The notes under the pieces: generated by a model
Databases searched by the model: none
Told to the model about the DNA's origin: nothing
The model's input: only the letters and a program-made list of their open reading frames with translations
Source of the DNA: Pararhizobium sp. YC-54
GTDB lineage: Bacteria; Pseudomonadota; Alphaproteobacteria; Rhizobiales; Rhizobiaceae
Assembly (NCBI RefSeq): GCF_025847205.1
Contig: NZ_JAOYTH010000002.1
Location: forward strand, 454,952-518,951
DNA length: 64,000 nt
Reading direction: 5' to 3'
Translations under genes and position numbers: made by a program
Shown here: one piece after another, positions 1-64,000 of the stretch
Numbering within the stretch: the stretch's first letter is position 1
Layout: every line of letters begins with the position of its first letter

Positions 1-671
1 GAAACGTCATGCGACTGGACGAGGATGGCAAATTCCCCCTCAGCCTCGCCAAGCACCGTCATTTCGCAGCGCATGTGGACGAACTGCTCGCCGCCGGCAA
101 AGACGTTGGCGCGTTCCAGCCGGATGTCGATTGTCGCCTGGCGATTGCCTTGGCGCAGCGTGTCGATGGCCTGGAGAAAGAGGATGCGATCGGAAACGTG
201 GATCTGCTCGATAAAACCCCGGCCGTAGGGATTGCGCATCCAGGCGAGATAGGTCTCCGCATCCCGGCCATGAACGGCCGTGACCGATCCGCGGATATCA
301 TGGATCGTCACCAGACCGGCAAAACAATCATAATGGCGCGCGCCGGTATCGGCCGGCGTCTGCCGGTCCACAACGACGGGATGAACCAGCTTCCGGTTGC
401 GTTGATAGGCAATGCCGCCGACAGTCGCGACCATTGCTGCGGCGCAAACCAGAGCTGCGCCGACCGGCAGCGCCAGCGAAACCGGCAAAACGATGGAAAG
501 AGCGAGAGGGACCGTCGGGAACGCTACAAGAGCAGTGGCAGCGACTGCGCGGACGACGGCGAACTCGCGGCTTGCCTCCGGCTCTCCCGCCACCTGGCGG
601 GGCAGCCAAAGGCGCGCCGCGTCATCGACGCGGGACGCCATCCTGCCAGCAATGTTACGCAATACTCTCAA
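1..671 (-). CDS. PAS-domain membrane sensor, probably sensor histidine kinase (N-terminal part, cut by window edge)
   Basis: The minus-strand frame is open from the left edge. It encodes a basic N-terminus, two hydrophobic segments (about residues 37-85, including VPLALSIVLPVSLALPVG and a second stretch ending GGIAYQRNRK), then a PAS-like domain (FAGLVTIHDIRGSV ... WMRNPYGRGF ... IHVSDRILFLQAIDTL ... AILVQSHDVS). This layout matches membrane PAS sensor histidine kinases of rhizobia, but the kinase core would lie outside the window, so the enzyme assignment is inference. Start is uncertain. TTG at 671 has an AGGG seven bases upstream; GTG at 686 and ATG at 641 are in the same frame, and a stop lies just above 686. 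Plus-strand ORFs here are antisense shadows. Confidence 0.7.
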   Translation of the reverse strand, partial: MRVLRNIAGRMASRVDDAARLWLPRQVAGEPEASREFAVVRAVAATALVAFPTVPLALSIVLPVSLALPVGAALVCAAAMVATVGGIAYQRNRKLVHPVVVDRQTPADTGARHYDCFAGLVTIHDIRGSVTAVHGRDAETYLAWMRNPYGRGFIEQIHVSDRILFLQAIDTLRQGNRQATIDIRLERANVFAGGEQFVHMRCEMTVLGEAEGEFAILVQSHDV

Positions 672-1235
672 CGCCTGACCCTGCACGCTCGTTCTTTATC
701 CGGACCCGTCATGGTTCCGTCCTTTATCGGCAAGCTGTCATCCACGGCCGGAAACGGTCTTTTTGGATGATCGCCTTGCACATCCGAATTTCGCACTGGC
801 GGCTTAATGAAAGGATAAATGAAACGGCGACAAATCCCGCGAAAGGCCCTCGAAGTCCCATTCCGGCACAAATCGGCGGGGCTTTGTCTTTTGTGGTTAA
901 TGGGGTGTAAGCGCCGGTTTTTAGGGGGTTTTCGGCCCCGTATTAACCTGTGTGGCAATACGACCCGGCCGCTGATCCCGCGTTTCAAGCGTTGGTCGGT
1001 TCCTTGCCGCCTTGAACCTTAACGGCGACCGTTAAAATGCGCGATAAATGCCCTTCAAATGCCGATCGTTCAAATTTTACGAAAAGACGGTGCAAATGCC
1101 ACCGGTTTTGGCAAAGGCATGTTCCGAATCCCCGCCTAAGGTGTGATGACAAGGTGCCAGACAAGGGCCCAAGGGAGCGAACCCGGCAAAGACCGGACGC
1201 AGGTTTGAGTGCCTGACCAAAGGATGGGCAAGACA
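672..1235. other. Intergenic region between divergent sensor gene and DUF5330 gene
   Basis: About 560 bases without a convincing gene. It should hold the promoters of both divergent genes. A palindrome TTAACGGCGACCGTTAA lies at 1019-1035 and could be an operator. Short ORFs on both strands lack good ribosome sites and resemble nothing I know. Confidence 0.5.
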
Positions 1236-1679
1236 ATGTGGTTTCTGATCAAGGGAACATTCTGGTTTTCGCTGGTGCTGGTGCTTTTGCCGTTTCTTAA
1301 TCCGGCAAGCACCTCGACGCTCGAAAGAGGCCCGAAGGTCGATGTCGGCGATACGGTGTCGGCCGCCACCGAAGCCTTCGGCTATATCAGCGCCATCTGC
1401 GTCGAAAAGCCGGATGTCTGCGTCAAGGGCACGGAGACTTTCGTGGCGCTCGGCCACCGGGCCCGTGAAGGCGCCAAGATCGCCTATCAGTTTCTCGACC
1501 AGCAATTTGCCGAACCGAGCGATGCCGTGACCACGGGAACGGTTGCCGCTATCAAACAGCCCGCCATCGACGTTCCCGCCGCAATCGCGGCTGCGGAACA
1601 GGTTGCTGCACAGGTAGAGCCTGTCTTCAACAAAATCCCCGTCCCGGAAAAGCGCATCGAGCCGAAGGCTGTGCGGTAA
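1236..1679 (+). CDS. DUF5330 domain protein (small membrane-anchored or exported protein)
   Basis: A 147-residue protein that begins with a hydrophobic segment (MWFLIKGTFWFSLVLVLLPF), which may be a signal anchor or uncleaved signal. A soluble region follows with two Cys in AICVEKPDVCVKG, and an Ala/Val/Pro-rich tail. The pattern fits the DUF5330 family of Rhizobiales; no function is known to me. GTG at 1209 and ATG at 1224 are in frame. I chose ATG 1236 because AAAGGA lies about ten bases upstream and the protein then starts directly with the hydrophobic segment. A strong terminator follows at 1739-1770, so it is probably monocistronic and separate from sufE. Confidence 0.75.
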   Translation: MWFLIKGTFWFSLVLVLLPFLNPASTSTLERGPKVDVGDTVSAATEAFGYISAICVEKPDVCVKGTETFVALGHRAREGAKIAYQFLDQQFAEPSDAVTTGTVAAIKQPAIDVPAAIAAAEQVAAQVEPVFNKIPVPEKRIEPKAVR

Positions 1680-1738
1680 ACCGCATTGGCCGTCACCAGG
1701 TTTTTTAAAACTGCCTGAACCGCCGATTTTACGGCCGC

Positions 1739-1770
1739 CCGTGAGGAATGCCCTCACGGTCTTTCTTTTT
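1739..1770 (+). terminator. Rho-independent terminator after the DUF5330 gene
   Basis: Stem CCGTGAGG (1739-1746) pairs with CCTCACGG (1752-1759), followed by the T-rich run TCTTTCTTTTT. It lies between the DUF5330 stop codon and sufE. Confidence 0.8.
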
Positions 1771-1800
1771 GCAGTTCTCATTTCGCGGTCCATCACCTAT

Positions 1801-2256
1801 ATGAACGATATGGACCAGATGAACACATCGCCGATCACACCGCTTGCCGAGATCATCGACAATTGCGCCTATCTGGACGATTGGCAGGACCGGATGAGCT
1901 ATGTCATCGAGCTCGGCCGCAAGCTGCCGGAGATGCCCGACGAAAAACGCACGTCCGACAACAAGGTGCAGGGCTGCGCCAGCCAGGTCTGGCTGGTCAC
2001 CCATGCCAGTCCGGCGGCAAGCGACCCGATCCTGATCTTCGAGGGAGAATCGGATGCCCATATCGTGCGCGGTCTGGTTGCCATCGCGCTGTCGATCTTT
2101 TCCGGCCAGCACGCCTCGGATATCGTCAAGACCGACGCCATCGACCTGTTTGGCCGCATGGGCCTGATCGAATATCTGACGGCGCAGCGCGCCAACGGCC
2201 TGCGCTCCATGATCAAGCGCATCAAGGACGAGGCTGCCCGCCAGCTGGCGGCCTAA
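1801..2256 (+). CDS. sufE: SufE family Fe-S cluster assembly protein (cysteine desulfurase activator)
   Basis: SufE accepts persulfide sulfur from the cysteine desulfurase SufS and passes it to the SufBCD scaffold in the cytoplasm. The 151-residue protein has the family's signature around the acceptor cysteine, KVQGCASQVWLV, with Cys at about residue 59. It also has the typical LGRKLPEMP segment upstream and the GLIEYLTAQRANGLRSMIKRIK C-terminal helix. Length is normal for the family (about 140 residues). The frame extends upstream to 1741, but that would run through the terminator; ATG at 1801 (or 1819) gives the expected N-terminus. No other suf gene is in the window, so it is a stand-alone sufE, as is usual in rhizobia. 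Confidence 0.92.
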   Translation: MNDMDQMNTSPITPLAEIIDNCAYLDDWQDRMSYVIELGRKLPEMPDEKRTSDNKVQGCASQVWLVTHASPAASDPILIFEGESDAHIVRGLVAIALSIFSGQHASDIVKTDAIDLFGRMGLIEYLTAQRANGLRSMIKRIKDEAARQLAA

Positions 2257-2297
2257 AGCGCATCGCGATCTGTCAGATTCCGCAATACACGACAATG

Positions 2298-2412
2298 GCC
2301 CCTCATCCGCCCTATCGGGCACTTTCTCCCCGCCGAGACGGGGAGAAGGAACAAGCGGCCATCTCCGTCATCCCCTCTCCCCGCGTGCGGGGAGAGGGCT
2401 AGAGTGAGGGGC
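2298..2412. repeat. RIME-type intergenic palindromic repeat, copy 1
   Basis: About 115 bp bounded by GCCCCTC and GAGGGGC. It contains two palindromes: a smaller one around TTCTCCCC...GGGGAGAA and a larger one around CCCTCTCCCCGC/GCGGGGAGAGGG. An inverted copy lies at 41801-41918 and a fragment at 56421-56438. Size and two-palindrome layout match the rhizobial intergenic mosaic elements (RIME). Confidence 0.75.
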
Positions 2413-2456
2413 AACCCGGCCCAGATACGTCGTGTCGTATACCGTTACGCGCGGCG

Positions 2457-3302
2457 CTAAAATACAAGATCGCCCGCATCCGGCCGGTAGCCTTCCGCTC
2501 CCCAGGCATGGCTCCTCCTTGCATCCGGCTTAGGCGGCGCGTAGTGGCGGGAAAGCGCCATCAGGGCGGTTCGCAGCATCAGCTTGGCCGAGCGCGCCGG
2601 CCATTGCCGCTCCCGCTCGACGATCTCCAGCCCCTTCTGGAAGCAGCAGACATCCAGCGCCACCCCGCACAGTTCCGGACCGATCGCCTCCATCGCCCTG
2701 CCGACGCGAAGCCGCGCCGCAAGTGCGGTATCGCAAAGATCGGCCGTGCCGCCGGCGCCTCCCCTGGTTTTCGTTGACAGCCGCGGCGCGTATTCCATGG
2801 TCAGCCGTGGCTGCAATTGCGCGCGGGTAAAATCGGCATGCAGCCGCTCCCCCGCCGCGATCGCCTCAGGCGGCAGCAGGGGCTGGCCGGATTTCTCCTT
2901 CAGGCGGGCGGCCGCACCGAGCGGCGATTCCAGCTGATTGACCCGGACGGCTTGCCGGATGCCCTCCACGGCAATGGTCGCGGTTTGGATTTCGCGGTGC
3001 TGCTCCAGGAACGCCTCTTGCGGGTCCACAAAGGCGCGGCGCAGGAAAGCCGGGGCTTCTGCCGTTGCCCGCACGGTGTCACCCTCAACGATCACCAGTC
3101 CGAGGGAACGCGCCTTGTCAACCGTCGCGCAGGCGACCGGGCGTGACGCGTTGTCTCCACTCCGGTCATCCACCTTGCTAGCGAGCATCATCGCCGCCTC
3201 GCCCCGCATCAGCCGGACTGGCGCATGGGTGGCGACATAGCGGACGAAACGGACAATGTCCTTTTGCGTGGCGCGCGCGCCATTGGCATCTGTCTCACGC
3301 AT
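2457..3302 (-). CDS. DUF6456 domain protein, likely DNA-binding/regulatory
   Basis: A 281-residue protein. The N-terminal half (RETDANGARATQKDI ... RFVRYVATHAPVR) looks like a helical or winged-helix region. The C-terminal half carries the DUF6456 region, including ARLRVGRAMEAIGPELCG, CCFQKGLEIVERERQW and RSAKLMLRTALMALSRHY. The frame reaches upstream to 3434, but ATG 3302 has a strong GGAGG seven bases before it. Its first eight bases overlap the end of the upstream DnaA-like gene (3295-3765), so the two are probably co-transcribed and translationally coupled. A role in transcription or replication control is inferred only from the partner and the family's usual annotation. Confidence 0.75.
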   Translation of the reverse strand: MRETDANGARATQKDIVRFVRYVATHAPVRLMRGEAAMMLASKVDDRSGDNASRPVACATVDKARSLGLVIVEGDTVRATAEAPAFLRRAFVDPQEAFLEQHREIQTATIAVEGIRQAVRVNQLESPLGAAARLKEKSGQPLLPPEAIAAGERLHADFTRAQLQPRLTMEYAPRLSTKTRGGAGGTADLCDTALAARLRVGRAMEAIGPELCGVALDVCCFQKGLEIVERERQWPARSAKLMLRTALMALSRHYAPPKPDARRSHAWGAEGYRPDAGDLVF

Positions 3303-3765
3303 GGTCACGTCCTCCCGGCGCACCGAAGAAGCAGGTGACGACGCGCTCCAGCGCCGCGATGAAATCATCGAAGGCCCGGTCGTCGCGCCGGTCCTCGACG
3401 ACATTGCAGGCATGGCTGACGGTCGTGCGGTCACGCCCGAAGGAATAGCCGATATCGGTCAGCGAAATCTGCAGAATGACGTGGCAGACATACATCGAGA
3501 TCTGCCGGACATGGCAGCTGGTGCGGCGGCGGTCGCGCCGCAAGGGCACGCGCTCCCCCACCAGCATCACCATCTCCGCCGTCACCTGACGCACGAGGCG
3601 GCATCTGTGATGGGCGGCAACGGACAGAACCGGGCCCCATGGATCGGCGAGAGTCCCGGAACCGGGCGGCACTATGGAATGCTTGACCGGCACCCCGCGC
3701 GCCCTCAGGGCCGGCAGGTGCTGTTTCTGGGACGAGGGCAGATGACGGGGACTGCTGAGCTGCAT
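3295..3765 (-). CDS. DnaA domain IV-like helix-turn-helix protein
   Basis: A 156-residue protein whose C-terminal half resembles the DNA-binding domain IV of the replication initiator DnaA. Segments seen are RQISMYVCHVILQISLTDIG and the signature-like GRDRTTVSHACNVVE, followed by a helix ending FIAALERVV. There is no AAA+ ATPase region, so it is not DnaA itself. It could compete for or read DnaA-box-like sites; that is inference. Start at 3765 is supported by AAGGAG six bases upstream. It overlaps the following DUF6456 gene by eight bases. The N-terminal 60 residues are low in recognisable structure. Confidence 0.8.
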   Translation of the reverse strand: MQLSSPRHLPSSQKQHLPALRARGVPVKHSIVPPGSGTLADPWGPVLSVAAHHRCRLVRQVTAEMVMLVGERVPLRRDRRRTSCHVRQISMYVCHVILQISLTDIGYSFGRDRTTVSHACNVVEDRRDDRAFDDFIAALERVVTCFFGAPGGRDHA

Positions 3766-3937
3766 GGCTTACTCCTTTGATAGGAATTAATTCATACACC
3801 CTAGTGCGACAGCGGGGATGAATGAAAGCACCGTCGCGCAACCTGCCGTTGTTTTTTCAATGTTTTCGAGCTTTTTCGCAGAAAAATTTAGGTATATTTT
3901 CCTCGTTTTATATTTTTCCGCATCAGCCGCGGACATG

Positions 3938-3969
3938 AAAAAGCCGGTCTGCGGGAGCCAGACCGGCTT
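3938..3969 (-). terminator. Rho-independent terminator of mucR
   Basis: Stem AAGCCGGTCTG (3941-3951) pairs with CAGACCGGCTT (3959-3969). On the minus strand it is followed by a run of U. It sits about 30 bases past the mucR stop codon. Confidence 0.8.
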
Positions 3970-3997
3970 GGAAGTTTAGCGCTGATATCCGTGTGGC

Positions 3998-4429
3998 TTA
4001 CTTGGCGCGGCGCTTGCGGCGCTGGCCAAGGCCCATTTCCTTGGCGAGGCGCGAGCGCGCTTCGGCATAGGCCGGAGCGACCATCGGATAATCGGCCGGC
4101 AGATCCCACTTCTCGCGATATTCTTCCGGCGACAGCGTATGATGCGTCATCAGATGGCGCTTCAGCGACTTGAAGGTGCCGCCGCATTCCAAACAGGTGA
4201 TCTGATCGTCCTGAACCGACTTGCGGACAGAAACGGCAGGCTTCGGCTTCTCGACCACGACCGCGACGGGAACCGGGCTGCTGGTATTGTTCAAGGCTGC
4301 ATGCACGTCGCCGATCAGCGACGACAGTTCGGCGACCGGCACGACATGATTGCTGACATAGGCAGCAACGATCTCTGCGGTGAGTTCAACCAGAAGATCG
4401 TGGCCCGAGCCAAGCGATAAATCCGTCAT
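3998..4429 (-). CDS. mucR: MucR/Ros family zinc-finger transcriptional regulator
   Basis: A 143-residue regulator of the rhizobial MucR/Ros family, which controls exopolysaccharide synthesis, motility and cell-cycle genes by binding AT-rich DNA. The prokaryotic C2H2 zinc finger is intact: C79-x2-C82 in [15 protein letters not shown] with H92 and H96/H97. It is followed by the conserved [21 protein letters not shown] block and a basic tail (GQRRKRRAK). The N-terminal helix region ([16 protein letters not shown]) is the oligomerisation part in the family. A terminator follows. The upstream 600 bases are unusually AT-rich, which suits the autoregulation known for MucR homologues; that link is inferred here. 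Confidence 0.95.
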
Positions 4430-5047
4430 TCTTTCTTTCTCCTATCGGAATCACTTCAAACATGCCCGCGACGGGTTTATCGCCGGCACACTAAACCGTA
4501 TTGAGAAAGTGCCCAAAAATCGCCATTCGCGGCCGGACCAGACGAAATTCGCCTTAGCCACAACCGAAAACCGCGACAAGACTCATAATACTCCCAATTC
4601 TCATGGATTGGAATGAGTTACCAAAGCGCCAGGACAAGCAGGCACCTCAAAGCAACAAGCAACACTCACAACCCAAGCTGGAATTTCTTACCGAAGTAAT
4701 ATGGAAATGGACACTTTGCCGTTACTCGATTAACATCGATCGAGCAAAAGTCCAATAATAATTTATGCGAAATTTAGCCTATTGATCTTAAAGAGTGTGA
4801 CCAAGCGCCCCGACTGGGGAAACATTACGATACATTTAGCTCTCCAACGCTGCGTTCGGCTGAAAGGCAGCGATACTCTACTTCCGTCCTTCAACACATT
4901 TTCCTAAAACAGGCAGATCGACCTTTGCCGGGATACATTTTGTTGAATGAAATAGGCTATCCCATCTGAAAATCAAAAGGCGGCATCATCCGGCCAGAGC
5001 GGCCGCATGTTTTGCGGCAGAATACGTTCGAATAAAGGCGCTACCGA
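4430..5047. other. AT-rich intergenic region upstream of mucR
   Basis: About 600 bases with clearly lower GC than the surroundings, especially 4600-4980, and no convincing ORF or tRNA. It must contain the mucR promoter (minus strand) and the 3' end of the antiporter operon. MucR proteins bind AT-rich DNA, so autoregulatory sites are likely, but I could not mark one. Confidence 0.5.
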
Positions 5048-5410
5048 CTAGATCACAACCGATTTCTGCTTTGATTGTGGCAACTGGTCGGTGACCGACA
5101 GGTTGGTCAATTTGTACCCGGCCTGATGCGCCGCCTTGGCGAGCAGATGGGCGGAAACCGGTGCTGTCAGAACGAAGAAGGCAAAACCGGCGAGCGCCCG
5201 CAGCAGGATGGCGGTCTCGCCCGCATGAATGCCGGCGGCCAGAAGAAGCAGGCCGGAGCCGACGGTGCCTGCCTTCGAGGCGGCATGCATGCGGGTATAA
5301 AGGTCGGGAAAGCGCAGCAGTCCGAGCGCTGCCAGCACGGTAAAGACAGATCCTGCGACCAAGAGCAGGCTGACGGCAATCGCCATGATCATATCGATGT
5401 CGCCAGCCAT
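5048..5410 (-). CDS. mnhG: Na+(K+)/H+ antiporter subunit G
   Basis: Subunit G of the Mrp/Mnh/Pha multisubunit cation/proton antiporter in the inner membrane. The 120-residue protein has three hydrophobic segments and the family block [23 protein letters not shown] near residue 30, which is typical of MnhG/PhaG. It is the last gene of the seven-gene operon; its ATG overlaps the mnhF stop by one base (TAATG), indicating translational coupling. The C-terminal tail ([20 protein letters not shown]) is hydrophilic. Confidence 0.93.
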
Positions 5411-5772
5411 TACCGGGCTCCCTTGTGTTTGCGGCGCGCGGGCTTGCCGTGCCTGGGCTTTGGCATTGTCTCGCGCCCCTTCTCCGTCTCCGGCGAAAGG
5501 CCCCGCGCCAGGATGAAACGGGCGAAGGCGACGGTTGCAAGGAAGCCGACGAGACTCAGCGCAATAGCGATGTCGATATAGAGATTGAAGCCGCTTTTGA
5601 TGGCGATGACGGCGATGAAGCCGATGGCAATCGCCACCAGCATGTCGAGGCCGAGCAACCGGTCGGGCAATGCCGGCCCGCGCAGGATCCGCAGCACCGT
5701 CAAAAGCAGGCCGAGCGACAGGGCGGCAGCAGCGAAATGTATCGAATAGGACAGGATTTCAGCGGCACTCAT
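5410..5772 (-). CDS. mnhF: Na+(K+)/H+ antiporter subunit F
   Basis: Subunit F of the Mrp-type antiporter. The 120-residue protein has three transmembrane segments and the family motif [19 protein letters not shown] near residue 30. A basic tail ([14 protein letters not shown]) extends past the usual end of about 90 residues. It overlaps mnhE by four bases and mnhG by one base. The extra C-terminal tail is the only unusual feature. Confidence 0.93.
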
Positions 5773-6245
5773 AGCGGAAAAGCCTCCCGGATCCGGCGTT
5801 CGAAGCCCAAGGAAATTGCCCGTTTTTCGGCCGCCGGATCATGGCAATCGAGCGCGTGGACATAAAGGGTCTTGCGGTCGTCGGAGACATCGACCGAGAG
5901 CGTGCCCGGCGTCAGGGTAATCAGATTGGCAAGCAGCGTGATCTCGAAATCGCGCGTCAGCGACAGCGGGAAGGCAAAGATGCCCGGCCGCAGCCGCATA
6001 TCCGGCCGCAGCACCATGACCGCCACCTTGATGGCCGAGAGCGCCAGTTCCTTGAAGAACAGGGCGGCAAGCAGCAAAAGCTTGACGGGACGGATGCGGC
6101 GGCGCGCAGCGGAAAACTGTTCGCGCACCAGCCAGAGCGACAGCGCGCCGGCGGCAAAGCCGAGCAGCAGATTGTGAACCGTGAAACTGCCGGATACGGC
6201 CGCCCAGGTCAGCGTCAGCAGCAGATTGACGAAAAGGAAGGTCAC
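5769..6245 (-). CDS. mnhE: Na+(K+)/H+ antiporter subunit E
   Basis: Subunit E of the Mrp-type antiporter, 158 residues. It shows N-terminal membrane segments ([32 protein letters not shown]) and the characteristic cytoplasmic stretch [25 protein letters not shown]. Both ends overlap neighbours by four bases (mnhD upstream, mnhF downstream), so the reading of the operon is tightly coupled. Length is normal for MnhE. Confidence 0.93.
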
Positions 6246-7801
6246 GGCGCACCTCCAGCCGGAAAGACGGAGTTGAGATAGGCCGACGGCTCGCTCAGCG
6301 CCGACGCGGCCTGCTGGGCGAGGTTCATGAGGGTTTCGGGAAACAACCCGATGACAACGCTGAGCGCCGTCAGGACCATGAGCGGCAACAGGGCGGTTGC
6401 ATCGAGCGGCTCCGGTGTTGCCGCAAGCTCAGCGTCCACCGGGCGCCAATAGGCAAGCAGGAACACCCGGCCGGTGGCGATCATGGTCAGGAAGCCGGAC
6501 AAAAGCAGGATACTCGCCAGCCAGGAAACGCCGGCATCGATGGCGGCCTTGACCAGCATGACCTTCGGCCAGAAACCGGAAAACGGCGGCAGGCCGGACA
6601 CGGCGAAGAACAGCATCAGCGACAGCGCCGTGAACAAAAGATGGTGGCGATAGAGCCCGCCGGCGCCTGCAAGCGAAAAGCCGCCACTCAATCGGGCGGC
6701 AAGACCGGCAGCCAGATAGAGCGCCGTCATCACCAGCATCGAATGAAGCGCATAGAAAATCACCCCGCCGATCGCATCGGAGCCGCCCAGCGCAAGGCCG
6801 GCAAGCATGGCGCCGATGCCGGAGATGACGAGGTAACCAAGCAGGCGGCGTGTATCGGTCTGCGCCAGCGCGCCGAGCGTGCCGGTCAGCATCGTCAGCG
6901 CCGCGACAACAGCAAGCACCAGACCCAGCTGTTCCCGCTCGGCCGGAAACAGCATGGCGCAGATGCGGATCAGGCCGTAGATCCCGACCTTGGTGAGCAG
7001 GCCGGCAAACAGCGCCGAAACGACGATGCGCGGGGTGTGATAGGAGGCGGGCAGCCAGAAGTTCAGCGGAAACGCGGCAGCCTTCATCGAAAAGGCGAGG
7101 ATGTAGAGCGCCGTCAGCGTTACCAGCGGTGCCAGCGTCTGCAGCCCCGGCGCCTTGCGCGCAATGTCGGCCATGTTGAGCGTGCCGAAAATTCCGTAAA
7201 GATAACCCGTGGTGATCAGGAACAGCGTTGTCGCGACGAGGTTGAGAAACCCGTATTTGACCGCCCCGTCGATCTGCTCACGCTCCGAACCCAGCACCAG
7301 CAGTCCGAACGACGAGATCAGCAGCACCTCGAACCAGACATAGAGGTTGAAGACGTCGCCGGTAAGAAAAGCGCCGCTGACGCCGGCCATCAGCAGCATC
7401 AGGAAGGGGTAGAAGCCGTAGCGCCTTCCGCTGGCATTGATGTCGCCGATCGCCGCCACGGCGCCGGCGAATGCCACCACCGCCGACATCAACGCAAACA
7501 GGGCGCCGGTGAGATCGGCCGTGAACGCGATGCCGAAGGGTGGCAGCCAGCGCCCCATGACCATCGTCACCGGCCCGCTGCCTGCCACATGCCAGAGCAG
7601 CGCCGCATCGAGCACAACGAGGACGGCAAGCGCTGCCACGGCGATCAGCGGCTGCAGCCAGCCTTTGTGCCGGATCATCATCAAGAGAGCGCCGATGGCG
7701 ATGCACCAGACAGCCGGCAGGATCACCAGCCAGTCGAGCGCCGCCACCGGTTGAAGAACGAGCGCTGCGGAGAGATCTGCGGGAGAAGTGGAAGCGGCCA
7801 T
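6242..7801 (-). CDS. mnhD: Na+(K+)/H+ antiporter subunit D
   Basis: Subunit D, a 519-residue membrane protein homologous to the proton-pumping subunits NuoM/NuoN of complex I. About 14 hydrophobic segments are visible. Family signatures are FNLYVWFEVLLISSFGLLVL, the conserved lysine region AFSMKAAAFPLNFWLP, the following ASYHTPRIVVSALFAGLLTK, and LALGGSDAIGGVIFYALHSM. It starts five bases after the mnhC stop and overlaps mnhE by four bases. In Mrp complexes MnhA and MnhD are believed to form the ion and proton paths; which cation this one prefers cannot be read from the sequence. Confidence 0.95.
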   Translation of the reverse strand: MAASTSPADLSAALVLQPVAALDWLVILPAVWCIAIGALLMMIRHKGWLQPLIAVAALAVLVVLDAALLWHVAGSGPVTMVMGRWLPPFGIAFTADLTGALFALMSAVVAFAGAVAAIGDINASGRRYGFYPFLMLLMAGVSGAFLTGDVFNLYVWFEVLLISSFGLLVLGSEREQIDGAVKYGFLNLVATTLFLITTGYLYGIFGTLNMADIARKAPGLQTLAPLVTLTALYILAFSMKAAAFPLNFWLPASYHTPRIVVSALFAGLLTKVGIYGLIRICAMLFPAEREQLGLVLAVVAALTMLTGTLGALAQTDTRRLLGYLVISGIGAMLAGLALGGSDAIGGVIFYALHSMLVMTALYLAAGLAARLSGGFSLAGAGGLYRHHLLFTALSLMLFFAVSGLPPFSGFWPKVMLVKAAIDAGVSWLASILLLSGFLTMIATGRVFLLAYWRPVDAELAATPEPLDATALLPLMVLTALSVVIGLFPETLMNLAQQAASALSEPSAYLNSVFPAGGAP

Positions 7802-7806
7802 GTCTG

Positions 7807-8184
7807 TCAGTATCCGAGCGGCGGCGGCAGGACGTCGTCCGGCTCGGCCACACGCATTGCCTCGGTGTTGTCTGTTCCAAGAACGCTATAGGCGCGCCAG
7901 GCGAGCACCAAAAGGAAGGCAAAGAACGAGAAGGAAATGACGATTGCCGTCAGGATCAGCGCCTGCGGCAGCGGATTGGCGGTCGCGCCAGTGGGAACAT
8001 CAAACCCTGCCCCGATCACCGGCGGCACCTCGCGCATGATGCGGCCGCTGGTGAAGATCAACAGATTGACCGCATTGCCGAGAATGGCGACGCCGAGCAG
8101 CATGCGGATGATCGATTTCGACAGGAGCAGGTAGACAGCGACGGTGAGGAAGATGCCGGTCAGGACGCAGAAAACGGGTTCCAT
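7807..8184 (-). CDS. mnhC: Na+(K+)/H+ antiporter subunit C
   Basis: Subunit C, related to NuoK, 125 residues from ATG 8184. Three hydrophobic segments are present, with family blocks LSKSIIRMLLGVAILGNAVNLLIF and the DPLPQAL-like ANPLPQALILTAIVIS. The frame extends upstream to 8319, but that part is antisense-like basic sequence within mnhB; ATG 8184 overlaps the mnhB stop by one base (TGATG), the expected arrangement. The C-terminus (DDVLPPPLGY) is short and hydrophilic. Confidence 0.94.
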   Translation of the reverse strand: MEPVFCVLTGIFLTVAVYLLLSKSIIRMLLGVAILGNAVNLLIFTSGRIMREVPPVIGAGFDVPTGATANPLPQALILTAIVISFSFFAFLLVLAWRAYSVLGTDNTEAMRVAEPDDVLPPPLGY

Positions 8185-8603
8185 CAGTCTTCTCCCCTTT
8201 CCTCGAGCGACAGGGCAATGGACGTGACCGCGCCGACGACGACCAGATAGACGCCGATATCGAACGTCATGACGCTCGACAGCGGGATTTCTTCGCCAAG
8301 AACCACCGGATAGACCCACAGCCCGGTCATGAACGGCACATGGAAGGCCATCGACATGAGGCCGGACAGTGTTGCGAGCAGCAGTCCGGCGCCGGCGATC
8401 GACAACGGATGAAAGACGATTGCCCGCCGCACCGTCTCGACGCCGAAGGCAATGCCATAGATCGACAAAGCGGCGACCGCGATCAGCCCGCCGATGAAAC
8501 CGCCGCCCGGCTCGTTATGGCCGCGCAAGAGCACGAAAATCGAAAACAGCACCATGACGCTGACGATGACCGGGGCGATGGTGCGCAAGATCAGCGATTT
8601 CAT
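8184..8603 (-). CDS. mnhB: Na+(K+)/H+ antiporter subunit B
   Basis: Subunit B, 139 residues with four hydrophobic segments. The MnhB signature is clear: [20 protein letters not shown] near residue 28 and [20 protein letters not shown] near the C-terminus. It is a separate gene here, not fused to subunit A, which marks the seven-gene (group 1) arrangement. It overlaps mnhA by four bases (ATGA) and mnhC by one base. Confidence 0.94.
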
Positions 8604-10960
8604 CGGCCACCCTCCTCCTGATCCGGATCGTTGTCGGCGATACGGCGCATCGAGCCTGCCTTAAGGCGGATGAGCGACAAAATGGCAAGCCCGGCGATCA
8701 TCACCACGGCAATCTCGCCGAGCGTATCGGTGCCGCGAAAATCGACGATGATGACATTCACCACATTGCCGCCATGGGCGATGGTTTTCGAATACTGGCC
8801 GAAGAAATCGGACAGTGCCGTGTTGAACGGCGCTTGCGTCACTTTCAAGAGCAGCAGCCCGGCGCCGAGCCCGCAGGCAAGCGCGATCGCTGCGTCCGGC
8901 AGCGTCTCGCGCAACGGCCTCTGGTCCGACTGCGACAGCCTGAGCCGCGTCATCACCAGCGCCAGGATGACGACGGCCAGCGTTTCGATCATGAACTGGG
9001 TGAAGGCCAGATCCGGCGCGCCGTAGAGCAGGAAGATGACGGCGACCGAAAACCCCTGGATGCCGAGCGAGACGATCGCCGTCAGCCGGTCCCTGGCCAG
9101 GATAACGGCAAACAGGCCAATCACCGCAATGATCATGATCACCAGCTCGTGCAGCGGAAGGGCTGGAAACACCGGCGCCAGCGCCAGCTCGCCAAACAGC
9201 AACGGCGGCACGACAAGAACGATGGCCACCATCACGAATGTCACGGTCATATAGCTATCGAGCCTGCCGTTCTGCAGCCTTTGGGTAACGGCAAAGGCCA
9301 CGCGCAGGAGACCGCGGATCGCCTGATCGAAACCGCGATCCGGCCCCCAGCCGATAGCGTTGAGAACTGTCGCAACCGCCGCCCGCAGACGGGCAAGACC
9401 GAGATAGAAGCCGGCACCAAGCACAACGGTCAGCACCGACAGGCCAAGCGGCACGCCGATATGCGGCACAAGCGATAGGTCGATGCTGCGTGGTTCGCCG
9501 GCAATGGCCGATGCCATGGGTGAGGAAATCAGCGCGTGGACACGGCCCGGCAGCACGGCGGCGGCAAACCCGGCGAGCGCCAGCACGGCTGGCCCGAGCC
9601 AGAGCAGGACGGGCGCCTCATGCGCGTGCTTCGGCGTCGCCACCGGCCGTCCGATAAACGGCTTCAGCGCCACGGCAAAGGCGACGGCGAACATCAGCGC
9701 ATTGCCGGTCACGGTAAAAGCGGCCAAGCTGATCGAGCGCAGGCTGAAGGACGACAAAGCGGCATAGACCTCCTCCTTCGCCAGAAAGCCGAAGAATGGC
9801 GGCAGCCCGCCCATCGAGATGGCGGCGGCCAGCGCAATCGCAAAGGTGAGCGGCATGGCCGATCGCAGACCGCCAAGCCGGGTGATGTCACGCGCTCCGG
9901 TCTCGTGATCGATGATGCCGGCCACCATGAACAGCGCGCCCTTGAACAGCGAATGCGCGACAAGATAGAGCACCGCCGCCTCGATGGCATGGGGCGCGCC
10001 AAAGCCGGTCAGAAGCACCAGAAGACCGAGTGACGACATGGTCGTATAGGCGAGCATCAGCTTGAGATCGGTCTGGCGCACCGCCAGAAGTGCGCCGGTA
10101 ATGAGCGTCGCAGCACCGAACACCGGCAGGATGACCTGCCACTCCGGCGTGCCGCCAAGCACGGGATTGAGCCGCATCAACAGGTAGACGCCGGCTTTCA
10201 CCATGGTGGCCGAATGCAGGTAGGCCGAGACCGGTGTCGGCGCTTCCATGGCGTTCGGCAGCCAGAAATGGAACGGAAACTGCGCCGACTTGGTGAAGGC
10301 ACCGCCGAGCACCAGGATCAGGGCTGCGAGATAGAGCGGGCTCGCCTTGACCACCGGCCCCAGCGGCGACAGAGCCGAGAACTGGGTGACGCCGGAGATG
10401 TTCCACAGCACGATCAGCCCGGCGAGCAGCAGCAGCCCGCCACCGCCGGTGACGACCAGCGCCTGGAATGCCGCGCGCCTTGCGGCTTGGCGATGGTGAT
10501 CAAAGCCGATCAAAAGGAACGAGGTGATCGAGGTCAGTTCCCAGAAGACGAACAGCATCAGAAAACTGTCCGAGGCCACCAGACCGAGCATCGATCCCAT
10601 GAACATCAACAGGAACGAGAAGAAGCGCCCCTGATGCGGATGGCCTTTGAGATAACCGCCGGAATAGAGCACGATCAGCGCGCCGATGCCGGAAATCAAC
10701 AGCAGGAAGGTCAGCGACAGCCCGTCCAGCAGCCAGGAGAAACTGACATTGAAGGACGGCACCCAGAGATAGCCGCCGATCACGGTTTCGCCACGGGCGA
10801 TTTCGGCCGAAAACCCGAGAAAATGCAGGAAGACAAAGGCGGGAATGAGCGCCAGCACCCAGGCTGCGTTATGGCCGAGAACCCGCGTCAGAGCGGGTGC
10901 CGCGAGCGCGCCCAGAAAGGGAAGGCAAAGGGCCAGAAATGTCAGGTCTGCGACATTCAC
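8600..10960 (-). CDS. mnhA: Na+(K+)/H+ antiporter subunit A
   Basis: Subunit A, the largest part of the complex, 786 residues. The N-terminal two thirds is a NuoL-like proton-antiporter domain; visible blocks are [37 protein letters not shown] and [20 protein letters not shown]. The last third holds the MrpA-specific region, including [20 protein letters not shown] and [20 protein letters not shown]. Length fits group 1 MrpA, without the extra MrpB fusion found in group 2 Pha systems. Translation appears to start at GTG 10960 with only a weak ribosome site. It is the first gene of the operon; the promoter should lie in the 250 bases before msrB. Confidence 0.95.
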
Positions 10961-11214
10961 GGGTCAGCGGGGCCTTTCAGGGTTGTCGGTGACGAAAGCA
11001 GGATGCCGGCGACGAATGCCGCGAGGGATGCATTGGGGATAAGCCAAGCGGTTGGCAAACTCAAGGTTGCCGACAGATATACAGGCCCCCCGGCCCGCCT
11101 TCACCGTAAAATACCAGCCACAAGGGTGTTATCTATTTTGATCGTCCGGGTGCCGGCCACGGTTGCCGGAACCGGAGCGGCGCCTATGTTTTCGATGAGA
11201 TCAGGGAGGGATTG

Positions 11215-11622
11215 ATGCGCGACACCAGCACCTTGAAAGTGATGAAGACCGACGCGGAATGGCGGGCGCAGCTGACCCCGGACCAGTATCGCATCACCCG
11301 CCAGAACGGCACCGAGCGGGCCTTTTCAGGTCCGGATTTCGAACCGGGCAGGCATGGCACCTATCACTGCATCTGCTGCAACCGGCCGCTCTTTCGCTCA
11401 AAGGCCCAATTCGATGCCGGCACCGGCTGGCCGAGCTTTCTCGCACCGATGACCGATGATGCGGTCACCCGGCACCCCGATGCTTCCTATGGCCTGACCC
11501 GCACGGAAATCCGCTGCGCCGATTGCGAGGCGCATCTCGGCCATGTCTTTCCCGACGGCCCGCCACCGACCGGCCTGCGCTACAGCATCAACGGTGTCGC
11601 CCTGTCGTTTGAACAGGAATGA
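11215..11622 (+). CDS. msrB: Methionine (R)-sulfoxide reductase MsrB with Ser at the catalytic Cys position
   Basis: MsrB reduces methionine-R-sulfoxide in proteins. The 135-residue protein has the two zinc CxxC pairs (CICC in [10 protein letters not shown] and CADC in [17 protein letters not shown]) and the GTGWPSF substrate motif. The catalytic cysteine normally sits in RYCxN; here the codon at 11584-11586 is AGC and the motif reads RYSINGVAL (Ser at about residue 124). If correct, activity should be greatly reduced or altered. ATG 11215 follows GGGAGGG closely; TTG 11212 is also in frame. The last 100 bases are duplicated at 11916-12015, and that copy carries the same AGC, so it is not a single-read error. 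Confidence 0.92.
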
Positions 11623-11683
11623 CCCGCAAGCCGGGGTAACCAAGGACCTATCTGATATTTGACCGCCAGCCGAGATGCGTGCG

Positions 11684-11915
11684 CTACACAGAAGCGCTGC
11701 TGATGCAGGTGAGAACGGCGGAATAATGCACCGCAGCGGCAGTGACGACAAAGCCGTGCCAGATGGCGTTCTGGAAGCGCAGCTTTTCCCAGACGTGGAA
11801 GATCACGCCGCAGGAATAGAGTATGCCGCCCACAAGGATGAGAATCAGCGTCGTTTCCGTCAGCTGCGACAAAAGCGGACCGGCAGCAAAGACGCCGCTC
11901 CAGCCCATGGCGAGG
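11684..11915 (-). pseudogene. Duplicated 3' fragment of the hemolysin-III gene
   Basis: This stretch repeats the last 77 codons of the hemolysin-III gene at 12077-12736, from [17 protein letters not shown] to the stop codon. The frame continues upstream into msrB-derived antisense sequence up to 11959, giving an artificial 91-residue ORF ([15 protein letters not shown]...). It has no promoter or start of its own and is a by-product of the tandem duplication. Confidence 0.9.
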
Positions 11916-12015
11916 TTGCGAGGCGCATCTCGGCCATGTCTTTCCCGACGGCCCGCCACCGACCGGCCTGCGCTACAGCATCAACGGTGTCGCCCTGTCG
12001 TTTGAACAGGAATGA
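11916..12015 (+). pseudogene. Duplicated 3' fragment of msrB
   Basis: The last 33 codons of msrB, from the second zinc CxxC region to the stop, repeated 393 bases downstream of the original. It includes the same TAC-AGC codons (RYS). There is no start codon or ribosome site, so it is not expected to be translated. Confidence 0.9.
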
Positions 12016-12076
12016 CCCGCAAGCCGGGGTAACCAAGGACCTATCTGATATTTGACCGCCAGCCGAGATGCGTGCG

Positions 12077-12736
12077 CTACACAGAAGCGCTGCTGATGCA
12101 GGTGAGAACGGCGGAATAATGCACCGCAGCGGCAGTGACGACAAAGCCGTGCCAGATGGCGTTCTGGAAGCGCAGCTTTTCCCAGACGTGGAAGATCACG
12201 CCGCAGGAATAGAGTATGCCGCCCACAAGGATGAGAATCAGCGTCGTTTCCGTCAGCTGCGACAAAAGCGGACCGGCAGCAAAGACGCCGCTCCAGCCCA
12301 TGGCGAGGTAAAGCAGGATGGCCACCTTGTCGAAGCGGCCGGGAAAGACGCACTTGATCAGCACGCCGACGATGGCGATCGTCCAGATGCCGATCAGCAT
12401 GCCGAACAGGTAGGGATCGTCCCAGCCGCGTTGCAGGAAGGGCGTATAGGTGGCGGCGATCAGGATGAAGATCGACGAATGGTCGAAGCGGCGCAGGAAC
12501 CATTTGGTCTGCGATACCGGATAGAGATTATACAGGAAGGAGATCGACAGCGTCGCCACCAGCCCCGCGCCATAGATCCAGGCGGCGATCAGCTGTCCGG
12601 ACGTGCTCCAGACGCTGGCATAGAAGATCATCGCCGTGACGCCGACCAGCGCAAACGCAAGGCCGATGCCATGAACGACGCCATCGGCAATCAGCTCAGA
12701 GCGATCGTAGTTCCATTTGATGCCCTTGATCTCCAC
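12077..12736 (-). CDS. Hemolysin III family membrane protein (HlyIII/PAQR-like)
   Basis: A 219-residue integral membrane protein with seven hydrophobic segments and the PAQR/HlyIII family motifs. These include ELIADGVVHGIGLAFALVGV at the start, RRFDHSSIFILIAATYTPF in the middle and the C-terminal HVWEKLRFQNAIWHGFVV with HYSAV. The conserved His and Asp residues that bind zinc in this superfamily appear present (VHGIG, FDHSSIF, IWHGFV). Start is GTG 12736 with GAGGGG seven bases upstream. It is convergent with msrB. Its 3' third is duplicated next door. True haemolytic activity is not implied; many members are membrane hydrolases or of unknown role. Confidence 0.92.
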   Translation of the reverse strand: MEIKGIKWNYDRSELIADGVVHGIGLAFALVGVTAMIFYASVWSTSGQLIAAWIYGAGLVATLSISFLYNLYPVSQTKWFLRRFDHSSIFILIAATYTPFLQRGWDDPYLFGMLIGIWTIAIVGVLIKCVFPGRFDKVAILLYLAMGWSGVFAAGPLLSQLTETTLILILVGGILYSCGVIFHVWEKLRFQNAIWHGFVVTAAAVHYSAVLTCISSASV

Positions 12737-13041
12737 GGCAGCCCCTCAACACTTCATTCCGGTATTTCATTCCGGTATTTCATTTCGGCTGGGCCTCTTT
12801 TCACCACGGCCCTGCCCGCCCCCCAAACCACCATCGCAGTTTGCCGCCAACAGGGACGCCCGGCAAGCCCGGCAACCGCAGCAATCTGACACAGGGTTAA
12901 AGGCTGAAACAGGGCCGGAAAGATCAACAATTGCAACAGTCAGACATCTCGCCTGGGACGGCATGCTCACACGCAACGGGCGGCAGTCCGGCAAGGCTGC
13001 CGCTTTCGAAGGCCGAGCAAAAGGCGCGTCCGGCTTGTGGC
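12737..13041. other. Intergenic region with a 13 bp tandem repeat
   Basis: About 305 bases upstream of the hemolysin-III gene and downstream of the stress-protein gene. CATTCCGGTATTT occurs twice in tandem (12755-12767 and 12768-12780), with a third partial unit. I see no gene or terminator. Confidence 0.5.
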
Positions 13042-13464
13042 TCAGCGGTCGATCAGCACCGCGCATTTGCAATGGCTGGCGACGCGGCTGGCGGTCGAGC
13101 CGATGAAATAATCGATCAGCCCCGGCCGGTGCGAGGCGATGATGACCAGGTCGCCCTGCGCCTCTTCGGCATAGGCGTTGATCACGCCGGCCGCACCGCC
13201 GATGCGGATTTCGACGCGGCCTTTGATGCCATGCTTTGCCATGAGATCGATCAAGGTCTTCCTGGCATGCCCGCGCGAGGCCTCCATCATTTCCAGCGGA
13301 AAATCGACGATCATGTAGCCCTGGGCATAGGCGTTCAGATCCTCGAGGACGTTGAGCAGGATGATCTCGCCGCCCTCGTCGAGCAGCGACTTGGCGCGCT
13401 CCAGGACCTTTTCGCCGTGCTCCAGCTGGTCCATGGCAATCGGAACGATAATTCTCGAATACAT
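13042..13464 (-). CDS. Universal stress protein (UspA family)
   Basis: A 140-residue single-domain universal stress protein. It begins with the typical YSRIIVPIAMD strand and ends with an ATP-binding-type signature, SHRPGLIDYFIGSTASRV followed by CAVLIDR, which matches the G-x2-G-x9-G-S/T pattern. Members bind ATP and help in stress survival; the target here is unknown. The frame extends to 13611, but ATG 13464 has GAGGAG six bases upstream. It stands alone. Confidence 0.92.
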   Translation of the reverse strand: MYSRIIVPIAMDQLEHGEKVLERAKSLLDEGGEIILLNVLEDLNAYAQGYMIVDFPLEMMEASRGHARKTLIDLMAKHGIKGRVEIRIGGAAGVINAYAEEAQGDLVIIASHRPGLIDYFIGSTASRVASHCKCAVLIDR

Positions 13465-13707
13465 GACTGTCTCCTCGGGTTCGCCGCGCCGGCCACGGCG
13501 GGCTGACGGCCTGTCTTGCAGACCATCATCCGCTGGTTGCGCGGATAGATTCAATATAGGTGCGCGAATGGAAAAGTCACAACCCGCCATACGGTCGCAG
13601 GCGATTGTCAACAGGCTGAGAACAGTACATCGTCAATACCGCACCTTCCGTGAACGCCGCGCGCGCGTCATATAGTTCCATGAAGAGTATCAGACGGGAC
13701 CGGACCG

Positions 13708-14667
13708 ATGGCCAGCTTCGACAGACGCACGTTCATGAAATTTTCGGCCACGGCATTGGTCGCCGGAAGCACCGTCACCACCACCAAGGCAGGAAGCACG
13801 CCCATGACCGTTCACGCCGAAGACCACGCCGTCCGCATGCCCGCCTATATCGATCATTCGCATCTTGTCGTGCGCGACCTGCCGATGGTCTCTTCCTGGT
13901 ACCAGACGATCATGGGGCTGACGCCGCTCGAAAAGACGGCAAGCGGCGAAACGCTCGGCGTTGCCGGCCGTCCGTTGCTGACGCTGACAACGCAAGGCAA
14001 TGCGGCGATTGCGCCGCAGAATGCGCCGGGCCTGTTCCACACGGCCTTCCTTGTGCCCGACCGCACCGAGCTTGGCCGCTGGCTCGCGCATATCGCCCAT
14101 AACAACGTGCCTTTGCAGGGCGCGTCCGACCATCTGGTTTCGGAGGCCATCTATCTCGGCGACCCGGAAGGCAACGGCATCGAGGTCTATCGCGACCGGC
14201 CGCGCGACGAGTGGAACTTTATAGAGGACGGCATGGTGAAGATGGCGACGCTGCCGCTCGACCTGCAGGCGCTCTATGACGAAGCCCCGAAGGACAAGTG
14301 GGACGGCATGGCCGAGGGCACTGCCATTGGCCATATCCATCTGCAGGTTTCCGACATTCCGCAGGCCAACGCGTTTTTCCGCGATGTGCTCGGCCTTAAC
14401 CTGATGGCCACCTATCCCGGTGCCAGCTTCTTTGCCTCGGGCAAGTATCACCATCATGTCGGCGCCAATATCTGGAACTCGCGCGGTGCGCCGAAGCGTC
14501 AGGCCAACATGACCGGCCTGTCGGACTATACGGTCCATTTCAACGATCCGGCCAAGCTGCAGAACGCCGTTGCCAGGCTCGACGAACTGGAAATCCCGGT
14601 GACCCGCAACGGCGATACCGTTTCCCTGATCGACCCCTGGGGCATCGGCCTGAAGCTGGTCGGCTGA
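13708..14667 (+). CDS. VOC family (glyoxalase/extradiol dioxygenase-like) protein with Tat-like signal
   Basis: A 319-residue protein with two vicinal-oxygen-chelate modules, about residues 48-165 (HSHLVVRDLPMVSSWYQTIMG ... YLGDPEGNGIEVYRDRP) and 210-318 (IGHIHLQVSDIPQANAFF ... LIDPWGIGLKLV). This is the layout of CatE-like catechol 2,3-dioxygenases. Candidate metal ligands are His of IDHSHL, His of IGHIHL and Glu of GIEVYRD. The N-terminus DRRTFMKFSATALVAGS looks like a twin-arginine signal, unusual for this family. ATG 13804 (MTVHAEDH) has a better ribosome site (AGGAAG) and would give a cytoplasmic form, so two products are possible. The substrate is unknown. Confidence 0.85.
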   Translation: MASFDRRTFMKFSATALVAGSTVTTTKAGSTPMTVHAEDHAVRMPAYIDHSHLVVRDLPMVSSWYQTIMGLTPLEKTASGETLGVAGRPLLTLTTQGNAAIAPQNAPGLFHTAFLVPDRTELGRWLAHIAHNNVPLQGASDHLVSEAIYLGDPEGNGIEVYRDRPRDEWNFIEDGMVKMATLPLDLQALYDEAPKDKWDGMAEGTAIGHIHLQVSDIPQANAFFRDVLGLNLMATYPGASFFASGKYHHHVGANIWNSRGAPKRQANMTGLSDYTVHFNDPAKLQNAVARLDELEIPVTRNGDTVSLIDPWGIGLKLVG

Positions 14668-14697
14668 CGCGCTGCGCTCAAGCCTGCAGGCGAAATC

Positions 14698-14729
14698 GCC
14701 GTCCGCACCTTGAAGCAGGTGCGGACGGC
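14698..14729. terminator. Strong hairpin between convergent genes
   Basis: A perfect 12 bp stem: GCCGTCCGCACC (14698-14709) with GGTGCGGACGGC (14718-14729), eight-base loop. It lacks a long U tract but lies 30 bases after the VOC stop and before the convergent aztD-like stop, so it may end transcription from either side. Confidence 0.55.
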
Positions 14730-14735
14730 AGAGTA

Positions 14736-14765
14736 ATACCAAGTCTCGATGATAGAGACTGGTAT
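14736..14765. repeat. Solo hairpin made of the 22.5 kb element's terminal repeat
   Basis: ATACCAAGTCTC (14736-14747), a short spacer, then GAGACTGGTAT. The left arm and spacer (ATACCAAGTCTCGATGATAG) are the same as the outermost 20 bases of the terminal inverted repeats of the element at 22484-22747. Here the two arms are directly joined with no interior. Confidence 0.75.
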
Positions 14766-14770
14766 AAATA

Positions 14771-16000
14771 TCAATGCGTTGCGCCGGAGCCGCCAACCGC
14801 GACGATTGCGAACGGCATGCCCTTGACGGGAATAGCCGCGGTTTCCTTCAGGGTTTCGCTATCGATCATCCGCACCAGGCTGTGGCGGGGATCGGTGATG
14901 GCGATGCCAGCGCCGGCAACAGCAAGCCGCGGCCGCGGGTCGCGCCAATGGCCATCCTTGCTGTAGGGCTCAGTGACGCCAGCCGAGCGGACGATCTGGC
15001 CACTGACGACATCCAGCACATGCAGCTTGCCATCTTCGGTCAGGATATAGGCGTTGCGGACATTGGCCGGGTCGAGGACGAAATCGACACGGCGGGTAGG
15101 CAGTTCGACAAGACGGTAAGGCGTCTCACTGTCCGGATCGATCAGCACGACCTTGTCCTCACCGTAGTTGCCGAGAAAGAACTGCATCGACCGGCCGCCG
15201 AGCAGGGTCGACACCTTACCCTCCGGCAAATCGCTGCCATAGGCGACCATCTCTAGCTTCGGTCCGCCAAGCCCGCCCGGCCGGGCGACAAGAACGCCCT
15301 CCTCGCAACCGAAGGCCACTAGACGCGCCGATGCCGCTTCGCCATGCAGGTCCGTGCATGTGGCGGCATCGCCAAGCTGTTTTCCGGACCGGTCGACAAC
15401 ACGCAGGCCGAGCCTCGGGGGAAGTTCGTCCGGCTTTACCTCCGTCGTCATGTTCGGCACGGAAACGAGGATGTGCTTGCCCATCGGCACCGCCACGCCA
15501 TGATGCGCAGCCGTGGTATCGACGCTTGCCGCCTGCCCCTTGCCCGCAAGCAGTGCGCTCTCCTGAAACATATCCACCTTGCCGCCGCGGTCATAGAAGA
15601 TTGCCACATCGTCGCCATGAGTGACCACATGGCCCGGCTTCTTGCCGGTGATGGCAGCGGGCAGCAGCTTCGGATCGGAGATGTCGATATCGCGATGCTC
15701 GCCATGGTCGGAAAGCGCAATGCCGGAGGCGATGACCTGCACGGTGCCCTTGTCGCCCTGCACCGCAAAAACGGTCTTGCCGCTTTCGCTTAACGACAGC
15801 GCTGCGTAGCCACCAAGGTCGAAGCGGCCAAGTTCGCTGCCGCTTGCCGCATCGAGCGCCCGCACCACCGGCTGGGTGTGATCGGCGACGAACAGCCGCC
15901 ATGTTTCCTTGCTGTCATCGGCGAAGGCTGGAAGGGGAGACAGCGCCGTCAGCGCCAGAATTGCGGCGGCCCGCATCGGTTTGCCAAGATGGAACGGCAT
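14771..16000 (-). CDS. aztD: AztD-like periplasmic zinc metallochaperone (beta-propeller)
   Basis: A 409-residue exported protein with a signal peptide (MRAAAILALTALSPLPAFA) and a repeated-strand body typical of a YVTN/beta-propeller fold. The early WRLFVADHTQPVVRALDAAS and His-rich segments (DHGEHRDID, GHVVTHGDDVAIFYDRGGK, TTAAHHGVAVPMGKH) match AztD, the zinc chaperone that feeds the AztABC zinc importer. No aztABC gene is in the window, so this copy is an orphan here. A Zur-like palindrome lies just before the ATG (16015-16036), which supports zinc control. The ribosome site AGGAG is good. The family assignment is from remembered motifs, not a search. Confidence 0.8.
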   Translation of the reverse strand: MPFHLGKPMRAAAILALTALSPLPAFADDSKETWRLFVADHTQPVVRALDAASGSELGRFDLGGYAALSLSESGKTVFAVQGDKGTVQVIASGIALSDHGEHRDIDISDPKLLPAAITGKKPGHVVTHGDDVAIFYDRGGKVDMFQESALLAGKGQAASVDTTAAHHGVAVPMGKHILVSVPNMTTEVKPDELPPRLGLRVVDRSGKQLGDAATCTDLHGEAASARLVAFGCEEGVLVARPGGLGGPKLEMVAYGSDLPEGKVSTLLGGRSMQFFLGNYGEDKVVLIDPDSETPYRLVELPTRRVDFVLDPANVRNAYILTEDGKLHVLDVVSGQIVRSAGVTEPYSKDGHWRDPRPRLAVAGAGIAITDPRHSLVRMIDSETLKETAAIPVKGMPFAIVAVGGSGATH

Positions 16001-16014
16001 GGGATTCTCCTACA

Positions 16015-16036
16015 AATGTTTATGTAATAACGTTAC
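16015..16036 (-). promoter_or_regulatory. Candidate Zur box upstream of the aztD-like gene
   Basis: The imperfect palindrome AATGTTTATGTAATAACGTT lies 15 bases before the start codon. It resembles alphaproteobacterial Zur sites (AATGTTATA...TATAACATT). A weaker related half, GCGTTATAAAGTTAC, follows. Confidence 0.45.
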
Positions 16037-16544
16037 AAATTGAGCGTTATAAAGTTACAAGCGCCTTGTCCAGACGGAAAATGCGGCAGCTGGAATTCTG
16101 CCGGTGTTTAATTCGGAGAACACCGGCCGGCCGGGACAACTGATCCAACGGAATGCATCACGGGACATGGGACACGGCGCACGGCGCCATTCGATATTGC
16201 AGGCGGCGGCAAGGCGATTCTTGTCCTCAAACGCCCTCTTGGCCTGCGCTTATTTTCCACCCCAATAAAGGTCAAGTAACCGTTCGTACATTCGCGTCAA
16301 CTACTATTGCTCATCCATAACAACTGGTGTATTCACACAATAACAAAATTAAAACTGCGTTACAAATTTCTTACCAAGACAAAATTTCATCATTTTGTCA
16401 CAAAACTGACGCGTTTCTTGCTCGAAATTTAGGCAAAATGCACAATATTTCTGTTTATACCGGCTAATTTCCCACGGTAATATTTAAAAACACAAAACAA
16501 CTACCAGTAGCAAGTCTAATAGTTAATATAATGCGGGGTTTGAA
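16037..16544. other. AT-rich intergenic region before the glycosyltransferase gene
   Basis: About 500 bases, strongly AT-rich from 16260 to 16540, with no convincing ORF. It must hold the promoters of the divergent aztD-like and glycosyltransferase genes. AT-rich DNA ahead of surface-polysaccharide genes is the kind of target MucR binds; that is inference. Confidence 0.45.
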
Positions 16545-17582
16545 ATGACGATCAATATCGCTGTCATAATACCTTTCTATCAGGCGGAAGACGGAATTTT
16601 GCGCAGGGCGCTCGCCTCGGTCGAGATGCAGCAGCTGCCCGCCGGCGTTACACTGAAGGTCGTTATCGTCGATGACGCTTCGCCGCACGCAGCCAGCAAG
16701 GAGCTCGAAGGGTTCTCGTTCAAGAGCGGCCATGCGCTGAACGTCATCTCGCAGGTCAATTCCGGCCCTGCCGGAGCGCGGAATACCGGCTTGAACAGCC
16801 TTTCCGGCGAGGAGATCGATTTTGTCTCGTTCCTCGACTCCGACGACATCTGGACACCCCTGCACATCCAAAGGGCCTTGTCGGGCCTGCGCGACAGCGA
16901 CTTCTTCTTCTGCAATCACATAAGGAGCAAGCATTACGGCGATTATTTCCGTTGCCTGCCCGAGACATGGCAGGCGCTCAGCCAAAACCGGGGGACGGGA
17001 TATTCGCAGCCGGTCAGGGTTTTTCGCGCCGGTGAACTGACGCGGACAATGATCCGCGAATGCCCGCCGCAGACATCGACGGTCGTCTACAACTTCCGTA
17101 AAAACCCGGACCTTCGCTTCAACACCTCGCTCAGAAGTGCCGGAGAGGATCACATCTTCTGGATCGAGCTGTCGATCGACAATGCAACGGCTGTGGACAT
17201 TCGGGTGAATGTGAGCTGTGGCGAAGGCCTTAACCTTTATTGGTCGAATGTTTCCTGGGAAAGCCCGAAATCGATCAGCATCCAGGGCTGCCTTGCCATC
17301 CAGTACAACTATATGCGCAACAACGACCGCATCTTTTCCATGGATGTTGAAACGATCGCCTTCAGGCAAAGACTGTATGAGGGCGCCTATGTCTATGCGA
17401 TCCTGCGTGGCGCGGCGAAAAGGTTCCTACCGGACCCCAAGGTCTTCACGAAACTGGTATCGCATTATCCGGCCTTTATCCTGCGCAGCCCCGCCAACCT
17501 TGCCTTCTTTGTGATGAACAGGAAGGTGATGACGGATGTTACATCGGTAAAAAACGTCCCTAACGCAGACCTGGCCGCCTAA
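16545..17582 (+). CDS. Family 2 glycosyltransferase
   Basis: A 345-residue GT-A fold glycosyltransferase. Motifs seen are NIAVIIPFYQ at the N-terminus, IVDDASPH (about 41-48), GPAGARNTGLNS (about 74-85), the metal-binding FLDSDD (D98, D100, D101) and a later acidic site SAGEDHIFWIE. No transmembrane segment is obvious, so it probably acts at the inner face of the membrane. The next gene encodes a sugar-phosphate transferase, suggesting a small surface-polysaccharide unit. The upstream region is AT-rich. Sugar donor and acceptor cannot be read from sequence. Confidence 0.88.
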   Translation: MTINIAVIIPFYQAEDGILRRALASVEMQQLPAGVTLKVVIVDDASPHAASKELEGFSFKSGHALNVISQVNSGPAGARNTGLNSLSGEEIDFVSFLDSDDIWTPLHIQRALSGLRDSDFFFCNHIRSKHYGDYFRCLPETWQALSQNRGTGYSQPVRVFRAGELTRTMIRECPPQTSTVVYNFRKNPDLRFNTSLRSAGEDHIFWIELSIDNATAVDIRVNVSCGEGLNLYWSNVSWESPKSISIQGCLAIQYNYMRNNDRIFSMDVETIAFRQRLYEGAYVYAILRGAAKRFLPDPKVFTKLVSHYPAFILRSPANLAFFVMNRKVMTDVTSVKNVPNADLAA

Positions 17583-17651
17583 GGGGCCTCATTTCCGTTG
17601 GCGCCGCGCCTTGCCTGCCGGGCGCTTTGCCTGGACTGCAAGGCAGGCCTT

Positions 17652-18344
17652 GTGAAAATTCCAAAACATTTCGAGCACAACATGATTTCATCCGCGGCAA
17701 GAAACGGTAAATATTCCCTCACACATATTGTCAATCTTCAGTATAGACCGACTGGAGGTTTCACGAAACGCCTCATAGATATCTTTGCGTCTCTTTCGAT
17801 CATCCTTATATTCTCTCCGATTATTCTTATGATCGCAGCACTGGTGAAATTATCGACGACAGGGTCGGTATTTTGCGGCCATACCGAGATCGGCTATGAC
17901 GGCGTATCCCTCGCCCGCTTGAAGTTTCGGATCTCTTCGCCCCGAGGGGGAGAGGACCTCGCCCAGTATCTGACAACCCAATATCTGCCAACGTCAGAAA
18001 CGCTCTGGACGCGCAAACATCAGCGGGACGCCTCGCTTCCACCCTTGGGCGCTGTCCTTCAACACCTGGGCCTGGACGGACTGCCGCAGCTCTTCAACGT
18101 CCTGCGCGGCGACATGAGCATCGTCGGGCCCTCGCCGTTGACGATGGGGGAGATCGAGCGATACGGCTCCAAGACGTCATATTACATCAAGTCGCGCCCG
18201 GGCCTGATCGGCTACCGGTTGGTGAACGGCACGGACGGCCAATATTGCCGGCGCCTGCAACTCGACCGGGATTATACGGAAAACTGGACGGTGGTAACGG
18301 ATTGCCGGGAAATCTGGCGATTTCTCACCGCTGCGCGGTATTGA
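17652..18344 (+). CDS. Polyprenyl-phosphate sugar-phosphate transferase (WcaJ/ExoY-type initiating enzyme)
   Basis: About 230 residues. A membrane hairpin segment (KRLIDIFASLSIILIFSPII) is followed by the catalytic domain with diagnostic LPQLFNVLRGDMSIVGPSPL and SRPGLIGYRLVNGTDG. This family attaches the first sugar phosphate to undecaprenyl phosphate in exopolysaccharide synthesis. The usual ...KFRTM... block is degenerate here (LKFRISSPRGGED), and the next region is shortened. GTG 17652 has AGGCAGG upstream; ATG 17682 is an alternative, and the frame opens at 17598. It lies 70 bases after the glycosyltransferase and is probably co-transcribed. No flippase or polymerase gene follows. Confidence 0.85.
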   Translation: MKIPKHFEHNMISSAARNGKYSLTHIVNLQYRPTGGFTKRLIDIFASLSIILIFSPIILMIAALVKLSTTGSVFCGHTEIGYDGVSLARLKFRISSPRGGEDLAQYLTTQYLPTSETLWTRKHQRDASLPPLGAVLQHLGLDGLPQLFNVLRGDMSIVGPSPLTMGEIERYGSKTSYYIKSRPGLIGYRLVNGTDGQYCRRLQLDRDYTENWTVVTDCREIWRFLTAARY

Positions 18345-18395
18345 CCGCTCGTCATACCCCCGGCACTGGCCCTGGCATACACGCCGCTTGCGGCC

Positions 18396-19220
18396 TTACG
18401 CGCCGGCGTCGGCCCATTCGCACCGGAAGGCCAGGATGGGTTTCGAAAATCCCTTCAGCCGGCGGCGCTTTGCCTCGGTGAAGAGATCGGCGGCGCCGTA
18501 CTCGCGAAAAATGTTTTCCGACACCAGGATCTGATCGCTGGCGGCGGCATCGCAAAGGCGAGCTGCCAGCTGCACGGTGGAACCGAACAGATCGTTGCTG
18601 TCCTCGACAGGTTCGCCGCAATCCAGTCCGATGCGGATATGAAGGGGTTCGGCATTGCCCAGATTGTACCGTTCAAACCCCTGCTGGATCGCCCTCGCGC
18701 AATCGACGGCCTGGGCGATCGAGGCGAAGGTCGCCATGACGCCGTCGCCGGTGTGCTTCACCTCGCGGCCGGAAAATTGTTCAAGGCATCTGTGCACCAC
18801 GGCGTCGTGCGCCCTGACCAGTTCGGTCGCCATCCGATCCCCGAGGCGCGCCGTCATCGCGGTCGAGCCGACGATGTCGGTGAACAGGATAGCCCGGTGG
18901 CCGGAGTCCATTTCGGCCAAGGATTGTCCCCGCGGAGGCTCCGGGTCGTATATCCGGCCAAGAAACGCCTCGACCGCCGACAGGGCGACTTCGACGACCT
19001 CGCCGGCGACAAAGCCGTGCGCCTGGCGGTGCACGCATTGGGCGGTTTCGGCGTCCGGCGCGTCCACCAGGCAAAATGCGGTTCCACGTCGCTGGTCGAA
19101 CCAGTAGGTCAGAAACTTGACGCCATACTGGTCCTGAATCTCAAGATCCTTGCTATGTGCCTCGGCAACGTCTGCGGCCGTGGTTCCCGTCAGGTCATGC
19201 CGGTCCATGAAAATAGGCAT
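18396..19220 (-). CDS. DUF4242 domain fused to class III adenylate/guanylate cyclase
   Basis: A 274-residue protein. Residues 1-90 form a DUF4242 domain (MPIFMDRHDLTGTTAADVAEAH ... VKFLTYWFD). Residues 105-270 form a class III cyclase homology domain with metal-binding D115 (ILFTDIVGST) and D159 (KHTGDGVMATF), and R221 in QLAARLC. The catalytic Asn normally found in VNxAAR is replaced by Gln (FGSTVQLAARL), so activity may differ. No membrane segment is seen. ATG 19220 follows GGGAG; the frame extends to 19328 without support. It is convergent with the sugar transferase gene. The signal sensed is unknown. Confidence 0.85.
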   Translation of the reverse strand: MPIFMDRHDLTGTTAADVAEAHSKDLEIQDQYGVKFLTYWFDQRRGTAFCLVDAPDAETAQCVHRQAHGFVAGEVVEVALSAVEAFLGRIYDPEPPRGQSLAEMDSGHRAILFTDIVGSTAMTARLGDRMATELVRAHDAVVHRCLEQFSGREVKHTGDGVMATFASIAQAVDCARAIQQGFERYNLGNAEPLHIRIGLDCGEPVEDSNDLFGSTVQLAARLCDAAASDQILVSENIFREYGAADLFTEAKRRRLKGFSKPILAFRCEWADAGA

Positions 19221-19582
19221 CTGCGCGCTCCCGCCCCGAGCCCTGCATCTGTTGCAAGGTTTCATTCTACGGTGTGGAGACAGTTCCGTCCATCTTTTAG
19301 AGCCAACTAATGAACAAGGGGAAAACATGGACGTCCTCCCCTTGCCTTCTTGTATCTTGCCGTCTTGCCGGTCAGTCGCTCAGGCCGCGTAGCGGGGGCG
19401 CTGCTGCGATCGCCGTGTCTGCCTTGAACGGCTTGTCTCATCCAGCTTGAAGCGGGCAAGCAGGGTCTGCAACTGGCGGAACTGCGGCGCCAGAATCGAT
19501 CGCCGCAGCTTGAAGCCGCCGTCCCGCCACAGCGGCCAAACGACTTTCAGCTTGAACCTTTCGCATCCGGCCTCTATCTCCG
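19221..19582. other. Intergenic region upstream of oligopeptidase B
   Basis: About 360 bases between the divergent cyclase and protease genes. A 77-codon minus-strand ORF (19380-19613) overlaps the protease start and has no good support. Nothing else is recognised. Confidence 0.4.
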
Positions 19583-21709
19583 ATGGACACCCCTCGCATT
19601 TTCCCGGAGACATCCTTGTCCATTTTCAAGAACCTGCCGCCCGCTCCCGTCGCCCCGAAGAAGCCAGTGACGGACATCCGCCACGGCATTGCCCGGACGG
19701 ACGATTATGCCTGGCTGCGCGCCGGCAACTGGCAGGCGATGTTCAAGGATCCTTCGATCCTCGACCCCGAAATCCGCACGCATCTGGAAGCCGAGAACGC
19801 CTATATGAAGGCGGCGATGTCTGACACCGAGGCGCTGCAGAAGACGCTGTTTGCCGAAATGAAGGGGCGTATCAAGGAAGACGATAGCTCGGTGCCGATG
19901 AAGGACGGGCCATTTGCCTATGGCACCTTCTTCGTTACCGGCGGCGAGCAGCCGCGTTATTTCCGCATTCCGCGCGATGGGGGGGCACGCACCGTCCTTC
20001 TTGACGGCGACAAGGAAGGCGACGGCAAGGCCTATTTCCGCCTCGCCGGCATCGACCACTCGACCGACCACAGCCGCGGCCTTTGGGGCTATGACGACAA
20101 GGGCTCGGAATACTACACCTTGCGCGTCCGCGATCTTGCAACCGGCGAGGATCTGGCCGACGTCATCGAAAACACCGGCGGCGGCGGCGCCTGGGCGCCG
20201 GACGGCAAGAGCTTCTTCTACACCGTGCTCGACGACAACCATCGGCCGTCGAAAATCTTCCACCACATCGTCGGCACGCCGCAGAGTGACGACCGGCTGG
20301 TCTATGAGGAAGAGGATCCGGGCTTCTTCATGGGCGTCGGCGGCTCGATGCTCGACGACTTCATCTACATCGACATCCACGACCATGAGACCAGCGAATA
20401 CTGGCTGCTGCCGACCTCCGATCTCACCGGCAAGCCGCAGCTGGTCGCCGCGCGCGAGACAGGGCTCGAATACTCGCTGACCGAAGGCGCAGATGTCTTC
20501 TACATCCTGACCAACGCCGACGGCGCCAAGGATTTCAAGATCATGCAGACGCCGGTTGACAAACCGTCGCGGGAAAACTGGACCGACGTCGTGCCGCACA
20601 CGCCGGGCCGGCTGATCATCAGCCACATGGCCTTTGCCCGCCATCTCGTCTGGCTGGAGCGGGAAAACGGCCTGCCGCAGATCAAGATCCGCGATCGCCG
20701 TACCGGCGAGGAACATTCGATCGCCTTTGCCGAGGAAGCCTATTCGCTCGGACTGTCGGGGGCCGGCGAATACGACACCGACGTCATCCGCTTCTCCTAT
20801 TCCTCGATGACGACGCCGAGCCAGCTCTACGACTACGATATGGCGACGCGCGAGCGCACGCTCCTGAAGACGCAGGACGTGCCGTCCGGTCACAATCCCG
20901 ATGACTATGTCACCCGCCGGGTCATGGCGCCGGCATGGGACGGCGCCGAGGTTCCGGTCACCCTGCTCTACCGCAAGGACACCCCGCTCGATGGTTCGGC
21001 ACCCTGCCTGCTCTATGGCTACGGCGCCTATGGCATTGCCATTCCGGCCTCGTTCAACACCAATTGTCTGTCATTGGCCGACCGCGGCTTCGTCTATGCC
21101 ATCGCCCATATCCGCGGCGGCAAGGACAAGGGCTTCCAGTGGTACGAAGACGGCAGGATGGAGAAGAAGACCAACACCTTCAAGGACTTCATCGCGGCAG
21201 CCGACTATCTGAATCAACAGAAGTTCACGTCCTACGCAAACATCGTCGCCGAGGGCGGATCGGCCGGCGGCATGCTGATGGGGGCGATCGCCAACATGGC
21301 GCCGGAGAAATTCAAGGGCGTCATCGCCGCCGTGCCCTTCGTCGATGTGTTGAACACCATGCTCGACGACACTCTGCCGCTGACGCCGCCGGAATGGCCG
21401 GAATGGGGCAATCCGATTGCATCGAAGGAAGCCTATGAGCGCATGGCCGCCTATTCGCCATACGACAACGTCACGGCAAAGCCCTATCCGGCGATCCTGG
21501 CGCTCGGCGGCCTGACCGACCCGCGCGTCACCTATTGGGAACCGGCCAAATGGGTTGCCAAGCTGCGTGAAAACACCACCGGCTCCGAACCGATCCTGAT
21601 GAAGACCAACATGGACGCCGGCCATGGCGGCGCATCCGGCCGCTTCCAGCGGCTGGAGGAAATCGCGTTCGAGTACGCGTTTGCGATCAAGGTGGCGGGG
21701 AAGATGTAA
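19583..21709 (+). CDS. ptrB: Oligopeptidase B (S9A prolyl oligopeptidase family)
   Basis: A 708-residue serine peptidase that cleaves short peptides after basic residues, usually in the cytoplasm. The N-terminal part (VTDIRHGIARTDDYAWLRAGN) and central propeller precede the hydrolase domain. The triad is visible: S560 in EGGSAGGMLMGA, D646 in GGLTDPRVTYWEP and H681 in DAGHGGASGRF. The oligopeptidase B block AIAHIRGGKDKGFQWYEDG is also present. ATG 19583 gives a slightly longer N-terminus; TTG 19616 (LSIFKNLPPAP) has GGAGA at ideal distance and may be the true start. Downstream lies an inverted-repeat element. Confidence 0.93.
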   Translation: MDTPRIFPETSLSIFKNLPPAPVAPKKPVTDIRHGIARTDDYAWLRAGNWQAMFKDPSILDPEIRTHLEAENAYMKAAMSDTEALQKTLFAEMKGRIKEDDSSVPMKDGPFAYGTFFVTGGEQPRYFRIPRDGGARTVLLDGDKEGDGKAYFRLAGIDHSTDHSRGLWGYDDKGSEYYTLRVRDLATGEDLADVIENTGGGGAWAPDGKSFFYTVLDDNHRPSKIFHHIVGTPQSDDRLVYEEEDPGFFMGVGGSMLDDFIYIDIHDHETSEYWLLPTSDLTGKPQLVAARETGLEYSLTEGADVFYILTNADGAKDFKIMQTPVDKPSRENWTDVVPHTPGRLIISHMAFARHLVWLERENGLPQIKIRDRRTGEEHSIAFAEEAYSLGLSGAGEYDTDVIRFSYSSMTTPSQLYDYDMATRERTLLKTQDVPSGHNPDDYVTRRVMAPAWDGAEVPVTLLYRKDTPLDGSAPCLLYGYGAYGIAIPASFNTNCLSLADRGFVYAIAHIRGGKDKGFQWYEDGRMEKKTNTFKDFIAAADYLNQQKFTSYANIVAEGGSAGGMLMGAIANMAPEKFKGVIAAVPFVDVLNTMLDDTLPLTPPEWPEWGNPIASKEAYERMAAYSPYDNVTAKPYPAILALGGLTDPRVTYWEPAKWVAKLRENTTGSEPILMKTNMDAGHGGASGRFQRLEEIAFEYAFAIKVAGKM

Positions 21710-21735
21710 GGCGGCTTGCTTGCCCCCCCGCGGGA

Positions 21736-21881
21736 GCAGGGCTATCGCATGTGGATCGAAGGCCGCCACGGCAGTCTCCCTCTTCTCCCCAGCGGGGAGA
21801 AGTGCCGAGCGTATGCGAGGCGATGAGGGGGTGCTCCGGCAAACTCGGAGCGGGCCGCTCGCCCATATGCGATAGCCCTGC
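21736..21881. repeat. Intergenic inverted-repeat element with RIME-like segment
   Basis: Bounded by GCAGGGCTATCGCAT (21736-21750) and its exact inverse ATGCGATAGCCCTGC (21867-21881). Inside is a small palindrome TTCTCCCC/GGGGAGAA like the small one in the RIME copies, then GATGAGGGGG. It fills the gap between ptrB and the DUF1697 gene. Confidence 0.7.
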
Positions 21882-21956
21882 CCTCAAGGGAGAAGAGAGA
21901 ATTCTCAAACCTGTCGTATACTGGGACCTGCATCTGCTATCGTCGGGAGAGGCCGC

Positions 21957-22484
21957 ATGTCCGTCCATATCGCCCTGCTTCGCGCCGTCAATGTCGGTGG
22001 GACCGGCAAACTTGCCATGAGCGACCTGAAAGCGCTGTGCGAGAAAGCCGGTTTCGAAGACGTGAAAACCTATATCCAGAGCGGCAATGTTTTGTTTCGG
22101 TCGCAACTCTCCGCCGAAAAGGCCGGCAAGGCTCTGGATGACGCGCTTGCCAAGCTGATGGGCAAGGCGCCGGGCGTGATGGTCCGCAGCCGCAAGCAAC
22201 TGGAAACCATCGCTGAAAACAATCCCTTTGCGGATGCCAAGCCGAACTACCTGATGGTCAATTTCCTGCCGGAGGAAGCGCCTGCCGATGCGCTGGACAA
22301 ACTCGTCGCGCCGGATGGCGAAGAGGTGCATGCCGCAGGCCACGAAATCTACGTGCATTATCCCAACGGCTCCGGCCGCTCGAAACTGAAGCTGCCGGCG
22401 CTGAAACAGGCCACATCGCGCAATCTCAACACGGTGCGGAAGCTGGCGGAGCTTGCGGCGGAGATGGAAGACGCAGGCGACTGA
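21957..22484 (+). CDS. DUF1697 domain protein
   Basis: A 175-residue protein of the DUF1697 family, whose members start with a short ALLRAVNVGG block, here HIALLRAVNVGGTGKLAMSDLK. Other family features present are AGFEDVKTYIQSGNVLF and, near the end, SKLKLPALKQATSRNLNTVRKLAEL. The function is unknown in the family. GGGAGAGG precedes the ATG. The stop codon's last A is also the first base of the palindromic element at 22484-22747. Confidence 0.9.
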   Translation: MSVHIALLRAVNVGGTGKLAMSDLKALCEKAGFEDVKTYIQSGNVLFRSQLSAEKAGKALDDALAKLMGKAPGVMVRSRKQLETIAENNPFADAKPNYLMVNFLPEEAPADALDKLVAPDGEEVHAAGHEIYVHYPNGSGRSKLKLPALKQATSRNLNTVRKLAELAAEMEDAGD

Positions 22485-22747
22485 TACCAAGTCTCGATGA
22501 TAGAGGCCTATAGGACAGGCTCGATCGGATTTTCTGGCTAGGAGAGGTCCGCGGAGCGATGCCCATGCATCGGTCAAGGACCGCGACGCCGCCAGAAAAG
22601 CCGAGAAGCCTGCCGAAGGTGGCCCATGGCTGGTCTCTGGCGTTGTTGCGCCGCTTGCCCGATGCGGCAGCATCGCGCTGCGCACCGCGCCTAGCCAGAG
22701 ATCAGCCATGGGCCATCCTATAGGTCTCTATCATCGAGACTTGGTAT
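22484..22747. repeat. Structured palindromic intergenic element A
   Basis: About 264 bp with 32-base terminal inverted repeats (22484-22515 and 22716-22747, one mismatch; they begin ATACCAAGTCTCGATGATAG). Nested inside are a 14 bp stem (22525-22538 with 22591-22604), a core hairpin (22546-22582) and a 20-base arm pair (22621-22640 with 22695-22714). The core reads GGTCC, GCGGAG, CGATGC/GCATCG, GTCAA, GGACC. Element B at 39176-39448 shares this layout and the core loop but not the stem sequences. Confidence 0.85.
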
Positions 22748-22906
22748 AAATTGTCCCGGGCGTCGGGCAACGCAGTGGCATGTTTGTGGATAACGCAGTG
22801 GTCCGTTTGCAGATTGAGACAATCCTAACGAATTGTTTAATCCTTACAACATTAGAGACCAATAACATTCCCCTTTAATTGCCAGTCGTTCTTTGGGGGA
22901 ATAGCT

Positions 22907-24229
22907 ATGCGGCGGCCATTAAAGGCATATATCAGTAATTTTCTTGGCGACGAAAAGGGGAATTTTGCCACTCTGACTGCGATCGCTTTCGTTCCTGTCA
23001 TTGGGGCCGCGGCCATGGTGCTTGACCTTGGAAGCGCCTATCTGGAAGCGGCGAAAATACAGGGAGCGCTTGATAGCGCGGCCCTTTCGGCGGTCAGATC
23101 CTACGGAGAAGGTTCCAGCGAAGAAGAAACGGCCAAGGAAGCGAGCCAGCTTTTCTTTGGCAACTTTGCTGTTCCGGCAAATTCCGAGCCGCTTGCCGAA
23201 GGCGAGAACTTGTCGGGTTTCAGCGTGACGCTCGTTCACGGCGCGCTCGAAGATACGGCAACCGCGCAGTATGCCTTCAACTACAAACCATTGTTCCTGG
23301 AGCGGCTTCCCTTCGAAATCAGCAAACACGCCGTTGCAGCCCGTGTGCCTGGAATAGAGGCGTGCATTCTGGCCCTGCACCCGACGAAATTCCGGTCATT
23401 CGAGGTCAGCGGCAGTGCGGATATCGATATGAGCGGCTGTACCATCACGGCGAATTCCACCGACGCACAGGCGATCTATGTCGGCGGCTCGGGCCAGCTG
23501 AAAGCCGAATGTCTGTTTGCTGCCGGCGGCATCTCGATTGACTCCACTGCAGTGCAGCTGGCCTGTGAGGCTCCGCTTGAGAACGGTCCACAGGTTGCAG
23601 ACCCGTTCAAGTACAAGAAGCTACCGGTTGCCGGCACATGGACCAGCCTTGCAGGCTGCGGCCAGAATTTTGTCGCTGGCGGCGGCGGCAACGGAAACTG
23701 CAATGGTACGGGCAAGACCCCGAACGGCAACAATGCCGGCTATGTCGTCACCTTGAAGCCAGGGACCTATGAAAGCCTCGAACTGAAGGGCGCAATCAAG
23801 CTGGAGCCGGGCTCCTACATCATCGATGGCGGCTCTCTGCAGTTGACCAGCCAATCGGTGGTGACCGGTCAAGGCGTGACGTTTTTTCTGCTCAACCATG
23901 CCAATCTGGTGATTCACGGCGGCGCAACGTTTCACATCTCGCCATCCCTTGCGGGAGACTGGGCCGGATTTTCGATCGTGACAGAGCATGGGAACACGGA
24001 ACCGGCCGTGATCAACGGCAACAGCTCGTCCTCGCTGACCGGGATAATCTACATGCCGGATACGCAGGAAATCCAGTATTCCGGAAACGGCGCCACGAGC
24101 GGCGAATGCATTCGCCTGGTCGCGCAGGAGATCACCCTGACCGGAAACAGCTATTTCAAAATGAATTGCGATCCGGAGCTGGCCAACACGAAAATCAACA
24201 ATCCCGGTGCTATCCGCCTCGTGCAATAG
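22907..24229 (+). CDS. TadG-like pilus assembly/secreted protein (TadE/G N-terminal domain)
   Basis: A 440-residue protein. The N-terminus (FLGDEKGNFATLTAIAFVPV ... AAMVLDLGSAYLEAAKIQGA) is the membrane-anchored TadE/TadG domain of Flp-pilus loci. The rest is exported, rich in Gly, Ser and Asn, and includes repeated short strands (KPGTYESLELKGAIKLEPGS; LQLTSQSVVTGQGVTFFLLN) suggestive of a beta-helix. Cys residues (CILALHPT, SGCTITA, KAECLF, GCGQNF, GNCNG) could form disulfides. No other tad or flp gene is nearby, so it is an isolated copy. It lies downstream of element A. Its role in the cell is not clear. Confidence 0.82.
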   Translation: MRRPLKAYISNFLGDEKGNFATLTAIAFVPVIGAAAMVLDLGSAYLEAAKIQGALDSAALSAVRSYGEGSSEEETAKEASQLFFGNFAVPANSEPLAEGENLSGFSVTLVHGALEDTATAQYAFNYKPLFLERLPFEISKHAVAARVPGIEACILALHPTKFRSFEVSGSADIDMSGCTITANSTDAQAIYVGGSGQLKAECLFAAGGISIDSTAVQLACEAPLENGPQVADPFKYKKLPVAGTWTSLAGCGQNFVAGGGGNGNCNGTGKTPNGNNAGYVVTLKPGTYESLELKGAIKLEPGSYIIDGGSLQLTSQSVVTGQGVTFFLLNHANLVIHGGATFHISPSLAGDWAGFSIVTEHGNTEPAVINGNSSSSLTGIIYMPDTQEIQYSGNGATSGECIRLVAQEITLTGNSYFKMNCDPELANTKINNPGAIRLVQ

Positions 24230-24304
24230 CGAAACGACGGCTGGGGCTCGACGGGATTGAGTGTCTGCACCGGCTTCCGATCCCGGTGTGCGGCGAAAAA
24301 CCGG

Positions 24305-24568
24305 TCACCGATATTTGACAGCGAGACCCTCGATCCATTGGTCCATGTCCTCGTCAGAGATATTTGGTCGAGGATCATCCAACGAGGCCTTGATGCGCGC
24401 CCGAACGGACGCCACCGCCTCTTCGTGCTCCCGTTCGTCGGCCAGAAAAAGCTTCATGGCCGCTTCCAGCACATCGCTTGACGAGGCATAAAGACCCGCA
24501 TCAACACGGTTGTTGATGACTTCGACCAGCTCCTCGGCCGGGAGCGTAATGTTGAGTTTCTCGTTCAT
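24305..24568 (-). CDS. ParD-like ribbon-helix-helix antitoxin (no toxin partner beside it)
   Basis: An 87-residue protein with an N-terminal ribbon-helix-helix (KLNITLPAEELVEVINNRVDAGLYASSSDVLEAAM, spanning residues 4-38) typical of ParD/CopG antitoxins. An acidic helical tail (HEEAVASVRARIKASLDDPR) follows, of the kind that wraps the toxin. In parDE operons the toxin gene follows directly; here only 75 bases separate the stop from the convergent tadG-like gene and no ParE reading frame is present. It is an orphan antitoxin, perhaps a remnant or a free regulator. Confidence 0.82.
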   Translation of the reverse strand: MNEKLNITLPAEELVEVINNRVDAGLYASSSDVLEAAMKLFLADEREHEEAVASVRARIKASLDDPRPNISDEDMDQWIEGLAVKYR

Positions 24569-24660
24569 GGCGCAATCTCCGTCGTGAAACCAAAATAAGC
24601 GAGAACGCCAGTGGTCGCAACGCCCTTGCCGCAGACCGGCCGTGCCCCTACCTTAGATAC

Positions 24661-26166
24661 ATGACATCGACTGTGTACGAAAAAATGGCAAATGCCGCGC
24701 CGATCCCCTTCGACAACAGCTATGCTCGGCTGCCGGCGCATTTCCACGCCGCCGCCAATCCGACGCCGGTTTCCGAGCCGTGGCTGATCAAGCTCAACCG
24801 GCCGCTTGCCGAGGCGCTTGGTCTTAATGCCGATGCTCTTGAACGCGAGGGTGCGGCGATCTTTTCCGGCAATGTGATCCCTGAGGGGGCCGAGCCGCTC
24901 GGCATGGCCTATTCCGGGCATCAGTTCGGCCAGTTCGTGCCCCTGCTTGGCGACGGGCGGGCGATCCTGCTTGGCGAAGTCATCGGCAAGGACGGTGTCC
25001 GCCGCGATATCCAGCTGAAGGGTGCGGGCAAGACGCCCTATTCGCGGCGCGGCGACGGGCGCGCGGCGCTTGGCCCCGTTTTGCGCGAATATATCGTCAG
25101 CGAGGCGATGTTTGCGCTCGGCATTCCCACGACGCGGGCCTTGGCGGCCGTCGTCACCGGCGAGCCGGTCTACCGCGAGCGGGTTTTGCCCGGCGGGGTC
25201 ATCACGCGTGTGGCGGCAAGCCATATCCGCGTCGGCACGTTCCAGTTCCTGGCGGCGCGTGGCGACACCGAGGGCCTGAAGGTGCTGGCGGATCATGTCA
25301 TCGACCGGCATTATCCCGAACTCAAGGGCAGCGAACGCCCATACCTGGCGCTGCTTGAAGCCGTGATCGAGCGACAGGCTTTCCTGATCGCCCGCTGGCT
25401 TTGCGTCGGCTTCATCCACGGCGTGATGAACACCGACAATTGCGCGGTGTCCGGCGAAACCATCGATTTCGGCCCCTGCGCCTTCCTTGACGCCTATGAT
25501 CCCGCCAAGGTGTTTTCCTCGATCGACCAGGGCGGACGCTATGCCTATGCCAGCCAGCCGGCGATCGGCCGGTGGAACATGGCGCGGCTTGCCGAAACGC
25601 TGCTGCCGCTCCTCGATCCGGACCCCTCCGAGGCGGTCAATCTCGCCAATGATGCGATTGCCGGCTATGGGCTGCGGTTTCAGAACCACTGGCTTGCCGG
25701 CATGAAGGAAAAGATCGGTCTTTACGCGGAAGAAGACGGCGACCTCGACCTCGTCCAGGGGTTGTTGAGCGCCATGCACCGCAATGAAGCCGATTTCACC
25801 CTGACGTTCCGCAGGCTGTGCGATGCGGCCGAGAGCAGCGCCAACGACGGCCCGCTGCGCGAACTGTTTGGCAACGCCGCCGATATCGATACCTGGCTTC
25901 TCGCCTGGCGCGAACGGACCGGCCGCGAAACCTTGCCGGATACACAGACGGCGGCTGCGATGCGCTCTGTCAACCCGGCCTTCATCCCGCGCAACCACCG
26001 CATCGAACAGGCAATCCGCGCGGCCGAAGACGACGGCGATTTCTCGCTGTTCGAGGCGTTGAACGACGTTCTGGCAAAGCCCTATGAAGAGCAGCCGGCC
26101 TTCGCAGCCTATGCCACGCCCCCGGCACCTTCGGAGGAAGTGTTGCGAACCTTCTGCGGGACGTGA
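24661..26166 (+). CDS. selO: Protein adenylyltransferase SelO (YdiU/UPF0061 family)
   Basis: SelO is a pseudokinase-fold enzyme that transfers AMP from ATP to Ser, Thr or Tyr of proteins, with links to redox stress. The 501-residue protein has the family blocks AYSGHQFGQFVPLLGDGRA, QLKGAGKTPYSRRGDGRAAL, REYIVSEAMFALGIPTTRAL and HGVMNTDNCAVSGETIDFGP, the last holding the metal-binding Asn and Asp. The C-terminus ends EEVLRTFCGT; family members often end with a conserved Cys near the tail, and one is present. ATG 24688 is an alternative start. It is monocistronic by spacing. Confidence 0.93.
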   Translation: MTSTVYEKMANAAPIPFDNSYARLPAHFHAAANPTPVSEPWLIKLNRPLAEALGLNADALEREGAAIFSGNVIPEGAEPLGMAYSGHQFGQFVPLLGDGRAILLGEVIGKDGVRRDIQLKGAGKTPYSRRGDGRAALGPVLREYIVSEAMFALGIPTTRALAAVVTGEPVYRERVLPGGVITRVAASHIRVGTFQFLAARGDTEGLKVLADHVIDRHYPELKGSERPYLALLEAVIERQAFLIARWLCVGFIHGVMNTDNCAVSGETIDFGPCAFLDAYDPAKVFSSIDQGGRYAYASQPAIGRWNMARLAETLLPLLDPDPSEAVNLANDAIAGYGLRFQNHWLAGMKEKIGLYAEEDGDLDLVQGLLSAMHRNEADFTLTFRRLCDAAESSANDGPLRELFGNAADIDTWLLAWRERTGRETLPDTQTAAAMRSVNPAFIPRNHRIEQAIRAAEDDGDFSLFEALNDVLAKPYEEQPAFAAYATPPAPSEEVLRTFCGT

Positions 26167-26208
26167 GCAGGAGCAGCTTGCTCTTCATCCATAGGACACG
26201 ACAGCATC

Positions 26209-26310
26209 GGGAATACCCCCCTGCCCTGCCGGGCATCTCCCCCTCAAGGGGGGAGATTGGCGCGGAGCTGGCCTCTTGCTCCCGATCTCCCCCCTTGAGG
26301 GGGGATTCCC
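26209..26310. repeat. Palindromic intergenic element with two inverted hairpins
   Basis: Bounded by GGGAATACCCC and GGGGATTCCC. It contains two hairpins that are near inverses of each other, ATCTCCCCC/GGGGGAGAT (26235-26257) and ATCTCCCCCCTTGAGGGGGG (26285-26304). It lies between selO and the glucose dehydrogenase gene; the remaining 290 bases downstream hold no recognised feature except the presumed promoter. Confidence 0.7.
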
Positions 26311-26598
26311 GAAAATCCTGCAGCAACTCTCCCGCCCCCGCTCCTGCCATGTGCAGTTTTAACCGGCTGTACCGAAATGTGGCCATTGAAAGGCAATGAC
26401 GGCGCGGTATGTTCGGTGTGGATACGCGCGGAGATTGAACCGTCGCCGCGCACCCGACACAGGATCACCGCGCAGAGCACCATCCGGCGCGATGGCCAGC
26501 CTTAAGACCGGAATGCCTTTCCCTGAGGGGGTGGACCCAAATGCCCCGCCGCGAGCGAGACCAAGCGCGGCGCGCGCTTTCCATAACGGGAGATATTC

Positions 26599-28941
26599 AT
26601 GCTGATTTTCTTGACGGCCATCGTCTTCGCATTGATCGGGCTTGTGCTCGGCGGCGGCGGGCTCTGGCTCATCATGCTCGGCGGCAGCTGGTACTATGCC
26701 ATTGCCGGTCTTGGCTTTCTCATCACCGCATTCCTGTTGTTTGCACGCCGTGGTGCGGCGTTGACAATCTACGCGCTGCTCATTCTCGGTACGCTCGGCT
26801 GGGCGATCTGGGAGGTCGGGTTCGACTGGTGGCAGCTCGGCCCCCGCGGCGGCGTCATCATCCTGCTCGGCCTTTGGCTGCTTTTGCCGCCGATCCGCCG
26901 CGGCCTCGGCTTTGCCAGCCCGACGGGCGAGGTCTACAAGGCGAGCGCCCTGACGCTGGGTGTCGCTGTGCTCGCCTCGATCGCCGTTGCCGGCTATTCG
27001 ATGACGCAGGACCCGCTCGATCTTGCCGGTGAGCTCCCGGTTGGCACAACGACTGCCGCAGTTGATCTCGGCGGCAATGTGCCCGAAGGCGAATGGCACC
27101 AGTATGGCCGCACGCCCTATGGCCAGCGCTTCTCGCCGCTGGCCCAGATCACACCGGACAATGTCGGCAAGCTGAAGGTGGCCTGGCAATACCAGACCGG
27201 CGACGTGAAACGGCCGGACGACGTCGGTGAAACCACCTACCAGGTGACGCCGATCAAGATCCGCGACACGCTCTACATGTGCACGCCGCATAATCTCGCC
27301 ATCGCGCTCGATGCGGCGTCCGGCCAGGAAAAATGGAAATTCGACGCCAATTCCGGCATGAACCCGGACCGGCAGCACCAGACCTGCCGTGGCGTCACCT
27401 ATTATGCCGATCCGGCCGCCGTCGCAGGCAGCCCCTGCGCTGAGCGGGTCTATCTGCCCACCGCCGATGCGCGGCTGATCGCGCTCGACGCCGCCAACGG
27501 AAAGGTCTGCGAAACCTTTGCCGACAAGGGCATACTGCATCTTGAAACGGGCATGAAATACAATCCCGCCGGCTATTACTACTCGACCTCGCCGCCGGTG
27601 ATCACCGCCGGCAAGATCATCATCGGCGGTGCCGTCAACGACAATTATTCGACGCAGGAACAGTCGGGTGTCATCCGCGCCTTCGACGTCAATACCGGCG
27701 CGCTGATCTGGAACTGGGACAGTGGCAATCCGGACGTGACGACGCCGCTGCCGGAAGGCCAGACCTACATGACCAACTCACCCAACAGCTGGTCGGTCTT
27801 CAGCTATGACGACAAGCTGAACCTCGTCTATATCCCGCTCGGCAACCAGGTGCCCGACCAGCTCGGCATGGGCCGCAGCGAACATGTCGAGAAATACTCC
27901 TCGTCGATCGTGGCGCTCGACATCACCACAGGCGCGGTGCGCTGGGTGCGCCAGACCGTGCATCACGATCTCTGGGACATGGACGTTCCCGCCCAGCCGG
28001 TGCTGCTCGACATCACCGGCAAGGACGGCCAGCCGGTTCCGGCCCTCGTCGGCCCGACCAAGCAGGGCGATCTCTACGTGCTTGACCGGCGCACCGGCGA
28101 GCCGATCATCCCGGTCAAGGAAATCCCGGCGCCGACCGGCGCCATCGCCGAAGACTTCACTGCGCCAACCCAGCCGATTTCCGACCTTACCTTCTCGCCG
28201 CCACCCTTGACGGACAAGAACATGTGGGGCGTGACGATGTTCGACCAGCTGGCCTGCCGGATCGACTTCAAGCGGCTGAAATACGAGGGCCGCTATACGC
28301 CGCCATCGCTGGAAGGCAGCCTGATCTATCCCGGCAATTTCGGCACGTTCAACTGGGGCTCGGTCGCGGTCGATCCGGAGCGTCAGGTGATGTTCGGCAT
28401 GCCGACCTATCTGGCCTTTACCTCAAGGCTCGTGCCACGCGACCAGATTCCGCCCAAGGAGCAGGACCAGAAAGGGTCCGAACAGGGCCTCAACCGCAAC
28501 GACGGCGCACCCTACGGCGTCTTCATGGGTCCCTTCCTCGGGCCGCTCGGCATTCCCTGCCAGGCGCCGCCATGGGGCTATGTTGCCGGTGCGAACCTGA
28601 AGACCGGGCAGATTGCCTACAAGCACAGGAATGGCACCGTGCATGACATGACGCCGCTGCCTTTGCCTTTCAAGGTCGGCGTGCCCGGCATCGGCGGCCC
28701 GATGATCACCAAGGGCGGCGTCGTCTTCCTCGGCGCGGCTGTCGACAACTATATCCGCGCCTATGACCTCACCACCGGCAAGGTGCTGTGGGAAGGCCGC
28801 CTTCCCGCCGGCGGCCAGTCGACGCCGATGAGCTACGCCACCGACGACGGCACCCAGTTCGTCCTGATCGTCGCCGGCGGCCATGGCTCGGTCGGCACCA
28901 AGCCGGGCGATTATGTGATCGCGTACACGCTGGCGAAGTAG
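26599..28941 (+). CDS. gcd: Membrane-bound PQQ-dependent glucose dehydrogenase
   Basis: Oxidises glucose (and other aldoses) to gluconolactone in the periplasm and passes electrons to ubiquinone. The 780-residue protein has five N-terminal membrane segments (about residues 1-140), then a PQQ eight-bladed propeller. This starts at EWHQYGRTPYGQRFSPLAQI and contains DANSGMNPDRQHQTCRGVTY, VHHDLWDMDVPAQPVL and TDKNMWGVTMFDQLACRIDF, all typical of Gcd. Length matches the family (about 790). GGGAGA precedes the ATG. No pqq synthesis genes are in the window, so the cofactor must come from elsewhere or be supplied. Confidence 0.95.
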   Translation: MLIFLTAIVFALIGLVLGGGGLWLIMLGGSWYYAIAGLGFLITAFLLFARRGAALTIYALLILGTLGWAIWEVGFDWWQLGPRGGVIILLGLWLLLPPIRRGLGFASPTGEVYKASALTLGVAVLASIAVAGYSMTQDPLDLAGELPVGTTTAAVDLGGNVPEGEWHQYGRTPYGQRFSPLAQITPDNVGKLKVAWQYQTGDVKRPDDVGETTYQVTPIKIRDTLYMCTPHNLAIALDAASGQEKWKFDANSGMNPDRQHQTCRGVTYYADPAAVAGSPCAERVYLPTADARLIALDAANGKVCETFADKGILHLETGMKYNPAGYYYSTSPPVITAGKIIIGGAVNDNYSTQEQSGVIRAFDVNTGALIWNWDSGNPDVTTPLPEGQTYMTNSPNSWSVFSYDDKLNLVYIPLGNQVPDQLGMGRSEHVEKYSSSIVALDITTGAVRWVRQTVHHDLWDMDVPAQPVLLDITGKDGQPVPALVGPTKQGDLYVLDRRTGEPIIPVKEIPAPTGAIAEDFTAPTQPISDLTFSPPPLTDKNMWGVTMFDQLACRIDFKRLKYEGRYTPPSLEGSLIYPGNFGTFNWGSVAVDPERQVMFGMPTYLAFTSRLVPRDQIPPKEQDQKGSEQGLNRNDGAPYGVFMGPFLGPLGIPCQAPPWGYVAGANLKTGQIAYKHRNGTVHDMTPLPLPFKVGVPGIGGPMITKGGVVFLGAAVDNYIRAYDLTTGKVLWEGRLPAGGQSTPMSYATDDGTQFVLIVAGGHGSVGTKPGDYVIAYTLAK

Positions 28942-28958
28942 ACAGCGACAAGCATGAA

Positions 28959-29012
28959 AAAGCCGGCAGGGTGACCTGCCGACCGCTCGCAACAGGCGTT
29001 GCGGGCGGCTTT
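28959..29012. terminator. Compound hairpin terminator between gcd and the TetR gene
   Basis: AAAGCCG (28959-28965) pairs with CGGCTTT (29006-29012), enclosing two smaller hairpins (GGCAGG/CCTGCC and GCAAC/GTTGC). A and T runs flank it, so it can serve both convergent genes. Confidence 0.65.
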
Positions 29013-29019
29013 CACAAAG

Positions 29020-29658
29020 CTATGATTGGGCGTCAATCATTTTGATAAACAGGTCGAGAGCAGACTCCATCACCTCGGCAACTGGCCTTTCGACGCGCCA
29101 TTCCTCGAAATGGCCATCGATCCACATACGCGCGACGCCATAGATGAACGCGCGTGACGAGAAGACCAGATCGCCAGGCACGATGCCCGGCCGCAGTCGC
29201 CCTTCCCGCTGCGCCCGCGCGATCAGATCGACCATGATGACACGGATTGCCTCATTCTCCTCAACCAGGCGTGGCGAGTCGTGAAAGTCTATCAGCGACC
29301 GGGAACTGATAATCTGAAAATGGGTGGGATTGGAGAGCGCCCAGGCCAGATAACCACGGCCGATCGCGCGCAGGGCTTCGATGGGATCGGCATCGCCGGT
29401 CCTGCTCATTTCAGCGCGGACAGCGGCGGTCAGTCTGCCCATAGCCTCTTCCGCGACCGCCGTCAGAAGCGCGGTCTTGCTGCTGAAATGCCGAAACGGA
29501 GCACCGGGCGACACGCCTGATCGCTTGGCGACCTCGCGCACCGACAGAGCCTCAACGCCCTTCTCCTCGATCAGCGCGATCGCCGCGGCAAGAAGAACTT
29601 CGGTTAAATTGCCATGATGATAGGCGGCACGGGCCGTTCGGGATTCGGAGGTCATCAT
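29020..29658 (-). CDS. TetR family transcriptional regulator
   Basis: A 212-residue regulator. The N-terminal DNA-binding domain is clear: YHHGNLTEVLLAAAIALIEE, GVEALSVREVAKRSGVSPGA and PFRHFSSKTALLTAVAEEAM (residues 13-75). The C-terminal part is a WHG/TetR_C-type ligand domain. It is divergent from a haem-type membrane protein gene, and the 100-base gap holds two copies of a TGTAATCA-type palindrome, which strongly suggests it represses both itself and the neighbour. The effector is unknown. Confidence 0.92.
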   Translation of the reverse strand: MMTSESRTARAAYHHGNLTEVLLAAAIALIEEKGVEALSVREVAKRSGVSPGAPFRHFSSKTALLTAVAEEAMGRLTAAVRAEMSRTGDADPIEALRAIGRGYLAWALSNPTHFQIISSRSLIDFHDSPRLVEENEAIRVIMVDLIARAQREGRLRPGIVPGDLVFSSRAFIYGVARMWIDGHFEEWRVERPVAEVMESALDLFIKMIDAQS

Positions 29659-29684
29659 GCTGTGATAGCAGAACGCCAGCCGAA

Positions 29685-29745
29685 TGTAATCAGCGATTAA
29701 ATCTCCTTGACTTGCCGGGGGCGATGAATGTAATCAGTGATTACA
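29685..29745. promoter_or_regulatory. Paired operators for the TetR regulator
   Basis: A perfect palindrome TGTAATCAGTGATTACA lies at 29729-29745 and a second copy with an imperfect right arm, TGTAATCAGCGATTAAA, at 29685-29701. They are 44 bases apart, one near each divergent start, so a single regulator could control both promoters. Confidence 0.8.
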
Positions 29746-29760
29746 CAAAGGAGATACCGA

Positions 29761-30380
29761 TGCTCGCGAACCAACCCTCGTTCCTCAATGGCTGGCGGCT
29801 GACCGCCTTGATCTCGGCCGCTTTGCTCGCGGCGGCGGCGACAGCCGCCTTTATGGCTCCGGCGCCGGTCGACGGCGCGCGATCCGTCATCCGGTTGACC
29901 GCCCGGACATCGGTCGTTCTCTTCCTGCTTGCGTTTACCGCGTCTTCGCTGTGGCTGCTCGCGCCGTCCGCCGCCACGCAGTGGCTCAGGCAGAACCGGC
30001 GCTATATTGGCGTATCTTTTGCGGCATCGCATTTCATCCATGCCGGAGCGATCATTGCGCTCTCGCAGCTCGATTATCTGGTGTTTATGCAACTCAACAA
30101 TATCGTTGCTTTTGTTGCGGGCGGGCTGGCCTATCTCTTCATCGCCTTGATGACGCTGACATCGTTCGACAGACCGGCCGCCCTTGCCGGACCGCGGATC
30201 TGGCGGTGGCTGCATACTGCGGGCGCCTGGTACATATGGATGTCTTTCGCGCTCAATTTCGGCAAGCGGGTCGTCATCAGCCCTGTTTACTGGCTGCCGG
30301 TGGGCGTCGTCCTGTTGGCTCTGTTCATTCGCATTGCCGCCTTTCGGCGAAAGTCCGCTGTCATCCAACAGACAGCTTGA
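29761..30380 (+). CDS. Ferric-reductase-like transmembrane (haem-binding) protein
   Basis: A 206-residue membrane protein with about six hydrophobic segments. Paired histidines in ASHFIHAGAI and WRWLHTAGAWYIWMSF resemble the haem-ligand pattern of the ferric-reductase-like transmembrane domain and MsrQ/YedZ family. No flavin domain is present, so it would need an electron partner. ATG 29761 follows AAGGAG; the frame extends to 29712, inside the operator region. Its expression is probably controlled by the divergent TetR protein through the palindromes at 29685-29745. The identity is moderate, from pattern only. Confidence 0.8.
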
Positions 30381-30525
30381 TCGTTGCATCACCGCGCGCC
30401 CTGAATTCCGCAGCCGCGACCGGCGTCTGCAATCAAAACAGCCGGCGCCGATGCGGGATCGGGCCGGCTGTGTTTCGGCATTCACGGCGTTGTTGCGGAG
30501 GCCTGACGAGGCCTCAGCCCGAGCG

Positions 30526-31407
30526 TCAAACCATTCCCGCGATCAGCTTGCCGACCTCGGCAAAGACGGGCTCCAGTTCCTTCGTCGGCTTCTTGCCCTC
30601 GGCGATGTAGACGGATGCCAGGATCGTGTGGTCTTCGCGCGGCCGCATGAAGCCGATATCGCCCAGCGCGCCCTTGCCGCTGGTGCCGGTCTTGTCGCCG
30701 ATCGTCCAATCCTTCGGAAGCCCTGCCCTCAACCGCGCATCGCCGGTGGTGCTGGCGACCATCCAGGCGGCCAACTGGTTGCGGGATGGCGCCGAAAGCG
30801 CATCCTCAAGCAGCAGTTTGCCGAGCGTCTCGGTCATCGCAATCGGCGTCGTCGTGTCGCGCGGATCGCCGACCTTGGCCTCGTTGAGTGCGGGCTCCGT
30901 CCGGTCGAGCCGGGTGGTATCGTCGCCGATCGATCGTAGCCAGGCCGTCAGCCCCGCCGGGCCTCCGAAACTTGCCAGAAGCAGGTTGGCAGCCGCATTG
31001 TCACTGATGGTCACCGCAGCATGGCAGAGCTCGGCGATCGTCATGCCGTCTGCGATGTGCTTTTCGGCAATTGGCGAATGGTGAATGATGTCTGCCTTTG
31101 AAACCGCGACGCGCCGGTCGAGCTTTTCCTCGCCCTTGTCGACCCGCGCCAGCGCAAAGGCCGCCGCCAGCGCCTTGAAGGTCGAGCACATGGCAAAGCG
31201 TTCGTCCGGCCGGTGGGCGAAGGACACCTTCGTCCTGGTATCGAGCACGTAGACGCCCAGGCGGCCGCCGGTGCGCTTTTCCAGCGCGGCGAGCTGCTTT
31301 TCGATGTCGTTGCCGGCGGCAAAGGCCATTTTCGGTGCCAGACCGATGCCGGGCAGAAGCAGGCCTGCGCCGATGATGAAGTGCCTGCGATTGAGCGTGA
31401 GCGACAT
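30526..31407 (-). CDS. bla: Class A beta-lactamase with Tat signal
   Basis: A 293-residue serine beta-lactamase that hydrolyses penicillin-type antibiotics in the periplasm. All class A elements are present: S75-x-x-K78 (CSTFK), SDN at 135-137, the omega-loop Glu E171 (TEPALNEAKVGDPRDTTTP) and KTG at 239-241. The N-terminus NRRHFIIGAGLLLPGIGLAP is a twin-arginine signal with the AFAAG cleavage region. Cys precedes the active Ser, but the KTGTSG region has Ser where disulfide-type carbapenemases have Cys. ATG 31407 was chosen over 31479 for a GGGAG site. No AmpR-like regulator is adjacent. Such chromosomal enzymes are common in rhizobia. Confidence 0.94.
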   Translation of the reverse strand: MSLTLNRRHFIIGAGLLLPGIGLAPKMAFAAGNDIEKQLAALEKRTGGRLGVYVLDTRTKVSFAHRPDERFAMCSTFKALAAAFALARVDKGEEKLDRRVAVSKADIIHHSPIAEKHIADGMTIAELCHAAVTISDNAAANLLLASFGGPAGLTAWLRSIGDDTTRLDRTEPALNEAKVGDPRDTTTPIAMTETLGKLLLEDALSAPSRNQLAAWMVASTTGDARLRAGLPKDWTIGDKTGTSGKGALGDIGFMRPREDHTILASVYIAEGKKPTKELEPVFAEVGKLIAGMV

Positions 31408-31641
31408 AGGATGAGTTCTCCCTCGGTGAACGATGAGGGCGACACCAAACCATTGATAATGATAGCCAATATTAGCCATCGCTCAATCGGATGCACTGCC
31501 GCCCGAGACAATGCGTAGAGAGCGAATGTGGCCGGTCTTGGCCGGAAAGGAGGCGGTGCGGAATCTTGTTTCGGCCGCAAAAATTAACGGGCATTGCGAT
31601 TTCCCGTTGACAAATTTCGAGAAAAGGAGACATTGCCCGCC

Positions 31642-31692
31642 ATGATCAGAACCGCGAACATCGCCCGTTGGTATTTTACGCTGCTCCCATAG
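31642..31692 (+). CDS. Leader peptide of a transcription attenuator
   Basis: A 16-residue ORF, MIRTANIARWYFTLLP, preceded by AAGGAG at a rather long spacing of about 12 bases. It ends just before an antiterminator/terminator pair. The adjacent Trp-Tyr-Phe codons suggest sensing of aromatic aminoacyl-tRNAs or of ribosome stalling; that is inference from the layout. Confidence 0.6.
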   Translation: MIRTANIARWYFTLLP

Positions 31693-31745
31693 GTGCGGCT
31701 GTCTGATCTCGTTCAACAAGCCGCCATCAGGCGGCTTTTGTTTTT
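31693..31745 (+). promoter_or_regulatory. Attenuator (alternative hairpins and terminator) before the GNAT gene
   Basis: A terminator stem AAGCCGCC (31718-31725) with GGCGGCTT (31730-31737) is followed by TTGTTTTT. GCGGCT at 31695-31700, right after the leader stop, can pair with AGCCGC at 31719-31724 instead, so the two structures exclude each other. This is a classic attenuation layout. Confidence 0.65.
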
Positions 31746-31785
31746 GGACGGCACCTGATGGCGCAAAAGCCATAAGGAGCCTGAA

Positions 31786-32289
31786 ATGCTGCAGACCGCC
31801 ACCCCGACAACACTTCTCCATCCGGCCACACGCGCACCGATGGTCACCATCCGTACCGCCAAGCAGCGCGATCTGCCTGCTCTGCGCGAACTGATTGGTG
31901 AGCTTGCCGCCCATCATGGCGATGCCGCTGCCGTCACCCCGGAAAACCTCGAGCGCGACCTGTTCGGCCGCATGCCCTGGATCACCGCGCTGGTGGCCGA
32001 GGCCGCAGGCGAGCTGATCGGCTACGCCATCCTCGTGCCGCTCTACCGCGCCCAGCAGGGTGCGCGCGGCATGGAGCTGCATCATCTCTACGTCCGCCCA
32101 GCCCAACGCGGTACCGGCATCGGCCGGCATCTGGTGGCAAAGGCCCGCGAACAGGCCCGCATGGCCGGCGCCACCTATCTGTCCGTCAGCGCCGCCACCG
32201 GCAATTTCCAGGCGCACCGCTTCTACGAATCGGAAAACTTCACGCCCGGTCCGGTGACCGGCATGCGTTATCTGCAGACGCTCGCCTGA
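31786..32289 (+). CDS. GNAT family N-acetyltransferase
   Basis: A 167-residue acetyltransferase of the Gcn5-related family. It has VTIRTAKQRDLPALRELIGE at the start of the domain, the acetyl-CoA loop in HHLYVRPAQRGTGIGRHLVA (R-G-x-G-I-G pattern, about residues 97-116) and the LSVSAATGNFQAHRFYESENF tail. An AAGGAG site precedes the ATG. The gene is preceded by a leader peptide and a terminator, so its expression likely depends on translation of that leader. The substrate is unknown; the aromatic codons in the leader hint at an amino-acid link, which is only a guess. Confidence 0.9.
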   Translation: MLQTATPTTLLHPATRAPMVTIRTAKQRDLPALRELIGELAAHHGDAAAVTPENLERDLFGRMPWITALVAEAAGELIGYAILVPLYRAQQGARGMELHHLYVRPAQRGTGIGRHLVAKAREQARMAGATYLSVSAATGNFQAHRFYESENFTPGPVTGMRYLQTLA

Positions 32290-32327
32290 GGGCGGGGGGA
32301 TTTTAAGGCAGCAGCATTATGGCGATG

Positions 32328-32349
32328 GGCGCGTTCGAAGGAACGCGCC
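32328..32349 (+). terminator. Hairpin after the GNAT gene
   Basis: A 9 bp stem: GGCGCGTTC (32328-32336), loop GAAG, GAACGCGCC (32341-32349). No clear U tract follows, so it may be a weak terminator. Confidence 0.4.
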
Positions 32350-32376
32350 TTGGCCGTCCGGCAGCTCCCAGGTTGA

Positions 32377-32400
32377 TTTATACACATCGATGTGTATAAA
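32377..32400. promoter_or_regulatory. 24 bp perfect palindrome, operator of hicAB
   Basis: A perfect 24-base palindrome centred on ATCGAT, with half-site TTTATACACATC, ending eight bases before the hicA start codon. HicB antitoxins with a ribbon-helix-helix or helix-turn-helix domain repress their own operon through such sites. Confidence 0.8.
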
Positions 32401-32408
32401 ATTTACAC

Positions 32409-32585
32409 ATGCTGAGCTCTGATATAATTTCCGCGCTAAGGAAGGACGGCTGGTACGAGGTGGCGAAAAAGGGCAGCCACGTCCAATTCAAGCATCCGGA
32501 CAAACCCGGCCGAGTGACAGTTCCCCACCCCAAGCGCGATATTCCCATCGGAACACTGAAAGCATCGAAAAGCAGGCCGGCTTGA
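32409..32585 (+). CDS. hicA: HicA family mRNA interferase toxin, C-terminus apparently frameshifted
   Basis: A 58-residue dsRBD-like toxin that cleaves mRNA during translation. MLSSDIISALRKDGWYEVAK, the catalytic-His motif KGSHVQFKHP and VTVPHPKRDIPIGTLK match HicA. The family usually continues SIEKQAGLK. Here the frame gives ASKSRPA and stops. With one more A after CTGAAA (near 32566) the sequence would read SIEKQAGLKLRQ, so a one-base loss has probably replaced the last helix. The toxin may be inactive. It lies 15 bases before hicB and behind a strong palindrome. Confidence 0.85.
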   Translation: MLSSDIISALRKDGWYEVAKKGSHVQFKHPDKPGRVTVPHPKRDIPIGTLKASKSRPA

Positions 32586-32600
32586 AACTGAGGCAGCTCC

Positions 32601-33005
32601 ATGCGCAACTATATCGGACTGATCCACAAGGATGCCAACAGTGACTACGGTGTATCCTTCCCCGATTTTCCTGGTGTGATTTCCGCGGGAACCGATCTTG
32701 ACGACGCCCGGCGCATGGCGACGGAGGCGCTGACCTTTCATCTTGAAGGCCTCGTCGAGGATGGACTTCCCATTGCGGAACCCTCCAGTCTTGAGGCTGT
32801 CATGGCCGACCCGGACAACAGAAACGGCGTTGCCATTCTCGTCGGCGTCAAGATGGAAACCAAGAAAGCAGTTCGGGTGAACGTGACCCTGCCGGAAGAT
32901 GTTCTTCGGCAGATTGATCAGTTCGCAGAAGCCAAGGGAATGACGCGATCCGGGTTCATCGCGCTTGCCGCCCTGCACGAGATCGACCGCAACGACGCAG
33001 CCTGA
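32601..33005 (+). CDS. hicB: HicB family antitoxin
   Basis: A 134-residue antitoxin. The N-terminal partial RNase-H-like domain (NYIGLIHKDANSDYGVSFPD, then GVISAGTDLDDARRMATEAL) binds HicA. The C-terminal ribbon-helix-helix (VRVNVTLPEDVLRQIDQFAE, then GMTRSGFIALAALHEI) should bind the palindrome upstream of hicA. The gene is intact, while its partner looks frameshifted. It follows hicA closely and is presumably co-transcribed. Confidence 0.93.
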   Translation: MRNYIGLIHKDANSDYGVSFPDFPGVISAGTDLDDARRMATEALTFHLEGLVEDGLPIAEPSSLEAVMADPDNRNGVAILVGVKMETKKAVRVNVTLPEDVLRQIDQFAEAKGMTRSGFIALAALHEIDRNDAA

Positions 33006-33027
33006 TCCAACCAAGGTCTCTTGGTTT

Positions 33028-33052
33028 TGTGTTCGAAGCTGTTTCGAACACA
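33028..33052 (+). terminator. Hairpin after hicB
   Basis: A perfect 10 bp stem TGTGTTCGAA (33028-33037) with TTCGAACACA (33043-33052), 23 bases past the hicB stop. It lies between hicB and the convergent cytochrome gene. Confidence 0.5.
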
Positions 33053-33071
33053 GTTTGCGAGACGGGAACTC

Positions 33072-33989
33072 CTATTTAATCGCCGGAACCGCCTTCAGAT
33101 AGGCCGCGATCGCCTCGCGGTCCGACGCCGGCAGCTTTGCCATGTTCTTTTGGACCTCGACCATCGAGCCGCCGACCGAATCGAATTCGGGCGTAAAGCC
33201 GGTTTCGAGATAGTTGACGATGTCGCCCTCGCTCCAGGAGCCGATGCTTTTCGAACCGGGCGTGACGTTGGGGATGCGGCCCCGGCCTTCCGGATTGGCG
33301 GCACCGGCCAGCCACTTCGCCGCCTCGAAACCGCCGAGCGTATTGCGCGGCGTGTGGCATTCGCCGCAATGGCCGGGGCCTTCGACGAGGTACTGGCCGC
33401 GGGCGATCTGCGGATTTGCCGTGTCGACCGTCACGCGCGGCTTATCGGTGAAGAACAGGAGCTTCCAGCCGCCGAGCGCCATGCGGATGCTGAACGGAAA
33501 CGGCAGGTCGTGCGGCGGCGCGACATTGGCGCTCTTCGGCAGGGTTTTCAGGAACCCCCAGAGGTCGTTGATATCCTTCGGCGTCAGCCGGGCGTAGGAG
33601 CCATAGGGAAACGACGGATAGAGATGCTCGCCCTGTTTGCCGACGCCGCGCGTCATCGCATTGCCGAATTCGGCGAGCGTCCAGCCGCCGAGGCCGGCCA
33701 CCTCGTCCGGCGAGATATTGGGCACATGAAACGTGCCGAACGGGCTTTTCAGCGGCAATCCGCCGGCCAGAACCAGCTTGGCGTCGCCTTCGGATTTCGC
33801 TGCCGCATGACAGCTGGTGCAGCCGCCTGCCCAGAACACCTGTTCGCCATTGGCAATGTCGGGCTCGCCCAACCCTTCCCAATGCGCTGCAGGCCACGGA
33901 TCGGGCTTGGTCAGGAACCAGGCGGCCCCACCGGCCACCACGCCGAGGAAGACCACCGCCGATACCAGTTTTCGAACCCGCGCGCCCAT
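33072..33989 (-). CDS. Membrane-anchored dihaem cytochrome c
   Basis: A 305-residue periplasmic electron-transfer protein. An N-terminal hydrophobic helix (VSAVVFLGVVAGGAAWFL) anchors or exports it. Two haem sites are present: C57-TS-C60-H61 and C208-GE-C211-H212, each in its own cytochrome c domain. It resembles the cytochrome subunits of alcohol or aldehyde dehydrogenases, but no dehydrogenase partner is beside it. AAGGAG precedes the ATG. A cytochrome c' gene lies 92 bases upstream in the same direction, so they may share a transcript. Confidence 0.92.
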   Translation of the reverse strand: MGARVRKLVSAVVFLGVVAGGAAWFLTKPDPWPAAHWEGLGEPDIANGEQVFWAGGCTSCHAAAKSEGDAKLVLAGGLPLKSPFGTFHVPNISPDEVAGLGGWTLAEFGNAMTRGVGKQGEHLYPSFPYGSYARLTPKDINDLWGFLKTLPKSANVAPPHDLPFPFSIRMALGGWKLLFFTDKPRVTVDTANPQIARGQYLVEGPGHCGECHTPRNTLGGFEAAKWLAGAANPEGRGRIPNVTPGSKSIGSWSEGDIVNYLETGFTPEFDSVGGSMVEVQKNMAKLPASDREAIAAYLKAVPAIK

Positions 33990-34081
33990 CGCCTACTCCT
34001 TCTGTCGTCCGGAAAACACATTTGGCGCGCCACGATGGGCGCGCCAAAAGATCACTGTTTGGGAGGGCAAGGCCTGCCGCA

Positions 34082-34525
34082 TCATTTCTTGATGCGATAG
34101 GCCTCGTGACAGGCACCGCAATTCTTGCCGATGACGCCGAGCGCCGCGCCGACGCCAGCCTGATCCGCTGGGAGCTGGGCGAGCGTCGCATCCGCATCCG
34201 AGCCGAGCTTGGCGGCCTTGGCCTTGAAGTCGTCCATGCTTTCCCAGATCTTCGGGCTGGCTTCCGATTCCATTCCGGTTTCGGAACCGGCCGGGAACTG
34301 ATCGGGAAAGGCTTTGACGTTTTTGCTGATCGTCTCAAGCGATGCCGTGACCACAGCGCCGTCATAAGGTTTTTCACCCTTGGCGATCGCAACAAGCGCA
34401 CCCATCGATTGGCCGACACCCTTCATCAGCCCCTGGCGGACTTCCTGCGGCTCTCCGGCCGCCATGACCGCGGTCATTCCGCAGCTGGCAATGGCAATGG
34501 CAATAAACACCGTTCTCAGTTTCAT
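34082..34525 (-). CDS. Cytochrome c' / c556 family protein
   Basis: A 147-residue exported four-helix-bundle cytochrome. A signal peptide (MKLRTVFIAIAIASCGMTAV, cleaved after MAA) precedes the helical body. The single haem site is at the C-terminus, C136-GA-C139-H140 followed by EAYR, which is typical of cytochromes c' and c556. ATG 34525 follows GGGAG; the longer frame to 34660 lacks support. It is the first of two cytochrome genes in the same direction. Confidence 0.92.
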   Translation of the reverse strand: MKLRTVFIAIAIASCGMTAVMAAGEPQEVRQGLMKGVGQSMGALVAIAKGEKPYDGAVVTASLETISKNVKAFPDQFPAGSETGMESEASPKIWESMDDFKAKAAKLGSDADATLAQLPADQAGVGAALGVIGKNCGACHEAYRIKK

Positions 34526-34702
34526 GAAGTTCTCCCGGTTCGACGAAGCCGCGGCGGATTTTGACGCGGCCCTCCCGTCAATGCGCCGGCATGATTGCAT
34601 TTTGCGATCACGAAGGAAGTAACATTTTTTTGAGATCGAGTTTATCACGATCTGCTGCAATGGCCTGATTTAACAGGAGTATTTTACTCATGTTAACCGC
34701 GA

Positions 34703-35341
34703 TCAGGCCAGCGATACCCATCCCTGCCAGGCCGTCAGCGCCGCCACGGCGATCAGCACCACGCCGACTGCCTTGCCGATGATCGCGGTTGCGCGCGGGC
34801 TGGCGACGATGACATCGCGGCTGCGGCCGGCGGCAAGCGCCAGGCCGCCATAGACGGCAAGCTGGGTCGCCGAGATCATGATCGCCATGATCAGCACCTG
34901 CGACCACAGCGGCCCGAACTGAGGCTTCAGGAACTGCGGGTAGACGGCGAGCATGAACAGATAGGCCTTGGGATTGAGAATGCTGGTCAAGGCGCCGCGC
35001 CTAAAACTCGTCCAGAGCGACGACCGGGCGCCCGGCTCGACCGAGGCGATGGCAATGCTGCTGCGGGCGAGCGACAGGCCGATCCAGGCGATATAGGCAG
35101 CGCCTGCGAGCAACAGCACGTTGAACAGCTGCGGCACCAGGTGCAGGAGGAATCCGACGCCGAGCGCTGCATAAAGCGTGTGGAAGACACCGCCCGCCAT
35201 GATGCCGGCCGTTGCCGTCAGGCCCGACGCCCGGCCGCCGGTCAGCGCATTGGCCATGACGAAGACCATGTCCATGCCCGGCACGATGATGATGCCGAAA
35301 AGGAGGGTGAAGAACAGCCAGAGGTTTTCCGCGTAGGTCAT
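34703..35341 (-). CDS. LysE family amino-acid exporter
   Basis: A 212-residue inner-membrane transporter of the LysE/RhtB superfamily with six hydrophobic segments. Signatures are the early IIIVPGMDMVFVMANALTGG, and GALTSILNPKAYLFMLAVYP in the middle, the most conserved LysE block. ATG 35341 gives the usual N-terminus (MTYAENLWLFF). It is divergent from a WYL-type regulator with an 18 bp palindrome between them, so that regulator may control it. The exported substrate cannot be told. Confidence 0.92.
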   Translation of the reverse strand: MTYAENLWLFFTLLFGIIIVPGMDMVFVMANALTGGRASGLTATAGIMAGGVFHTLYAALGVGFLLHLVPQLFNVLLLAGAAYIAWIGLSLARSSIAIASVEPGARSSLWTSFRRGALTSILNPKAYLFMLAVYPQFLKPQFGPLWSQVLIMAIMISATQLAVYGGLALAAGRSRDVIVASPRATAIIGKAVGVVLIAVAALTAWQGWVSLA

Positions 35342-35429
35342 GTCAGTTGTCCGTTTATCCAGAAGGTGATTGCCATAGGCACAACGCTTGTTTTTCAATC
35401 GTTTGCCTGTGTGTTATATCCTCCCCCAA

Positions 35430-35447
35430 CTGACAGGGTCCTGTCAG
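35430..35447. promoter_or_regulatory. Palindromic operator between LysE and YafY-type regulator
   Basis: CTGACAGGGTCCTGTCAG, an exact 18-base inverted repeat with two central bases, lies 32 bases before the regulator start and 88 bases before the exporter start. Confidence 0.7.
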
Positions 35448-35479
35448 GAGCGTTTCACTTGACGACGAAAAGGTGGCCC

Positions 35480-36184
35480 ATGCGCAAGGCGTCGCGACTG
35501 TTCGAGATCATCCAGATCCTGCGGCTGGCGGTACGGCCGGTAACGGCGGCGCAGATCGCCGAAAACCTCGAAGTGACCGTCCGCTCGATCTACCGGGATA
35601 TCGCAGCCCTGCAGGCGATGCGGGTGCCGATCGAGGGCGGGCGCGGCATCGGCTATATCCTGCGCCCCGGCTTCGACCTGCCGCCGCTGATGTTTTCGAT
35701 CGAGGAAACGGAGGCGATCGTGCTGGCGCTGGCGCTACTTGAGCGCACCGGCGACGAGGAATTGAAGGAGGCGGCCAAGCGCGTCAACCAGAAGATCGCC
35801 GGCGCGATGCCGCCGCCGCTGCGCCAGACACTGCGCTCCAACGCGCTGCATGCCTGGGGAACGATCGCGCCGCCGCCCTCCGGGCTGGACCTTGCCATGG
35901 TGCGCCGGGCAATCCGCGACGAGCAGAAACTGTTACTCGACTACCGCGACGAATTCGGCCGCGCCAGCGAACGCACCATCCGGCCCCTGGCGCTGATCTA
36001 CTATTCCGCCACGGCCGTCGTGGTCGCCTGGTGCGAACTGCGCCAGGCCATCCGCAATTTTCGCGCCGACCGGGTGGAGAATTGCGAGATGACGAAGGAA
36101 CATTTTCGCGGCGAAGGCGACGGGTTGCGAGACCTGTGGGTCAGGGGATGGCGGGCGAACGCCGGGAGCGGTGTGGTCGCGTAG
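35480..36184 (+). CDS. YafY/DeoR-type HTH regulator with WYL domain
   Basis: A 234-residue regulator. The N-terminal winged helix (RKASRLFEIIQILRLAVRPV, TAAQIAENLEVTVRSIYRDI and GGRGIGYILRPGFDLPPLMF) is typical of the YafY group. The C-terminal half is a WYL domain (LDYRDEFGRASERTIRPLAL ... AWCELRQAIRNFRADRV). ATG 35480 has AGGTGG close upstream; the frame continues to 35141 through antisense lysE. It is divergent from the LysE exporter, with a shared palindrome. Confidence 0.9.
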   Translation: MRKASRLFEIIQILRLAVRPVTAAQIAENLEVTVRSIYRDIAALQAMRVPIEGGRGIGYILRPGFDLPPLMFSIEETEAIVLALALLERTGDEELKEAAKRVNQKIAGAMPPPLRQTLRSNALHAWGTIAPPPSGLDLAMVRRAIRDEQKLLLDYRDEFGRASERTIRPLALIYYSATAVVVAWCELRQAIRNFRADRVENCEMTKEHFRGEGDGLRDLWVRGWRANAGSGVVA

Positions 36185-36499
36185 AACGACGGCCAAAGTC
36201 AGTGGTCATGGCGCAGGGCGGCAATGGTCAATTCGTTTGTGATCACAGCGGATATCCTCTGGACAAGGACATCATCTATGTTCCACATCAAAGTATCTAA
36301 CTCATCTGGAGCATGTCATCGGCCAACTCTTGGAGTAAACCCATCATCAACGTATCAATCGGTGATGCTTTTTTTTCGTTTCAACGCAATCACCGGTTTG
36401 TTCAAAAATTTTCAATATAATTAGATTATTATATTGACTATATTGTAGCTCGCAAGCTACTTAATTCGTATTTTAGTTTTATTGTAAGGATTAAATCGT
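36185..36499. other. AT-rich intergenic region before the RTX gene
   Basis: About 315 bases, very AT-rich from 36360 to 36500, without a gene. A small hairpin GTAGCT/AGCTAC lies near 36446. It presumably holds the promoter of the RTX gene; AAGGA near 36486 serves as ribosome site. Confidence 0.5.
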
Positions 36500-37828
36500 A
36501 TGGCTATCTACAAATTTTACATGCCGGGCGGAAAATATCCTGGCCAATATCTCCCAAACCATTGGGCTACTGATTATAACCCCACACTTGGGGAACTTCT
36601 TGACGACGGTTACTACCAGAATCGCTCTGCCAGCGGGGCGACATACGTCATGACCAATGGCGTCAAGCTCATTATCTCCGGTTCGAATCTGAGCTATTCG
36701 CAAGGTGCGCCGGCAGGGGGCACAATAACGGCATTGAAGCTCGTCGATGCTAAAACAGGATCGGTTATTCAATCTGTCACGGGTCTTTCCTGGTCAGGAA
36801 AGAGTTTCACCAGCGCGGTCAATGCCGGCGATCCCTATTTCACAGAATCCGTTGCGTTGAGCGGCAATGACACGCTTTATGGTTCTGCGGGCGGGGACGA
36901 ACTCTGGGGCAATGGCGGCAACGACATCCTGAACGGTGGAACGGGCGGTGACAACCTTGTCGGAGGCCGCGGCAAAGACACTTACGACGGCGGAACGAGC
37001 GCAGGCAGCATCGATCAGTTGGACTTTGAAGATACCTACTATGATGCCATGGGCGCCCATGGCGTGACAGTGAACATGTCGACGGGCAAGGCGATTGATC
37101 CTTGGGGAAACGCCGAAACCTTTAAAAACATCGAGCGTATAAAGGGCACGCAGTTCGTCGACAAAATCACCGGCTCCTTGAATGACGACCAGTTCCGGCC
37201 ACTGGGTGGAAAGGACATCGTGGACGGGGGGAGCGGCAAGGACACCATTCGTTACGATCGCGATACCCAGCATAACGGAAATGCGGGTGTGTCTGTGGAT
37301 CTCGCGGCCGGCTACGGAATTGATGGCTTTGGTGCTACGGACACTCTCAGGAATATCGAGAATGTCGTTGGCACGCGTTATGCGGATAAAATTACGGGGA
37401 ACGCGGGCGCAAATGCATTGAAGGCCGATCGTGGCAACGACGTTTTGAAAGGTAATGAAGGCACAGACCGCCTGTTCGGAGAAGCCGGCGCCGACAAACT
37501 CTATGGGGGTTCGGGGAACGACGCTTTTGTCTATGAAAGCCTTTCGCATTCCACAACGGCAGCGAGTGGACGCGATACAATCTTTGACCTCGTGACAGGA
37601 GACAAGATTGACCTCAGCATCATCGATGCAAACACAGGACTATCTGGAAATCAGGCCTTCAACTTTATCGGAACAAAGGCGTTTAGCGGTCAGCCCGGTG
37701 AGCTTCGCTATGTCAAGCAAACAGCAGGCACATATATTTCCGCAGATGTAAACGGTGACAGGAATGCCGACTTCGCAATCCAACTTGACGATGCGATGTC
37801 ACTGACCAAAGGTTACTTTGTCCTTTAA
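36500..37828 (+). CDS. RTX calcium-binding secreted protein
   Basis: A 442-residue protein with glycine-rich nonapeptide repeats that bind Ca2+: GNDTLYGSAGGDELWGNGGN continues into DILNGGTGGDNLVGGRGKD (about 122-160), and GNDVLKGNEGTDRLFGEAGA into DKLYGGSGNDAF (about 313-344). A C-terminal serralysin-like end (GDKIDLSIIDAN ... ADFAIQLDDAMSLTKGYFVL) is a type I secretion signal of this class. No protease HExxH is present and the first 110 residues are unknown, so the role may be structural or adhesive. GC is lower than in neighbours, suggesting a different history. No type I exporter genes are adjacent. Confidence 0.9.
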   Translation: MAIYKFYMPGGKYPGQYLPNHWATDYNPTLGELLDDGYYQNRSASGATYVMTNGVKLIISGSNLSYSQGAPAGGTITALKLVDAKTGSVIQSVTGLSWSGKSFTSAVNAGDPYFTESVALSGNDTLYGSAGGDELWGNGGNDILNGGTGGDNLVGGRGKDTYDGGTSAGSIDQLDFEDTYYDAMGAHGVTVNMSTGKAIDPWGNAETFKNIERIKGTQFVDKITGSLNDDQFRPLGGKDIVDGGSGKDTIRYDRDTQHNGNAGVSVDLAAGYGIDGFGATDTLRNIENVVGTRYADKITGNAGANALKADRGNDVLKGNEGTDRLFGEAGADKLYGGSGNDAFVYESLSHSTTAASGRDTIFDLVTGDKIDLSIIDANTGLSGNQAFNFIGTKAFSGQPGELRYVKQTAGTYISADVNGDRNADFAIQLDDAMSLTKGYFVL

Positions 37829-37846
37829 AAAAATGATGGCGATTTG

Positions 37847-37875
37847 AAGCCGCCGCAGAGGCGTGGCGGCGGCTT
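37847..37875 (+). terminator. Terminator hairpin after the RTX gene
   Basis: AAGCCGCCGC (37847-37856) pairs with GCGGCGGCTT (37866-37875), 18 bases past the stop codon. Confidence 0.65.
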
Positions 37876-37977
37876 GCCAAAAATCATCACGCCAGCATCC
37901 TGTGATTATAGTTTCGAAGGGAGACATAGCCGCGAGGCAACTGTTGTTGCCCCACCCTTGTGTTATTTTGGCTAAAG

Positions 37978-38208
37978 TTATCTCCGAACCCCGTGCGCAG
38001 GTCCCTCTTCCTTGACTTCACGCGGTGTCGGGGTGGTGATCACGCCATGGTCCGGGTCGTGCACATCCTGGCCTTTCGAGCCGTCGGCAGCGGTTGCCCG
38101 CTCATGCTCGCGGCTGTCGCGTAGCGTCTGGCGAAGGCTCGTTGCCTCATCGATAAGGGCAGTCAGTTCCTGTTCGGACATGTCGGATAGATCAAAAGTC
38201 GTCGCCAC
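37978..38208 (-). CDS. Small hydrophilic protein of unknown function
   Basis: A 76-residue, highly charged protein (DLSDMSEQELTALIDEATSL followed by RQTLRDSREHERATAADGSK) with a predicted N-terminal helix and a disordered, Pro/Thr-rich C-terminus. I do not recognise the family. The GTG start at 38208 has a perfect AAGGAGG five bases upstream, which is the main evidence that it is real. It stands alone between the RTX gene and the phosphoesterase gene. Confidence 0.65.
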   Translation of the reverse strand: MATTFDLSDMSEQELTALIDEATSLRQTLRDSREHERATAADGSKGQDVHDPDHGVITTPTPREVKEEGPAHGVRR

Positions 38209-38311
38209 GGTGGCCTCCTTGGCTGGATTGGACCCATGCTAAACGCACAACTTGGCAAATCGGCCCATGGCACCGGCAAATTTAATTGAGATGGGAAGGA
38301 TGGGCACGCGC

Positions 38312-39166
38312 CTATGCCGCGATCCGCAGCACCCTGCTCTCTTCCCGCCCAAACCCTTCGATCTCGATCCGGTCGGCAAAAACGTCGACGATCGCAAAGG
38401 TGTTTTCATCCGGAGTATCGACCATGCCCTTGAATGTCACAAATGGGCGGCCATCGACCTCACCGAAATTGCCGTCGTGGTTGTGGCCGCAGAAATAGCC
38501 GCGGAAACAGGCAAAACCCGTGAGCAGATCAACGATGCGCTCGCTGTCCCACATGTTGTGGCTGTTGGGTGGAAGGACGGGATAGTGGCCAAGGACGAGG
38601 ACGGCCTCCCCATCGGCCTCCGCCTTTTCCATAAGCTGGGTCAGCCACTTAAATTGCGCCTCGCTCAGCGAGCCGTTCCAGGATTGCGCGTTGATGGCGC
38701 CTTCGGCCGCAAGCGCGCTCAGCCGTTCCGCTGCCAGCGCAGTGCGCGGATCATCTGACTGTGCGGAAAAGGTGCTGACATCGCTGCCGTCAAGCACGGC
38801 GAAGCGCCAGTTGCGTATGGCGAAATCATAATAGCGGCCGGCCACGCCGAGCCGGCCGGCAACCGCGCCCAGATGTTCCGGCGCAACTGCGAAATCATGA
38901 TTGCCGAGCAGGAACAGGCACTTGTGGCGCAGCGTCTCGTAGACCGGCAGGATATCGTCGAAGCTTTTCCAGTCGCGGTCGATGATATCGCCGAGCGTCA
39001 TGACGAAATCGAGTTCAGTGTCGTTGAACACGGCAATGGCATCGCTGAGCTTGGTGAGGCTGCGGAGATAATGGCGGTTCATCGCCTCATGCGGCTGGAT
39101 ATCGGCATATTGCGGATCGGCGACGATGCCGAAGCGGAGGATGGGCGTTTCGATCTCATTTTGCAT
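38312..39166 (-). CDS. Metallophosphoesterase (ADPRibase-Mn/CDP-alcohol pyrophosphatase-like)
   Basis: A 284-residue calcineurin-like phosphoesterase. All metal-binding blocks are present: GIVADPQYAD (10-22), TLGDIIDRD (about 57-65), LLGNHDF (about 86-92), VLGHYPVLPP and CGHNHDGNFGEV. The DPQYAD variant is typical of Mn-dependent ADP-ribose/CDP-alcohol diphosphatases, so a nucleotide-diphosphate substrate is likely but not certain. No signal peptide is seen. Structured element B begins ten bases upstream of the start codon. Confidence 0.9.
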   Translation of the reverse strand: MQNEIETPILRFGIVADPQYADIQPHEAMNRHYLRSLTKLSDAIAVFNDTELDFVMTLGDIIDRDWKSFDDILPVYETLRHKCLFLLGNHDFAVAPEHLGAVAGRLGVAGRYYDFAIRNWRFAVLDGSDVSTFSAQSDDPRTALAAERLSALAAEGAINAQSWNGSLSEAQFKWLTQLMEKAEADGEAVLVLGHYPVLPPNSHNMWDSERIVDLLTGFACFRGYFCGHNHDGNFGEVDGRPFVTFKGMVDTPDENTFAIVDVFADRIEIEGFGREESRVLRIAA

Positions 39167-39175
39167 GGCGCCTGC

Positions 39176-39448
39176 CTAGAGCCTCGTACAATAAATGAGG
39201 CGCATTCTGTTGTCTCAAATCGGCCGATCCACCAGAAGGACGGCGCGGAGCGATGCCGCCCCATCGGTCAAGCCGTCCGACGCCGTGGGCGGCCGATTTC
39301 AGACAACCCCGAGGGCCGGATGCTTTTTTGTCAGGAAACGGGCTTTTGTCTCGAACGTACCTGCTTGGTATGCCCTTCGACAAAAGCCCGTTTCCTGACA
39401 AAAAATCCTTCCGGCAGAATGCACCTCATTTATCGTACGAGGCTCTAG
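39176..39448. repeat. Structured palindromic intergenic element B
   Basis: About 273 bp with 34-base terminal inverted repeats (39176-39209 and 39415-39448, two mismatches; left begins CTAGAGCCTCGTACAATAAA). Nested inside are a 17-base stem (39210-39226 with 39290-39306), a core hairpin (39238-39278) and a perfect 27-base arm pair (39324-39350 with 39379-39405). The core is GGACGGC, GCGGAG, CGATG/CATCG, GTCAA, GCCGTCC. Layout and core loop match element A at 22484-22747, with all stem sequences different. Confidence 0.85.
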
Positions 39449-39529
39449 AACCGGTCTGTGACAACCGCGTGACATCTGACGGGCAGGACGACCAGCCGCA
39501 GGCCAGCGGCCCGATCAGCCAAACGAAAA

Positions 39530-39554
39530 CACCCGGCGCTTTTGGCGCCGGGTG
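39530..39554 (-). terminator. Terminator of sodB
   Basis: CACCCGGCGC (39530-39539) pairs with GCGCCGGGTG (39545-39554). On the minus strand a short U run follows. It is 29 bases past the sodB stop. Confidence 0.75.
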
Positions 39555-39582
39555 CAAATCTGCAGCAAGATAAAAGGGTTGC

Positions 39583-40182
39583 TTACGCAGCGGCTTCGTA
39601 AAGCTCGAGCACGTAATCCCAGTTGATCAGGCTGTCGACGAAGGCTTCGAGGTACTTCGGACGGGCATTGCGGTAGTCGATATAGTAGGAATGTTCCCAG
39701 ACATCGACGCCGAGGATCGGCGCTGCGCCGTGAACCAGCGGGTTTTCGCCGTTCGGGGTCTTGGAGATTTCAAGCTTGCCGCCCTTGACCGAGAGCCAGG
39801 CCCAGCCCGAGCCGAACTGTCCGGTTCCGGCCGCGATGAAATCGGCGCGGAACTTGTCGTAGCCGCCGAGATCGGACTTGATGGCCGCGTCGAGCTTGGC
39901 CGGCAGCTGCGTGCCGCCGCCGCCCTTCTTCATCCACTTCCAGAAGTGAAGGTGGTTGTAGTGCTGGCCGGCATTGTTGAACAGCGGCTGGTTGGTGCCG
40001 TAGGACTTCTTGACGATTTCTTCCAGCGACAGGCCGGAGAGACCAGCTTCTTCTGCAAGCTTGTTGCCGTTGGTCACGTAAGCAAGGTGATGCTTGTCGT
40101 GGTGATACTCGAGCGTTTCGCGCGACATATAGGGCGCCAGTGCATCGTAGTCGTAAGGCAGGTTCGGCAATTCGAAAGCCAT
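39583..40182 (-). CDS. sodB: Superoxide dismutase, iron type
   Basis: Converts superoxide to oxygen and hydrogen peroxide in the cytoplasm. The 199-residue protein has the four metal ligands of the Fe/Mn family: H27 (LEYHHDKHH), H77 (AGQHYNHLHFW), D160 and H164 (DVWEHSYYIDYRN). Q73 in AGQHYNH fits the iron-type position for the active-site Gln. Length is normal. An AGGAG ribosome site and a clear terminator frame it as a single gene. Confidence 0.94.
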   Translation of the reverse strand: MAFELPNLPYDYDALAPYMSRETLEYHHDKHHLAYVTNGNKLAEEAGLSGLSLEEIVKKSYGTNQPLFNNAGQHYNHLHFWKWMKKGGGGTQLPAKLDAAIKSDLGGYDKFRADFIAAGTGQFGSGWAWLSVKGGKLEISKTPNGENPLVHGAAPILGVDVWEHSYYIDYRNARPKYLEAFVDSLINWDYVLELYEAAA

Positions 40183-40428
40183 GGTGGTATCTCCTCTTGT
40201 TGGCGGGATCCATGAAAGCCGGGTTGGAATTCATGAAAGAAATCTGTGAGGCGGAACATAGGGACCACCGCCGCAACAGGCAACCGCCGCCATGCCAAAT
40301 TTCGCTACAGTCATGGAAAATACTTCTCGACCGCGAATGTTCCGCAGTGTCGAAGCGGGCACAGAATGGACATGATCCTTCGACAGGGTCGCACACGAAC
40401 CGCCTGATCAATAACCCGAGGAAACCAG

Positions 40429-40758
40429 ATGCCTTTTCACCACCGGTCGGCCTTGCTCGCCCTCATCGCTGCCACGCTGACGCCGGGCGCCGCTTTCGCG
40501 TCCTCGGACGAGGCCTGGGAAGCCATGCGCGCCGATGTTTCGGCCAAATGCATTCAGGCTGCGGCCGGATCGATCGAGGCACCGGCCGCCGTGGTCGACC
40601 CCTTCGGATCGGAAAGTTTTGGGCTGGCGCTGGTCAGCGGCAAGCCGAAGGGCGCCGATGGCAAAATCAGCCAGATTTGTGTCTACAACAAGCAGACCAA
40701 GACGGTGGAACTGGGCGGCGAGCTGACGGACGAGATGCTCGGCGCACCGGTAAAATGA
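40429..40758 (+). CDS. Small exported protein of unknown function
   Basis: A 109-residue protein with a signal peptide (RSALLALIAATLTPGAAFA, cleaved before SSDEAWE). The mature part is about 85 residues, with two Cys (SAKCIQAA and SQICVYNKQTK) that could form a disulfide. I do not recognise a named family, though similar periplasmic proteins are common in rhizobia. A GAGGAAA site precedes the ATG. It is divergent from sodB and about 80 bases upstream of the DapA-family gene. Confidence 0.78.
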   Translation: MPFHHRSALLALIAATLTPGAAFASSDEAWEAMRADVSAKCIQAAAGSIEAPAAVVDPFGSESFGLALVSGKPKGADGKISQICVYNKQTKTVELGGELTDEMLGAPVK

Positions 40759-40841
40759 CACCGGGACAATCCCGGCGTTGACCTGCGAAGGCCATGCCTT
40801 CACAGCTTGAGGATCAACCTTCTCCAGCGCAGAGACCCGAT

Positions 40842-41732
40842 ATGCTGTTTCATGGCCTGTCCGCCTTCCCGATCACCCCTGCCGATGCGGCTGGCCGCGT
40901 CGATACCGATGCGCTGGGCGGCCTGCTCAAGCGCATCGACAAGGCCGGCGCCGACTCGGTCGGCCTGCTTGGCAGCACCGGCTCCTATATGTATCTCAGC
41001 CGGGCGGAGAAACGGCGCGCCATCGAGACCGCCGCCGATTGCCTTGGTGGCCGCACGCCCGTCATCGTTGGTGTCGGGGCGCTGCGCACGGACGAATCGA
41101 TTGCACTGGCACGCGATGCACGGGATGCCGGTGCGCAAGGGCTCCTGCTGGCGCCGGTCTCCTACACGCCGCTTTCAGATAACGAAGTGTTCGAGCATTT
41201 TTCCGCTGTCGCCGCAGCAACGGACCTTCCACTCTGCGTCTACAACAATCCCGGCACGACGCATTTTTCCATCAGCAATGCGCTGCTGGCCCGTCTTTCA
41301 GCCATTCCCTCCATCGTCGCCGTGAAAAATCCGGCGCTCCCGGCGGCCGACATGCCGGCAGCCCATCGGGCGACGCTTGATTCCGTTCCCGCCGGTTTCG
41401 CCGTCGGCTATAGCGGCGACTGGCTGGTGACTGAGGCTATCCTTGCGGGCGGCGCTGCCTGGTACAGCGTCATCGCCGGCATTCTGCCGGAACCCTGCGT
41501 CAAGCTGATGCGGGCGGCTGAGAATGGTGATCGCGCGGAGGTGGAGCGCATCAACGCGCTTTTCGAACCGTTCTGGGCGCTGTTTCGCGAATTGAGCAGC
41601 TACCGCGTCGTTCATGCGGTGGCCAACCTGCTGGAACTCAGCGCCTACGACCCGCCGCGCCCGATCTTTCCGCTTTCGCCCGCCGACCGGCAAAGGGTGA
41701 AGGCTGCGCTTGACGTTTTGGCGGCAGTCTAG
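40842..41732 (+). CDS. Dihydrodipicolinate synthase (DapA) family lyase/aldolase
   Basis: A 296-residue TIM-barrel enzyme of the DapA/NAL superfamily, which condenses or cleaves pyruvate-type compounds through a Schiff base. LSAFPITPADAAGRVDTDAL starts the barrel, SVGLLGSTGSYMYLS is the substrate loop, the catalytic Tyr lies in CVYNNPGTTHFS and the Schiff-base Lys in IVAVKNPA. It is not the housekeeping DapA, since the GTTGE motif is replaced by GSTGS, so the substrate is open. ATG 40842 matches the family N-terminus; ATG 40794 is a longer alternative. Confidence 0.9.
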   Translation: MLFHGLSAFPITPADAAGRVDTDALGGLLKRIDKAGADSVGLLGSTGSYMYLSRAEKRRAIETAADCLGGRTPVIVGVGALRTDESIALARDARDAGAQGLLLAPVSYTPLSDNEVFEHFSAVAAATDLPLCVYNNPGTTHFSISNALLARLSAIPSIVAVKNPALPAADMPAAHRATLDSVPAGFAVGYSGDWLVTEAILAGGAAWYSVIAGILPEPCVKLMRAAENGDRAEVERINALFEPFWALFRELSSYRVVHAVANLLELSAYDPPRPIFPLSPADRQRVKAALDVLAAV

Positions 41733-41800
41733 CTGCGCGGCCTCACGAGCGCTGCGCGTCACGTGTGACGCGCATAGTGACGTATTTCTGCGCTGGGATT

Positions 41801-41918
41801 GCCCCTCACCCTAACCCTCTCCCCGCACGCGGGGAGAGGGTTAGGGTGAGGGAGATGGCCGCTTATTCCTTCTCCCCGTCAAAACGGGGAGAAGTGGCCG
41901 ACAGGCCGGATGAGGGGC
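41801..41918. repeat. RIME-type intergenic palindromic repeat, copy 2 (inverted)
   Basis: About 118 bp bounded by GCCCCTC and GAGGGGC, inverted relative to copy 1 at 2298-2412. It contains a perfect 24-base-arm palindrome (41803-41826 with 41829-41852) built on CCCTAACCCTCTCCCCGC, and a smaller one TTCTCCCCGT/ACGGGGAGAA. The rest of the gap to 42129 shows no gene. Confidence 0.78.
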
Positions 41919-42129
41919 GCTCACTTGCCGGGCGAAACCTTGAGGAGCATGGCTGCCCGGCGCATTGCCCTTTTAAGGCGAGCTGCCCTAGGATTTCGAT
42001 TGCGCTGGCTGCATGAACATATCAAAATCCCATAAGTCCGCAGTCACCCGGCGCATTTCCGGACAGCAAGAGACAGCGGACCGGCTGATTTTTCTATGCA
42101 TTGATCATTATCATCCAGGGGGAAATTTT

Positions 42130-42636
42130 ATGGCCAACCCGTTGTCCACGCTCGGCATCGTTCATACCGTCATCAGCGTCGTGCCCATCATCGCCGGTCT
42201 CTACGGCTTTTCGAAATATGCGGCGATCGTTCCGAAATCCAATTCCGGCCGGATCTACATCATCACGCTGTTTTTATCGGCGATCACCTCGTTCGGCCTG
42301 TCCAGCACCGGCGGTTTCAATGCAGGCCATGCGATCGGCATCATGGCCATGCTCGCGGTGATCTTCTCCATCTTCATCGGCAAGCTCGGCTGGTTCGGCC
42401 GGCTCAACCGCTATCTGCAGGCCCTGTCGATGTCGTTCACCTTCTTCCTGCTGATGATCCCCGGCATCAACGAGACCCTGTCGCGGCTGCCGCCATCAAG
42501 CCCGATCGGCAATGGTCCCGACTCGCCGCCGGTACAGACGGTCACCGCCATCTGGGCCGGTATCTTCCTTTTTGGTATCTGTCTTCAGGCGTGGACGATG
42601 CACCGCCGCTCAGGCTCGGGCGCCCTGCCGGCCTGA
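42130..42636 (+). CDS. Integral membrane protein of unknown function
   Basis: A 168-residue protein with four hydrophobic segments (LGIVHTVISVVPIIAGLYGF; GRIYIITLFLSAITSFGLSS; HAIGIMAMLAVIFSIFIGKL; TVTAIWAGIFLFGICLQAW) and a helix LQALSMSFTFFLLMIPGINE between the last two. I do not recognise a named family; the pattern is like DUF2306-type or other small four-helix membrane proteins. The frame opens at 42013, but ATG 42130 has GGGGGAAA upstream. It precedes the membrane coiled-coil/protease pair by 186 bases and may or may not be linked to it. Confidence 0.75.
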   Translation: MANPLSTLGIVHTVISVVPIIAGLYGFSKYAAIVPKSNSGRIYIITLFLSAITSFGLSSTGGFNAGHAIGIMAMLAVIFSIFIGKLGWFGRLNRYLQALSMSFTFFLLMIPGINETLSRLPPSSPIGNGPDSPPVQTVTAIWAGIFLFGICLQAWTMHRRSGSGALPA

Positions 42637-42822
42637 GAACATCGAGCCGCGTGTCTTTCATGACGCGCAAAAATCGCTGTAGCACTTTAAATTTGCTGCA
42701 TAATTTTTTCTCTTACATCGATTCCGGTTTAAGGAATTATGCAGTAAGGCCTCCGCTCGAATTAGCCTTGATTTCGCCGGTATTTTAAGGGTTTGTTAAG
42801 CCACCCCAGCCGGAGAAACACC

Positions 42823-44103
42823 ATGGCGCTTGGCGCATCGCATCGCTTGCAGGACGGCATCGAAGCCGTCGAGACCATGACCCGTTTCGCCCTTGCCGTT
42901 CTGGCGCTGGCGTCCGGCGTCTACACCTATCTCGGCGTCCGCTCCATCCTCGATGGTTCGGCGACCGCGGTGTTCTTCGCGGCGCTGATCTATTCCTGCG
43001 CCGTGTCGGTCGCGATCTACGCCTTCTGGACCTATATGGCGCGGTTTTATCCGCACATCATCGGGACTGCGGCCCGAACCGCCATGCTCGGCATCATGGC
43101 GCTCGGCTGCCTGATGATCATCGCCATGGCGAGCTGGCTGAACGCCGCAGCGCTTGCGGGCTCCGCCGCACTCGAACAGCACCTCGCCGAAACGGTGGAG
43201 GACTACACCGCCGATCTCGACCGTGCACACCAGAATGCCCTTGCCGCGCAAAGCCTTTTGCCCGACATCCAGCGCACCTCCGAGCGCTTCCAGCGCCTTT
43301 CCGATCAGGAGCGCGAAAGCGGCGCGCTAACCGGCACGACGGGGGCCGGCAGCGTCGTGCAGCTGCTCGGCCAGATGGCGGCGCAGCTGAAGGAGCTCGA
43401 AACCGGGATTACCGCCTCGCGCGAACGCGTCACCACGTTGTTCGACGAAGGCCGCGCCCATCTCGCCACCATGCGCGGCCTCGTCTCCGCCCCCGGCGCC
43501 ATCGATCCGCGCGCCGACCAGTTTGCCGCTGAAGCGGTTGCCCTGACCGGCACCATCACGGCGCTGGAACAGACCTCGATCGCAGCCTCCGTCAAGCGCG
43601 CGGCGGAAGACCTGTCGCTCGGCTTCATCGCGCCGGTTGCCAGCGGGCTGGAGGCCGATCTCGCCAACCGCCAGGACCAGGTGATGGACACCATCCGCAC
43701 CTCGGTCGCCGCGCAGTCCAAGGTTCTCTCAGAGGCGGCCGACCAGATTCTGACGCGCGAGCCCGTCGGCGAACGGCGTTTCGTTCCGCTCTCCTCGGCC
43801 GCTGCCGTTCTGCGCTATGCCTCGGATTTCATCCCGAGCTGGGCCGGCGCCATTTCCATCGATATTCTGCCCGCCGTCCTCGTTTTCATGCTGTCGATCG
43901 CGCACGGGGCGCTGCGGCGGCAGGAACAGAGACTGCCCTTTGCCGAGCGGATCACCGCCGCCGAGCTTTTGGAAGCGCTGGAGGTGCAAAAGGCGCTACA
44001 GCGCAGCGGCGTCGATATCGAGACGGCATTGAGCGAAGCCGAGGCGAAGGAGCAGTCCAACATCACCAGCCTCGATCTCTCCGGCAAGGGCCCGCGCAAA
44101 TGA
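42823..44103 (+). CDS. Membrane protein with long coiled-coil region, coupled to a ClpP-like protease
   Basis: A 426-residue protein. Three membrane segments lie near the N-terminus (FALAVLALASGVYTYLGV; VFFAALIYSCAVSVAIYAFW; MLGIMALGCLMIIAMASWL). A helical, Glu/Gln/Ala-rich region of about 230 residues follows (AETVEDYTADLDRAHQNALA ... SVKRAAEDLS ... SVAAQSKVLSEAADQIL), then another membrane segment (DILPAVLVFMLSIAHGAL) and a charged tail. I do not recognise the family. GGAG precedes ATG 42823. Its stop overlaps the next ATG by four bases, so it is coupled to the protease-like gene. It could be a scaffold or receptor for that enzyme. Confidence 0.8.
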   Translation: MALGASHRLQDGIEAVETMTRFALAVLALASGVYTYLGVRSILDGSATAVFFAALIYSCAVSVAIYAFWTYMARFYPHIIGTAARTAMLGIMALGCLMIIAMASWLNAAALAGSAALEQHLAETVEDYTADLDRAHQNALAAQSLLPDIQRTSERFQRLSDQERESGALTGTTGAGSVVQLLGQMAAQLKELETGITASRERVTTLFDEGRAHLATMRGLVSAPGAIDPRADQFAAEAVALTGTITALEQTSIAASVKRAAEDLSLGFIAPVASGLEADLANRQDQVMDTIRTSVAAQSKVLSEAADQILTREPVGERRFVPLSSAAAVLRYASDFIPSWAGAISIDILPAVLVFMLSIAHGALRRQEQRLPFAERITAAELLEALEVQKALQRSGVDIETALSEAEAKEQSNITSLDLSGKGPRK

Positions 44104-44912
44104 ACGCGAACACGCGTCTGCAAGGCTTTGGGCAGAAGCTGAAAACCTACCTGCTCTCGGCCGACGACGGCACGCTGATGCGCCATGCCTTCCAGGCGCT
44201 GCTTGCTGCGTCTGTCGTTTTCATCATCATCGACTGGAACGAACTCAGCGCCGCCAGCAGGAACCATCCCGGCTTCGACCCGATGCAGCCGGAAGCGGTG
44301 CCGATCCTGCCGCCGGCACTGACGGAAGGCGAACCGCAAAATGCGCCCTCCGACATTACTGCCCAACCCGAAACCCTCAAGCAGGCAATCCGTTTCGAAT
44401 TGCAGCCCGGCGGCATCCTGTCTGCCGAAGGGTCGATCGAACCGGGTGCGGCCGGACGCTTTGCCAGCGAAATCGAGGCGCGCGGCGAATATGTGAAAAC
44501 CGTGCTGCTGAACTCCCCCGGTGGCGCCGTCGGCGATGCGCTGGCCATGTCGAAGCTGATCCGCGAGAAGAAACTCGGCACGAAGGTTGCCAGCGGCGCG
44601 CTTTGCGCCTCGTCCTGCCCGATCGTCATGGCCGGCGGTGTCACTCGCCAAGCCGAAAAAGGCGCCGTCGTCGGCGTCCACCAGATTTTCAACGGCTCGA
44701 AGGAAAAGCTCTCGGCCGAACAGGCAATGTCGGACGCCCAGCGCACCACAGCCGACGTCAGCCGCCATCTGGAGGAGATGGGCGTCAAATCCGGCCTCTG
44801 GCTGCACGCCATGGAAACGCCGCCGGACCGGCTGTATTATCTGACGCCTGAGGAAATGAAGGCGTTTGCGCTCGTGACGGACGGAGAGACAGCGGTGGCG
44901 AAGGCGAAGTAA
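44100..44912 (+). CDS. Membrane-anchored ClpP/crotonase-fold serine protease-like protein
   Basis: A 270-residue protein with an N-terminal membrane helix (HAFQALLAASVVFIIIDW) followed by a Pro-rich linker and a ClpP-fold domain. The oxyanion block LLNSPGGAVGDALAMSKLI and the nucleophile region GALCASSCPIVMAGG (Ser about 171) are clear. A possible catalytic His (H194) lies in VVGVHQIFNG. Domain and order match exported ClpP-like proteases (COG3904). It overlaps the upstream membrane protein gene by four bases (ATGA), so the two are made together. The substrate is unknown. Confidence 0.85.
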   Translation: MNANTRLQGFGQKLKTYLLSADDGTLMRHAFQALLAASVVFIIIDWNELSAASRNHPGFDPMQPEAVPILPPALTEGEPQNAPSDITAQPETLKQAIRFELQPGGILSAEGSIEPGAAGRFASEIEARGEYVKTVLLNSPGGAVGDALAMSKLIREKKLGTKVASGALCASSCPIVMAGGVTRQAEKGAVVGVHQIFNGSKEKLSAEQAMSDAQRTTADVSRHLEEMGVKSGLWLHAMETPPDRLYYLTPEEMKAFALVTDGETAVAKAK

Positions 44913-44961
44913 GCGAGGCGCTTGCCTGGCTTCGATATCGCCAGCGGTATCGCCGTGATCC

Positions 44962-45912
44962 TTACTCGGCCGCTTCCGCCTGATCCAGGCTCGTGGCGAT
45001 CGCTTCCTTTACCGCCAGTTCGGCCATGGCGAGCGCTGCCTCGCGCGTTCGGGCAGCTGCAACGAAGCGGCCATTGTGGCAGAAGCTTGCGCCTTCCACT
45101 CCGCACGCCGCCTCCAGATCGCCATTGGTGAGGCCCGCCCAGGCAGCCGGCAGATCGGCCCGCACCTCAAAGCCTTCGTCGGCGCGGCGGATCGTGGTCA
45201 GGCACCAGTCCTTGTCACGCGGATGGACGACGAACAGCAGGTGATCGGCGCCCGCCTTGACGATAGCCGGACGGAACGGCATCCCCATCGGCAACTCGAG
45301 AATGCGCCCCTCGCCGGCATCCTCGATGGCCTGCTGCACAAGGGCCTCGGCCCGCAATTTTGCGGCACTTTTTTCTATCCTTGCCTCGACGAAGCTGCGG
45401 GCAATCGCCAAGGCATTGTGGAAAGCGCGATCGTCGGCTTCAGGATCGGTCTCGTCGAAAACAGGTTTCAAGGTTTCCAGCAGAACCGGCAGGGTCAGCC
45501 CGCCCAACAGCCCGGCAACCGACGGGCTGAGCGCACCATTGTCGACCAGATCGACCGGCAGCACGAAGCTGGCATCGAAAGACGCATGCACGGTTTCGGC
45601 ATGCGCTTGAGGAACACCAAAGGCGGCGAGATAGTCGCGGCCATAGTGCTTCCAGATCAATCCGAACGAACTGTAGGGCTGGCCATCGTCGCGCAGCGGC
45701 GCGCCGCGCTGGTGGTGATCGAAGATGCGCGCATCCGGATCGTAGGCGCCGCCGACATCATAAATGATCCGGTCCGCACCGGGCGTGATCCATTCCGCAG
45801 CCCGGCTGCGGACAAGACGTGCCTGCGGAAAAAGCCGGGTGAGGATGACGCTGGACAACAGCTCGTCAGCATGGAAGCCACCGGAATGGGTGACGAGGAA
45901 TTCTGGGATCAT
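44962..45912 (-). CDS. MYG1 family (UPF0160) DHH-type exonuclease-like protein
   Basis: A 316-residue protein of the MYG1 family; the eukaryotic member is a 3'-5' RNA exonuclease. The N-terminal LVTHSGGFHADELLSSVILT and the metal-binding YDVGGAYDPDARIFDHHQRG with the DHH triad are diagnostic. YSSFGLIWKHYGRDYL and VDLVDNGAL also match the family. I chose ATG 45912, which gives MIPEFLVTHSGG; a longer start at 45984 is possible. It is convergent with the ClpP-like gene. Confidence 0.9.
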   Translation of the reverse strand: MIPEFLVTHSGGFHADELLSSVILTRLFPQARLVRSRAAEWITPGADRIIYDVGGAYDPDARIFDHHQRGAPLRDDGQPYSSFGLIWKHYGRDYLAAFGVPQAHAETVHASFDASFVLPVDLVDNGALSPSVAGLLGGLTLPVLLETLKPVFDETDPEADDRAFHNALAIARSFVEARIEKSAAKLRAEALVQQAIEDAGEGRILELPMGMPFRPAIVKAGADHLLFVVHPRDKDWCLTTIRRADEGFEVRADLPAAWAGLTNGDLEAACGVEGASFCHNGRFVAAARTREAALAMAELAVKEAIATSLDQAEAAE

Positions 45913-46077
45913 GCCGGGATACGCCTTGTTGCTTGCGGAAGGTCCGCTTGGGGTTTGCACCAGATAGCCATTGCGGACGGCCATCTCAAGCCGTGTTTTG
46001 CGTGTTTGGTGGGTTAGCTTAGACTTTCTGGGAACGCAGACGACAGCTTTGCGCCATAAGCGGTCAGGGGACGTCGA

Positions 46078-46718
46078 TCATCGCTCTATGGCGCCTTTTC
46101 CTTCGATGATCTTCGGTCGAAATTTGGCAATGCGTGACGTTCGCGTTTCGGGCTTCTTGGTAGAGCTGAGATTGATTACGTAGCTTTTCTGCCGCCCCGG
46201 CGTCAGGCGCCGAAAGGCCTCTGCAAGTTCAGGATCGGAATCCAACGCATCAACCAGCTCATCAGGTAGCTCGACTTCACTCTCATCCTTTGGCGGTCTG
46301 ATCCCAGCCTCGGCATAATCCATCGCCTCCTTCAAATAAGACAGGATAATCGCCTTCATCTTTGCCACTTGAACAATATCCACGAAACGGATCATGTCGG
46401 GATGGCGTGTATTCGGGCCCTGCTTCTGAAGGACGCCGCAAGGGTCTTTCAGCAATGCCGCGTTGAAAAAGGTTAAGCGGAAATCATCGCGAAAAGCACC
46501 GAAGATGACGATATTGCGATCTCGGTGCATGTAACATGGGTGCCCCCATTTTACCGTCTCGACCAGTCCGGCATCGAGGCAAATTTGGCGCAGTTCGTTC
46601 AGGCCTTGCGCCCATTGCCGTGTCGAACAGTCTGGTCTGGCAAAGCGCTCGCAGCGCCCGCACCCCTTGGTAAAGTAGTCCTCAATTGCAGTGATCATTG
46701 TACGTTCTGCGAATTCCA
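46078..46718 (-). CDS. YdeI/OmpD-associated family protein (DUF1801-type)
   Basis: A 213-residue protein. The N-terminal DUF1801-like domain includes ETVKWGHPCYMHRDRNIVIF and DDFRLTFFNAALLKDP. The C-terminal YdeI-type segment reads LPDELVDALDSDPELAEAFR, then RLTPGRQKSYVINLSSTKKP and ETRTSRIAKF. Function is unknown, although such proteins are often linked to envelope or antimicrobial-peptide stress. ATG 46718 fits the domain start; the frame opens at 46776. It is probably the last gene of an operon led by the ArsR regulator at 47479-47799, with which it shares direction and close spacing. Confidence 0.88.
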
Positions 46719-46794
46719 TCGAATTGCCTGCCTCCAAGGAAAGAAACATCAGGTTGCGGCCACGTAATGCGTCCACGCCGTCGACCCTAAGCGA

Positions 46795-47013
46795 CTACGC
46801 TTTCGATCCGCGCCACTTGGCCGCGTATGGGTTGACGAACATGTACAGACCCGTGAACATCAGCAAAAAAAGCGGTGGTAGCGGCGCGTATACGATCCAC
46901 GGTGGAGGCTCCCCGAGCCCCATGGCCACAAAGTTGGCGATGACGGCCGTCGTGAAGACAATCGACAGCCATCGGTGAGCCTGGCGAATCCACAAGTTCG
47001 AACTCAATTTCAA
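46795..47013 (-). CDS. Small membrane protein (PepSY-associated TM-like)
   Basis: A 72-residue protein with two hydrophobic helices (WLSIVFTTAVIANFVAMGLG and PLPPLFLLMFTGLYMFVNPY). RQAHRWLSIVF resembles the first helix of PepSY-associated membrane proteins. An AGGAG site precedes the ATG. It lies between the SRPBCC gene and the YdeI-family gene in the same direction, so it is probably part of that operon. Confidence 0.75.
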   Translation of the reverse strand: MKLSSNLWIRQAHRWLSIVFTTAVIANFVAMGLGEPPPWIVYAPLPPLFLLMFTGLYMFVNPYAAKWRGSKA

Positions 47014-47050
47014 CTCCTGTCGTTATCCGTGTTGAGGGCTTTGGAGACCT

Positions 47051-47482
47051 TCACTCTGTTCCGGCTAGAACCTGCTCCAGCTTTGAAAGAAACTCAGGCC
47101 AGCCTGCTTTGGCGCCACCATAGGCCTGCTTCTGATCCGGCCGGAACCCAGACTGCTCCATGCGCAGATGGGTACCTGTTACCGTGGGGGAGAGTGAAAA
47201 CGTCACGACACTGTTCAGATCGAAGGCCGGATCATCGTGTTTGAAATTCCAGGCATAGGACAGCGTTCTCTGCGGCTCGACAACGAGCACCTCGCAATCC
47301 AGAACACCACCCCACTCGCCGCGAAGATTGAACCGGTGGCCCACGACAGGACTGAAGTCATTCTTCATCAGCCACTCCGAGATCAGATGAGGTTGGGTGA
47401 GCGCACGCCAAATCTTTTCCGGCGGATGCGCGATCTCGCGCTCCACAATGACGGTACGTGTTGCAGCCGATGTTTCGCTCAT
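47051..47482 (-). CDS. SRPBCC (AHSA1/START-like) domain protein
   Basis: A 143-residue single-domain protein of the AHSA1/SRPBCC fold, which forms a hydrophobic pocket for small ligands. Family features are VEREIAHPPEKIWRALTQPH, LISEWLMKNDFSPVVGHRF and WPEFLSKLEQVL. ATG 47482 overlaps the ArsR stop by four bases, an arrangement seen very often for ArsR plus SRPBCC pairs, so the two are co-expressed. The ligand is unknown. Confidence 0.92.
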   Translation of the reverse strand: MSETSAATRTVIVEREIAHPPEKIWRALTQPHLISEWLMKNDFSPVVGHRFNLRGEWGGVLDCEVLVVEPQRTLSYAWNFKHDDPAFDLNSVVTFSLSPTVTGTHLRMEQSGFRPDQKQAYGGAKAGWPEFLSKLEQVLAGTE

Positions 47483-47799
47483 TGATCCATCCTGTTCAGC
47501 AAGTCTTCGAGTTCGTCGAACCGGCTCTGCCAGAAATCTGTCATCTGGTTTGTCCATTCGATCAATGGAGCAAGGGCGCGCAGTTGAGCACTGTAGTGGG
47601 TCTGGCGGCCTGCGTGGCGGTCGTTCACCAACCCGGCCCGTTTGAGGATGGCCAGATGCTTCGACACCCCCGGCTGCGAGACCCCAGCTTGAGCCGTCAG
47701 GGCTGCGACAGTCTGATCACCGTCGCGGCACAACCGCTCGAAAATGGCGCGTCGCGTTGGGTCAGCTAGCGTCTTAAAAAGCATGTCCTGATCTGGCAT
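47479..47799 (-). CDS. ArsR family transcriptional regulator (SdpR-like)
   Basis: A 106-residue winged-helix repressor. The motif FKTLADPTRRAIFERLCRDG, the helix-turn-helix TVAALTAQAGVSQPGVSKHL and the wing KRAGLVNDRHAGRQTHYSAQ are typical of ArsR/SdpR proteins. No metal-binding CxC motif is seen, so metals are unlikely effectors. A 49-base inverted repeat immediately upstream is the probable operator. It heads an operon with the SRPBCC, small membrane and YdeI-family genes. Confidence 0.93.
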   Translation of the reverse strand: MPDQDMLFKTLADPTRRAIFERLCRDGDQTVAALTAQAGVSQPGVSKHLAILKRAGLVNDRHAGRQTHYSAQLRALAPLIEWTNQMTDFWQSRFDELEDLLNRMDQ

Positions 47800-47804
47800 G
47801 TTTA

Positions 47805-47853
47805 TCCATAACTCGTGAGCTATTGGTTAGATCAATAACTCACGAGTTATGGA
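47805..47853 (-). promoter_or_regulatory. Long inverted-repeat operator of the ArsR operon
   Basis: Arms TCCATAACTCGTGAG (47805-47819) and CTCACGAGTTATGGA (47839-47853) are exact inverses, separated by 19 bases that include ATTG/CAAT. The site begins six bases before the ArsR start codon. Confidence 0.82.
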
Positions 47854-48156
47854 TTCGTCAAGAGGCCTTGAAGAGAAGAACTGGCCGCGATCACCAATGA
47901 CATCGTCGGCGGCGTTTTCGTCGGCAATGGGCCGAAAGCAGCCATCGGGCGTCGTCCGGAATGCGCCAAAAGCAGTCGCTGCGTTTACTCTCGGTTCAGA
48001 ACTCATCGATCCACTGACCGATGCTTTGGTGCATTCCTACAAAGCGCTTGCTATTGGCGTCTTTAGCGCGCACCGTTCTACGGTCGGCAGCCATCAACAC
48101 GGGCGCGGCCGCGTAAGGGTTGGCTACCCTGCCCCAATCGTCAAGGAGGACGCTCG
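47854..48156. other. Intergenic region without a supported gene
   Basis: About 300 bases. A 128-codon plus-strand ORF starting at 47849 has no ribosome site and unremarkable sequence. Codon use is less biased than in neighbouring genes. It may contain decayed coding sequence, but I cannot assign it. Confidence 0.35.
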
Positions 48157-48303
48157 ATGTCTTCCACTCTCCGCAACAGGCATTGGTCGAACCTTGGCAG
48201 TTCCGTTCGCCGGTCCCGCTATGTCGAATTCCTGATCAAGTCGATCCCGGCACTCTGTTTGGCATTCCTAACCTTCCTCACGTTCAGGGACTACCTTTGG
48301 TAG
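48157..48303 (+). CDS. Small membrane protein, 48 residues
   Basis: A short ORF beginning MSSTLRNRHWSNLGSSVRRS with one hydrophobic segment, LIKSIPALCLAFLTFLTF. Its AAGGAGG lies seven bases before the ATG, an excellent ribosome site, which is the main support. I recognise no family. It precedes a cluster of other small ORFs. Confidence 0.5.
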   Translation: MSSTLRNRHWSNLGSSVRRSRYVEFLIKSIPALCLAFLTFLTFRDYLW

Positions 48304-48456
48304 GCCCCGCGTTCGAAGGAAATGTTGCGATGCCCGGGCCACCCAAAAACTGCAGGCGGGCGAAATCAAATCGCGCGCGCACAACCGTCGGTGACCCCGC
48401 GGGCCACCGGCCTGCACGCAATCGACCCACCGCTTTACAACGGAGACACGGCAACC

Positions 48457-48747
48457 ATGATGATACGGACGCAACACAGAACCATTCATTTCAACGCACC
48501 GGCCCTGCTGGACGGTCTCGAATATCCGCTAGAGCCCGGCGACTATGAAGTGAACGAGGACGAGGAACTGATCGAGGGCATCTCTTGGCTTGCCTATCGC
48601 CGTGTCGCCACGTTCATCACCGTTCCCGCAACATCCACCAACGGCAATGTGAGCCGCATGCTGCCAGTGGATGCAGAAGCTATAGAAGAACTGCTCCGGC
48701 GTGATGGTCTCGGTGAGCCGAGTGCCGTGGGAGGTCACCCAGCATGA
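48457..48747 (+). CDS. Conserved small hypothetical protein
   Basis: A 96-residue acidic protein. The segment LLDGLEYPLEPGDYEVNEDE followed by ELIEGISWLAYRRVATFITV resembles a type of short protein frequent in rhizobial genomes, often on plasmids or islands; no function is known to me. Its stop codon overlaps the ATG of the next 26-residue ORF by four bases. ATG 48460 is an alternative start. Confidence 0.7.
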   Translation: MMIRTQHRTIHFNAPALLDGLEYPLEPGDYEVNEDEELIEGISWLAYRRVATFITVPATSTNGNVSRMLPVDAEAIEELLRRDGLGEPSAVGGHPA

Positions 48748-48824
48748 GCCATCACAAATTCACGATCCTTGCAGCAGAGCACCACGACCGCGACATGATC
48801 AAGTCCCGAGACCTGGAAGAATGA
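48744..48824 (+). CDS. Tiny ORF, 26 residues, translationally coupled
   Basis: MSHHKFTILAAEHHDRDMIK plus six residues. GGGAGG lies nine bases before the ATG. Both ends show ATGA overlaps, with the preceding gene (48744-48747) and the following one (48821-48824). It could be a true small protein or the remains of a longer gene broken by frameshift. Confidence 0.45.
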   Translation: MSHHKFTILAAEHHDRDMIKSRDLEE

Positions 48825-49135
48825 CGATGCTGAAGGGATATCCAGCCATGGCAGTCTTCGGCAAGGTCAAGGTGGAACATCAACACGAACTAAGATTGGC
48901 TGTCGTATCCGGATGTTTTTGTTTTCCGATCGGCTACCTGATTGCGTCTATGGTGACGTCTGGCTGGGGTTTGACCCCAGGATTGGTTGAGCTGCTCACC
49001 GCAATTGTAGTGGGAACATTCGGCATCGTCATCGCCAGTATCCTGGGCGCCCGGATGGATCGGGCATCCGAAAAGCGCGCGCTTAGCCAGCAAAGCAAGC
49101 CGTCCTCCACAGGACGGGAGCATTCCACCTGGTAG
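48821..49135 (+). CDS. Small membrane protein with two transmembrane helices
   Basis: A 104-residue protein with helices LAVVSGCFCFPIGYLIAS and LVELLTAIVVGTFGIVIASI and a charged C-terminus. ATG 48821 overlaps the preceding stop (ATGA); ATG 48827 has GGAAGA six bases upstream and is equally likely. The two-helix layout is holin-like or small-integral-membrane-like, but I cannot name a family. Confidence 0.55.
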   Translation: MTMLKGYPAMAVFGKVKVEHQHELRLAVVSGCFCFPIGYLIASMVTSGWGLTPGLVELLTAIVVGTFGIVIASILGARMDRASEKRALSQQSKPSSTGREHSTW

Positions 49136-49274
49136 GCAGCCGGCGGGCAACTGCATCGCACCTTCTGGCGGCACGACGCTCAGGGATGGACGTGGGTAGG
49201 TCGCTTCGGGCCAGAAACACACCGTAGAGAAAAAGCCATCCGCTTTCGTGGCGGACGGCCGATCTGCAGCGTCC

Positions 49275-50162
49275 TTACATATCCGACACGGCCGAATGCG
49301 CCCAGTCCATATACAGGTCCTTTGCCTTGGCGGCGACTGGGCCTGGCTGGAGGTCGCGGTCTTCGAGTTTGGTGACGGGGACGACCTTGGAGTAGTTGCC
49401 GGAGGTGAAGATTTCGTCGGCGGCCTCAAAATCGGAAAGCGTCAGCGTCGTCTCGACCACGTCGAAGCCGGCGTCGCGCAACAGGCCGATGACGCGGAAA
49501 CGGGTGATGCCGGCGAGGAAGGTCTTGTTGGCGGCGGGGGTAAAGACGACGCCGTCCTTGACCATGAAGACGTTGGAGGAGCCGGTCTCGGCAATATTGC
49601 CGAGCATGTCGCGCACCAGAGCATTCGAGAAGCCGCGCTTGCGCGCCTCGATCAGGATGCGGCCATTGTTGGGATAGAGGCAGCCGGCCTTGGCGTCGGT
49701 CGGCATGCATTCGATCGTCGGACGGCGGAAGGGCGATATGGTCAGCGACTGGCCACCCGGGCCTTCGCCCATCGGCGCTTCGAACAGGCAGAGCGCGAAC
49801 CGGGTCGAATCGGGATCGACGGCAACGACGCTGCCGGGCATGCCATGTTCGCCCCAGTACATCGGCTTGATGTAGATGGCGGTCTGGCCGTCGAACTTCT
49901 TGCACCCTTCCCAGGCGAGCGCCTCGATATCCTCTGCCGTCACCACCGGTTTCAGCCCCAGCGCCAGCGCCGAGCGGTTGACGCGTTGGCAATGCAGGTC
50001 GAGATCCGGCGCGATGCCATCGAACCAGCGGGCACCATCGAACACCGTCGAGCCCAGCCACATGGCATGCGATGTCGGGCCGATCAGCGGCGGATTGCCG
50101 GACAGCCACTCGCCATCGACATAGGTCCAGGTGGTGCTGCGCGGGGATGTATCGACGGCCAT
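49275..50162 (-). CDS. Branched-chain amino-acid aminotransferase-like (class IV, PLP)
   Basis: A 295-residue PLP enzyme of fold type IV, the class of IlvE, D-amino-acid aminotransferase and aminodeoxychorismate lyase. The PLP lysine is K158 in TDAKAGCLYPNNGRILIEAR, and RDMLGNIAETGSSNVFMVKD is the conserved phosphate-binding block. GITRFRVIGLLRDAGFDVVE also fits. It is likely a branched-chain or related aminotransferase acting in amino-acid metabolism, since rhizobia commonly have this second IlvE-type gene. It is divergent from an alcohol dehydrogenase gene. Confidence 0.9.
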   Translation of the reverse strand: MAVDTSPRSTTWTYVDGEWLSGNPPLIGPTSHAMWLGSTVFDGARWFDGIAPDLDLHCQRVNRSALALGLKPVVTAEDIEALAWEGCKKFDGQTAIYIKPMYWGEHGMPGSVVAVDPDSTRFALCLFEAPMGEGPGGQSLTISPFRRPTIECMPTDAKAGCLYPNNGRILIEARKRGFSNALVRDMLGNIAETGSSNVFMVKDGVVFTPAANKTFLAGITRFRVIGLLRDAGFDVVETTLTLSDFEAADEIFTSGNYSKVVPVTKLEDRDLQPGPVAAKAKDLYMDWAHSAVSDM

Positions 50163-50316
50163 GACGGTCTCCTGTTTTTTGTGTTTCTCGTATCCGCATA
50201 TCCGGAAAATCGAGAAGTGGGGTAAATAGGTACATCAAAAAAAGTCATGCCGTCCAATCTGGATCGCAAAGTCCCGCTCGCATAGTCTGCCGCCAGAAGC
50301 ACAAAGGACCCGCCCG

Positions 50317-51357
50317 ATGAAAGCCATGTATTACGACGCCTTCGGCAAGACGCCCGATATCCGCCTGCTGCCGGACCCGAAGCCGAGCGCAGATGGCGTC
50401 GTCATCAAGGTCGAGGCGACCGGGCTCTGCCGCAGCGACTGGCACGGCTGGATGGGGCATGATCCCGATATCAACCTGCCGCACGTGCCGGGTCATGAGC
50501 TGGCCGGCACCGTGGCCGCCAAGGGCAAGGGCGTCTTGCGCTACAAGGTCGGCGACCGGGTGACAGTTCCCTTCGTGTCCGGCTGCGGCCGCTGCGGCGA
50601 ATGTCATTCCGGCAATCAACAGGTCTGCGCCAATCAGTTCCAGCCGGGCTTCACCCATTGGGGCTCGTTTGCCGAATATGTCGCCATCGACTTTGCCGAC
50701 CAGAACCTGGTACATCTGCCTGACACTCTCGACTATGCCACGGCCGCGAGCCTCGGCTGCCGCTTTGCCACGTCGTTTCGCGCCATTGTCGATCAGGGCC
50801 GGGTGCGCGGCGGCGAATGGGTGGCGGTGCATGGCTGCGGCGGCGTCGGCATCTCGGCGATCATGATCGCCACCGCGCTCGGCGCCAATGTCATCGCCAT
50901 CGATATCTCCGAGACGAAACTCTCCTTCGCCCGCGAGATCGGCGCCGTCGCCACCATCGACGGCAGCGTCACCGGCGATGTCGCAGAGGCCGTGCGCGAC
51001 ATCACCAAGGGCGGCGCGCATGTGTCGATCGACGCGCTCGGCTCGCCCGTCACCTGCTTCAATTCGATCAAGAACCTGCGCCGTCGCGGCCGCCATGTGC
51101 AGATCGGCCTGATGCTCGGCGAGCATGCCAGCCCGCAGATCCCGATGAGTCAAGTGATCGGCCATGAGCTGGAAATCTACGGCAGCCATGGCATGCAGGC
51201 CTGGCGCTACGAGGCGATGATGGCGATGCTGGAAACCGGCAAGCTCAACCCGCAAAAGCTGATCGGCCGTCATATCAGCCTGGAGGAAGCCGTGCCGGCA
51301 TTGATGACGATGGACACGGCGCAGGACCTCGGCATCAGCGTCATTACCCGGTTTTAA
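50317..51357 (+). CDS. Zinc-dependent alcohol dehydrogenase (MDR family)
   Basis: A 346-residue medium-chain dehydrogenase. Catalytic zinc ligands are C38 ([14 protein letters not shown]) and H60-E61 ([10 protein letters not shown]). The structural zinc site has the four Cys of [17 protein letters not shown] (C90, C93, C96, C104). The NAD(P)-binding motif is [12 protein letters not shown]. It oxidises an alcohol or reduces an aldehyde; the exact substrate is unknown. It stands alone, with 150 bases between it and the divergent aminotransferase gene. Confidence 0.94.
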
Positions 51358-51578
51358 CGGGCAGGACTACTCTCTCGGCCTGAACAGCGCCGGGCACGAC
51401 ATCGCTTCGCGTGCCGGCGACCGGCCGTTCGTGCGCAAGACCTGAAACCGCCCATTGCCGATATATTCCATCGAGCACAGCTTCCCTTGCGCTCGCAGCG
51501 CCCTACTTCAATGCCTATTGGTTTCGGCCCTCCCGAAGCCTGCCCTTTCGCAATGTCCCGTTGAGGATCGCAAAGTGA

Positions 51579-51794
51579 GTGCACCGCTTGACCAGTAAGA
51601 ATAACGCCAGGACTGCTGCCAAGCCAACCGTACGGCGAAGCCAGGACGAAACGTCCGCGGCAGCGCTCGACATCATCAAAGCGGAACTGGCGGCACGGCT
51701 AAAGAAGACGGCGATGCTCAGAGCCTTGCGTCTCGCCCAGGAACCTGTCGAAGAAAAGCCGGTCAAGAAGGCTGTGGCAAAGAAGAAGAGATAA
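51579..51794 (+). CDS. Small basic protein of unknown function
   Basis: A 71-residue protein with an Ala/Leu-rich helix (TSAAALDIIKAELAARLKKT) and a Lys-rich tail (KPVKKAVAKKKR), reminiscent of small nucleic-acid-binding proteins. The start is uncertain: GTG 51579 is the longest option and its ribosome site is weak. Codon bias is acceptable. I do not recognise the family. Confidence 0.5.
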   Translation: MHRLTSKNNARTAAKPTVRRSQDETSAAALDIIKAELAARLKKTAMLRALRLAQEPVEEKPVKKAVAKKKR

Positions 51795-52003
51795 AGCGGC
51801 TGCGCGGCGGTCAATTTTTTCGCCACAGCGGTTGAAGCTCCCGTCGTTTTGCACTTTCACAGTGGCCAATCTGCCCGTCGCAACGGGCCAATGGCCGCGG
51901 CGTGTTGCACTGTTCAATCCTTCTTCCTTAAAAACCCTCTTCCCCCGACCCCGCTCCGGCTGATATTTTCGGGCCTGACGGCAACGGAATCACGAGGCGA
52001 CCC

Positions 52004-52573
52004 ATGGCACTGGCGGCTGAAAAGCAGGAGAAGCAGGTGGATGCGCTCTACGCGCCCTTGCTCGGCACCAATCCGTCCCACCCGAATGGCTGGCCGATCC
52101 GGGTGATCGTCGCGTCGCAGACGGAGGCGCGGCACAACAAGTCCGCCTGGGCGCCGACCCACCTGATCTCGATCCGGGCGCCGGGCACCAAGCTGCTGTC
52201 GATGATCGATCTGCCCGAGGAGCGGCATCTGGAGCTTCTGTTCGGCGACGTCACCGATCCGGACGAACCGGATGCGGCGCGGGCCGCCCATATCGAACAG
52301 GCCTTCGCTTTTATCGACGGCCTGCCGCAGGACGCCCACCTGTTGATCCACTGCCTGCGCGGCATCGGCCGCTCGACGGCGCTGACGCTTGGCATCTTTT
52401 CACGCTACCTGGAGCCGGAGGAGGCCGCAGCCGCGCTGCATGGCTTAAGGCCGGAGGCCAAACCGAACCGGCATGTGACCGGGCTTTGCGACACCGTGCT
52501 TGGTCTGAAGGGGCGGCTTGCCAAGCAGGCGCTGCGGTTTCCCGCCAAGGTCTGGAAACCGGCAAAGAGTTGA
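52004..52573 (+). CDS. Protein tyrosine/dual-specificity phosphatase-like protein
   Basis: A 189-residue cysteine phosphatase. The P-loop is LLIHCLRGIGRSTALTLG with C117 and R123 (C-x5-R followed by Ser). A candidate general-acid Asp lies in LLFGDVTDPDEPD (about 82-90). The fold is of the short dual-specificity type often annotated as tyrosine phosphatase family in rhizobia. The ATG at 52004 is preceded by GAGGCGAC. Its substrate is unknown; it is not next to a kinase gene. Confidence 0.88.
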   Translation: MALAAEKQEKQVDALYAPLLGTNPSHPNGWPIRVIVASQTEARHNKSAWAPTHLISIRAPGTKLLSMIDLPEERHLELLFGDVTDPDEPDAARAAHIEQAFAFIDGLPQDAHLLIHCLRGIGRSTALTLGIFSRYLEPEEAAAALHGLRPEAKPNRHVTGLCDTVLGLKGRLAKQALRFPAKVWKPAKS

Positions 52574-52773
52574 TCCGGATCGCGCCAAGAAACATTGTGC
52601 GGCGCACAAATCTTTGACATGATCCCGGTAGAGAACCGTATTCAAGCGGCGATCGCAGGACGCCCTCACCTTCAAAACTGGCGAACGGCGGACCAACGCG
52701 ATCAATAAGGCGCCGCCACCTCTGTTTCGTATTGCGAAAGAGAGCGGCGTCCGGGAAACGACGGGAGGGTTTG

Positions 52774-53424
52774 ATGTCTCTTGCAGCCTATGTGTTCGAT
52801 GCCTATGGCACGCTGTTCGACGTGCATGCGGCGGTGCGCAGGCATCAGGCCGCTATGGGGCCTGACGGCCAGGCCTTTTCCGATCTGTGGCGGGCCAAGC
52901 AGCTCGAATATTCCTGGATCCGGACGCTGATGGGCACCTATACCGATTTCTGGACGCTGACCGAGCAATCGCTCGACTATGCCTTTGCCCGGTTTCCCTC
53001 CGCCGACAAAAAGCTCAAGCCAGCCCTGCTCGACGCCTACTGGCATCTCGATTGCTATCCGGAAGTGCCGGGTGTCCTCAAGCACCTCAAGGACCGGGGC
53101 GCCCGCATCGCCATCCTGTCGAACGGCACGCCGCAAATGCTGCAATCGGCGGTGAAGAAGGCAGGGCTCGATCTGATCATCGACGATATATTCTCGGTCG
53201 AGACGGTCAAAGCGTTCAAGACTGCGCCTTCCGTCTACGATATGGTGACGACCACCTACCGGCTCTATCCCAATGCGGTCTCCTTCCAGTCGTCCAACCG
53301 CTGGGACATTGCCGGTGCCACCAAATTCGGCTTCCGCACCGTCTGGATCAACCGCGCCAACATGCCCGACGAATATGCCGATTTCGGCCCGTCGCTGATC
53401 CTGCCGTCGCTGGAAAGCCTCTAA
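52774..53424 (+). CDS. Haloacid dehalogenase type II ((S)-2-haloacid dehalogenase)
   Basis: A 216-residue HAD hydrolase that removes halogen from 2-haloalkanoic acids. AYVFDAYGTLFDVHAAV holds the nucleophile D9. The Arg/Ser sites are in WRAKQLEYSWIRTLMG and AILSNGTPQML, the Lys in AFKTAPSVYD, and SFQSSNRWDIAGATKFGF is the type II block. ATG 52774 follows GGGAGGG. Seventeen bases separate it from the methyltransferase gene, so they are probably co-transcribed. Confidence 0.92.
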   Translation: MSLAAYVFDAYGTLFDVHAAVRRHQAAMGPDGQAFSDLWRAKQLEYSWIRTLMGTYTDFWTLTEQSLDYAFARFPSADKKLKPALLDAYWHLDCYPEVPGVLKHLKDRGARIAILSNGTPQMLQSAVKKAGLDLIIDDIFSVETVKAFKTAPSVYDMVTTTYRLYPNAVSFQSSNRWDIAGATKFGFRTVWINRANMPDEYADFGPSLILPSLESL

Positions 53425-53441
53425 CCACCGAAGGACAACCG

Positions 53442-54212
53442 ATGTCTTGGTCTGCGGAACAATATATGAAATTCGAGGACGAGCGCACCCGGCCGGCCCG
53501 CGACCTGCTCGACCAGATCCCCAACCTGCCGGATGGCGCGCTCTACGATCTCGGTTGCGGGCCCGGCAATTCGACGGAACTGATCCACGACCGCTTTCCC
53601 GCCTATATGCTGACCGGGATCGATAGCGACGAAAACATGCTGTCCGCAGCGCGCAAGCGCATGGCGCACACGCGGTTCGAACAGGGCGACCTCACACGAT
53701 GGGCGCCGCCGAAGCCTGCCGTTCTGCTGTTTGCCAATGCCGTCTTTCAATGGCTGCCGGATCACCTGGCCACACTTGAGCGGCTGATGGGTGAACTGAT
53801 CCCCGGCGGCACTCTTGCCGTGCAGATGCCCGACAATCTGGATGAGCCCTCGCACGCCTCGATGCGGGAACTGGCCGAAGACCCGCGCTTTTCGAAATTT
53901 TACCCGCATGGCGGCCAGCGCCGCGCAGCCCTGCCTGCACCTTCGGTCTATCTCGAGCGGCTGGCGGCAAAATCCATCAAGATCGATGTCTGGCACACGA
54001 TCTACTATCATCGCCTCGCCAATGCGGAGGCGATCGTCGAATGGGTCAAGGGCACCGGCCTTCGCCCCTATCTCGATCCGCTTCCGGCCGATGCGCGGGA
54101 GGCCTATCTGGCAGCCTATCTCCGGCGCATCCGCGAGGCCTATCCGCCGCTCGCGGACGGACGTGTGCTGTTGAAATTCCCGCGCCTGTTCGTGGTGGCG
54201 GTCAAAAAGTAA
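53442..54212 (+). CDS. tam: Trans-aconitate 2-methyltransferase
   Basis: A 256-residue SAM-dependent methyltransferase that esterifies trans-aconitate, a spontaneous inhibitor derived from the citric-acid cycle. Features of Tam are WSAEQYMKFEDERTRPARDL at the start, the SAM motif LYDLGCGPGNSTELI, FANAVFQWLPDHLATLERLM and VQMPDNLDEPSHASMRELAE. ATG 53442 follows AAGGA and lies 17 bases after the dehalogenase stop. The family start MSWSAEQY matches. Confidence 0.94.
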   Translation: MSWSAEQYMKFEDERTRPARDLLDQIPNLPDGALYDLGCGPGNSTELIHDRFPAYMLTGIDSDENMLSAARKRMAHTRFEQGDLTRWAPPKPAVLLFANAVFQWLPDHLATLERLMGELIPGGTLAVQMPDNLDEPSHASMRELAEDPRFSKFYPHGGQRRAALPAPSVYLERLAAKSIKIDVWHTIYYHRLANAEAIVEWVKGTGLRPYLDPLPADAREAYLAAYLRRIREAYPPLADGRVLLKFPRLFVVAVKK

Positions 54213-54424
54213 CCGGACCAGTCACCTAGAGCACGTCGCGATCTTTCAATCCCGCTTCCGGCACTTCAGGTCCTTGATTTTAGGCATGCCGTTATCGCCA
54301 AGCCGCTGCACAGTTTTGCGCGGCATGCTTAAAAAACAAGAAAATCACCCTCTGGCGCACCGCGCCGGTTCAGGGCATCCTGTGACGACAGAAAATTGAG
54401 CTTATGGCAGGTGGAGGACCGCCC

Positions 54425-56386
54425 ATGCGCTGCTTTACTGTACTTGGACCATCGCAGACCGGAAAATCGACAATCGTGGAAAAGCTTGGCGCGCTGGAGG
54501 GGGCCTCGCGAAAATCCATCTCTCCCTACGGATTGAACCTCACCGAATTTACCTTTGGCAACCAAGCCTGGTGCGCGCTGGATACACCGGGGCTGAACGA
54601 GGCCTTGGCCCATGCACAGCATGCGCTTCTCGCCAGCGATGCCTGCATCCTGTGCGTTTCACCGGCGCCCGAGGAGGCGGTGCTCGCAGCCCCCTATCTC
54701 AGGATGATCGAAGCCTCGGGAACGCCGTGCATCCTCTTCGTCAACCGGATGGACGAGCCGAGAGGACGATTGCGGGACGTGATCGCGGCCCTTCAGGATT
54801 ATGCCGGCCATACGCTTTTGCTGCGCCAGATCCCGATCCGCGAGGGCGACCGGATCGTCGGCAGCTGCGACCTGATTTCCGAGCGGGCGTGGCGCTACCG
54901 CGAAGGCCAGACCTCGGCATTGATCGCCATCCCCGAAAGCGCCGCCGAGCGGGAGCACGAGGCACGCACCGAACTCCTGGAACATCTGTCCGAATTCGAC
55001 GACGGGCTCCTGGAGGAACTGATCGAAGATCGCGAACCGCCAAGCGACACGCTCTATGCGATCTCGACCCGGGTGCTTCGGGAAAACAAGGTCATCCCCG
55101 TACTGATCGGGGCCGCAAGCCATGGCAACGGCATGATGCGGCTGATGAAGGCGCTGCGCCATGAGGCGCCGCCGGTGGAGGCGCTGCGCGACCGCCTTGC
55201 TGAGGGTGGCAATGTCGAAAAAGCCAAACTCAAGGCCGTCAGCTTTCACGCCTATCATCGGCAGAATATCGGCAAGACGGTGCTGGTCAGGGCGCTTGAG
55301 GGCGGCCTCAAGCAGGGTGCTTCCCTTGGAGGCTCCGGCCTCGGCGCCCTGCAGGATCCCGCCAACGGCAAGGCCAATGGGGCATTTGCACCGGCAGCTG
55401 GCGATCTCATTGCCGCGGTCAAATCCGACCACCTGCCGGTCCCGGCGCTGTTGACAACGGATGCAGCCCTTTCCGCCCCGGAATGGACTGAGGCGCCGAC
55501 GCCGATGCTGGAAAGAATATTGGTGCCCGGCAGCGAGCGCGACGAGAACAAGCTCTCCGAAACGCTGGCCAAACTGTCGGAGACCGATCGCAGCCTCAAA
55601 ATCCTGCAGGAGGAAGGAACCGGCGCCCAGATGGTTTGCGCCCAGGGACCGGTGCACCTGCGCGATCTGTTGAGGACACTCTCCGACGTCTTTCATGTGA
55701 CGGCAACCGACCGCACACCGACGCCGGTCTACCGCGAGACGATCTCGAAACCGGCGGAAGTCCATTATCGCCACCGCAAGCAGACCGGCGGTGCCGGCCA
55801 GTTTGCCGACGTGAAACTGACCATCCATCCCAACGGCCGCGGCCAGGGTTTTTCCTTCGGCGAAACCGTCAAGGGCGGCGTCGTTCCCCGCAACTATATC
55901 CCCGCCGTGGAAGCGGGTGCACGCGAAGCGATGGAGAAAGGCCCGCTCGGCTTTGCGGTCATCGATGTCGGCGTGACATTGACCGACGGCCAGCACCATG
56001 CCGTCGACAGTTCCGAACACGCGTTCCGCTCCGCATCGAAAATGGGCGTGCGCCAGGCGCTGTCAGACGGGGCGGCCGTGCTGATGCAACCGGTTTTCCG
56101 CAGCGAGATTCACATTCCCTCGGTCTATTCGGGCAATCTCGTCCAGATCGTCTCGTCGCTGAAAGGCCAGGTGCTCGGCTTCGACCGGGACGAAACCGCC
56201 AAGGGCTGGGATATTTTTCGCGCCCTTGTTCCCGGCGGCGCACTTGACGAACTGGCCCGCGCGCTGCGCTCGGCCACGCAAGGGATTGGCTATTTCTCCA
56301 AGACCTTCGACCATTTCGAGGAACTCTACGGCAAGGAGGCGGATGCGATCATCAGGGCACATGGGACGCAGCGCGCCGAGCACTGA
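54425..56386 (+). CDS. Elongation factor G-like GTPase (FusA2-type paralogue)
   Basis: A 653-residue EF-G paralogue. The G domain keeps the P-loop GPSQTGKST (8-16), DTPG and NRMD. Switch I is heavily shortened and the usual RGITI is absent (SPYGLNLTEFTFGNQAWCAL lies in its place), so ribosomal translocation is doubtful. Domains II-V follow, with VYRETISKPAEVHYRHRKQT, then GGAGQFADVKLTIHPN and SDGAAVLMQPVFRSEIHIPS of EF-G domains IV and V. ATG 54425 has GGAGG eight bases upstream; ATG 54404 is less likely. Related paralogues act in stress or ribosome rescue; the role here is open. Confidence 0.9.
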   Translation: MRCFTVLGPSQTGKSTIVEKLGALEGASRKSISPYGLNLTEFTFGNQAWCALDTPGLNEALAHAQHALLASDACILCVSPAPEEAVLAAPYLRMIEASGTPCILFVNRMDEPRGRLRDVIAALQDYAGHTLLLRQIPIREGDRIVGSCDLISERAWRYREGQTSALIAIPESAAEREHEARTELLEHLSEFDDGLLEELIEDREPPSDTLYAISTRVLRENKVIPVLIGAASHGNGMMRLMKALRHEAPPVEALRDRLAEGGNVEKAKLKAVSFHAYHRQNIGKTVLVRALEGGLKQGASLGGSGLGALQDPANGKANGAFAPAAGDLIAAVKSDHLPVPALLTTDAALSAPEWTEAPTPMLERILVPGSERDENKLSETLAKLSETDRSLKILQEEGTGAQMVCAQGPVHLRDLLRTLSDVFHVTATDRTPTPVYRETISKPAEVHYRHRKQTGGAGQFADVKLTIHPNGRGQGFSFGETVKGGVVPRNYIPAVEAGAREAMEKGPLGFAVIDVGVTLTDGQHHAVDSSEHAFRSASKMGVRQALSDGAAVLMQPVFRSEIHIPSVYSGNLVQIVSSLKGQVLGFDRDETAKGWDIFRALVPGGALDELARALRSATQGIGYFSKTFDHFEELYGKEADAIIRAHGTQRAEH

Positions 56387-56420
56387 AGGGAAGCGTCAAC
56401 GACGTATTCTACGCCGGGTT

Positions 56421-56438
56421 GCCCCTCACCCTAACCCT
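56421..56438. repeat. Fragment of a RIME-type repeat
   Basis: GCCCCTCACCCTAACCCT matches the left end of RIME copy 2 (41801-41818) exactly and then diverges. The following 160 bases up to the chaC stop contain nothing recognised. Confidence 0.6.
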
Positions 56439-56598
56439 TGTAACTTCCCTTTGTCCGCATTCGGCGCTGTAATGCCAATTGCGGTGGCGGATGGGGGGGC
56501 ATTTATCGTGTACTGCCGTGACGTCCAAATGCCGCGGCGCGGATGCATGGTTTCGCCGCCGGAATGCGATTGGCCATGACCTGCTCCGCTTCGTGTGT

Positions 56599-57315
56599 TC
56601 AACATGCCTGCCGTGGGAAGGCGTGGCGATGGATCGACCTGATCTCATCGGCCACAAGCTGCTGCAGGCGCCAGAGGTTGCGGTCGTGAATACCGAAATC
56701 CTCCAGATGCGAAACGGTGTTGTAGAGATATTCGGCGCAGGACCCCAGATGTCCGCAGGCCCGTGCCAGAATAGCTGCGACCTGGTCCAACGGCTGGCGG
56801 GACAAAATTCGTTCACCGGTCGCCCCTATCCAGAAACCCAGAGCCCGGCACGGGCCGCTCTCGGATTTGACCGGCAGCCACCGGACGGCATCGATATTTT
56901 CAAACGCGCTGACTTCACGCCGCAGCATGCGTTCGATCTGGGCAGCACGATTGTCGTCCGGCAGCCGGTAGATGACGCCGTCGCATCGCCCGCCGCGCTC
57001 CAGCGCCATCATCAATCCCGGCTGATCATGCGAGCCGCGCCAGCGGTTGATATGCAGGCAGAACGAGCGGTGCCAGCCGAAGGCCGTTGCCCGCTGCCTG
57101 TCGATCGCCTCGAACTCCGGCTTCCAGATCAGCGAGCCATAGGCAAACACCCAAAGCGGCTCGCCGTGGCTTTCCCGCTCAAGCGTTTCGGCAAGCTCCC
57201 TGTATTGCTCGTCGCTGATTGCCGTCCATCGTCCGTCGGGACCGGGATCGACCACGTCCTTGTGGCAGAGCGCCACGAGATCAGGCGTCAGGGACATTTT
57301 TCGCGGTTGGGGCAT
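56599..57315 (-). CDS. chaC: ChaC family gamma-glutamylcyclotransferase (glutathione-specific)
   Basis: A 238-residue enzyme that splits glutathione to 5-oxoproline and Cys-Gly in the cytoplasm. The signature LWVFAYGSLIWKPEFEAIDR is followed by HRSFCLHINRWRGSHDQPGL, typical of ChaC. The catalytic Glu is not easily placed by eye. ATG 57315 (MPQPRKMSLTPDLVA) is preferred; ATG 57297 is possible, and the frame opens at 57438. It is preceded by a 320-base gap and has no operon partner. Confidence 0.92.
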   Translation of the reverse strand: MPQPRKMSLTPDLVALCHKDVVDPGPDGRWTAISDEQYRELAETLERESHGEPLWVFAYGSLIWKPEFEAIDRQRATAFGWHRSFCLHINRWRGSHDQPGLMMALERGGRCDGVIYRLPDDNRAAQIERMLRREVSAFENIDAVRWLPVKSESGPCRALGFWIGATGERILSRQPLDQVAAILARACGHLGSCAEYLYNTVSHLEDFGIHDRNLWRLQQLVADEIRSIHRHAFPRQAC

Positions 57316-57639
57316 ATTGTCAGCACTCGGGGCTTGCGCATGGCAAGGAAGGATGGGGCGGATCGGGCCGCGCCAAATTGCCAGAGCTATATTGCCAGTC
57401 AAGCCATGAGCGAGATGTGCTTTCACAGAACCGAACAAATGGAATTTGACCCAAATTTGGAAAGTGCGTCTTTACGAGTTTCGAGTATCTCTCAAAGCCG
57501 CGATGCATCTGATTATTTCGATCCGGTCTCGGGGAGGCGGGAAGAGAGATGGCGATGCCACGCGGCGGCGGCCAGCCGCAAGAATCACATCAACAGACTT
57601 CGTTTCAGCACCGAACGCTGAACCTTGAGGAGGCAAACC
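57316..57639. other. Intergenic region between chaC and an exported-protein gene
   Basis: About 320 bases between divergent genes, without a supported ORF, repeat or RNA. It must hold both promoters; GAGGAGG at 57627 belongs to the next gene. Confidence 0.4.
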
Positions 57640-58131
57640 ATGAAAAAGACCCTTGCCGCGGCCGTCATCGCCGCATTCCTGCCGGCCGTTTCCCACGCCG
57701 CGACCCTGAATTTTCCAAGCGATGCGCCCATCGCATCGATCGCGATCCCCGACAACTGGGGGCCGAAGGAGACGGAGACCGGTATCGACGCCACCTCGGA
57801 CGATGACGCCATCTATATTTCCATCGACGTCGCAGACGCCGAAACGACCGACAAGGTGGTCGAAGATGCCGTCGCTTTCCTTGAGAAGAACGGCGTCAAG
57901 ATCGATGCGTCGACGCAGAAGGAAAGCAACGAGAAGCTCAACGGCATGGACATGACCAATCTCGACTGGTCCGGCAGCGACAGTGATGGTGACGTCAGCG
58001 TCGGCCTTTCGCTCCTGTCGCCCAAGGAGGGCAAACTTCTGGTCATCACCTATTGGGGCACGAAGGGAATGCAAGAACAGCACGGCCCCGAACTCCAGGC
58101 GATCATCACCTCACTGAAGCCTGCCGAATAA
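57640..58131 (+). CDS. Exported protein of unknown function
   Basis: A 163-residue protein with a clear signal peptide (MKKTLAAAVIAAFLPAVSHA, cleavage before ATLNFPSD). The mature part is acidic, with many Asp/Thr (GIDATSDDDAIYISIDVADA) and a beta-rich end (VGLSLLSPKEGKLLVITYWG). No Cys, no membrane anchor and no family I recognise; similar small periplasmic proteins occur in rhizobia. A near-perfect GAGGAGG precedes ATG 57640. It appears monocistronic. Confidence 0.82.
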   Translation: MKKTLAAAVIAAFLPAVSHAATLNFPSDAPIASIAIPDNWGPKETETGIDATSDDDAIYISIDVADAETTDKVVEDAVAFLEKNGVKIDASTQKESNEKLNGMDMTNLDWSGSDSDGDVSVGLSLLSPKEGKLLVITYWGTKGMQEQHGPELQAIITSLKPAE

Positions 58132-58186
58132 GCGCGAGTGATCGTCCGGCGGGCGGGCCGCAACGAGAAGCCGCCCGCCCTGCCCC

Positions 58187-59080
58187 TCATACCCGCTCGG
58201 CCAGAAAATCGATGAACGCCCGGATGCGCGCCGCCAGATGCTCGTGGCCGGCAAAAACCGCGTGGACCTGCTCCGGTTCGTGCGGATTATAGTCCTTCAG
58301 CACTTCGACCAGGTTTCCACTGTCGATATCGGGCTCGACGTGAAACTTGCCGATGCGGGCTATGCCGAGCCCCGTCAGGCACAGATTGCGGGCGATTGAA
58401 CCGCTTGACGCCTGCACATTGCCGGGGGCGGGCCGCGTATACAGCGCGTTGGTCGCGGGATCGCGAAACAGCCATTCGCCCGGGTTTCGGCCAAACGTGA
58501 AGGTGATGCAATTGTGCGCGATGAGATCATCGGGACGTTGCGGCGTGCCATGACGCGCGAGATAATCCGGCGTCGCCACCGTGATGCGGTGACTGTCGAG
58601 AAGCTTTCGCGCCTTCAGGCTTGAATCCCGCATCGGGCCGACGCGGATGGCGATGTCGGTACGCTCCTCGATCAGGTCGATCACACCATCCGTCAGCGAC
58701 AGTTCAAGGCGCACGTCCGGATAGAGCGCCAGGAATTCGCCGGCCAGCGGCATGATGTAACGCTCGCCGAAGCCGACGGTGGCGTTCACCCGCAAAAGCC
58801 CGCGCGGCGTCGCACGGCCGCCACCGGCGACGATCTGCTCCGTCTCGGCGATATCGGACAAAATGCGCTGCGCCCGGCCGAGATAGATTTCACCTTCCGG
58901 CGTCAGAAGCAGCGACCGGGTCGTGCGCACCAGAAGGCGGGTGCCGAGCCGATCCTCGATGCGGGTGACGAGCTTGCTGACGGCTGAGGGCGACAGCTTC
59001 AACCGCCGTCCGGCCGCCGAAAAGCTCTTTGCCTCCGCCGCAGCGACGAACACTTCCATCTCGCCTGCCCGATTGTCCAT
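58187..59080 (-). CDS. LysR family transcriptional regulator
   Basis: A 297-residue LysR-type regulator. The N-terminal helix-turn-helix (FVAAAEAKSFSAAGRRLKLS, then PSAVSKLVTRIEDRLGTRLL) is followed by a substrate-binding-like domain (RGLLRVNATVGFGERYIMPL; LSLTDGVIDLIEERTDIAIR). It is divergent from an MFS exporter gene, with a palindrome between them, so it most likely controls that gene. The inducer is unknown. Confidence 0.94.
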   Translation of the reverse strand: MDNRAGEMEVFVAAAEAKSFSAAGRRLKLSPSAVSKLVTRIEDRLGTRLLVRTTRSLLLTPEGEIYLGRAQRILSDIAETEQIVAGGGRATPRGLLRVNATVGFGERYIMPLAGEFLALYPDVRLELSLTDGVIDLIEERTDIAIRVGPMRDSSLKARKLLDSHRITVATPDYLARHGTPQRPDDLIAHNCITFTFGRNPGEWLFRDPATNALYTRPAPGNVQASSGSIARNLCLTGLGIARIGKFHVEPDIDSGNLVEVLKDYNPHEPEQVHAVFAGHEHLAARIRAFIDFLAERV

Positions 59081-59091
59081 GGCTTCGCTTC

Positions 59092-59110
59092 CTGTGAATT
59101 CAATTCACAG
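59092..59110. promoter_or_regulatory. Palindromic operator between the LysR and MFS genes
   Basis: CTGTGAATTCAATTCACAG is an exact 19-base inverted repeat. It lies 11 bases before the LysR start and 130 bases before the MFS start, as expected for an autoregulatory site. Confidence 0.75.
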
Positions 59111-59240
59111 CTATTTATCCATTCCTATGGATTATCGCGCAAGTGCCTTTGGCCCATATTCCGCTCAACGAAACCCATGACGGCCCGGATGGGCCGCCGC
59201 CCAACACGCCCGGCCTCCCACCGGCGACAAAGGTGCTCCC

Positions 59241-60422
59241 ATGCCTCTTGCCCTCTTTGCATTGACGATCGCGGCCTATGCGATCGGAACCACGGAATTC
59301 GTCATCGTCGGCCTGTTGCCGACAGTCGCCACCGATCTCGGCATCACCCTGCCGCTGGCTGGCCTGATCGTCTCGATCTACGCGCTCGGCGTCACCTTCG
59401 GCGCCCCGATCCTCACCGCGCTGACCGGCCGGGTCGAACGCAAGCCTTTGCTTCTCGGCCTGATGGCGCTGTTCATCGCCGGCAACGCCATGGCGGCGCT
59501 GAGCCCGTCCTACGAAACGCTGCTTGTCGCCCGCGTCCTCTCGGCCTTTGCGCATGGGGTGTTCTTCTCCGTTGGCGCCACGATTGCCGCTGACCTCGTG
59601 CCGGAAAACCGCCGCGCCTCGGCCATTGCGCTGATGTTCATGGGGCTTACCGTCGCCATCGTCACCGGCGTTCCGCTCGGCACCTTCATCGGCCAGACGT
59701 TCGGCTGGCGCGCCACCTTCTGGGCAGTCGCTGCTCTTGGCGTCATTGCGCTTGCCGCAATCGCCATGCTTCTCCCCTCCACCCTGTCGAAGGCAGCCCC
59801 GGCCGGCATTCTTGAACAGGTCCGCGTGCTCGGCTCTGGCCGCCTGCTTCTGGTCTTCGGCATGACGGCGCTCGGCTACGGTGGCACATTCGTCACCTTC
59901 ACCTTCCTTGCACCGATGCTGCAGGACATCACCGGCCTTGCCGCTTCCTCCGTAAGCCTCGTTCTGGTGCTCTACGGCCTGGCGATCGCCGCCGGCAATA
60001 TCGTCGGCGGCCGCATCGCCGACCGCAATCCGGTGAAGGCGCTGAGCTGGCTGTTTGCCGCACAGGCTGCCGTACTGGTGATCTTCACCTTCACCTCGGT
60101 TTCGGCTGTGCCTGCTCTGATCACGCTTGCGGCACTCGGCTTCCTGTCGTTCGCCAATGTGCCCGGCCTGCAGCTCTATGTCGTGCAGCTTGCCAAGCAG
60201 CACCGTCCCGGCGCCGTCGATGTCGCCTCGGCGCTCAACATCGCCGCCTTCAATCTCGGCATCGCCGCCGGCGCCTGGATCGGCGGGCTGGTGGTCGCCT
60301 CGCCGCTTGGGCTGCAGGCAACACCATGGGTCGGCGCCATCCTCGTCGCGGGCGCTCTGGTGCTCACCGTCATCAGCGGCATGCTCGACCGCAAGCCGGA
60401 ACCCGTTGCTCAAACCGCTTGA
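59241..60422 (+). CDS. MFS transporter (DHA1-type, AraJ/YdhP-like efflux)
   Basis: A 393-residue transporter with 12 membrane segments. IGTTEFVIVGLLPTVATDLG near the start is a hallmark of the AraJ/YdhP drug/sugar efflux group. LVARVLSAFAHGVFFSVGAT, AADLVPENRRASAIALMFMG and GVPLGTFIGQTFGWRATFWA hold the loop and helix-4/5 motifs. It is probably regulated by the divergent LysR. An aldo-keto reductase gene follows 97 bases later in the same direction. The substrate is unknown. Confidence 0.93.
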   Translation: MPLALFALTIAAYAIGTTEFVIVGLLPTVATDLGITLPLAGLIVSIYALGVTFGAPILTALTGRVERKPLLLGLMALFIAGNAMAALSPSYETLLVARVLSAFAHGVFFSVGATIAADLVPENRRASAIALMFMGLTVAIVTGVPLGTFIGQTFGWRATFWAVAALGVIALAAIAMLLPSTLSKAAPAGILEQVRVLGSGRLLLVFGMTALGYGGTFVTFTFLAPMLQDITGLAASSVSLVLVLYGLAIAAGNIVGGRIADRNPVKALSWLFAAQAAVLVIFTFTSVSAVPALITLAALGFLSFANVPGLQLYVVQLAKQHRPGAVDVASALNIAAFNLGIAAGAWIGGLVVASPLGLQATPWVGAILVAGALVLTVISGMLDRKPEPVAQTA

Positions 60423-60519
60423 GAGCGGCTTGACCCGCCCGGCAAACGCCACATCTATAAACCTGCCCTATTCAAACGCCCGGCGGAAAACGCCGGGCAT
60501 GCCCGAAAAGGAGAATTCC

Positions 60520-61356
60520 ATGCAACCGATCGTCAACGCCAATGGCGCGACCATTCCCGCTCTCGGCTTCGGCACCTTCCGCATGCCCGGTCCGGATGTG
60601 CTGCGCATACTGCCGGAAGCCCTGAAAATCGGCTTCCGTCATGTCGATACCGCGCAGGCCTACGGCAATGAAGTGGAAGTCGGCACCGCCATCGAGCAAT
60701 CGGGCATCCCGCGTTCCGATGTCTTCCTCACCACCAAGGTCTGGGTCGACAACTACGATGAAGGTGCTTTCGCCGCCTCCGTCGACGGGAGCCTGCAGAA
60801 GCTGAAAACCGAATATGTCGATCTTCTCCTGCTGCATTGGCCGGGCAGCCCAGTGCCGCTCGCCGAGCAGATCGAGCGCCTGAATGCCATCCAGAAGGCC
60901 GGCAAGGCCCGCCATATCGGCGTGAGCAACTTCAACACCCATCAGATGGATGAGGCCGCCAAGCTCAGCCAAGCGCCCCTCGTCACCAACCAGGTCGAAT
61001 ACCACCCCTATCTCGACCAGTTCAAGGTGCTGGAAGACGCCGACCGGCTCGGCATGGCGATCACCGCCTACTATGCGATGGCCGACGGTCGTGTGCCGAG
61101 AGATCCGGTGCTCAACGATATCGGCAGCCATCACGGCAAGACCGCCGCTCAGGTCGTGTTGCGCTGGCTGATCCAGCAGCAGGGCGTCGTCGCCCTGACG
61201 AAGACTGCAACGCCATCGCGGCTGGCCGAAAATTTCGACATCTTCGATTTCGTGCTGTCAGTTGACCAAATGAAGGCGATCCACCTGCTCGCCAAGCCTG
61301 ATGGCCGCATCGTCAATCCGCAGGGCCTTGCTCCGGTCTGGGATGAAGCGGCCTGA
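60520..61356 (+). CDS. Aldo/keto reductase (2,5-diketo-D-gluconate reductase-like)
   Basis: A 278-residue NADPH-dependent reductase. The catalytic tetrad is complete: D43 and Y48 (RHVDTAQAYGNEVEVG), K73 (FLTTKVWVDNY) and H106 (VDLLLLHWPGSP). HIGVSNFNTHQM and TNQVEYHPYLDQ are also standard. It resembles DkgB-type enzymes. AAGGAG precedes ATG 60520; the frame runs upstream into the MFS gene. It may be co-transcribed with the MFS gene. The natural substrate is open. Confidence 0.92.
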   Translation: MQPIVNANGATIPALGFGTFRMPGPDVLRILPEALKIGFRHVDTAQAYGNEVEVGTAIEQSGIPRSDVFLTTKVWVDNYDEGAFAASVDGSLQKLKTEYVDLLLLHWPGSPVPLAEQIERLNAIQKAGKARHIGVSNFNTHQMDEAAKLSQAPLVTNQVEYHPYLDQFKVLEDADRLGMAITAYYAMADGRVPRDPVLNDIGSHHGKTAAQVVLRWLIQQQGVVALTKTATPSRLAENFDIFDFVLSVDQMKAIHLLAKPDGRIVNPQGLAPVWDEAA

Positions 61357-61399
61357 AACGCCGGAGCACAAGATTGACGGCATGCCGATTGCCGGACGT

Positions 61400-61561
61400 G
61401 CCGCTTTTCGTTCGCTCGGTAGCTGGCGGGGCCGGATCGGGCGCCACCGGTGCCGTCATGGACCTTTTCGGCCCGTCGGGCGTGTCGATCGGCTTCGGGT
61501 TGGCGCCTGGTTGGCGCTTGGCGTATTCACGGCCGCCTTTGCATCGGCACGGCAGCCGTGA
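61400..61561 (+). pseudogene. Frameshifted C-terminal remnant of an MFS transporter
   Basis: One frame reads SVAGGAGSGATGAVMDLFGP then SGVSIGFGL, and the next frame continues AWLALGVFTAAFASARQP followed by a stop. Together they look like helices 11-12 and the loop of an MFS permease, with a frameshift near 61510. There is no start or upstream part, so it is a decayed gene end. Confidence 0.45.
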
Positions 61562-61578
61562 ACGGTCTCAGGACCTGA

Positions 61579-61977
61579 TCAGACGAACTGGCTGAGGCCG
61601 GGAACCGAGGCGACGACTTCATCGACAACATCAGCGCCGGCCTTTTCCTTGGCGTAACCGATGGTTTCCTTGGCAAGCGACGTGATTTCGCCCATGCCGA
61701 GACCTTCCGACATCAGCTGCTGGCCGAGCGCCATGACGCCGCCGCCGGCGCCGACTGCGCTGAGCAGCCCGCCGAGCAGGCCACCGCCGCCGCCCGAATC
61801 CGCACCGTTGAATTTCGCGACCATTTCCGATGCGCCGGGAATGGCTTCAATCATCTTGGCAACCGGGCCGTCGGCCGCTTCGCGCTGCAGGAAGCCGAGC
61901 ATCATGCCGATCGCCTTTTCCGCCGTTGCCGGATCAATGCCAACATTTTCCGCAACGCGGCTGACCAGTTCGTTCAT
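61579..61977 (-). CDS. DUF2267/DUF2780-like small protein
   Basis: A 132-residue protein. The N-terminus NELVSRVAENVGIDPATAEK begins a helical domain (KAIGMMLGFLQREAADGPVA) of the DUF2780/DUF2267 type. A Gly-rich linker (SGGGGGLLGGLLSAVGAGGG) and a C-terminal helix (LAKETIGYAKEKAGADVVDE) follow. The function is unknown. GAGGAG precedes ATG 61977; the frame opens at 62013. It is divergent from the HerA-like gene. Confidence 0.72.
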   Translation of the reverse strand: MNELVSRVAENVGIDPATAEKAIGMMLGFLQREAADGPVAKMIEAIPGASEMVAKFNGADSGGGGGLLGGLLSAVGAGGGVMALGQQLMSEGLGMGEITSLAKETIGYAKEKAGADVVDEVVASVPGLSQFV

Positions 61978-62259
61978 GGGTGATTCTCCTCGTTTATTTG
62001 ACGTGAACGTCAAGGTAAATTATCCCGGATGGAAACTCAAGCGCCGTTCGGAGCGGGTATCCACAGCGTAAGAACCCGACGATCGTTTCATGCCTTGGTG
62101 GCAATTACAATGCGGCCATCCGGCACGCTGCCCTTGCCTTTCCTGCCAATCCTCCTGTTGCCGGTGGCCGGTACTCCTCCTATAACAGGCATGGGAAAAC
62201 ACCGTGATGAAGGCTGGCGAACCACTGGCTTTCATTGGCAAAATGGAGACAAGGCCCAC

Positions 62260-63813
62260 ATGCTTGAGGACGGGAAGCTCTATATCGGCACCAGCCGCAA
62301 ACCGGACGACACGATCAACAAGGGCGAATATCTGGACTACAAATTCGGCAATCGCCACGGCCTTGTCACCGGCGCCACCGGCACCGGCAAGACGATCACC
62401 CTGCAGATTCTCGCAGAAAGCTTCTCCAATGCCGGGGTGCCCGTCTTCTGCGCCGACGTGAAGGGCGATCTTTCCGGCATCGGCGCCATCGGCGAGCCGA
62501 AGGACTGGGTGACGAAACGGGCCGAGCAGATCGGCTTTACCGATTTCGCCTTTCAGGAATTCCCGGTGATCTTCTGGGACCTCTACGGTGAAAAGGGCCA
62601 CCGCGTGCGCACCACCATCTCGGAGATGGGGCCGCTATTGCTCTCCCGGCTGATGAGCGCCTCCGATGCGCAGGAAGGCGTCATCAACATCGCCTTCAAG
62701 ATCGCCGACGAGGGCGGCCTGCCGCTTTTGGATCTCAAGGATTTCCAGGCGATGCTCAACTACATGGCTGAAAACGCCACAGTGCTTTCGGGCAAATACG
62801 GCCAGATCTCCAAGTCCTCGGTCGGCTCCATCCAGCGCGAGCTGTTGATCCTCGAGCAACAGGGCGCCAAGAACTTCTTCGGCGAACCGGCGCTGAAGGT
62901 TTCCGACATCATGCGCACCACCCGCGACGGCCGTGGCGCCATCTCGGTGCTGGCCGCCGACAAGCTGATGATGAACCCGCGGCTCTACGGCACCTTCCTG
63001 CTCTGGCTGATGTCGGAACTGTTCGAGGAACTGCCCGAAGTCGGCGATCCCGACAAGCCGAAGCTGGTGTTCTTTTTCGACGAGGCGCACCTGCTGTTCA
63101 ACGATGCCCCGAAGGTCCTGCTGGAGCGCATCGAGCAAGTCGTCCGCCTGATCCGCTCCAAGGGCGTCGGCGTCTATTTCGTCACCCAGAACCCGCTCGA
63201 TGTGCCGGAAACCGTTCTGGCCCAGCTCGGCAACCGCATCCAGCATGCGCTGCGCGCCTATACACCGCGCGAGCAGAAGGCAGTGAAGACCGCAGCCGAT
63301 ACGTTCCGCCCCAATCCGGATTTCGACTGCGCCACGGTGATCACCAATCTGGGTACCGGCGAGGCGCTGGTCTCGACGCTCGAGGGCAAGGGGTCGCCCT
63401 CGATGGTCGAGCGCACGCTGATCCGCCCGCCATCCAGCCGCCCCGGTCCGCTGACCGAGGCGGAGCGCGCCAACATCATGAACATCAGCCCGGTTGCCGG
63501 CCAATATGACAAAGATGTCGACCGGGAATCCGCCTATGAGCTCTTGGCCCAACGCGCGGCAAAAGCGACCCAGCAGGCCGAGGAAAGCCGCGAGGCCTCG
63601 CAAGCCCCGGCGCCTGCAGCCCCCGGCGGCAGCCGCTGGACCCTGCCCGGCTTTGGCGACGACGCAGCTCCGGCCGAGCCCAAGCCAAAACCCCGCACTG
63701 GCTACCAGCGCGAAACCGTGGCCGAAGCCGCCATGAAATCTGTTGCCCGCACGGTCGCCTCCTCGCTCGGCCGGGCTTTGGTGCGCGGCATTCTGGGAAG
63801 CCTGAAGCGGTAA
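62260..63813 (+). CDS. DUF853/HerA-like helicase-type ATPase
   Basis: A 517-residue P-loop ATPase of the HerA/FtsK clade (DUF853 family, YjgR-like). Walker A is LVTGATGTGKTITLQILAES (about residues 36-55) and Walker B is PKLVFFFDEAHLLFNDAPKV. VRLIRSKGVGVYFVTQNPLD and a C-terminal Ala/Pro-rich linker with a conserved end (SVARTVASSLGRALVRGILG) also match. ATG 62260 gives MLEDGKLYIG, the family start; the frame opens at 62029. No NurA-type nuclease partner is adjacent, so its role in DNA handling is inferred from the family only. Confidence 0.9.
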   Translation: MLEDGKLYIGTSRKPDDTINKGEYLDYKFGNRHGLVTGATGTGKTITLQILAESFSNAGVPVFCADVKGDLSGIGAIGEPKDWVTKRAEQIGFTDFAFQEFPVIFWDLYGEKGHRVRTTISEMGPLLLSRLMSASDAQEGVINIAFKIADEGGLPLLDLKDFQAMLNYMAENATVLSGKYGQISKSSVGSIQRELLILEQQGAKNFFGEPALKVSDIMRTTRDGRGAISVLAADKLMMNPRLYGTFLLWLMSELFEELPEVGDPDKPKLVFFFDEAHLLFNDAPKVLLERIEQVVRLIRSKGVGVYFVTQNPLDVPETVLAQLGNRIQHALRAYTPREQKAVKTAADTFRPNPDFDCATVITNLGTGEALVSTLEGKGSPSMVERTLIRPPSSRPGPLTEAERANIMNISPVAGQYDKDVDRESAYELLAQRAAKATQQAEESREASQAPAPAAPGGSRWTLPGFGDDAAPAEPKPKPRTGYQRETVAEAAMKSVARTVASSLGRALVRGILGSLKR

Positions 63814-63835
63814 CAGGCCGCAGGGATGTGAAAAT

Positions 63836-63872
63836 GAAAAACGGCAGCCCTGGATGGAGCCGCCGTTTTTTT
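63836..63872 (+). terminator. Rho-independent terminator of the HerA-like gene
   Basis: AAAACGGC (63838-63845) pairs with GCCGTTTT (63862-63869), and a run of seven T follows GCCG. It lies 24 bases past the stop. Confidence 0.75.
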
Positions 63873-63882
63873 GCTGTCAAGC

Positions 63883-64000
63883 TAGGCTGTAGTGACGAAT
63901 TAACGATTAAGGATTCCGTTTGAGGAGCAAATCAGATTCAACGCTGACTTTTGGAGGTTGGCGATGGACGGTGAGGTTCTCAGGGATGATCAGTGGGAAC
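63883..64000 (+). mobile_element. Left end of an IS5-type insertion sequence (cut by the window edge)
   Basis: After the terminator the sequence changes to GGCTGTAGTGACGAATTAAC and a GGAGG-led ORF that matches the start of rhizobial IS5-family transposases. The likely terminal inverted repeat starts near 63883. The right end and target duplication are outside the window, so the boundary is approximate. Confidence 0.6.
63964..64000 (+). CDS. IS5 family transposase, N-terminal fragment (cut by the window edge)
   Basis: Only 12 codons are inside: MDGEVLRDDQWE. This is the common start of IS5-group transposases in Rhizobium and Agrobacterium, which open with a short acidic segment before the DUF4096 helix-turn-helix. 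GGAGG lies seven bases upstream. The catalytic DDE domain lies beyond the edge. Confidence 0.65.
   Translation, partial: MDGEVLRDDQWE

What the first reader, a model, noticed from the sequence alone, without database searches (positions are those of the whole stretch)
22484..22747. Structured intergenic element A, the first of two with a conserved core
The element is a nested set of inverted repeats: 32-base ends, a 14-base stem, a core hairpin and a 20-base arm pair. Element B at 39176-39448 has the same order of parts, yet every stem has a different sequence. Only the core is shared: GCGGAG, stem CGATG/CATCG, GTCAA. The core's outer stem is GGTCC/GGACC here and GGACGGC/GCCGTCC in B, so pairing is kept while bases change. 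Covariation of this kind suggests selection on a folded RNA or single-stranded DNA, as for a non-coding RNA or a REP/MITE-like element. It begins at the stop codon of the DUF1697 gene.
Basis: partly seen in the sequence, partly recalled or inferred. Interest (0 to 1): 0.75.

Follow-up and report, generated by a model that had tools for sequence, protein, structure and literature searches.

The report
Jumping DNA with conserved hairpin core
The two structured stretches are copies of small jumping DNA elements that carry no genes, and their shared folded core recurs in similar elements of very different bacteria, including the long-known Correia element, so the hairpin itself, rather than the ends, seems to be the conserved working part.

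Summary
Confirmed. Elements A (22484-22747) and B (39176-39448) are nested inverted repeats sharing only a core hairpin. Both are copies of MITE-like mobile elements: the genome holds 14 elements with the core (18 core hits), one A and one B copy are absent at the same place in related genomes, and TACCA-ended elements have a 3-bp TNA target duplication (18 of 26 identical, shuffled mean 6.9). In A a second, inverted core lies on the other strand. Covariance models find the core in 59 of 109 genera of the family, 80 of 243 genera of another class, 7 of 8 motif-picked Clostridia loci and 6 of 6 Correia-type loci. The core starts 49 or 50 nt from its own 5' end in 32 of 45 elements. Core pairs tolerate G.T far more than A.C (63 to 2, high-scoring rows); terminal arms do not (106 to 107): the core is kept as a folded single strand. 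Best reading: nonautonomous transposons moved in trans, with a strand-specific hairpin in each end. ssDNA or RNA is open. My searches found no report of this shared core.

The parts
22484..22747 (+). Element A: MITE-like element, TACCA-ended type (TACC from 22485, GGTA to 22746)
   Evidence: two further near-identical copies with the exact core
22484..22515 (+). A left terminal inverted repeat; 22482-22484 (TGA, stop codon of the DUF1697 gene) is the left TNA flank
22716..22747 (-). A right terminal inverted repeat; 22747-22749 (TAA) is the right TNA flank (differs from the left flank in this copy)
22534..22595 (+). A core hairpin domain on the + strand (62 nt; two conserved asymmetric loops)
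   Evidence: R3 60.6 bits E 6.7e-15; R1 and R2
22551..22577 (+). centre shared exactly with B: GCGGAG-CGATG-loop-CATCG-GTCAA
22637..22698 (-). A second core hairpin, on the opposite strand (inside the 22620-22715 arm pair)
   Evidence: R3 65.2 bits E 2.8e-16; R2 75.6 bits
39176..39448 (+). Element B: MITE-like element, TA|GAGC-ended type, with CTAG at both ends (TA at 39177-39178 and 39446-39447)
   Evidence: three further copies
39228..39289 (+). B core hairpin domain
   Evidence: R3 55.0 bits E 3.1e-13
39324..39405 (.). B second arm pair (27 nt, perfect), no core detected in it
   Evidence: no match there
14736..14765 (+). 30-base solo palindrome made of the ends of an A-type element
   Evidence: locus L069

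Best explanation
A and B are nonautonomous DNA transposons (MITE-like) of one very large structural superfamily. Each element end is a unit: about 49 nt of terminal inverted repeat plus spacer, then a 62-nt hairpin core that is read on that strand; full elements carry two such units in inverted order, others have one recognisable core. Shown: many copies, absence at orthologous sites, TNA duplication for the TACCA type, near-fixed distance from core to end, a core conserved across unrelated ends and distant bacteria, strand-specific folding of the core but not of the terminal arms. Inferred: the ends are cut by a DDE transposase supplied in trans (target patterns and terminal bases point to IS5-type transposases), and the core, folded in single-stranded DNA (or in a transcript), is needed for movement or for survival of the element, whichever transposase is used. 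The arms can then change with their transposase while the core stays.
For: Copies: 14 elements in this genome (18 core hits). Empty sites: the place of B copy L006 is uninterrupted in 25 of 25 other genomes of the genus, 16 of which I aligned; the place of A copy L005 is uninterrupted in the 6 relatives whose match crosses the joint, of 18 others with any match (in L270 the empty site has one TAA, the filled one TAA on both sides). TNA flanks identical in 18 of 26 distinct TACCA elements, shuffled mean 6.9, largest of 500 shuffles 14. Core 49 or 50 nt from its 5' end in 32 of 45 elements, partner core at 48-50 in 23 of 29; 72 of 180 elements have cores on both strands. Covariation: 95.7% of cells paired against 74.3 shuffled, 91.2 against 63.4. 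G.T:A.C in the core 115:15; 63:2 and 40:3 in high-scoring rows, 43:13 and 66:13 in the weaker and the motif-picked rows; 71:5 with the helix placed by anchors, 19:4 in the reduced set, p 0.0026; terminal arms 106:107 in 137 elements; outer core stem 114:87. Correia core: R3, built without these loci, matches 6 of 6, E 1.7e-5 to 3.9e-4. IS1031-subgroup IS elements insert at TNA with 3-bp repeats (PMC12016507, passage); of 30 DUF4096 transposon loci in this genus an inverted repeat was found for 17, 12 of them with YTAR-type ends, L310 and (left end) L315 with TTAGAGCCTG.
Against: Likeness to resident IS ends is limited to about 8 terminal bases, for the B type; no IS with TACCA ends was looked for by sequence beyond the TIR searches. 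In element A itself the TNA flanks differ (TGA, TAA). The B empty sites nearest in sequence lack one T for a clean TA duplication (L294 has it). Counts on model-made alignments lean towards the structure and towards G.U, and the models share sources with some genomes surveyed. The outer core stem shows only a mild lean (114:87). ssDNA and RNA are not separated by any test here.
Confidence: 0.62

Rival explanations
1. The core is a functional RNA: the element is transcribed (from its own or neighbouring promoters) and the folded core acts in the transcript, for example by binding a host protein or RNase III, giving the element a benefit or protecting its host mRNA.
For: Strand-specific folding of the core; Correia elements in mRNA are bound and in cases cut by RNase III (PMC2649163, passages; PMC10969869, passages), though there the terminal repeats are named as the substrate. 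Cores on both strands would serve either direction of transcription.
Against: In one-core elements 29 neighbouring reading frames run into the element on the core strand and 26 on the other; in two-core elements 25 against 14, a lean that is not decisive. No Rfam family. The near-fixed 49-50 nt distance to the end is more natural for a transposon end.
Confidence: 0.25
2. Arm complementarity is kept by templated correction between the two arms of a quasi-palindrome (strand switching in replication), not by selection; the core is merely old sequence.
For: Terminal arms show no strand preference (106:107); one family has a core turned into a perfect hairpin (L044); short palindromic remnants exist.
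Against: The core keeps asymmetric, unpaired loops in distant bacteria and shows G.T over A.C, which arm-to-arm copying would erase.
Confidence: 0.08
3. REP/BIME-type elements moved by a Y1 (RAYT) transposase that recognises the hairpin.
For: Hairpin read on one strand, two inverted copies per unit, mostly between genes (inference).
Against: Terminal inverted repeats plus a 3-bp TNA duplication are not expected of Y1 transposition (recalled). Presence of a RAYT gene and of the GTAG tag was not tested.
Confidence: 0.04

Closest known systems
Correia repeat enclosed element (CREE, nemis) of Neisseria
   Same: Short, gene-free, TIR-bounded, TA target, mobile by an undetermined mechanism (PMC2649163, passages); same core with both asymmetric loops, matched by R3 in 6 of 6 loci; intermediate family L147 in G882
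   Different: TIR sequence unrelated; only one core in the six loci as seen; R1 found none, R2 gave only E 0.11
MITEs and IS elements of the IS5 family (IS427, IS1031 groups)
   Same: Target TNA with 3-bp repeat (IS1031 group, PMC12016507 passage) or TA in a YTAR context; some terminal bases
   Different: DUF4096 transposons here lack the core (0 of 30 loci); no autonomous parent with the same long ends found. That DUF4096 marks the IS427 group is recalled
Rhizobial intergenic repeats (RIME, Sm repeats, A, B, C motifs)
   Same: Intergenic, structured, dozens of copies in rhizobia (PMC2573895, passages)
REP/RAYT systems and integron attC sites (recalled)
   Same: Single-strand hairpins recognised on one strand through unpaired bases
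   Different: No TIR/TSD there; neither was searched for by a model here

Membership tests
MITE (nonautonomous DNA transposon) | short, no transposase gene | tested here: met
   about 264 and 271 bp; ORFs listed across them are mechanical frames, judged chance, not tested further
MITE (nonautonomous DNA transposon) | terminal inverted repeats | tested here: met
   137 distinct elements with arms
MITE (nonautonomous DNA transposon) | multi-copy and insertion polymorphism | tested here: met
MITE (nonautonomous DNA transposon) | target site duplication | tested here: met
   TNA type 18 of 26, not in element A itself; for the TA type the count is built into the end pattern and the one empty site is off by one base
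MITE (nonautonomous DNA transposon) | autonomous partner with same ends | tested here: inconclusive
   only outermost bases shared with DUF4096 transposons, B type
Correia element | core hairpin | tested here: met
   R3 matches CREE loci and both window elements
Correia element | its TIR sequence | tested here: not met
   ATACCAAG or TAGAGC ends against ATAGTGGATTAA
Correia element | RNase III binding, promoters | not testable with these tools
   needs experiments
Known Rfam RNA family | score above gathering cut-off | tested here: not met
   0 matches in the window; for A the three matches up to E 1 are far below their cut-offs
REP/RAYT | no TIR and TSD | tested here: not met
   TIR and TSD present
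REP/RAYT | tag motif and Y1 transposase | not tested
   no search made
Rhizobial RIME / Sm / ABC repeats | sequence identity | not tested
   no sequence found in the papers seen

The most novel reading that the evidence does not exclude
A pan-bacterial class of mobile element is defined by a strand-specific folded hairpin at a fixed distance from each end rather than by its terminal repeats. The hairpin is a portable device, working in single-stranded DNA or RNA with a factor common to most bacteria, that lets gene-free elements borrow unrelated transposases (TNA and TA classes) and so spread through Pseudomonadota, Bacillota and probably beyond; Correia elements are its neisserial branch.
Probability: 0.42. 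Interest if true: 0.92.

Novelty: new variant of a known kind. Interest (0 to 1): 0.8.

Why it matters
How Correia elements move has not been determined (stated in PMC2649163, passage). A core conserved in distant bacteria next to unrelated ends says that something besides the transposase-binding ends is under selection, gives a model (R3) that finds such elements in about three in ten sampled genomes of one class (99 of 321), and makes the question testable in harmless laboratory bacteria. It might also tie separately named intergenic repeats into one family.

Tried and rejected
Chance or artefact: rejected (slid-structure controls; no core in 89.5 kb of IS loci). Host ncRNA tied to neighbouring genes: not supported. 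Known Rfam family: none. Autonomous element: none seen by eye in the listed pairs; DUF4096 loci lack the core. Paper searches: 'Correia element' (15 of 48 papers listed), Correia core letters (two unrelated papers), rhizobial repeats, 'Correia-like' and similar (one unrelated paper), MITE with conserved structure (15 of 30 listed), IS5 groups: titles and abstract starts only, except passages of PMC10969869, PMC2573895, PMC2649163 and PMC12016507. None reports a core shared beyond Neisseria; the library holds open-licence papers only. Model R1 missed Correia and R2 was weak; only R3 was significant.

In one search, 88 elements whose ends fitted neither end pattern were set aside. In one search only cores that fit the anchors (154 distinct) were counted. 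In one search each terminal-arm pair was counted once. The D type of Rhizobium leguminosarum/etli is only weakly matched (R3: L019 28.1 bits, L015 and L016 20.3 bits, L014, L017, L018 none at E 0.1; R2: L014 28.8 bits).

Full report
What is there. Their exact common core occurs twice in the window, with none expected in shuffles, and seven times in the genome, none for the reversed pattern. These seven are close copies of two families: three of A, four of B. RNA folding of A, a B copy and two relatives (L009, L014) gives one plan: a terminal stem, a first arm with the core, and a second arm. The gene that ends at 22484 is DUF1697.

A second core. A covariance model of the core (R1; six sequences) matched 18 of 26 genomes of the genus, the own genome included, and often gave pairs of matches about 103 bases apart on opposite strands. 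In A the second arm is such an inverted core (22637-22698, minus strand). So the full plan is end, core, reversed core, end. Of 180 elements collected, 72 have a detected core on both strands. Some copies lack the second arm (L008; L040) or consist only of the ends (about 31 bases).

Range. R1 matched 92 of 247 genomes and 59 of 109 genera of the family. R2, built on 95 cores, matched 33 of 289 genomes of the class and 48 of 398 of the phylum, 24 of these 48 in other classes. R3, built on 91 cores from 76 loci, none from this genus, matched both window elements (55.0 to 65.2 bits), 18 places in 14 elements of this genome and 99 of 321 genomes, 80 of 243 genera, of the class of G882. The number of candidates scored per genome is capped, so copy numbers are lower bounds and some genomes may be missed. 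Of eight loci labelled Clostridia, Clostridiales, Ruminococcus, Ruminococcaceae or Oscillospiraceae, seven score 39 to 61 bits with R3 and L182 does not match; one Pseudonocardia scores 43.7 and one Planctomycetota MAG 58.6, while the two Streptomyces loci do not match significantly. All nine matching loci have flanking inverted repeats, and four Clostridia loci have the same three bases on both sides, TAA or TCA, at TACT...AGTA ends (L188, L197, L212, L221); L226 has TAA and TCA. These loci were picked by the motif, so only the pairing outside the pattern and the ends are independent evidence, and labels of metagenome bins may be wrong.

Link to the Correia element. I recalled that the neisserial Correia core looks alike and fetched six loci by a recalled pattern. 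R1 missed them. R2 ranked three of them first with E 0.11 to 0.22. R3, built without them, matched all six with E 1.7e-5 to 3.9e-4, and one further place in L101 (E 3.6e-4), before a gap to 15.3 bits. Unnamed sources of R3 could not be checked for kinship with Neisseria. A family in G882 (L147, left out of R3) is intermediate in sequence and scores 42.4 bits. E-values from these short calibrations are rough.

Mobility. The place of B copy L006 is uninterrupted in 25 of 25 other genomes of the genus, 16 of which I aligned; the place of A copy L005 is uninterrupted in the six relatives whose match crosses the joint. For the A copy the filled site has TAA on both sides and the empty site in L270 one TAA. 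Over 26 distinct TACCA-ended elements the three flanking bases agree in 18, against a shuffled mean of 6.9 and a largest value of 14 in 500 shuffles; they mostly follow TNA, the target of the IS1031 group of the IS5 family (PMC12016507, passage). In element A itself they differ (TGA, TAA). The B type has TA on both sides in a YTAR-like context (30 elements, ends defined by pattern); its empty sites nearest in sequence lack one T for a clean duplication. Of 30 loci with a DUF4096 gene in the genus, an inverted repeat was found around 17; 12 of these have YTAR-type ends, and L310 and the left end of L315 read TTAGAGCCTG. That these belong to the IS427 group is recalled. None of the 30 loci carries the core.

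What is selected. Pairing in the core covaries, with the reserve that the larger alignments were fitted to the structure. The more telling test asks whether mismatches are G.T or A.C: a G.T on one strand is an A.C on the other, so only folding of one particular strand makes a difference. Core pairs: 115 G.T and 15 A.C in 120 rows; 63 and 2, and 40 and 3, in the high-scoring rows of two alignments, 43 and 13 in the weaker rows, 66 and 13 in the motif-picked set, 38 and 12, 18 and 2, 11 and 0 in opposite-strand partners; 71 and 5 in 154 cores when the middle helix was placed by anchors, 19 and 4 after redundancy reduction (p 0.0026). Terminal arms of 137 elements from the same collection: 106 and 107. 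Outer part of the core stem: 114 and 87. So each core is maintained as a fold of its own strand, while the terminal arms behave as double-stranded ends. All cores counted were found by models that favour G.U, which may inflate the difference; G.T is also the milder mismatch in ssDNA (recalled), so this does not tell DNA from RNA.

Architecture. In 45 elements with recognised ends the core starts 49 or 50 bases from its own 5' end in 32; the partner core lies at 48 to 50 bases in 23 of 29 (88 elements with other ends set aside). A near-fixed distance between unrelated ends and a conserved hairpin suggests that both are parts of one device at each end.

Direction of transcription. In one-core elements, 29 neighbouring reading frames run into the element on the core strand and 26 on the other; in two-core elements 25 and 14 (reading frames found mechanically). 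This gives little support to a role tied to neighbouring transcripts, but does not exclude an RNA with its own promoter.

Conclusion. Ordinary part: A and B are MITE-like mobile elements rather than host RNA genes. Unusual part: a strand-specific hairpin core shared by elements with different ends, different target types and very different hosts, Correia elements included. I did not find this in print with the searches named (open-licence library only; passages of one MITE review). Steps inferred, not shown: the transposase type, the need for the core in movement, and whether the fold is DNA or RNA.

Noticed in passing
window 14736-14765 (locus L069) and 7 further places in the genome (L050, L051, L053, L054, L055, L056, L058): Solo palindromes of about 31 bases made of A-type element ends only; probably deletion remnants.
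   Followed up: partly
L044 (G207), core region: A B-type family whose asymmetric core loop has become a perfect hairpin (TTGTG facing CACAA), as if one arm had been copied from the other.
   Followed up: no
L014-L019 (Rhizobium leguminosarum and etli plasmids): B matches 65 plasmid records, most at 60-80% identity; in these copies the first core is too diverged for the models and only the second arm is weakly matched in some.
   Followed up: partly
L163 (Planctomycetota MAG), L185 (Pseudonocardia kujensis): Single motif-picked loci outside Pseudomonadota and Bacillota with strong core matches; could be transfer, contamination or real range.
   Followed up: partly
L168, L191 (Halomonas), L211 (Pseudomonas): Elements beginning CTAGGGTCTGTTGACGTTTCAT or similar, resembling the ends of some DUF4096 transposons (CTAGGTCCTGTTGACAAAGT); a place to look for the mobilising transposase.
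   Followed up: no
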